A stretch of DNA of 24,659 nucleotides from a virus: positions 1 to 24,659 of IMG/VR virus record IMGVR_UViG_3300009008_001779; one strand, 5' to 3'. Shown piece by piece: positions 1-24,659 of this stretch (position 1 is the first letter of the stretch; each line of letters starts with the position of its first letter). Both the position numbers and the translations under genes were made by a program. Under the pieces are notes generated by a model. It worked only from the letters and a program-made list of their open reading frames with translations. It searched no databases and had not been told where the DNA came from.

Positions 1-41
1 GTGTTGGCGATTTTTGGTAAGCCTGCATGTCCTCTAGCCAC
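1..41 (-). CDS. Start of a gene running off the left edge
   Basis: A GTG codon at 41-39 sits 7 nt after a clean AGGGG Shine-Dalgarno (53-49), 14 nt past the stop of the previous gene. This spacing matches other GTG starts in the window, such as the LydA-like holin. The frame stays open to the edge and gives MARGHAGLPKIAN. An ATG at 28-26, in another frame, follows AGAGG too closely to be preferred. Only 13 residues are visible, so no function can be given; by position it continues the late structural operon. Confidence 0.45.
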   Translation of the reverse strand, partial: MARGHAGLPKIAN

Positions 42-55
42 AATATTTCCCCTAA

Positions 56-478
56 TTATTTCAAACCGCTAACTTTACGCAAAGTTCTTGCTGGTTTGCT
101 TTTGGCGTTATCGTTGTTGCCTGAATCATTCCATATAACGGTTTTACCATCTTTGAACCATTTCCGAGTTCTAATATGGCTTTGAATATATGGTCCGGTA
201 ATTTGTTGGTGGTGTTCCGCGTACTCGGCCACGTCCTTCCAGTCCATGTTGTTGGTCGCCCAGTCGATGATCTCCTCCTCGCTCGCCGCGAACAGAGGGA
301 GGGTGTCCTCCGCCAGGGACTTGAGGAGGTTGTCCCCGAACTCGGCTTTGTAGTGGGCGGCGCGATTTGTCGCGATAACCATCACGGGGACAGCGAGAAC
401 ACTGCCGTCGTGTTGTTGAATGAGGAGTTTCCGCTTGTCGTGCGGGGCTTCGGTAAAGGTGATCCGGATATCGTCCAT
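56..478 (-). CDS. Hypothetical protein, 140 aa
   Basis: I do not recognise this protein. It starts MDDIRITFTEAP at an ATG at 478 preceded by GGGAGG at good spacing; an in-frame start 33 nt further upstream has no such site. The N-terminal third looks like beta strands (DIRITF, KRKLLIQQ, VPVMVIA). The middle is acidic and helical, rich in W, E and H (DWATNNMDWKDVAEYAEHH). The C-terminus is basic and polar (KSKPARTLRKVSGLK). There is no signal peptide or membrane segment. It lies in the run of genes downstream of the major capsid protein, so a structural or head-completion role is possible but only by context. Confidence 0.7.
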   Translation of the reverse strand: MDDIRITFTEAPHDKRKLLIQQHDGSVLAVPVMVIATNRAAHYKAEFGDNLLKSLAEDTLPLFAASEEEIIDWATNNMDWKDVAEYAEHHQQITGPYIQSHIRTRKWFKDGKTVIWNDSGNNDNAKSKPARTLRKVSGLK

Positions 479-608
479 AGTTGTGCCTCCCGATAGAGTT
501 GGAGGAGTCACCGGGATTGGCTACCCGGCTGTGGTGCGTTGCGACCCCCGAGTTATCGGATCTGTGGCGAGAGTGGCTAGCGTCACTCCTGGTAGCACCT
601 TTGACGTC

Positions 609-1940
609 TCAGACCGCTGCGACGGTCCCGTGGACTCCGTGGTTGGATATAGTTGTACGGTGTTGTGTGATGAAGTCCGAGAGGGTGTCGGCGTTGACTT
701 GGTCGACAGGGGTCGCTGCGTGGTAGGCGTCGTGGACATCGCGGGCGAGGGTGGTGCCGTTGGCGGGGTCGAAGCGGAGTTCGGGGTGACGCGACCACGA
801 CAGGACATGGTGGGCTGAGAGTTCGCCGCCGCGCTGGCCGGTGGCTTGGCAGGTGTAGTTGTCGCGGGCTAATATATTCTTGGCCCAGACGGCGAACTCG
901 TTGCCGCGTCCGTGGCGGGTCTTAGCGCGGTCTTCGTCGGTGAGGTCTGGGTTCCATGAAGGGTGATCGGAGCCGGTTGGGTAGTTGATCCGCTTGGCGG
1001 TCTCCTGGGCCGTGGCGGTTTGATTCTCCGTGATACACCTGGGGCAGCGAGGGTGTTGGCTGTTGTAGAGGAAACTGCCCAGGTTGATCTGGCCGGGCTG
1101 TCCGCAGGCGCAGAGGAAGTGGTAGTTGCTACGGACGCCGGTATATTCGGTGAAGGTTGGCTGGACTCCGGCGTTAAGGAAGGCTGTCTGGATCCGTTCG
1201 AGTGTAACCGGATCACCTTCAGCTTTATGAACAGCAAGGCATTTCTTACACCAGAATCCGACCCCTTGTCGGGACTCCAGAGTCTCCCTTCTAGCCTCCA
1301 GGTCAAATCGAGTTGAACATGACTCACAAATACAGGATAATATGTTATGGTTTCCTGGGAGATCCTTCCGCAATGTAATTTTGAGAACATTCGTAGAGAA
1401 AGCCGGAAATTCCTTAAAAAGATTTAAGATCGAAGGACCCCCTTTCGACTTGACATCCTGGATCTTCTCAATAGAATATTTCTTACTGCATTCAGAACAT
1501 TGAGGAGGGTTGGACTTCCCTCTGAGGTTATTAATGAGGATGGTTCCAGGCTGACCGCAGGCGCAGATGAACGGAAGAGAGACATCGTCGTAGGGGAGTT
1601 CGGTGAATGTCGGGGTCACTCCACGGTTGATGAACTCTTGACGAACTGACTCGAGGGTGTGTTTTCGCTTGGCGACCTTGCGCGGCTTGACCTTGTTCAT
1701 ACACTTCCGACAGCGGAGACCCGTGTCCTTCCGTTTACTCAGGGAGCGGATCTCGAACTTGAATGAGGAGGTACAGTCGATGCAGGTGGCGTAGATGTGG
1801 GGGCGGTTCCGGGCGGCTCGCCCTTTCCCGACGGGTTCGACGACGATATCCGTGATCGCGTCTGGGTAACCCTCCAGGCTCTCCAGGAGCAGGGCGGAGG
1901 GAGAGTCTTCTGGCAGGTTGTGGGTGAAAGTCACGTTCAT
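609..1940 (-). CDS. HNH homing-type endonuclease with repeated zinc modules
   Basis: The C-terminal third carries an HNH nuclease: a YTCQATGQRGG lead-in, then AHHVLSWSRHPELRF, then NGTTLARDVHDAYHA. This matches the phage HNH form with H-H, N and H metal and catalytic positions. The first two thirds hold four zinc-ribbon-like CxxC pairs in two alternating types. Two of them are clear duplicates, each with a preceding GVxPTFTE and an FxCACGQPG motif, and probably bind DNA. The reading frame stays open upstream through a hairpin, so the start is ATG 1940, or GTG 1934, which lies 7 nt after AGGG. Freestanding HNH enzymes of this type in phages cut and spread into related genomes. Its place next to the capsid gene suggests an insertion into the structural operon. 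It could instead be a domesticated nuclease. Confidence 0.85.
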   Translation of the reverse strand: MNVTFTHNLPEDSPSALLLESLEGYPDAITDIVVEPVGKGRAARNRPHIYATCIDCTSSFKFEIRSLSKRKDTGLRCRKCMNKVKPRKVAKRKHTLESVRQEFINRGVTPTFTELPYDDVSLPFICACGQPGTILINNLRGKSNPPQCSECSKKYSIEKIQDVKSKGGPSILNLFKEFPAFSTNVLKITLRKDLPGNHNILSCICESCSTRFDLEARRETLESRQGVGFWCKKCLAVHKAEGDPVTLERIQTAFLNAGVQPTFTEYTGVRSNYHFLCACGQPGQINLGSFLYNSQHPRCPRCITENQTATAQETAKRINYPTGSDHPSWNPDLTDEDRAKTRHGRGNEFAVWAKNILARDNYTCQATGQRGGELSAHHVLSWSRHPELRFDPANGTTLARDVHDAYHAATPVDQVNADTLSDFITQHRTTISNHGVHGTVAAV

Positions 1941-1954
1941 ACCCTGATATAGAA

Positions 1955-1990
1955 CGAGGGGGTCCGGGTTTAGAAATCCGGACCCCCTCG
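1955..1990 (-). terminator. Strong hairpin after the major capsid gene
   Basis: A perfect 13-bp inverted repeat (1955-1967 with 1978-1990) starts 27 nt past the capsid stop codon. The 10-nt loop can itself pair TTT with AAA, so the whole structure is nearly continuous. On the minus strand it is followed by GTTCTATATC, which is a poor U-tract. It may therefore be an mRNA-stabilising or RNase-blocking hairpin, or a weak terminator, between the highly expressed capsid gene and the HNH gene. The repeat is symmetric, but no gene reads towards it on the plus strand. Confidence 0.6.
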
Positions 1991-2016
1991 GGGTTTCTAT
2001 GCTGGTTGGATCAGGG

Positions 2017-2880
2017 TCAGGTGATTTTGATCTGCTGGGCACCCAAATCTGAGTTGTGGATACCGATGCCCAGGGCTTCAAAAATTGACCAGCCAAAACT
2101 GCGCTCCGCTGGTTGATCCGCGGGCAGCACGGTCAGGTCGATCCGCACCGGGATGGTGCCAAAGTATTCCGGCTCCGTGATCAGGTAGACCTCGTCGGCG
2201 GCGATTTCGGGGCTCATGTACACCTGGGCGCCGTAGACGGTACCGATCAGACCGGTACGCAGCAATTCGCGCTGGGTCTCGAAGTCCACGTAGTCGCGTC
2301 CGGCTTTGCGGAACATCGGGTATTGGGTGGCGTTCATGAAGATCTTGTCCACCCGCAGACCGTGTCGTTCCACGCGGGCGAAGGCATCGGCCATCACACC
2401 CATGTCGAAGTTGGCCTTGGTGACGGTGACCACGTCGTTGACGGTGTTGGCGGCGGTGGCCACGGAGATCGCCGAGAAGATCTTTTGGTCTTCCTTGCGG
2501 AACAGTTCGTCGCGGGCTTTCTGCTTGATCCGGCGGACGATATCGAAGCGACGTTCTTTCACCTGGGTGAAAGGGATCTTGGGTAGACTGGCGATCTCGA
2601 AGGTCGGGATCATGAGGCGTCCGGTCTTGACCACGGTCTGGACACTGTCTCCCTCTTCACCCACCACGTAGGATGGGGTGTCCACGTCGGTGTCGTAGAC
2701 GGGGAGGGCGCCGTCGGGCAGCTCGTCGATGAAGAAGGCGCGGCGGCCGATGGCTTGGTAGTCGCGCAGGGTCCGCAGGGGCTCCTGCATCATGGCGGCG
2801 ATCTTTTGACGTCCGCCCTGACTTGCCATCAGGGTAGACATCATCTTGTGTTTCTGGGCGGCGGTAACTTGACGGGGCAT
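2017..2880 (-). CDS. Major capsid protein (HK97-fold type)
   Basis: This 287-aa protein follows the scaffold and decoration genes, the classic position for the major head protein. A helical basic N-terminus leads into EPLRTLRDYQAIGRRAFF, then a region resembling the HK97 spine helix and P-domain (ERRFDIVRRIKQKARDELF, with ADAFARVERHGLRVDKIFMN). The A-domain-like end contains YGAQVYMSP, a dyad often seen in phage capsid proteins, and VYLITEPEYFGTIPVRIDLTVL. The ATG has AGGAG 9 nt upstream. Arginines are almost all CGN, unlike the AGA-rich replication genes, which fits very high expression. A strong hairpin follows the stop. Identity is inferred from these motifs and context, not from a database match. 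Confidence 0.82.
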   Translation of the reverse strand: MPRQVTAAQKHKMMSTLMASQGGRQKIAAMMQEPLRTLRDYQAIGRRAFFIDELPDGALPVYDTDVDTPSYVVGEEGDSVQTVVKTGRLMIPTFEIASLPKIPFTQVKERRFDIVRRIKQKARDELFRKEDQKIFSAISVATAANTVNDVVTVTKANFDMGVMADAFARVERHGLRVDKIFMNATQYPMFRKAGRDYVDFETQRELLRTGLIGTVYGAQVYMSPEIAADEVYLITEPEYFGTIPVRIDLTVLPADQPAERSFGWSIFEALGIGIHNSDLGAQQIKIT

Positions 2881-2917
2881 TTGTTAGACTCCTGAAACTG
2901 TAGGTTGGTCGCCGTCC

Positions 2918-3379
2918 TTAGACGATGATCTGAAGTTCGGGATTGGCGGGTGTCGCTACCGAGTCGGCGGTTCCGATAACTTGGGCACCGGCAGCGGGCT
3001 CGACGTTGGTCACGAGCCCGACATCGCCACCCGTCCCGGCGTACAGTTTTTCTCCAGGAGCGAAGGTCAGGCCGGACACCACCTGGTCGGTCACAATGAT
3101 GCAGTTGCCGACGGTCAGAGTGCATTTGCCGGATGCGACAGCGGGGACGTTCTCGAAGTAGTATCCGGCGGCGTCATTGACGATGAAGCCGATCACATTG
3201 GTGGTCTGATCGGCACCGTCAGAGAGTTGGACAACACCGTTTGCGTCCTGGGAGGCCAGACGACCACCGACGAGACCGACAATATAGGGGTCTTTGGCGG
3301 CGTCTTCGGTTGAACCGGCGATCTTGGTGGGGTCCAGATTGAAGCTGGCCTGGATGCCTTTGTGCAGGATCTTGATCAT
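2918..3379 (-). CDS. Putative capsid decoration or stabilisation protein
   Basis: This 153-aa protein is mainly beta, small-residue rich and nearly Cys-free, with no membrane segment. Features include GLVGGRLASQDANGVVQLSDG, VIGFIVNDAAGYYFENVP, a turn-rich CTLTVGNC and APGEKLYAGTGGDVGLVT. Surface-bound decoration proteins and the beta-rich proteins found beside major capsid genes share this look (strands of a beta-tulip or jelly-roll type). It lies 37 nt upstream of the capsid gene and 34 nt downstream of the scaffold gene, with AAGGAT 8 nt ahead of its ATG, so the three are probably co-expressed. Codon choice is like the capsid gene. The exact family is not certain; a tail-tube role is less likely from its position. 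Confidence 0.6.
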   Translation of the reverse strand: MIKILHKGIQASFNLDPTKIAGSTEDAAKDPYIVGLVGGRLASQDANGVVQLSDGADQTTNVIGFIVNDAAGYYFENVPAVASGKCTLTVGNCIIVTDQVVSGLTFAPGEKLYAGTGGDVGLVTNVEPAAGAQVIGTADSVATPANPELQIIV

Positions 3380-3413
3380 GATTTCTTATCCTTCTGAGTC
3401 GTAGTTGCTGTGG

Positions 3414-4274
3414 TTAGCGCAACACCTCGTCTGAGATGAAGGCACCCAGGCTGGGGGTATCTGATTTGGATTTCATGAGGGTTCGACTTGCCGTTCTACG
3501 CACGGTGGCTTTTCTCGCGGTAGATGCGGAGAGCTCTTCTTCCTCGGGAGGGAGTTCGTCTTCCGTGAGGATCTCGCTTTGCACGATCTCGTCGATTTCG
3601 GGCATGTCGAGGTCGGGAGTAAATTCCTCCTCCTCGGCTGGGATCTCTTCCGCGTCCTCGAAGGGATTGACACCTTCGGCCGCTTCTTCCTCTTCGGCGG
3701 GAGGCTCCTCTTCGGCGGGAAGTTCGTCTTCGTCTCCCGAGGAACCTTCCTCGGCGGGGGTTTCCTCGGCGGGGGTTTCCTCGGCGGGGGTTTCCTCTGC
3801 GGGAACCTCTTCCTCGGCGGGGGTTTCCTCTGCGGGAAGTTCGTCTTCACCTTCGAGAGGTTCGTCGGAGGCGACTTCCTCGTTCTCCTCGTCGGGTTCC
3901 GGCTCCACCTGCACACCGTTCTCGTCTACCAGGAGGGTCTCTTCTTCCTCTTCCAGGACCTCCGAGATAGTCGCTTTCAACAGGGCGATCTTGGCGCGAA
4001 TTTTGTAGGTGGATTCCAGATGACCGGCGACGGTAACATTCGGTAGGTTGTGTCGGAGGGTGGCCCGGAAGTTACCAATGGAGGTACCCCCTTGTTCCAG
4101 TAGCGAGACGTCCATCTTGTGGAGGGTCTGATAGACCTTTCGCATCGCTTGTTTACTCATGGGCTTGCCGGTTTTGAAGGACAGATAGGTCTTGTTGACC
4201 AACCGGTCCATGGTGGCGATTTTACTCTCCACCCCCCGTGCAGAAGCCGCGACGTGCTTGACTGTTTTTTCCAT
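3414..4274 (-). CDS. Prohead scaffold/core protein with acidic repeats
   Basis: The 286-aa protein has three parts. The first 110 residues are basic and helical and predicted to self-associate. Residues about 115-245 are extremely acidic, with repeats of the TPAEE/PAEEE type. The last 40 residues are basic (TARKATVRRTASRTLMKSKS) and end SLGAFISDEVLR. A long acidic low-complexity scaffold with a basic C-terminus, between protease and capsid genes, fits phage prohead cores that are digested by the prohead protease after assembly. The basic tail may bind the capsid shell. The Shine-Dalgarno is weak (CGGGA), and a GTATAAC element lies 22 nt upstream of the ATG. Confidence 0.72.
   Translation of the reverse strand: MEKTVKHVAASARGVESKIATMDRLVNKTYLSFKTGKPMSKQAMRKVYQTLHKMDVSLLEQGGTSIGNFRATLRHNLPNVTVAGHLESTYKIRAKIALLKATISEVLEEEEETLLVDENGVQVEPEPDEENEEVASDEPLEGEDELPAEETPAEEEVPAEETPAEETPAEETPAEEGSSGDEDELPAEEEPPAEEEEAAEGVNPFEDAEEIPAEEEEFTPDLDMPEIDEIVQSEILTEDELPPEEEELSASTARKATVRRTASRTLMKSKSDTPSLGAFISDEVLR
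3748..3836 (-). repeat. 15-bp tandem repeat in the scaffold gene
   Basis: Three near-perfect 15-nt units (TCCTCGGCGGGGGTT on the plus strand) and further degenerate ones encode repeated PAEET/TPAEE in the scaffold. The period is a multiple of three, so unit number could change without breaking the frame. This is coding sequence, not a CRISPR array or iteron. Confidence 0.85.
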
Positions 4275-4295
4275 GGTTAATTCCCGTTATCTAAC

Positions 4296-4302
4296 GTTAT
4301 AC
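4296..4302 (-). promoter_or_regulatory. Possible late promoter element GTATAAC
   Basis: The minus strand reads CCGTATAACG 22 nt upstream of the scaffold ATG, in the only sizeable gap (112 nt) inside the head operon. The same heptamer occurs in the other sizeable gap, at 18210-18204. No good -35 TTGACA is visible at either site, as in T4-type late promoters that rely on a -10-like element alone. Two occurrences are weak evidence. Confidence 0.28.
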
Positions 4303-4386
4303 GGTTGGTCCGGCTAGCTTTTCGCCCTTTGGACGTGCAGCTCCTATTCAGGTCAGAACAGATTGATAGAATCTCTCTATCATCTC

Positions 4387-5166
4387 TCACCGGAGGTATT
4401 TCCTCATTGCTTCTTTCTCGAGTGCGGCCTTGGGTAGTTGGATCTCTATCGATGTTTCCGGGGAGATTGGGAGGATGTGTCGTTTCGCGGCCCCTCCGAA
4501 CGCCGGGGGTTCTGAGAGCCAGGAGGCTTCCGTGAAATTACAGGAGCCTTCCTTTTCCGATCCAAGTATCTCGGCGATAGTTCGACGTCTGCCTTTCGTG
4601 TCGATGAATGATTTGCCTTTGGCTGTGAGAAGACATTCGCACATCATTACTTCTGCCCCGAGAGCGGAACTCGTTAGACCCTCCTTGGTGATATTTCCGC
4701 ACTTCGAACAGGTAGAATAGAAAACATCGCACCCCATCGACATGAATTCGATAGAGCCGTCCAGGATCTTCGCCACCAGATCTGTGTGGTCTCTGTGTGT
4801 GGCGACCAGGATATCCGTGTAGTAGATGTGTGTGGGTCTTTTTCCGGGGAGATCGATTCGTCGGAGGGCCGCGTCGGCGATAAATCCCTTCGCCTGGGCT
4901 GGTTCTTGGACATGGTTTAGGTAGTTGAACGCACCGATAAAAGAGCGGTAGTTTGCCCTCAACGATTCGTTGGACCATGTATCTCCGTTCCCGTTGATAA
5001 ATTTTGCTGTCTCGGGTCGGATTAGATATGAGTTGGTTTCGAGGGAGACGGAGGATATGATAGAACTTTGAGTGAAAACAAAGTCCCCTGGATCTAGGGC
5101 TATCTTAGCCGTTTTTTGATCCTCCGAGACTATCCCCGATCCACGTCTGGCGATAAAATTACGCAT
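4387..5166 (-). CDS. Prohead maturation protease
   Basis: This 259-aa protein matches the T4 gp21-type serine protease that digests the scaffold and trims capsid proteins inside the prohead. Visible signatures are FNYLNHVQEPAQAKGFIADA, with a likely catalytic His at residue 85, then a DGSIEFMSMGCDV block with a likely catalytic Ser at residue 143. The block SMGCDVFYSTCSKCGN is followed by two more cysteines (MCEC), suggesting a small zinc-binding insertion as seen in SPO1-like and jumbo phage homologues. The ATG has GGAGG 5 nt upstream. It lies between portal and scaffold genes, the usual order. The C-terminus (AALEKEAMRKYLR) may be a self-cleaved tail. Confidence 0.8.
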   Translation of the reverse strand: MRNFIARRGSGIVSEDQKTAKIALDPGDFVFTQSSIISSVSLETNSYLIRPETAKFINGNGDTWSNESLRANYRSFIGAFNYLNHVQEPAQAKGFIADAALRRIDLPGKRPTHIYYTDILVATHRDHTDLVAKILDGSIEFMSMGCDVFYSTCSKCGNITKEGLTSSALGAEVMMCECLLTAKGKSFIDTKGRRRTIAEILGSEKEGSCNFTEASWLSEPPAFGGAAKRHILPISPETSIEIQLPKAALEKEAMRKYLR

Positions 5167-5212
5167 TGTTCCTCCAACGAGTATGGGATCTCAGACTGGA
5201 GGTCAGAACCTC

Positions 5213-5620
5213 TTAAGAAGATAGGATCTCTATCTCTGCGATAGCGAGGGAGTATGGGATTAGAGTGTAGCCCAGGATTCGGGCTTCTGCCAGTTTTTTC
5301 GCTGTTACCCCCTGTGCGTATAGAGCGATAGCCCCCGGCTGCTTGCGGGAGAGGGGGATGTGGACTCTGGTGCCGATGGAGAGGTGGTCTAGGGTTTCTT
5401 GGATCCGCCGGGAGGACCATTTGGATGGTGGACGCCCTATGAGGGCTGTGGTTCGACCTTTCAGGAGAGATAGGACGGGGCCTAGCTCCCTCGTGGATCT
5501 AGCCTCTTTTTCCTTCTTGAGGTCTGGATCGGAGTCGTCTACTTGGAGTTTACGGAGATCGTACCGAGGAGGCCCTAGTTTGGGAGCCATCGGGATATCT
5601 GCTCTTCTCTTAGAACTCAT
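5213..5620 (-). CDS. Hypothetical protein between portal and protease, 135 aa
   Basis: I do not recognise this protein. It is basic at the N-terminus, with charged linkers (KKEKEARSTRELGPV), then SRRIQETLDHLSIGTRVHIPLSRKQPGAI and a C-terminal segment LAEARILGYTLIPYSLAIAEIEIL. It overlaps the end of the portal gene by 11 nt and starts at an ATG after GAGGAG, so translation is probably coupled to portal. The position between portal and prohead protease resembles the small core proteins of T4 (gp67/gp68 region), but there is no sequence proof. No membrane or signal segment is clear. Confidence 0.65.
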   Translation of the reverse strand: MSSKRRADIPMAPKLGPPRYDLRKLQVDDSDPDLKKEKEARSTRELGPVLSLLKGRTTALIGRPPSKWSSRRIQETLDHLSIGTRVHIPLSRKQPGAIALYAQGVTAKKLAEARILGYTLIPYSLAIAEIEILSS

Positions 5621-7496
5621 TAGTTAACTCCTCTGAGGCTTCCTTCAGACCCAGGGTCTCAATCAACCGTTTACGTAGGTCGGTAGATGCAGCAATGTCA
5701 TCAGGAAGAGCTGTGTAGAGATCTCTCATCATCTCGTTGAAGTTAGGATCTTTTAGGGTAAATAGATCTTCTTTTAACCCCCTATCTATATCATCTACAT
5801 CGAGGTTTAGAAGATCGTAGATCACCGAGACGGGTAGAGAACCTTTCTGAAAGAGAGAGAACAGAATATCGAACACATCTTGGGATCTCAGAGACATTCG
5901 AGAGAAGGTTAGTTTCGGATAGATTAGCCGGGGGGTCCCCCACTCATCGATAGTGATCAGACCTTTTCGCAGAGCGATTGGTTTGAGGAGCCGGTCTTCG
6001 ATGAGAGCTTCCACCCTATTCTTGAACGCTAGATATTCGACGTTCAGAATGTCGAGTTTGACGTTATCCCCCGAGTATGTGGAGTCCCCCGTTATCAGGG
6101 ATTGAGGTATCCCCGTACCCATCGAGATGGTGTCGACGAGATTCTCTGAGGCGTCGATGAGATCGTCGAGCTCGTCTTTGATGAAGGAGTTGACTTCCTC
6201 CCATGTGATGGGGAAGTTGGCTACAACGGCGTAACCGGGATCATTGAGCATCCGCTCGACTTCGGTCCGGAGCAGAGCGACTTGATCTTCGGAGAGACCC
6301 TCGGAGGTCACGATCCGCCCGATCTTACCGAAGTTGTCCATCTTCGCCTGTAGAGCTTTCTTGGCGAAGTACCACTCCAGACACTCGTTGATGACCCGTT
6401 CTATGAGGGAGAACCCGCTGGTTCGCCGCAACCTCAGCAGATAGGCATCCCCCTCTAGGGTATCGTTGTCGACTGTTATGGTGCTACCGTCCGATGGCAC
6501 GTCTTCCTGGTTGAGAAGTCGCAGGAACCCCTCTGTGTAACCCAGCTCCTTGAGGTCGTCGTGGGTTAACCCCTGAGCGATCAACTCTTGGAGAGCCGGC
6601 TCCGTCTCGATTGTGATGGCCTCGTAACCGAGGTCGGGGTTCTCCATTATCTCGAGGATCCGGTGGAACTCGATTTTCGATATCCTGTTTGGACCTTGGT
6701 ACCCAACATCGTAGAACCCGATAAACTTGGCGTCTAGATATTCTCTTCTCTCTTGAACGCTCACACTCTCGGGATCTTTGGAGTAACGATCTTCGATATC
6801 GTTCAGTTTTGCTCTGTCTTCCTCTGACCTATTGTAGAGATTTTCCTCTAGGATCTCCGGATGTGCCAGTTCCCTGTTTCCGGTGTACGAGTCGTCTACC
6901 AGGGTGTGCGCGTCTCCGTAGATATTGTGGTGGAGTACCATCTCCCTCAGGACTTCGTTGAAGTTCGTCCGTTCCATGATCCTGTTGTAGAAGGTCGTGA
7001 CGAAGTCCTTGACGATTTCTGGTACGCCTCTGGGTGCTTGTAGTCGGATCTTGGATAGAGGCAGATTTGTGTGGAGATCGACGACACGGGCGATAACAGG
7101 GTTGTATCTGTAGAAGTACCGATATAGAATGTTCTTTTCGAACCGAGATAGGTTTGAGAATGTATAGACACGGGATGTGAGCAGTTCTAGGATATGGAGA
7201 GCGTAGAGATCCAGAGGATCGTAGTGCCCTGTGTCGTCCGCTGTCTGCATCGCGATGAAAGGGTTGGAGGCGGTCGGGTAGCCCGCTGCGGTGTTGGTCG
7301 ACCCTGTCGCTGAACCTGCGAAGTGTTTCGTGGAGATCTTCTGGTCCTTACCTTTGTAGAGGACGGCGCCACTCGTTTTCGCTTGAGTCCCTTCGACGGC
7401 GGTCCTTGGTCGCGGATCTTTTGGTTCGTGTTTGATCGCGGCGGTACGTGCGCCCTTACGGACCTTCGTTGCTTTTTCTTTGTTTGAGTCGCTCAT
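5610..7496 (-). CDS. Portal protein
   Basis: This 628-aa protein immediately follows the large terminase gene, as portal genes do. The start is ATG 7496, which shares one base with the terminase stop (TGATG), so the two are translationally coupled. The portal forms the ring at the capsid vertex through which DNA enters and leaves. Portal-like features are an N-terminal disordered Lys-rich region of about 70 residues, then FLTYRYNPVIARVVDLHTNLP-type core motifs (seen as FYRYNPVIARVVDLHTN), and a stem/crown region with GTGIPQSLITGDSTYSGDN followed by the long helix NVEYLAFKNRVEALIEDRLL. It is longer than T4 gp20 (about 524 aa), mainly through the N-terminal extension. Confidence 0.82.
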   Translation of the reverse strand: MSDSNKEKATKVRKGARTAAIKHEPKDPRPRTAVEGTQAKTSGAVLYKGKDQKISTKHFAGSATGSTNTAAGYPTASNPFIAMQTADDTGHYDPLDLYALHILELLTSRVYTFSNLSRFEKNILYRYFYRYNPVIARVVDLHTNLPLSKIRLQAPRGVPEIVKDFVTTFYNRIMERTNFNEVLREMVLHHNIYGDAHTLVDDSYTGNRELAHPEILEENLYNRSEEDRAKLNDIEDRYSKDPESVSVQERREYLDAKFIGFYDVGYQGPNRISKIEFHRILEIMENPDLGYEAITIETEPALQELIAQGLTHDDLKELGYTEGFLRLLNQEDVPSDGSTITVDNDTLEGDAYLLRLRRTSGFSLIERVINECLEWYFAKKALQAKMDNFGKIGRIVTSEGLSEDQVALLRTEVERMLNDPGYAVVANFPITWEEVNSFIKDELDDLIDASENLVDTISMGTGIPQSLITGDSTYSGDNVKLDILNVEYLAFKNRVEALIEDRLLKPIALRKGLITIDEWGTPRLIYPKLTFSRMSLRSQDVFDILFSLFQKGSLPVSVIYDLLNLDVDDIDRGLKEDLFTLKDPNFNEMMRDLYTALPDDIAASTDLRKRLIETLGLKEASEELTNEF

Positions 7497-9358
7497 CAAC
7501 TTCTCCCGGGGACGATAGAGAACACACGTTGTGCCCCGGATCCCGATTTAGTGAGGGTGCCGGAGGGTTTCTTGTGTCCGAAAGACGGTCTAGATATACC
7601 TCCGTGTATCGCTCTTCCGCCGAGTACCTTCGTAGAGGATTTCATCTCGTAGGCCAGCCAGACGGCTCTGATCATCGAGTCGAACTGATCGTCGTGGAAC
7701 TGTTGTCCCGGCGGAGCCTCGACCTTGATAATGTCCCTGCTTCGACGTTCTACTTGGAGCGCTAGAAGCTCTTTCATCAGATGTTCGTCGTAGGGAAGCT
7801 TTAGCTGCCCGGTATTGAGAAGGTTCATAAAGAGTTTGTATTGAGCGTCGTTAAATGCCTCCGTCATACCCTCGAAGACAAACCCTCGGATGCCTTTCTT
7901 CTTGATCATTGGGTCGATCAGCGCGGCGGACCATTGGTCCGCCATCCCCTTGGCGATTGGCCACCTCTGGTAGAGCCCGTGGATCCAGTCGATAACATCT
8001 TCGATGTACATCTGACTGTCGCCTTTCTTGGCGTATCGAACCTCTGAGTAGTCGACCACCACTTTCTCGCTCGTTGGTCGGTCGATGAATTCGTCTCGGT
8101 CGGGAGTGAAGGGGTGGGCGCGTGTACAGAGTTTTGCCCCGTCCTCTTGGTATGCGGGTTCGTAGTGGGCGATAGAGACGGCGGTACCGTCGTTCTGGAG
8201 AGCGAAGTCCACCCCGATAGAGTAGACCCTCTTGGGTGTCCCCAGGCCGGATGTCGGGTGGATACTGGTATCGAAGGCCCTGTAGAAGGAACCGAGCTCC
8301 GTGATCCATCCGGTACCTCCGTCGATAAACTCTGCCCCGAACTCCTGTTTGTATGAGGTTGGATCGTTGTTGAACCTCTCCTTCAGAAAGGCGGGGTTAA
8401 CTCCCGGGTTTACCTCCCATGTAGGGGCTCTGATCGCGAGGGTAAACGATTTAGCACCTTGATCGAAGGCCCTCTCGTAGTCGAAGTAGAATTTCCCTTT
8501 CTTCCCGTTAGGGGAGGAGAGAATGAGGATTTTACCGAATGGCTTTCCCTCTGGTGTGTTGAAGTCGGCGATAGAGGGTGTGAGCGCCTCGTGGATCGCC
8601 TCGTCTAGAGGTTTATCTCTCGAGGATCTCGAGGCGTTCATGAAGTGCGCGAACTCCTCCATGATGACGAACATGTTACCCTCACCGCGCACACCGGGGG
8701 TGTTTGGGACGGCTGTCACCGTGATTGAGTTGGAGTTCTGTACGATTCTGCCTCCGCCGGAGGTCTTGCTGTTTCTGAGATCGTGTTCCGACCAGACCCT
8801 GAGTTGTGTCGCGGAGGGATCGTCTAGCATGTGCCTGTCGAAAGCTCGGGATTGTCTCAGGATGCCGACGAATTTCTTGAAGAGTCTCGCCGCGTTGTCT
8901 TGTCCGAGTGCGGCGAGGGTGATGTTGATCGGATCGTTAGGGAGGATACCGAAGTATTTCTGGGGTTGTGGGTGTCTCAGCACCTCGTAGAGTTTACGGG
9001 AGCAGTATATCCCCGTCATAGTTGACTTGGATGCCCTACGACCCATACACATCTGGATTTGTACGATGTCGGATTCCATGTATTCCTCGTAGGGCATGGA
9101 GATCCTGTTCTCCGCTTGGAGATAGGCGTAGTATTCCAGTTCGGTGAACGTGTGGAGAGTGTGTTCGTTGAATTGATCGCGGATAGCGATATCCCTCAGA
9201 TAGTTGTCGAGAGGGAGTTTGTCGAAGAGTTTCAGAAAGAACCTCTGCGCCGGGAACAATTCCATCCCCAACCCCTGCGGACTCTGAGCGAACTGAATTA
9301 TATCTTTTGGATTATCTTGGGATATCCGAGATCGAGCGAAGGCTGCTAGACCAGACAC
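7496..9358 (-). CDS. terL: Terminase large subunit
   Basis: The ATP-driven DNA packaging motor and headful nuclease. The ATPase has a Walker A variant near residues 104-113 (MGRRASKST), Walker B NMFVIMEEFAHF near 228-239 and coupling motif ILILSSPNG near 277-285. The RNase H-like nuclease follows, with acidic residues at GVDFALQNDGT (D384), MADQWSA (D474) and FHDDQFD (around 555-560). The start is a GTG at 9358, behind GGAGGG. Length (620 aa) is normal for T4-type enzymes. It sits between a possible small terminase and the portal gene, with a one-base overlap with portal. No intein or frameshift is seen. Confidence 0.93.
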   Translation of the reverse strand: MSGLAAFARSRISQDNPKDIIQFAQSPQGLGMELFPAQRFFLKLFDKLPLDNYLRDIAIRDQFNEHTLHTFTELEYYAYLQAENRISMPYEEYMESDIVQIQMCMGRRASKSTMTGIYCSRKLYEVLRHPQPQKYFGILPNDPINITLAALGQDNAARLFKKFVGILRQSRAFDRHMLDDPSATQLRVWSEHDLRNSKTSGGGRIVQNSNSITVTAVPNTPGVRGEGNMFVIMEEFAHFMNASRSSRDKPLDEAIHEALTPSIADFNTPEGKPFGKILILSSPNGKKGKFYFDYERAFDQGAKSFTLAIRAPTWEVNPGVNPAFLKERFNNDPTSYKQEFGAEFIDGGTGWITELGSFYRAFDTSIHPTSGLGTPKRVYSIGVDFALQNDGTAVSIAHYEPAYQEDGAKLCTRAHPFTPDRDEFIDRPTSEKVVVDYSEVRYAKKGDSQMYIEDVIDWIHGLYQRWPIAKGMADQWSAALIDPMIKKKGIRGFVFEGMTEAFNDAQYKLFMNLLNTGQLKLPYDEHLMKELLALQVERRSRDIIKVEAPPGQQFHDDQFDSMIRAVWLAYEMKSSTKVLGGRAIHGGISRPSFGHKKPSGTLTKSGSGAQRVFSIVPGRS

Positions 9359-9370
9359 GTGGCCCTCCGG

Positions 9371-9889
9371 TTATCTTTTGAACGGGTTTTCGATCTCTGA
9401 CAGCGCTTTAAAGGCGACACCTTTCAGTCGCTTGTTACAGGTCTCTTCCCAGTCCACAAGACGACCGGATAGGTTGTCGAGGAATATGTTTACCTTATCG
9501 GCTGGAAGTTGGTGGTCTTCCCGTAGGGTTTGTTCCACAGTCTCCACGAACCAGCGGAGAACTATCTGGAATTTAGGGTTGTGTAGGTCTACCTCTTCCG
9601 AGAGTTCGAGTTCCCGTTTCTTCACCAACATGTTGGTGAGGTCCCGGATACCGTGCATAGCGCGAGCGATGACAACTGAGCGATCTGCGGAGGGATTGAC
9701 TGCGATAGCCTCTTGAAAGAGGAGTGGCATGAAGTGAGCTTTCATGCGGGCTAGCGCGGCGATCCTGTCTCCGACCGGCTTGTCGATTGCGTTGATCACC
9801 TCGTTCATCTGTCGGGTGAACTCGGCTACCTGAGATGTTGAGTCTTCTACGGTCGTGATGGTAAAGGGGTTCGGAGAGGAGTCGGACAT
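9371..9889 (-). CDS. Possible terminase small subunit, 172 aa
   Basis: This is an all-helical, charged protein with no signal or membrane segment. It starts MSDSSPNPF and contains VAEFTRQMNEVINAI and RAMHGIRDLTNMLVKK, then FVETVEQTLREDHQL. It ends 12 nt before terL. Position and the helical, oligomer-like nature fit a small terminase, which binds the packaging start and regulates the large subunit. There is no obvious N-terminal HTH, and small terminases diverge quickly, so the call rests mainly on context. An alternative is an unrelated virion protein. Confidence 0.5.
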   Translation of the reverse strand: MSDSSPNPFTITTVEDSTSQVAEFTRQMNEVINAIDKPVGDRIAALARMKAHFMPLLFQEAIAVNPSADRSVVIARAMHGIRDLTNMLVKKRELELSEEVDLHNPKFQIVLRWFVETVEQTLREDHQLPADKVNIFLDNLSGRLVDWEETCNKRLKGVAFKALSEIENPFKR

Positions 9890-9894
9890 AGGGG

Positions 9895-10836
9895 TTACAC
9901 CTCGAAGTTGAAGTCGGCGTCCCCGGTTCCGAGGTTACCCCGTAGTGACCCTTTCGGGGACATCTGTTCGTTGAGAGCGAGGTACCGGATAATGCCTATG
10001 ATCTCGTTGATTCGATTTTTCGGGATTCGTTCTTGGACGAGTACTGATTTGATATCTTCCTGTGCGGTTACCCCTTTCTCGTATAGGTGTTCGGCGATCG
10101 CCTTGGTCGAGAGGTCGTTAAGAGAGATTTCGACAGTTACGTTCGATTGTTCGTCGAGAATCGTCGGAAAACCTAGATCCCCCGAGTCGTCTACTCGTAG
10201 GTCGGCTTGACCTTCCAATGGAGTCATCTCGGTTTCCGCTGCCACCAGATCCAGATCGTCTGAGTCTGGTAGGTTCGATTTGGCCGGTGTGAGACTTTCC
10301 AGAGCTCGCTGAATCTCCCCGTCTCTCAGGGAGCTGGCGAGGGAGAGAACCAGATCGGTTATAGGAGAGGCTTTTCGTCGTGCCGGGTCGAAGTCAGACA
10401 GAAAGGGGGTAACAGATTCTTTGAAGACATTCTTCGCGATTTTCAGATCCAGACCCGCTTGACTGGATGTCAATTTAGCCCCGAGGGAGAGAAGCTTTCC
10501 GTACCACCGCAGAGCCGGGTTGACGCTCCTCGCGACAGAGTAATCTGCCATGAAGTCGACGATGTAGGATCCCGGAAGAGATCCTTTCTTGTCCCCCGTC
10601 AGCTCCAGTACGGTGTCTTGTTCCTTTGCTGCGATCAGATCGAGGATAAATTCTTCGACCTCTGTGGCTAGAACCTCTGGGGATTTCGCTACCTTTGGAG
10701 CTTGCGCGGAGATCTCTTCGTGTAGGATATCCATGTCTGGAGACAGATCCAGATCCCCTTCTGATGCATCCACGGAGATAGGTTCTATTCCCATCGAGGG
10801 CTCCTGAGGCGAGTCGTCAAATTTGAAATCGTCCAT
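9895..10836 (-). CDS. Hypothetical protein with acidic aromatic ends, about 313 aa
   Basis: I do not recognise this protein. It begins MDDFKFDDSPQEP and ends GDADFNFEV, so both termini carry an acidic D-F-x-F element. Between them are acidic linkers (SEGDLDLSPDMDILHEE) and a helical domain around residues 60-180. A C-terminal helical part reads AIAEHLYEKGVTAQEDIKSVL then NRINEIIGIIRYLA. The chosen ATG at 10836 is 4 codons into the frame; a TTG at 10848 just after the upstream stop is possible. No clear Shine-Dalgarno is seen for either, so translation may be coupled to the 119-aa gene. Acidic-aromatic tails are used by some proteins to bind sliding clamps, but this is speculation. Confidence 0.7.
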   Translation of the reverse strand: MDDFKFDDSPQEPSMGIEPISVDASEGDLDLSPDMDILHEEISAQAPKVAKSPEVLATEVEEFILDLIAAKEQDTVLELTGDKKGSLPGSYIVDFMADYSVARSVNPALRWYGKLLSLGAKLTSSQAGLDLKIAKNVFKESVTPFLSDFDPARRKASPITDLVLSLASSLRDGEIQRALESLTPAKSNLPDSDDLDLVAAETEMTPLEGQADLRVDDSGDLGFPTILDEQSNVTVEISLNDLSTKAIAEHLYEKGVTAQEDIKSVLVQERIPKNRINEIIGIIRYLALNEQMSPKGSLRGNLGTGDADFNFEV

Positions 10837-10850
10837 TTTGGCTACCAAGA

Positions 10851-11210
10851 TTACCAGGCCCTATCGATCCGAACTGCCCCGGGGGCCACAGGTTTGATTA
10901 TCCAGAGAGGATTCTCAGACTTCTTGAGGAGATCTTCCTCTGCTTCGAAGTCAAGATAATCCTCGGAGAAGATGATACGCGAGTCCGGATTCGCTCTTTT
11001 GATTCGGGCGACAACCATAGAGGCTGTCACATTACGGATCCCCGAGATCGAGACTCCTTTGTCATCCTGCGCGATGTGGACATGTTGACCAGAACCTTGG
11101 AAACAGCTTAAATCCAGATCCGCTTGAGAGGCTCTCGTTTTCGTAGCGGTACGGGACTTCTTGGGTAGAAGACTCCCGAAGAACTGATCTTCAAATCGGT
11201 CGGTACTCAT
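10851..11210 (-). CDS. Hypothetical protein, 119 aa
   Basis: I do not recognise this protein. It starts MSTDRFEDQFFGSLLPKKSR, a short amphipathic lead with a basic linker, followed by a compact alpha/beta region: HVHIAQDDKGVSISGIRNV, MVVARIKRANPDSRIIFSEDY and LWIIKPVAPGAVRI. There is no membrane segment. It starts 9 nt after the sigma-like gene and ends 14 nt before the next start codon. Its place between sigma-like and packaging genes gives no firm clue. Confidence 0.65.
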   Translation of the reverse strand: MSTDRFEDQFFGSLLPKKSRTATKTRASQADLDLSCFQGSGQHVHIAQDDKGVSISGIRNVTASMVVARIKRANPDSRIIFSEDYLDFEAEEDLLKKSENPLWIIKPVAPGAVRIDRAW

Positions 11211-11218
11211 TTCATCTC

Positions 11219-11869
11219 CTACAGAATAGAGGCACCTCTTCTGAGAGAACCTGCTCTGTCTCCATCGTTACGCTTGTAGAGGAACGTAATCACATTGGAC
11301 TTCTCTCTGATGAACCTGAAGTAGTCTAGGTACATCAGAGCCGTTAATTTTTTGTGTACAGCCACGGCATCCTCTTCGTCTACCGGAGACGTTGATATCT
11401 TCTCCAGATGGGCTAGTACTTGACGAGATTTATTGGAGGCTCCCGATTGTGACGTCTCTATGAAGAACCGGATTCTGTTCTGTGCGAACTCCCAGTAGAA
11501 GAAGAATGCGAACTCGAACAGATCCTCGTCGAAGATCTCTTGGAAGTCGGTTCTTACCTGTTCCAGGGACTGGGAGGGCATCCGAAACAGAAACTTCAAC
11601 CTCTTAATAATGAACTTTAACCTCCTGCTCACAGCGGCCTGTGAGATCCCGAACAGACTGCATATCTGCTCTTGTGACAATCCGTCTATGTAGTACAGGG
11701 AGGCTATATCCCTGTCTAATCTCGAGAGTCGAGATAGGTAACGCTCGATATATTGCTGAGAACTACGCATCAGATCCTGCAATGTCACTTTTGACCTTGA
11801 GGATCCGGGGATACTGGACTGTCCGAGGAAAGTGAAAAAGTCGGGGTGCTCGTCGAAAGATAGATGCAT
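11219..11869 (-). CDS. Sigma-region-4-like HTH protein
   Basis: Residues about 46-95 read as a sigma-70 region 4-type helix-turn-helix: LSRLDRDIASLYYIDGLSQ, then EQICSLFGISQAAVSRRLKFI and a basic follow-on helix. The DGLSxEQIxxxFGISQxxVSRRL pattern is that of region 4, which binds promoter -35 DNA or the polymerase flap. A clear region 2 is not visible. The remaining 120 residues are helical and aromatic (FAFFFYWEFAQNRIRFFIE). At 216 aa it is close to T4 gp55 (185 aa) in size. It directly follows the NusG-like fusion gene, which ends one base upstream. The role is probably redirecting host polymerase to late genes; a plain HTH regulator is the alternative. Confidence 0.6.
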   Translation of the reverse strand: MHLSFDEHPDFFTFLGQSSIPGSSRSKVTLQDLMRSSQQYIERYLSRLSRLDRDIASLYYIDGLSQEQICSLFGISQAAVSRRLKFIIKRLKFLFRMPSQSLEQVRTDFQEIFDEDLFEFAFFFYWEFAQNRIRFFIETSQSGASNKSRQVLAHLEKISTSPVDEEDAVAVHKKLTALMYLDYFRFIREKSNVITFLYKRNDGDRAGSLRRGASIL

Positions 11870-13261
11870 TTACCAGGTTCCTTGGAAGATTCGAAATGTC
11901 TTGGATGCCACCTCTAGCTCTCGGATAAATCGGAATTTACGTAAGAGCGCTTCTAGATTATCCGGGTAGAAGCTCCCTTTGTGCTCTTCTGGACGTATAT
12001 GGAGAGTTTGAACGTGGGTAAGTTTGCCGAGGTTGCGGTGGAATTGACCGCTTCGGAGAAAATCGTTGGACCCTTTCCCTTTAGCGAGTAGCTCTTCGAC
12101 TTGGGGGAGGGTTCTTATCTTGGTAACACTCTCCTTTAGACCTGGGTAACTCACCAGATAGTGGTTCCCTCTGGCGTAGTTGAACGCTTTAAGGGAGATC
12201 AGACCTTCACTATTTGAGTATATGGCGGAGTACCAGTTTAGTTGACTCCATGTGGAGAACCCAGATTCTCTTAGAATAAGATCTTTACTCGTCGTAGTTG
12301 GATGGGATCGATAGTAGATCTTTGGTTTGTATGTCTTCGTCTTGGGAAAGCTAGAGGCCTGGAAGTGTAGTCCCCTGGAGGAGACGATGAGAAGTTCGCG
12401 GTATTCCCCTTGTAGACCCCTGGTGAGATTCTCTAGTGTATTTCGTCCGGAGGAACCTTCGATATCGTAGTAGTAGAACCCTGCGGACAGAGAGAACTCC
12501 CTCAACCAATCCCTATTTTCCCTCAGAAGAGGGGGGACAGATTCTTCTTCTCCGCGACCAAGTACATACTTGGTGACGTCGTACCCGAACACTAGATGGA
12601 TGTCCGAGGTCGGATGAAGGAATTTGAGCCGCAGTAATAGGAAGTAGACCCCCATAGCTCCTCCCACAAACTGACCGTTATCTGCTCGGAGGGAGTCGTA
12701 GTGTCTGGAGAGACGGTAGAGCTCCTCGTTGCCGTCTACTATAATAGCGGTGGTCTTTTTCTTTTTTGGCGGGGGCACTTGTTCCCTTTGAACCTCGAAG
12801 TCAACTGGATGGATGTCGTTGACTGGAACAGCTATGAAAACTGGTCTGTCGAGGAGGTGGAATTTGCAGGGAACAAGACCTTCTTCGTCGGGTAGATCAC
12901 AGGCTCGTACGATAAGTTTGACCAGGGGGCCGTGAGAGATCTGGTAGTAGACCCCTTGTCGAATCAGAGCTCTTTTTTCTTTTATCAGGTTTTGAGAGAG
13001 ACCGTGGATTTCTGATTCGGGAGCTCTCCCTAGGTTAGAGAAAGAGACCTTTGGTATGTCCTTGTGGAGGGAGTTCAGAACTTTTTCCCAGCGCGGATGA
13101 TCTTTGATATAGATATAGTGGTTGAAGAGATCTCTGGATGTCTGACCTTTCGGCATACTGAGGAACGGGATATGCACGAAGGGGTGTGCTTGGAGAGATC
13201 TAAGAGGGTCAGCCAGATTGTCTAGATCGGCGTCTGTATAGATGACGTGATAGTGGCTCAC
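11870..13261 (-). CDS. NusG-like (NGN-KOW) protein fused to a degenerate FEN/PIN-like domain
   Basis: Residues 3-95 follow the NusG N-terminal domain: HYHVIYTD strand, FVHIPFLSM where NusG has its VPT strand, FNHYIYIK for the FPGYVFV strand, then WEKVLNSL and GRAPESEI for the PISDKEV turn. Residues 100-155 follow the KOW domain (GVYYQISHGPLVKLIV, ending DRPVFIAVPVNDIHPV as in NusG's GRATPVELDFSQVE). After a PPPKKKK linker, residues 171-310 look like a 5' nuclease (FEN/Pol I exo) core: AIIVDGNEELYRL, GGAMGVYFLLLRL, HLVFGYD. The active-site blocks are eroded: EADD is replaced by EGSSGRN and SGDKD by SSRGLH. The GTG start has AGAGGT upstream. This is a sequence-reading call needing fold prediction. 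Confidence 0.6.
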   Translation of the reverse strand: MSHYHVIYTDADLDNLADPLRSLQAHPFVHIPFLSMPKGQTSRDLFNHYIYIKDHPRWEKVLNSLHKDIPKVSFSNLGRAPESEIHGLSQNLIKEKRALIRQGVYYQISHGPLVKLIVRACDLPDEEGLVPCKFHLLDRPVFIAVPVNDIHPVDFEVQREQVPPPKKKKTTAIIVDGNEELYRLSRHYDSLRADNGQFVGGAMGVYFLLLRLKFLHPTSDIHLVFGYDVTKYVLGRGEEESVPPLLRENRDWLREFSLSAGFYYYDIEGSSGRNTLENLTRGLQGEYRELLIVSSRGLHFQASSFPKTKTYKPKIYYRSHPTTTSKDLILRESGFSTWSQLNWYSAIYSNSEGLISLKAFNYARGNHYLVSYPGLKESVTKIRTLPQVEELLAKGKGSNDFLRSGQFHRNLGKLTHVQTLHIRPEEHKGSFYPDNLEALLRKFRFIRELEVASKTFRIFQGTW

Positions 13262-13262
13262 T

Positions 13263-14561
13263 TTAGACCTCTGGTGTTTGTATGTTCGTGGAGGAGACTT
13301 CCTTGAAGTTGAACCTTAGAAGAGTGTGCATGTACACCGGGGTCTTCTCGGGAACATTTTGTTCGGGTGTAGCTTCCGCTATTCGTTGCTCGCGGGTAGC
13401 GTTCACCCTCATCTTCCGCGCGGACCTTCTTTCTAGTCGCGCGACATCTCCTGACTGAGTTGTATTGTTTTTGAACTCGGGTTTCATCTCGTCGATGAGA
13501 CACAAAGTAGCGATATCCATATCTAGGTCTGAGGCCACCCTCTTACCCAGAACAAATTTCAAACCTTTGAGAAGAATTACTTCGGGATCTCCTATCGCTT
13601 TCATTGGCGTGATAATTGAGTCTATGGTGTGGTTCTGGATTAAGCTAAGAGTCGGAGCGATCTCGACTTTAGGTGCTCTCCTCACCTTCTGAAGAAGTAG
13701 TAACAGAGAGTTACATATTAGTTCGAATTTATCTGCGGGGTCCCCCTCCCACCTCCTGAGATGTTCGGAGACACCTACGGTGTCGAGGCTACAGATCGCG
13801 CGGAGAGTTTTGACCAGATGTTCTATCTCCCCTAGTTGGAAGACCTCCCGGACGATCTCGAGATCGAATTCTCCTTGCAGGAGTACTTGATCTAGATTCT
13901 TGATGAGGTCTCGGGGGTGTCCTTTAGAGATGAACGCGATCACCTTGAGGGCGTCCTGATCTGGTTCGGGGATGCCCTCTTTGTGGCATATCGTCGTGAG
14001 CAGGTGGACCGCGTCTTCGGCTTTCAGAAGATTGACTTGGAGAAGATGACATCTGGATTGGACAGCGTTTCGAACCTTGTCGATCTCTGTCGTGGAGAAG
14101 ATGAAGCAGAGCCATTCGGGTGGCTCTTCGACGATCTTGAGGAGAGCGTCCCATGCTTGTCTGGAGAGACCTTGACACTCGTCCACGATGAAGAACTTCT
14201 TGTTTCCGTGGATAGGGGGCATCCTGGCGTTATCGATGATCTTGTGTATTTCGTCTATACGCCCTTTTGAGGCCCCGTCGAACTCCAGGAGTGCCGGGTG
14301 TTCCCTTCCCGTTCGACCGAACTTCCGGCAGGAGGTACATTCGTTGCAGGCGTCACCCTCTGTAGGGTGCTCGCATAGGGAACATTTCACCCAGTAGCGG
14401 GCACCGCTGGTCTTTCCGGAACCCCACGCACCGTGTAGGATGATGTTACGAGTTTGTTGATTCCTGTTGACCAGGCTTCGGAAGAGCCTGACTACTGAGT
14501 CCTGTCCGATGAATTGGCTCCACCTGGACGGTCTGTGTCTATTGAAGAGGTTCTCTTCCAC
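13263..14561 (-). CDS. dnaX: Clamp loader ATPase, DnaX (gamma/tau) type
   Basis: The ATP-hydrolysing subunit that opens a sliding clamp and loads it on primed DNA. Typical DnaX features are seen: an N-terminal LFNRHRPSRWSQFIGQ block, Walker A GAWGSGKT (residues 44-51), a zinc module with cysteines at 60, 63, 72, 75 and 78, FDGASKGRIDEIHKII, Walker B FFIVDECQ (123-130), and the SRC arginine-finger motif (169-171). A collar-like C-terminal region follows. At 432 aa it is about the length of bacterial gamma rather than tau, with a short basic tail. The start is GTG behind AAGGAA. It lies next to the Nudix and delta genes, so the loader is co-expressed. Confidence 0.9.
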   Translation of the reverse strand: MEENLFNRHRPSRWSQFIGQDSVVRLFRSLVNRNQQTRNIILHGAWGSGKTSGARYWVKCSLCEHPTEGDACNECTSCRKFGRTGREHPALLEFDGASKGRIDEIHKIIDNARMPPIHGNKKFFIVDECQGLSRQAWDALLKIVEEPPEWLCFIFSTTEIDKVRNAVQSRCHLLQVNLLKAEDAVHLLTTICHKEGIPEPDQDALKVIAFISKGHPRDLIKNLDQVLLQGEFDLEIVREVFQLGEIEHLVKTLRAICSLDTVGVSEHLRRWEGDPADKFELICNSLLLLLQKVRRAPKVEIAPTLSLIQNHTIDSIITPMKAIGDPEVILLKGLKFVLGKRVASDLDMDIATLCLIDEMKPEFKNNTTQSGDVARLERRSARKMRVNATREQRIAEATPEQNVPEKTPVYMHTLLRFNFKEVSSTNIQTPEV

Positions 14562-14616
14562 GCTAGGTTCCTTTGACAGTCTCTCCGAACCTTTGTATAG
14601 CTAGGTAGAGGTTTAG

Positions 14617-15195
14617 CTACTCTCGGGTTCGGAGGGAGATCAGTTGGGCCTTCCATTCACATGAGTTTCTGATCTCTTCGGGGGACAGAAAAGTCCTCTG
14701 GGTGTTTGCCTCGAAGATATTTTCAGGCTGCTTCAACTCTTGTTTCAGACCTGTGATGTCTACGATGAAAAGGTGTACGATCTCGTTGGAGTTACCGCAG
14801 ACAGGTTCAGATGAGATATAGTGAATTCTCTCTTCTCCGACGTCGTAGCCGGCTTCCTCTTGGACCTCTTCGACCACTATTCCCTTCAGAGGGAGGTCTT
14901 TGTCGATTGATCCGGTAAAGGCCCCGTGGATAAACCTGTCGTGAGGAGTGGAGTATTGGGAGAGTACCTGGAGAGGTCTCTCTTTTCGGGAGGTATCGAT
15001 CAGCAGAAAGGCGACAGAGTTTTTACCGACTCTTTGGACGTAGTCGTAGGTTGTGTCGTCTCTCCCCGGTACTTGGGCACGGAAGAGAGTGATGTATTTT
15101 TTCTTTCCGTTATCGGAGGAGTCGGTCACCTTGTCGTGGACGAGCTTCTTGGTTAGCTCGCGGAACTCTGGGGTAATCTGAGCTGTTCGTTTCAT
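14617..15195 (-). CDS. Nudix-hydrolase-like protein
   Basis: A Nudix-box-like segment lies near residues 95-118. The core EEVQEEAGYDV matches the REUxEExGU half, except that the leading Arg is Glu; the first half (GSIDKDLPLK) is off-consensus in the Gx5E part. Flanking strands (VAFLLIDTS, FIHGAFTGS, VHLFIVDIT) fit the Nudix fold, and the pattern resembles ADP-ribose or sugar-nucleotide pyrophosphatase relatives. Phage Nudix enzymes can act on NDP-linked metabolites or RNA caps. The length of 192 aa is normal. The gene lies between the delta and DnaX clamp-loader genes with no regulatory gap. Activity is uncertain because of the box changes. Confidence 0.65.
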   Translation of the reverse strand: MKRTAQITPEFRELTKKLVHDKVTDSSDNGKKKYITLFRAQVPGRDDTTYDYVQRVGKNSVAFLLIDTSRKERPLQVLSQYSTPHDRFIHGAFTGSIDKDLPLKGIVVEEVQEEAGYDVGEERIHYISSEPVCGNSNEIVHLFIVDITGLKQELKQPENIFEANTQRTFLSPEEIRNSCEWKAQLISLRTRE

Positions 15196-15197
15196 AT

Positions 15198-16094
15198 CTA
15201 CCTCTGGTTCCTTTGTAATGTATGCACTCTGAGAAACGTCTGACCTCTCCAGGAAGTCTCGGGAGCCAAGATCCTGGTTGAGAGTTCAACCAGATTTCCT
15301 TGTCGGATAGTTGCGATCTTGTCTTTTACCCTGTCGAGGGCCCACGGGAGATCCGGTCTACTTGGATCGAGTTTGGTAGTTATGACATCTAGTAGAGATC
15401 GAGCGAGTATATTGGGGATAACTTCGGGTGTGTATCCTTTCTCGATCATTAGAGTTGAGACCATTTTTAGACCCCAGGAGTCGGCCATCTCGGCTCCTTT
15501 AGCTAGATCGATGATCGTATCTAGTACCTCGGCGTTCGAGTTCCTTTCCTCTACGAGAACCTCTCCTGCTGGTCGAAGATCGTTCGACTCTCTCAGTAGA
15601 GTTAGATATTCGACTCTCAGTAGAACTTGACCCGTATCCCAACTACCTCTAGCGGCCATTTGTGTCAGTACCTCGAGGTCGTCGTCGCTAACTTCGTCGT
15701 GCCTGTGTTTGACGAAGGAGGCGAGGGTCTTCTTGTTTTTAGGCCCTGGTTTGAATTCCTCGATCCGGGTAGTTATCTTTTCCTCTGTATCCCCCAGATC
15801 TTCTGAGAGGAGGATAACGGGGTTCTCTGATTGGAGGACGGATCGAGTAATATCGGGATCTAGTTTGAGACCCCTTCCGTCTAGGAGTAGGAGTTTCTTT
15901 CCGAACAGAGGACGTGTGAGAAGGGCTTCTTTGAAGGTTGCTGGAGGGACTTCTTCGAGAGGGAGTTCTTTGAACTTAGGTAGAGATAACAGACGGTTGA
16001 GGACCTCCCTGTGCATCGAGGCCGTCTCTGTGATGATGTGGATCTTTTCGGAGACAACGATCCGTTCTTTAGTTAGAAACTCTATGTCTTTCAT
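15198..16094 (-). CDS. holA: Clamp loader delta subunit (HolA-like)
   Basis: The delta subunit is the wrench that opens the clamp. It has no nucleotide binding of its own. The protein matches the family in outline: a helical start (IHIITETASMHREVLNRL), then the landmark LTRPLFGKKLLLLDGRGL (HolA reads similarly, slFgd-r-lvv), followed by NPVILLSE, the end of the N-terminal domain. The helical domains and a C-terminal collar region follow (ATIRQGNLVELSTRIL). Length, 298 aa, is near the usual 330. It overlaps the delta' gene by 26 nt, and no conserved ATPase motif is present, as expected for delta. Confidence is moderate since delta is highly divergent and identification rests partly on the neighbours. 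Confidence 0.68.
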   Translation of the reverse strand: MKDIEFLTKERIVVSEKIHIITETASMHREVLNRLLSLPKFKELPLEEVPPATFKEALLTRPLFGKKLLLLDGRGLKLDPDITRSVLQSENPVILLSEDLGDTEEKITTRIEEFKPGPKNKKTLASFVKHRHDEVSDDDLEVLTQMAARGSWDTGQVLLRVEYLTLLRESNDLRPAGEVLVEERNSNAEVLDTIIDLAKGAEMADSWGLKMVSTLMIEKGYTPEVIPNILARSLLDVITTKLDPSRPDLPWALDRVKDKIATIRQGNLVELSTRILAPETSWRGQTFLRVHTLQRNQR

Positions 16095-16974
16095 TCTCTG
16101 CCCCTATCTCTGTATAGTATATACCGAGAGATAACATAAGAGCTGCCAGGGCGGTGAAGTAATCCTTCCCCGGCTTTTTCACCATTTTGTGGTGGGGTCT
16201 CGTTTCGATGAATTGACGGGTGTATTTGAGGACCCGACTACGATGTTGTCCTCTGGCGAGGGTGTTTTCCGTGTCTTCTTTTCTTCGAAGCCAGAGAATC
16301 AGAAGGACATCTATGATATCGGTGGCGAAGAATCCGAGGTCGACACCTTTCTTCACCGTTTTATCGAGCCAATTGGCTAGTAAGTGGGGGGGCACGGACT
16401 TTTCGATTTCCTCGTTCTCTAGGAGACCTGTTTGAACAGCTATAGCTCTATGATGGTTTGTCTTCAGTTCTGGGAGTTGGAGAGACGGAGTGAGAGCTTG
16501 TAGTTTTGGATTCTGTTGGATATCCGCTTCTGTTAGAGGGGTATCCTTGTGGTAGGATCGGGAGACGCATCTAGAGATAATCGCCCCGGGGAGCAGTGCT
16601 CTAGATGTCGCGAGAAGATGAATTTGGTGGTTCGGGGGAGGTTCCTCCGCGATCTTGAGGGTGTAGTCCAGACAAGGTCTGGAGGCCAGATCCAGGTCTT
16701 TGATAATGAGGTATCTGTGTGTCAGATCTACTCTCATATGGTCGGAGAAGGCTGCTAGGGTATCGCGGAACTCCTTCGCGGAGAGACTACCTGAGAGAAA
16801 GGTAATGTCGAGACAGGTCCCATTTTTGATTCTGTGACAGATCGGACAGGAGTTGCATCCACACTCTCTCGCCAGGATATGTTTTGTGATCGCGACTTCT
16901 CTTCCCGACCCCCTTGCTCCTAGATGGAGGAGGGTGAGTCCCGGAGGTACCTCGAAGAGGTTCTGTTCCTTCAT
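16069..16974 (-). CDS. holB: Clamp loader delta' subunit (HolB-like)
   Basis: The stator subunit of a bacterial-type clamp loader. A degenerate P-loop GARGSGRE (19-26) has R where a catalytic loader has K, which is typical of delta'. It is followed by a four-cysteine zinc module (C38, C40, C43, C46), a Walker B-like YLIIKDLD (88-95), the LKIAEEPPP helix-turn, and the SRC arginine-finger motif at 134-136. The C-terminal half is helical. The start ATG follows GGAGG. Length, 301 aa, matches HolB (334 in E. coli). It precedes and overlaps the delta gene, forming a co-expressed set with DnaX further on. Confidence 0.82.
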   Translation of the reverse strand: MKEQNLFEVPPGLTLLHLGARGSGREVAITKHILARECGCNSCPICHRIKNGTCLDITFLSGSLSAKEFRDTLAAFSDHMRVDLTHRYLIIKDLDLASRPCLDYTLKIAEEPPPNHQIHLLATSRALLPGAIISRCVSRSYHKDTPLTEADIQQNPKLQALTPSLQLPELKTNHHRAIAVQTGLLENEEIEKSVPPHLLANWLDKTVKKGVDLGFFATDIIDVLLILWLRRKEDTENTLARGQHRSRVLKYTRQFIETRPHHKMVKKPGKDYFTALAALMLSLGIYYTEIGAENERHRVSN

Positions 16975-16992
16975 AGGTACCTCCGGGCGGGC

Positions 16993-17349
16993 TCAGATCG
17001 AGACAGGAGGTTGCGGGGGCGCACCTTGCGGTGCTTCCGCCGCGGGCTCCTGAGCGGGGGCTGCCGCTTGGGCAGGTTCTTGTTCCGTCGCGGCCTCCTT
17101 CGGTTTCCGCGCGGAGGCCGCGATCGTCACGTTCTCCGGGATCTCGATACCCATCTCCTGGAGCTTTTTGGACTGGGCCCGGGTGATGGTCTCCGGGATC
17201 ACACAGTCCCCGTCGGCGAGGGCTCGCTTGTACTCGGCCAGTTTTTCGGGTTTGTCGTCCCGATTCGCGTGGACCGATTTCAACTGACCCGGAAAGTTAC
17301 CCCGGAGAAAGTTGGCCGACAGGTGCTGGAATTTCCGTTCTTTCGCCAT
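16993..17349 (-). CDS. Hypothetical protein with Ala/Pro/Gln-rich tail, 118 aa
   Basis: I do not recognise this protein. The first 75 residues form a compact basic domain (KERKFQHLSANFLRGNFPGQLK), with DGDCVIPETITRAQSKKLQEMGIEIPENVTI. The last 40 are low-complexity Ala/Pro/Gln/Glu (EATEQEPAQ, APAQEPAAE), like a flexible tether. Codon choice is GC-rich and CGN-rich, unlike the adjoining clamp-loader genes and more like the capsid genes, suggesting high expression, possibly a virion component. It sits between a CobU-like gene and the delta' gene. Its ATG follows GAGAGG at a slightly long spacing. Confidence 0.65.
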   Translation of the reverse strand: MAKERKFQHLSANFLRGNFPGQLKSVHANRDDKPEKLAEYKRALADGDCVIPETITRAQSKKLQEMGIEIPENVTIAASARKPKEAATEQEPAQAAAPAQEPAAEAPQGAPPQPPVSI

Positions 17350-17358
17350 GATGTGTCT

Positions 17359-17817
17359 CTACCTCTCTGTTCTTGAAGTGGTGTTCCCGGCTCGTAGCAG
17401 AGAGACAGGGAACTGAGTGGTTGTTATATGCCTCCCCCCTGAGAGGAAGATAAGGTGCTCTGAGCAGTACCTTTGTGCCCAGGATACGAGTCTTGTGAGT
17501 TTACGCAGACGCTCTCGCTGCTCTGCTTTGAGAGGCACGAAGCCCATACCTGGTTCCTGGGTGACGAGTATATATCGGTCAGAGCTCTTATGTAGATCTT
17601 GCGTGAATTGTTGGATAAGCGATTCGTCCTCCTCTCGGACCTCTTGGGTTAGAAGATCGAGGTAGAGAATTGTCTCTACCTCCTCTGGGGGGTTGTCTCG
17701 TGTAGCCAGAGCGGAGTGGGGTTTCGATGGGTCCACCTTTCTGATGTTGCGGCCGCCCAGGGTCGTTCCCAGAAGAGTTCCTGTCGCGTAGACACCTGCT
17801 GTCCAGAGCTTATACAT
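17359..17817 (-). CDS. CobU-fold protein without P-loop (second copy)
   Basis: The C-terminal half carries the CobU signature: RYILVTQEPGMGFVP aligns with VVLVTNEVGMGIVP of Salmonella CobU, and the downstream R-rich helix and HLIFLSGG match its ADEVWLVVSG. ILYLDLLTQEV corresponds to the conserved ILLECITTMV strand. The N-terminal P-loop strand and GxxxSGKS of CobU are missing: the 152-aa protein begins about where CobU is already past its nucleotide-binding loop, so kinase activity is unlikely. The ATG has GAGGTG upstream. Another CobU-like gene, also without the P-loop lysine, lies just upstream, suggesting a paired, non-catalytic role. The cobalamin pathway is not represented here. Confidence 0.6.
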   Translation of the reverse strand: MYKLWTAGVYATGTLLGTTLGGRNIRKVDPSKPHSALATRDNPPEEVETILYLDLLTQEVREEDESLIQQFTQDLHKSSDRYILVTQEPGMGFVPLKAEQRERLRKLTRLVSWAQRYCSEHLIFLSGGRHITTTQFPVSLLRAGNTTSRTER

Positions 17818-17818
17818 T

Positions 17819-18139
17819 TCACACCTCTTGCAGTGCGGCCAGAACCTCTTCGAGGGAGGACATGAATTCCTCGGGCGAGAGTGTTGTTTCGTTCAGGGTA
17901 GGTCTCGTGTCGTGTTGTCTGAAATTACCGTGTACGGCCACCTGCTTGAGGTTATGTAGGGCTGGACCGTTCTGAGAGATAACCTCGATTCCGTTGGATG
18001 CCGTGAATTTTCGGGGTTTATGGCTGGTAGACCGAAACCACTCGGGGGTCTCCAGGCACTGATACACGATGTATCCTGGGGGAAGATAGATCAACTTCAG
18101 GTGGAAGCCATTGGTTCGGAGATTTTGGGTCACGGACAC
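17819..18139 (-). CDS. Hypothetical protein, 106 aa
   Basis: I do not recognise this protein. It has GFHLKLIYLPPGYIVYQCLETPEWFRST, a basic patch SHKPRKFTASNG and an acidic helical C-terminus (SPEEFMSSLEEVLAALQEV). It lies between the two CobU-like genes and follows a possible promoter. The start is GTG 18139 or GTG 18133; the latter has better spacing from AGAGG. Its stop lies one base before the start of the second CobU-like gene. Confidence 0.6.
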   Translation of the reverse strand: MSVTQNLRTNGFHLKLIYLPPGYIVYQCLETPEWFRSTSHKPRKFTASNGIEVISQNGPALHNLKQVAVHGNFRQHDTRPTLNETTLSPEEFMSSLEEVLAALQEV

Positions 18140-18203
18140 CTCTGGAATAGGCCGTTGGATGGTTATTTTTGGGGGCTGGAGCGATCTTTCGACCTACCTC
18201 GTG

Positions 18204-18210
18204 GTTATAC
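18204..18210 (-). promoter_or_regulatory. Possible promoter element GTATAAC
   Basis: The minus strand reads TAGTATAACC about 65 nt upstream of the 106-aa gene, in a gap after a weak terminator. The heptamer GTATAAC recurs upstream of the scaffold gene. No convincing -35 box lies 17 nt upstream. Confidence 0.28.
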
Positions 18211-18233
18211 TACGCAAACTGAGAAACCCCGGC

Positions 18234-18253
18234 AAAAAGGGCGTTTTAAGCCC
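18234..18253 (-). terminator. Weak terminator after the first CobU-like gene
   Basis: On the minus strand GGGC pairs with GCCC around a 7-nt loop that contains the TAA stop of the CobU-like gene, followed at once by five Ts. The stem is only 4 bp, so strength is doubtful, but it lies in a true gap before the possible promoter. Confidence 0.4.
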
Positions 18254-18794
18254 ATTTGCTAGTTGGGATGAGGTTCGCTCCTGTCATGAGATAGTAATCT
18301 CCGCCCAGAATGTCAAGCACCATTGTGTTGGCGATATGTATGAACCGCTGGTACCATCGACCCTGTTCTGTGTTCACAAAGAGGTCTCCGTCTACGTTCG
18401 CGGATAGAGTCAGGGTGTCGGGGAAGCTTCGATCTCGGATCAGTTTCAGGGTCTCGGACCATTTGGTTTCGAGGGAGCGGAGAACGTCTTCCATCCCGAC
18501 AGCTCCCATATTCTCGGCCAGTATCTGGTTGCTAACCCATAGGTTCACGTTATCTATAACGAGGAGGTCTGTGGAGGCATTGATCAGATGAGGGTAGAGG
18601 TCGTGGGGTGTTGACACCAGGGAGACGGTTTCTGGGTAGTGCTTCAGTTTTCCTCTGAGGGATTGTCTGATCTCGTGCTCTGATTCCGCGTACTCGATGT
18701 TGGTTAGAGCGACGAGGGTTTCTCTATCCCCCACAATATGTCTGATAACTGACCCCATGTCGGAGGAGAGAGAGTGTTCGAGGTGGATGTTCAT
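18246..18794 (-). CDS. CobU-fold protein with degenerate P-loop (first copy)
   Basis: The length (182 aa) and motif order match CobU (adenosylcobinamide kinase/guanylyltransferase, about 180 aa). ESEHEIRQSLRGKLKHYPE aligns with the DDEMAARIQHHKDGRP region, TDLLVIDNVNLWVSNQIL with DAILLECITTMVTNLLF, and SANVDGDLFVNTEQGRWYQRF with TNEVGMGIVPENRLARHF. The terminal YYLMTG resembles CobU's VWLVVSG. The Walker A region GGARSGKS is replaced by HSLSSDMGS, with no lysine, and the VGMG loop is altered, so ATP/GTP phosphotransfer is unlikely. It shares a 4-nt ATGA overlap with the 90-aa gene upstream. It ends inside a weak terminator hairpin. It could be a scaffold or regulatory pseudoenzyme. Confidence 0.6.
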   Translation of the reverse strand: MNIHLEHSLSSDMGSVIRHIVGDRETLVALTNIEYAESEHEIRQSLRGKLKHYPETVSLVSTPHDLYPHLINASTDLLVIDNVNLWVSNQILAENMGAVGMEDVLRSLETKWSETLKLIRDRSFPDTLTLSANVDGDLFVNTEQGRWYQRFIHIANTMVLDILGGDYYLMTGANLIPTSKWA

Positions 18795-19063
18795 TCGATA
18801 AGACCCTGGGCCTTCAGTACCTGTTCGAGCGCCTTGAGACCTTTCATCCTCTCCTTTTTGGCGTACCCGTCAATGAAGATGGTTCCTTTCTCGGGCCAGT
18901 AGTTGACGGGGCCAATTTTAATCTGGCTTGGTACGGGGTTCTCCGTGTACAAACCCAGATCCTCCATACGCCGTTCGGCTTCCTCCTGTTTGCTTTCCCT
19001 TTTTTTTCTTTGTCTTGTGGTTGTTTCCGTGTCTACGACACGTACGAGAGGTCTAGCTGGCAT
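18791..19063 (-). CDS. Hypothetical protein, 90 aa
   Basis: I do not recognise this protein. The first 35 residues are very charged (TTTRQRKKRESKQEEAERRMED) and likely a helix or linker. A compact C-terminal part reads IKIGPVNYWPEKGTIFIDGYA, then a basic KALEQVLKAQGLIE. It overlaps the J-domain gene by 11 nt upstream and the CobU-like gene by 4 nt downstream, so translation is coupled. Confidence 0.65.
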   Translation of the reverse strand: MPARPLVRVVDTETTTRQRKKRESKQEEAERRMEDLGLYTENPVPSQIKIGPVNYWPEKGTIFIDGYAKKERMKGLKALEQVLKAQGLIE

Positions 19064-19703
19064 ATGGGTCTCCGTGCTCGTTTATGAGATGTTGGATCAC
19101 TTCGCATATGTGGGTGATAAAGAGGGAGCGGGCTTCTGTCCAGGATTCGAGGGAGTCTTGCCCGCAGAGGTAGTGGATCCTGTACCCTCGGGTCTGATAT
19201 ATCTCGCTCAGCCGAACATTGAGTTTCAGGTAGGTGTCTTCTAGTTCGGCGCGAACCCCCACGGCATCGATATCTTCTTCGCCGAGGAGGGTTAGGATGT
19301 CTTCCACCCGCCCCTCCTCGGCGGCGGCGGAGAGGTCCTTGAATTTGGCTTCGGCGTCGGGATCGTCGGAGACGTCTGGATGGAGTTTCCGAGCCGCTGC
19401 TTTGTATAGTTGCTTTACCTTGTCGCTGAGATCTGGGGTTTCGACCTCGTCGAAGAGGGAGGGGGAGACCCTGTTCGGAAACATCTGGACCTTGTCTGTC
19501 AGATCCTTGAATTCCCGTGCCAGAACGTCGGAACTCTGTTGTATGTCTCTGTTGAGCTCGTCGATCTGTCGACGAAGGTGTTTGATCTCGAGGATTAGCG
19601 ACCGACGTGGTCGTAACCTATCGGCTGTCGTGGAGACGAGCGCGTTGATATCAACAACCGAGTCGAAGGGCTTCCTTGGGGGATCTGATCTCTTGGGTTC
19701 CAT
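19053..19703 (-). CDS. J-domain (DnaJ-like) protein
   Basis: Residues 94-130 match a J-domain: KVKQLYKAAARKLHPDVSDD, with the HPD at 108-110 that stimulates Hsp70 ATPase, then AEAKFKDLSAAAEEGR. A predicted coiled coil lies before it (about 35-75, EIKHLRRQIDELNRDI). The remaining C-terminal part is unlike DnaJ, so this is a type III J protein that could recruit host DnaK to a phage target. The start is uncertain: ATG 19703 gives 216 aa but has no good Shine-Dalgarno; a TTG at 19745 would add 14 residues. It overlaps the endopeptidase gene by 53 nt. Confidence 0.72.
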   Translation of the reverse strand: MEPKRSDPPRKPFDSVVDINALVSTTADRLRPRRSLILEIKHLRRQIDELNRDIQQSSDVLAREFKDLTDKVQMFPNRVSPSLFDEVETPDLSDKVKQLYKAAARKLHPDVSDDPDAEAKFKDLSAAAEEGRVEDILTLLGEEDIDAVGVRAELEDTYLKLNVRLSEIYQTRGYRIHYLCGQDSLESWTEARSLFITHICEVIQHLINEHGDPYAS

Positions 19704-20262
19704 TTGAGGATATAGCCAGAATGGAACCCCTACCCGCAGCTCCAAGTCGGGTCGACACGTGTACCCATCCGGGTCTCCCCGGCCCGACCCCGTATTCGTG
19801 GATTAACTGGTCTATGTTTAGGCGTTCCAGATTGAGGGAGAGGTAGGCGAAGAGGAGAAAATTGGCGTTGATATCTTGTCGGAGAGTCTGGCCAGTCGTC
19901 TCTATAGTTCTCTTCTGGAGGTGGGTTCTGAAAATCTGAGGGAGGACCTCGTTTGACCTCAAGAGGGCGTCGGGAACTTTGACGTCGGTTGCCTCCCCCT
20001 TGACATGTTGGGAGGTATCGGATCCTCCGACGTATCTATTGAGTTCGGGACTTCTGTACCCCGAGGAGATTCGCAGGGGACAACCTAACTCGCTCCTCGC
20101 CGGTTGGAGAACTCTGAGAACGAGGTTATTCAGGGAGCCCACCACTTCGCGAGAGGGAGCCATCATCGTCGCGTACAGATCCGGGAGTCTTGCGGCCACG
20201 TCCGAACTTAGCATCTCCGCGAGAGAGAAATTCTGTGATATCCTCCAGTGTAGATCTACCAT
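19651..20262 (-). CDS. M15 peptidoglycan endopeptidase (endolysin)
   Basis: The 203-aa protein has the zinc motifs of the Peptidase_M15_3 family, D-Ala-type peptidases acting on cell-wall cross-links: SSGYRSPELN (66-75), SQHVKGEATDV with H86 and D93 as zinc ligands, and a final WVHVS with H168. QNFSLAEML near the N-terminus is also typical. No signal peptide is seen, so release through holin pores is expected, and the 3-TM holin gene is directly upstream (7-nt overlap). It is slightly longer than usual because of the helical insert at 105-150 and a short C-terminal tail. Confidence 0.9.
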   Translation of the reverse strand: MVDLHWRISQNFSLAEMLSSDVAARLPDLYATMMAPSREVVGSLNNLVLRVLQPARSELGCPLRISSGYRSPELNRYVGGSDTSQHVKGEATDVKVPDALLRSNEVLPQIFRTHLQKRTIETTGQTLRQDINANFLLFAYLSLNLERLNIDQLIHEYGVGPGRPGWVHVSTRLGAAGRGSILAISSNGTQEIRSPKEALRLGC

Positions 20263-20771
20263 TTCATGGAGACCTGGCTGTCGGCGACTTTTGGTGTCGA
20301 TTGCTCCCTCTTCAATTTTCCTTGATGGTGTCTGTCCAGTACGTTACCCACAGCCCGCTCTCCGAACCAGAACGTGAAGACTGCCATAAAGATAGCCCAG
20401 AGCATCGTCGGTACAGCCGCGAGATTTGCCTTTACTTCCGAGGCATCCACCCACCCAAAGATCAAGGCCGTGATAATTATCGTGGCCCAGATAGTGAGGA
20501 GAGGTCGGATAGAGGCTCTGAGATTCTTGATGAAGGGCGTTTGATCCGCTGCTCTGCCTTCGTAGTCCAACATGAAAGCGCGGAAGTTACTGGTGGGTTT
20601 TTCCGCCTCTTCCATAAGTTTCAGTTGGAACTGTTGTGTCATCTGAAGACGTAGCTGGTCGAACTCCATCTTGGAGATAGTGATCTTGTCTTCCCCTTGT
20701 TTCCACGCGAAGACACCTTTTGCCACCGTGTCGAAGACGCCCAGTACAGCTGAGAGAGGTTTTAGGGACAT
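20256..20771 (-). CDS. 3-TM holin (GTA-type)
   Basis: The first 80 residues are soluble and charged; two or three hydrophobic segments follow. IRPLLTIWATIIITALIFGW is the first, then VPTMLWAIFMAVFTFWFGERAVG. The RPxLTxW lead and FWFGER match the 3-TM holin family best known from gene-transfer agents and many phages. It forms the inner-membrane lesion that frees the M15 endolysin. GAGGACC lies ahead of the ATG, and it overlaps the endolysin gene by 7 nt. Length, 171 aa, is typical. Confidence 0.82.
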   Translation of the reverse strand: MSLKPLSAVLGVFDTVAKGVFAWKQGEDKITISKMEFDQLRLQMTQQFQLKLMEEAEKPTSNFRAFMLDYEGRAADQTPFIKNLRASIRPLLTIWATIIITALIFGWVDASEVKANLAAVPTMLWAIFMAVFTFWFGERAVGNVLDRHHQGKLKREQSTPKVADSQVSMKW

Positions 20772-20778
20772 TTGGTCC

Positions 20779-20964
20779 TCACGCCGCCAGGAAACTGGGT
20801 TTGTAGTGTTTCATGAAGTGTCGGGTGGCGAAGTGTGTTGCCGCTGGCAGTAACACGAGTATCACTCCCTGAGGAATACCAATGTTAAAGAGGACATATG
20901 CCAGTCCAAGGCCAGCCGACCAGGACACGCACAGATCACAAGCCGTCTCTTTGATCCGTTGCAT
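20779..20964 (-). CDS. Small two-helix membrane protein
   Basis: This 61-aa protein has two hydrophobic segments, CVSWSAGLGLAYVLFNIG and GVILVLLPAATHFATRHFM, with positive charge at both ends. Small proteins of this shape occur in phage lysis or membrane-remodelling clusters; its family could not be fixed. It overlaps the LydA-like gene by 29 nt and lies 7 nt before the 3-TM holin gene, so an antiholin or accessory holin role is possible. Confidence 0.6.
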   Translation of the reverse strand: MQRIKETACDLCVSWSAGLGLAYVLFNIGIPQGVILVLLPAATHFATRHFMKHYKPSFLAA

Positions 20965-21364
20965 CTGAGTTTCTCCGTGAGTTAGGGGGATTCGGTTCTA
21001 TTTCCGCGGGAAGCGGGGTAAGGTCTTCACCTCTGATTTTAGGTTCGGGTATATCGAAGACCCTTCGAAGTTTATCGGAGACAATCTTCTCCGTTAGAGA
21101 TAGCCAACGAGCTCCCATGTGCCCTGCCACCGAGACTGTTGCTGCTGTTCCATAGAAATCCATTTCCAAGGAGAGACAACCCCAGAAAGCTATGAGCCCC
21201 GAGAGGGTAGATGAGAGGACATCGTGCGCGAGGGTAAAGAAGAGGATGATCTTTCTTCTTGGGAGACCTTTATCGATAATAGTCTGTAGAAAGGTACTGA
21301 GACCCCCTATGAGAGATAGCAACACAACCCAGACGAGGCTGTTTATAGAGGATAGAAATTCCAC
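20936..21364 (-). CDS. LydA-like holin
   Basis: This 142-aa protein has three membrane segments: VWVVLLSLIGGLSTFLQTI, FFTLAHDVLSSTLSGLIAFW and AATVSVAGHMGARWLSL. The GHMG-R motif in the last is characteristic of LydA/Phage_holin_3_3 proteins such as P1 LydA. The cytoplasmic tail is charged (PEPKIRGEDLTP). The GTG start at 21364 lies 7 nt after AGGGG. With the 3-TM holin downstream, the cluster has two distinct holin types. One could be an antiholin. Confidence 0.68.
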   Translation of the reverse strand: MEFLSSINSLVWVVLLSLIGGLSTFLQTIIDKGLPRRKIILFFTLAHDVLSSTLSGLIAFWGCLSLEMDFYGTAATVSVAGHMGARWLSLTEKIVSDKLRRVFDIPEPKIRGEDLTPLPAEIEPNPPNSRRNSDATDQRDGL

Positions 21365-21372
21365 GAGGACCC

Positions 21373-22005
21373 CTAGATTTCGTATACAGATTTATAGCCG
21401 GGAAACGAGGGAAAATCCCCCGGGGATACAGCATCTCTCTCCATGAGAGGAGGTCCCGTACGTCTTTTTACCACACCCAGCTTACGGTTCACTTCCGGCC
21501 CGTTTATAACGAAAATAAATTCGCTACATACTACAGCGGTGGTGTCGTCGAAATCGAAATCCATGTCGTAGGGAGTACCTATCATGCTCTCGGCGCGGGC
21601 GGAGATCTCTTCTATTTCCTGGGGGGATAGACCTTCCGGGCGGAGAACCAGGATCTTGTCTGTGCGACAGAACTGATATATATCTTCGAAGGAGACCCCT
21701 TTTGCCACGGCGTGTATGACCCTGTCTTTCGAGGTTACGTAACCGATGTGGGTCCACGGCTTCCCGGAGAGAAGCCGGATAAAGAGACCGTCCACGTAAT
21801 CGGTGTACCCTCGTAGGATGATATCCCCTTCGCGGAGCTCTTGGGAGATTTTTCGACTATCTGCCCCTGTGACCTTATACCCCCTTGGTTTGTAGTAGAC
21901 AAATGGGGGATATTTCGAGAGTCTCAGATGGCTTACAAAGATGAAGAACTTGTTACGTATTGCTTTGAGGAGGTTCAAGGGAGCTAGTGTATCGAGATTA
22001 TCCAT
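21373..22005 (-). CDS. YiiX-like permuted NlpC/P60 cysteine hydrolase
   Basis: The protein matches the permuted papain-like amidases of the YiiX/C92 type. GDIILRG starts the domain, SGKPWTHIGYV supplies the catalytic His (86), GTPYDMDFDFDD supplies the conserved acidic region, and VVCSEFIFV has the catalytic Cys (160). The ATG at 22005 is preferred, behind GAGGAG; an upstream in-frame start at 22050 lies inside the terminator. It has no obvious signal peptide. These enzymes cleave amide bonds in lipids or peptidoglycan, so it may assist lysis or act on the membrane. It starts the lysis module. Confidence 0.78.
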   Translation of the reverse strand: MDNLDTLAPLNLLKAIRNKFFIFVSHLRLSKYPPFVYYKPRGYKVTGADSRKISQELREGDIILRGYTDYVDGLFIRLLSGKPWTHIGYVTSKDRVIHAVAKGVSFEDIYQFCRTDKILVLRPEGLSPQEIEEISARAESMIGTPYDMDFDFDDTTAVVCSEFIFVINGPEVNRKLGVVKRRTGPPLMERDAVSPGDFPSFPGYKSVYEI

Positions 22006-22027
22006 GTTCGTTGTAGACTCCTCACGG

Positions 22028-22059
22028 AAAAGGGGGGTTTCCTTTCTCAAGGAAACCCC
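22028..22059 (-). terminator. Rho-independent terminator after the tail-fibre gene
   Basis: An 11-bp perfect stem (22034-22044 with 22049-22059) has a 4-nt loop, GAGA on the minus strand, followed by CC and TTTT. It lies 40 nt beyond the tail-fibre stop codon and just before the C92 hydrolase start, separating fibre and lysis transcripts. Confidence 0.85.
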
Positions 22060-22098
22060 TTATGATCTCACAAGAACCTCTTGGAATCTGAGGTTATC

Positions 22099-24659
22099 TT
22101 ATGATCCGAACAGTGATACATTGCGATTGGTTTCCACCCACCCACTGAGGGAGGAGAGATAGATCAATTCCAGTACGTTCCCCTCTTTCAGGAGGGCGTC
22201 TCCTTTCAGAACGAGACCCGTACCGTTCGTGAGTTTCGTGTAGTCGGTATTGCTGGTTCCCACGATGATCACGTGCTGACCGTTGTTGCCCGCCGTCAAC
22301 TGGGGGTCCCCGAGGGTCACTTCTCCACCGGCACTGGAGAGGAGCATCACGGCTTTGTCTACCGTGACTGTGTTCCCTGCTGACGGTGTTTGTGGAGCGG
22401 ACACCGAGAGAGATTCGTTCTGATCCAGGGTGGATTTCCAGACTGCCGTTCCCACCGAGGCATCGAGACAGACGAACTCGTCTTTCGTGGAGGTGTTGTA
22501 CCACCGGGATCCGATAGAGTAACCTCCGGATGAGTCGTCGTTTGCCGACGGGTCGGATGTCGTCGAGTTCGACTTGGTGTTGTCCAGGTTACCGAGACCG
22601 ACCTGGGCCTTTGTGACGGAGTGGGGGTTCGCTGTGTCTGCCCCGTGTGCGGAGATAGCCGTCTCGTTTGCGTCTGCCTTGGTGACAGCGGCCTGGATAT
22701 TGGCGTTCTTCGGTTCGTATGATCCACTGAGGTCCACGACCCCATCCTGACCGTCGACGGTCAGAACATCACCGGAGGCGGTCACCTCGGCCCAGTCGGC
22801 CATCGAGGCGTTGGTGGAGTTGAGCGCGAAGTAAGTCCGTCCGTTGTCGGTTCTCTTGGCGACATCGCCTTCTTGGACCGTGAGAGCCAGTTGGGCGGTC
22901 TCGTCAGCCACCACACTCACATTGTCCACGGCTAGAGCCGGGAGGTTGGCGCTCGGCACCTGGGAGTTGGAGTCCAGAGGGCAGACACCGTTCGCCGCGT
23001 CCTTCGTGGCTGCGTCGATCGGGGTAAACCCAAGAGCATCTTGTTTCCCGGTCCAGGTCGCCTTCTCCGCGTCTGAGACGAAGCGGTTGCTGGCGTCCTG
23101 GGTGATAACCGAGGGACTGTGGTTCGCCGGGTGCGTGTAGTTGTTGGCGTTGGTGTCCACCGTATCGAGTTTGGTTCCGTCGACGGAAACGTCGCGACCG
23201 TCTACCTGTCCACCCGTGATCAAGTTGGAGACGGTGACATCGGCGAAGGTGGGAGATTGAGACACACCCACACCCAACTGATCTCTGGTTACACCGTGAG
23301 GGTTGTTGGTGTCTCCGAGATGGGAGACAAGATCTTCCGAGGTGGAGGTATTTTTCCACACAGCTGCTCCGACGGATGAATCCATGCACATGAATGATTC
23401 GTCGGTCGTGGTGTTGACCCAGAGAGAACCCACCGCGTAACCACCGGAGAAGTCGTTATTTACGGTTGGGTCGATTGTCGAGTCGAACTTGGATTTGATA
23501 TTCTGCACCACACCGAGACCGATTTGATTTTTCGTGACGGTGTGTGGATTGTTACTGTCTGCGATATGAGTCTGAGATTCCGACAGACGGGTGTCGTTGT
23601 TGAGTACGACAGGTTGTTCGGATCCGTCGACACCGGCCACGATCCTGTCGAGGGTTTCGTCCCATCCGAAGATCGCGTCGTTCTCGTCACCCCTGGAGAC
23701 CCTGATAGCGGCGTCGAGGGTAGGCGCGCCTGTTGTTACCAGCGCGTTCAGCGTGATATATTGATCACCGACGTCCATCTCGTTGACGCTGCTCTTGTTG
23801 ACGATGGCGGCGTCGAGAGTTCCTCGGACCTTCAAGTCCCCGTAGAAGTCGGCATTACCGTCTGTGATTTCGAGTGCGTTCCCGGATGAATTGGAGAGGG
23901 TTGTCTTCCCTGCCAGGACACCCGCGACGTTACCGTCGTTTGAGACATTGAGGGACTTGAGATCGAGGATACCCGTACCTTGACCGGTCGGAGTATCCAG
24001 GTTGAAATGACCGTCTGCGAGGTTCAACCGCAGTTTGTAGACATTCTGAGACGCGTCCTCGAACCGATATTCCGGGTTGAGGGTAATATCACCACCACCG
24101 GGGTTGTATGTGAAGGGTTTCGCGGTGAAGAGCGATGCGGCCATCACTGGTTGATCTGCTGCGTCTGTTGCCCCTTCTACGGTAATGTCGAAGGTAGACC
24201 CACCCAGGGTTGTGTTGTCTCCGAGGTAGAGGGTAGCGGCGGACAGATAGAGATCTTTGAACTTGTAGGTCGGGGATCCGAGGTTCCAGGTCTCCGTTTG
24301 CGTCGGTACAAGGTGCCCGCCGATCTGAACCGTGTTTCCGGATTTCGGGAGCAATTGGTCCGTGTAGATCGACGCGGCGTTCAACGACGGAGTGAACATA
24401 TCGGACTCGAAGAAACAGACAACCATACCGGAGATTGCTTCCCCGAAGGTCACCTGAAACTGGTCCTTGGTCATATCGTGGGGGCTGACCTGCTGGATCA
24501 CCTTGTTGTCGTCGTAGATCGTGAAGATCAGATGCGACGGATCGAGCAGATCTCGGTTATGCACGACGGTCCATGTGGTCGCGGCTACAGCTTCCACGTG
24601 GATATAGGTATCTTTCTTGTTGGCGATCGGGTACCACATCTCGACCGATTCGATCACGG
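22099..24659 (-). CDS. Tail-fibre-like protein, incomplete at the N-terminus
   Basis: At least 852 residues are visible. It is rich in N, T, D, V and G and low in K and C, like phage fibres. Motifs include NPHTVTKNQIGLG, NPHGVTRDQLGVG and NPHSVTKAQVGLG, a repeat common to long tail fibres of T4-like phages. A GTG at 24657 could start it, but the frame continues to the edge, so it is annotated as incomplete. The repeats with GGYAVGSLWVNT and GGYSIGSRWYNT are two copies of a larger domain. The C-terminus (GNNGQHVIIVGT, LELIYLSSLSGWVE) probably contacts the host surface. A terminator follows the stop. Confidence 0.8.
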   Translation of the reverse strand, partial: VIESVEMWYPIANKKDTYIHVEAVAATTWTVVHNRDLLDPSHLIFTIYDDNKVIQQVSPHDMTKDQFQVTFGEAISGMVVCFFESDMFTPSLNAASIYTDQLLPKSGNTVQIGGHLVPTQTETWNLGSPTYKFKDLYLSAATLYLGDNTTLGGSTFDITVEGATDAADQPVMAASLFTAKPFTYNPGGGDITLNPEYRFEDASQNVYKLRLNLADGHFNLDTPTGQGTGILDLKSLNVSNDGNVAGVLAGKTTLSNSSGNALEITDGNADFYGDLKVRGTLDAAIVNKSSVNEMDVGDQYITLNALVTTGAPTLDAAIRVSRGDENDAIFGWDETLDRIVAGVDGSEQPVVLNNDTRLSESQTHIADSNNPHTVTKNQIGLGVVQNIKSKFDSTIDPTVNNDFSGGYAVGSLWVNTTTDESFMCMDSSVGAAVWKNTSTSEDLVSHLGDTNNPHGVTRDQLGVGVSQSPTFADVTVSNLITGGQVDGRDVSVDGTKLDTVDTNANNYTHPANHSPSVITQDASNRFVSDAEKATWTGKQDALGFTPIDAATKDAANGVCPLDSNSQVPSANLPALAVDNVSVVADETAQLALTVQEGDVAKRTDNGRTYFALNSTNASMADWAEVTASGDVLTVDGQDGVVDLSGSYEPKNANIQAAVTKADANETAISAHGADTANPHSVTKAQVGLGNLDNTKSNSTTSDPSANDDSSGGYSIGSRWYNTSTKDEFVCLDASVGTAVWKSTLDQNESLSVSAPQTPSAGNTVTVDKAVMLLSSAGGEVTLGDPQLTAGNNGQHVIIVGTSNTDYTKLTNGTGLVLKGDALLKEGNVLELIYLSSLSGWVETNRNVSLFGS
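22432..22644 (-). repeat. Fibre domain repeat, copy B
   Basis: Encodes ADTANPHSVTKAQVGLG through GGYSIGSRW to GTAVWKS. It is a diverged copy of the domain at 23353-23566 and keeps the NPHxVTK, GLG, SGGY, W and AVWK landmarks. Confidence 0.75.
23353..23566 (-). repeat. Fibre domain repeat, copy A
   Basis: Encodes DSNNPHTVTKNQIGLG through GGYAVGSLW to AAVWKN. It pairs with copy B at 22432-22644; a third NPH motif lies at 23293-23316 without the rest of the domain. Confidence 0.75.

Follow-up and report, generated by a model that had tools for sequence, protein, structure and literature searches.

The stretch of viral DNA analysed here (the window, a 24,659-base or 24.7-kb IMG/VR virus fragment taken as a whole) very probably encodes a complete bacterial-type clamp loader, with DnaX, delta' and delta in one operon of a phage-G-like megaphage, as judged from profile and motif evidence and from analogy with the bacterial machine. 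The genes of the window lie on the minus strand and include those for the terminase, portal, protease and capsid proteins, among them the following:

2017..2880, minus strand: major capsid protein (PHROG 2522, 2.9e-49), which assigns the phage to the phage-G-like clade
5610..7499, minus strand: portal protein (PHROG 16240, 2e-11)
7496..9358, minus strand: large terminase (PHROG 2, 4.2e-22; 28% identity to LR745208 over 96%), which marks the window as phage

As the major capsid protein shares 38-49% identity over 95% with its counterparts in Bacillus phage G (497 kb), in LR745208, a huge uncultured phage of 485 kb, and in Tunturi_5, a Tunturiibacter phage of 309 kb, the window is, on capsid sequence, a piece of a phage-G-like (Donellivirus-like) megaphage. 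An alignment search of viral contigs with the capsid protein recovered at least 587 related stretches, some on contigs of up to 619 kb. The best capsid relative among the matches listed was only about 50% identical, and the window's own branch is therefore otherwise unsampled. Single-sequence queries of the viral contigs with the terminase, DnaX and delta recovered no close relatives.

The gene block under study contains the following features:

16069..16974, minus strand: delta', HolB-like, 301 aa, AAA+ stator subunit whose P-loop is not working (PF13177 3.4e-9; holB TIGR00678 4.1e-8)
16900..16920, minus strand: degenerate Walker A GARGSGR of delta', Lys replaced by Arg (motif inspection)
15198..16094, minus strand: probable delta, HolA-like, 298 aa, clamp-opening subunit (place after delta', first rank among decoys and fold matches; no direct family match)
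15903..15908, minus strand: Leu63-Phe64 of delta at the clamp-plug position, aligned with Leu73-Phe74 of E. coli delta
14617..15195, minus strand: Nudix-like gene inside the operon, 192 aa (PF00293, E 0.007, below the cut-off; degenerate box)
13263..14561, minus strand: DnaX, gamma-type, 432 aa, GTG start, motor ATPase subunit (TIGR02397 1.2e-66; PF13177 5.4e-27; PHROG 5846 clamp loader 5.7e-54)
14409..14432, minus strand: Walker A GAWGSGKT of DnaX, residues 44-51 (motif inspection)

The four genes are all open and are read in the order delta', delta, Nudix-like, DnaX, from position 16974 down to 13263. The delta' and delta genes overlap by 26 bases, delta and the Nudix-like gene are separated by 2 bases, and the Nudix-like gene and DnaX by 55. 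With genes that overlap or almost abut, and with Shine-Dalgarno-like sequences before delta' (GGAGG), the Nudix-like gene (AGAGG) and DnaX (AAGGA), the arrangement is operon-like. An earlier note on this DNA had described a trio of DnaX, HolA-like and HolB-like genes lying together with a Nudix-like gene in between. DnaX, the HolB-like gene and the coordinates all stand, whereas the HolA-like gene lacks a direct match and the Nudix-like call is marginal on its sequence, with no sign of a role in the loader.

The 432-aa protein is certainly DnaX by its sequence. Its score against TIGR02397 is 225 bits, under the 250-bit equivalog cut-off, and its characteristic motifs are all intact, namely the Walker A GAWGSGKT, the Cys4 zinc site, the Walker B IVDE, the SRC motif and the sensor 2 GHPRD. 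The 301-aa protein scores 37.3 bits against PF13177 (DNA_pol3_delta2), for which the curated cut-off is 27, and retains SRC as well as a cluster of cysteines, CxCxxCxxC (Cys4). Retention of SRC together with loss of the Walker A lysine to arginine is the signature of delta', and this AAA+ protein of the PF13177 family, with SRC and without a working P-loop, is on sequence criteria a delta'. The expectation of the earlier note that the P-loop is inactive in delta' and active in DnaX holds (GARGSGR against an intact GAWGSGKT), and the profile search takes the 301-aa protein past the HolB/DnaX Pfam cut-off. In hhalign comparisons the window delta' also matched the delta' profile of its relatives (1.9e-5 over 101 columns), in most of which the protein has shrunk to 195-235 aa.

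Scanned with Pfam, 37 related records yielded DnaX and, in many cases, a second, shorter delta'-like gene. In the 16 relatives with both delta' and delta, the two share a strand, with delta' upstream; they are adjacent in 15, and in LR745208 there is one extra ORF between them. The delta proteins of the relatives match TIGR01128 over the whole model (6.6e-35 to 3.7e-16), with up to 120.9 bits against a cut-off of 80. As TIGR01128 also weakly matches phage DnaX ORFs (up to 3e-19), such a match was not accepted alone as identifying a delta, and a profile search of the PDB was used. In the PDB, 1JR3 is the E. coli gamma complex, DnaX3-delta-delta', and 3ZH9 the B. subtilis delta. The profile of the relatives' delta retrieved B. 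subtilis delta at 2.1e-36 (3zh9_B) and E. coli delta at 2e-4 (1jqj_C), and gamma or RFC chains were absent from the match list. On these profile comparisons, the gene beside delta' in the relatives is a true HolA. The Pfam model for HolA, PF06144, found nothing in the clade although TIGR01128 does match there, and PF06144 is therefore misleading if used alone. In searches of the annotated phage collection with the relatives' delta proteins, the sole match was LR745208 itself. In LR745208, two ORFs that immediately precede DnaX and are as long as delta and delta' were considered as candidates and rejected, one being RNase-Z-like and the other lacking an assignment; the true delta'/delta pair of that phage is some 14 kb distant.

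For the window itself, it could be argued that the 298-aa gene is unrelated and that DnaX and delta' alone form a partial loader, which would work with the delta and clamp of the host and so take over the host machine. Consistent with this, searches of Pfam, PHROGs, NCBIfam, PDB sequences and 50,697 phage records returned nothing for the 298-aa protein, and ten other DnaX phages manage without a recognisable delta or delta'. Because of this lack of a direct family match, the label HolA-like could be confirmed only indirectly; the Pfam, PHROG, NCBIfam and PDB searches also assigned the protein to no other family. With the HolA profile of the relatives, HMMER scored the 298-aa protein no better than shuffled copies, the hhalign probability was only 7.7%, and a global hhalign comparison was uninformative. 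Nevertheless, in hhalign against the phage HolA profile the protein ranked first against 146 decoys and 200 shuffles, with its residues 47-93 aligning on the diagonal to profile positions 46-92. This stretch includes Leu63-Phe64, of which F64 hardly varies across the alignment (A8), and the corresponding profile columns also align with the 'LF' of E. coli delta (1jqj_C). Established work has identified this Leu-Phe pair of E. coli delta (Leu73-Phe74) as the plug that opens the beta clamp.

AlphaFold models of the window delta were poor (mean pLDDT of 41 from the sequence alone and 48.5 with ten relatives), and in these low-confidence models the order of helices and strands is that of a delta. 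No Foldseek match with these models reached E 0.001 or better. The single-sequence model is free of alignment bias since it was built without an alignment, and RFC, E. coli gamma and T4 gp44 chains account for about 20 of the 22 best PDB matches to it, over 230-330 columns. The model based on a multiple alignment gave no clear match by Foldseek or VIA-align, and is circular as evidence because the other rows of its alignment are HolA. The fold matches to clamp-loader chains, being drawn from predicted models, are suggestive only. Taking sequence and model evidence together, we consider it highly probable that the 298-aa protein is delta and presumably the counterpart of the delta of the relatives. 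That the gene is unrelated is improbable, given the conserved adjacency of delta' and delta in the relatives, the first rank among decoys, the clamp-plug motif, the clamp-loader chains returned by the unbiased fold search and the clamps carried by the relatives themselves (see below).

No clamp gene was recognised within the window, as the earlier note had also found. The absence is probably a consequence of the contig being a fragment, because in 15 related records a DnaN-type beta clamp accompanies DnaX, delta' and delta. In the relatives the clamp gene lies about 3-4 kb upstream of DnaX. It matches TIGR00663 (down to 3.7e-9 in four records), the clamp family profile retrieves solved beta clamps from the PDB at 2.1e-15, and the same profile detects a DnaN-type clamp in 23 of 32 related records. 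A family-A DNA polymerase was found in 12 of 25 related records, mostly the longest ones, and PolIII alpha was found in phage G only. The search for a DnaN-like clamp and a polymerase that the earlier note had proposed was thus answered in the relatives, and for the clamp not in the window. Its suggestion that the virus builds a loader for a clamp of its own gains support, since the genomes of the relatives encode a DnaN-type clamp in addition to all three types of subunit and, in the majority of the large ones, a family-A polymerase as well. These comparisons support the DnaX/delta'/delta loader as a property of the whole clade and not of the window alone; the phage from which the window derives would have a clamp too, and phages of this clade probably supply this section of the replication apparatus, loader and clamp, on their own.

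On the E. coli model, the subunit that binds and hydrolyses ATP would be DnaX, in three copies; delta', its P-loop dead, would serve as a rigid stator and supply the SRC arginine finger, and delta would bind and open the dimeric DnaN-type beta clamp by means of its hydrophobic Leu-Phe plug. The resulting pentamer, which we infer to be active, would set the phage clamp at primed sites, where the clamp may tether the phage DNA polymerase (family A in the relatives) and perhaps other clients.

The system resembles the bacterial loader in having three types of subunit, a P-loop that is active in DnaX and inactive in delta', and SRC motifs, as well as in the probable delta of the window with its putative Leu-Phe plug and the DnaN-type clamp of the relatives. 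It differs in that the phage genes lie in one genome with phage structural genes, are highly divergent and lack the tau extension, in the delta' of only 195-235 aa seen in most relatives, and in the presence of a family-A polymerase, rather than DnaE/PolC, in most of the large relatives. T4-type loaders have two subunit types only, and their gp62 is small and has no AAA+ core; in the window there are instead two different PF13177 proteins and the third, 298-aa protein. The T4 system of gp44/gp62 and gp45 is similar to that of the clade in that loader and clamp are phage-encoded and late-transcription genes are nearby, and dissimilar in combining its two subunit types with a trimeric gp45, as against three types and a DnaN-type clamp. 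To our knowledge, phage clamp loaders studied so far are either of the two-gene T4 type or lone DnaX-like genes of unknown partnership.

DnaX alone is less rare than implied by the earlier remark that most phages carry no clamp loader, being present in 204 of 50,697 phage records, many of them from near-identical phages. A DnaX of the same family is found in other phages (PHROG 5846), such as Erwinia Yoloswag, Pseudomonas PaBG, Vibrio SSP002 and Nodularia kac65v151. The ten unrelated DnaX-carrying cultured phages have one PF13177 gene each, with no separate delta' or delta, and HolA-model matches in their genomes fall on DnaX itself only. Phage G and Tunturi_5 share the capsid lineage of the window, and Tunturi_5 carries DnaX, whereas in phage G a RarA-like protein and PolIII alpha take the place of a DnaX loader; delta was not found in either with the profile used (A3). 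The jumbo-phage loaders described by Iyer and co-workers are RFC-like, in some cases with no clamp detected, and a DnaX/delta/delta' set is not mentioned there (PMC7824862); other jumbo-phage papers name just a 'sliding clamp loader subunit' (PMC11448039; PMC13282480). Viral replicases had also been covered by two earlier computational surveys of Kazlauskas and co-workers. In the papers compared here a full three-subunit phage loader is undescribed, and priority is not certain. If our reading is correct, these viruses assemble the loader and clamp part of their replication machinery without that of the host, and they offer a separate viral lineage for the study of asymmetric delta/delta' evolution, including a delta' cut to about 200 residues. 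They would represent a known machine in complete viral form, of real interest to replication specialists, and no new principle.

Two further genes directly follow DnaX in the window:

11870..13261, minus strand: 463-aa protein directly after DnaX, with a probable NusG-like N-terminal half and a degenerate 5'-3' exonuclease-like half
11219..11869, minus strand: sigma-70 region-4-like protein, 216 aa, a conserved neighbour of DnaX in the clade (PF08281 5.1e-9)

The 463-aa protein showed weak, collinear hhalign matches to the NusG-like genes of the clade (135 columns) and to the exonuclease part (61 columns), with the same domain order, and one relative (L140) has an intact NusG-like/exonuclease fusion with PF02357, PF00467 and PF02739. 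Homologues of the sigma-like protein lie beside DnaX in the relatives (down to 2.3e-11). The conserved order around DnaX runs from a nuclease through the clamp, two to three small genes, a Toprim primase and a metallopeptidase to DnaX, the NusG-like gene and the sigma-like gene, with the terminase later. In T4, the clamp gp45 works with gp55 and gp33 in late transcription, and by analogy a clamp coupled in the T4 manner to late transcription, by way of the neighbouring NusG-like and sigma-like genes, is possible; the DnaX, NusG-like, sigma-like order opens a test of such coupling outside T4. That the loader serves mainly late transcription, its clamp working with these neighbours as gp45 does with gp55/gp33, is suggested by their position directly after DnaX in most of the clade. 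We regard this as unlikely, as the same block holds primase, nuclease and clamp genes and thus points to replication, and the two roles are not mutually exclusive. An autonomous hybrid replisome, in which DnaX/delta/delta' and a DnaN clamp would be combined with a family-A polymerase and the clamp coupled to late transcription through the NusG-like and sigma-like proteins, may be entertained tentatively. Finally, the bacterial subunit types could suggest recent host acquisitions or functionless remnants, which is very improbable for genes whose DnaX shares only about 30% identity with its best matches, whose motifs and frames are intact and which form a set conserved across many megaphages from different metagenomes.

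An intein splits DnaX in at least three of the related phage-G-like megaphage records, and in these genes it is positioned directly behind the Walker B Asp-Glu. HINT/intein-splicing matches were seen at the interrupted genes, and the one in L153 is accompanied by an ORF with a LAGLIDADG endonuclease. The interrupted DnaX genes are:

L003 (LR745208, an uncultured huge phage), 30817-32703
L152 (related record), 6638-8602
L153 (related record), 7686-10695

A megaphage DnaX (57% identical) is also encoded on L184, a 123-kb contig inside a bacterial metagenome-assembled genome; because of this gene, the contig is probably a megaphage misbinned as bacterial.

The gene following DnaX in the window (11870-13261) appears to join a NusG-like domain to a 5'-3' exonuclease-like domain, the latter having lost its catalytic motifs in this copy. 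The fusion is intact in L140 (4907-6736), and in L145 (5201-6142) the exonuclease is a gene of its own, not fused. A gene for a sigma region-4-like protein (window 11219-11869) is conserved in the neighbourhood of DnaX in the window and its relatives; the copies of the relatives seem to contain a second helix-turn-helix.

In most relatives (L126-L137), delta' and delta are followed by the ribonucleotide reductase large subunit; unlike these, the window has the Nudix-like gene and DnaX in the same place after delta. The delta' of most relatives spans only 195-235 aa (L126, L127, L128, L131, L132 and L134-L139), apparently not long enough to include the collar domain that a delta' normally has.

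Other genes of the window include:

609-2096, protein of 495 aa carrying an HNH endonuclease domain at its C-terminus
19053-19745, DnaJ-domain protein
19651-20262, probable M15 peptidase (endolysin)
21373-22050, probable C92-type amidase

The HNH protein displays repeated zinc-ribbon-like Cys motifs, as judged by eye, and overlaps the capsid gene frame (2017-2880, minus strand) at the end of that frame.
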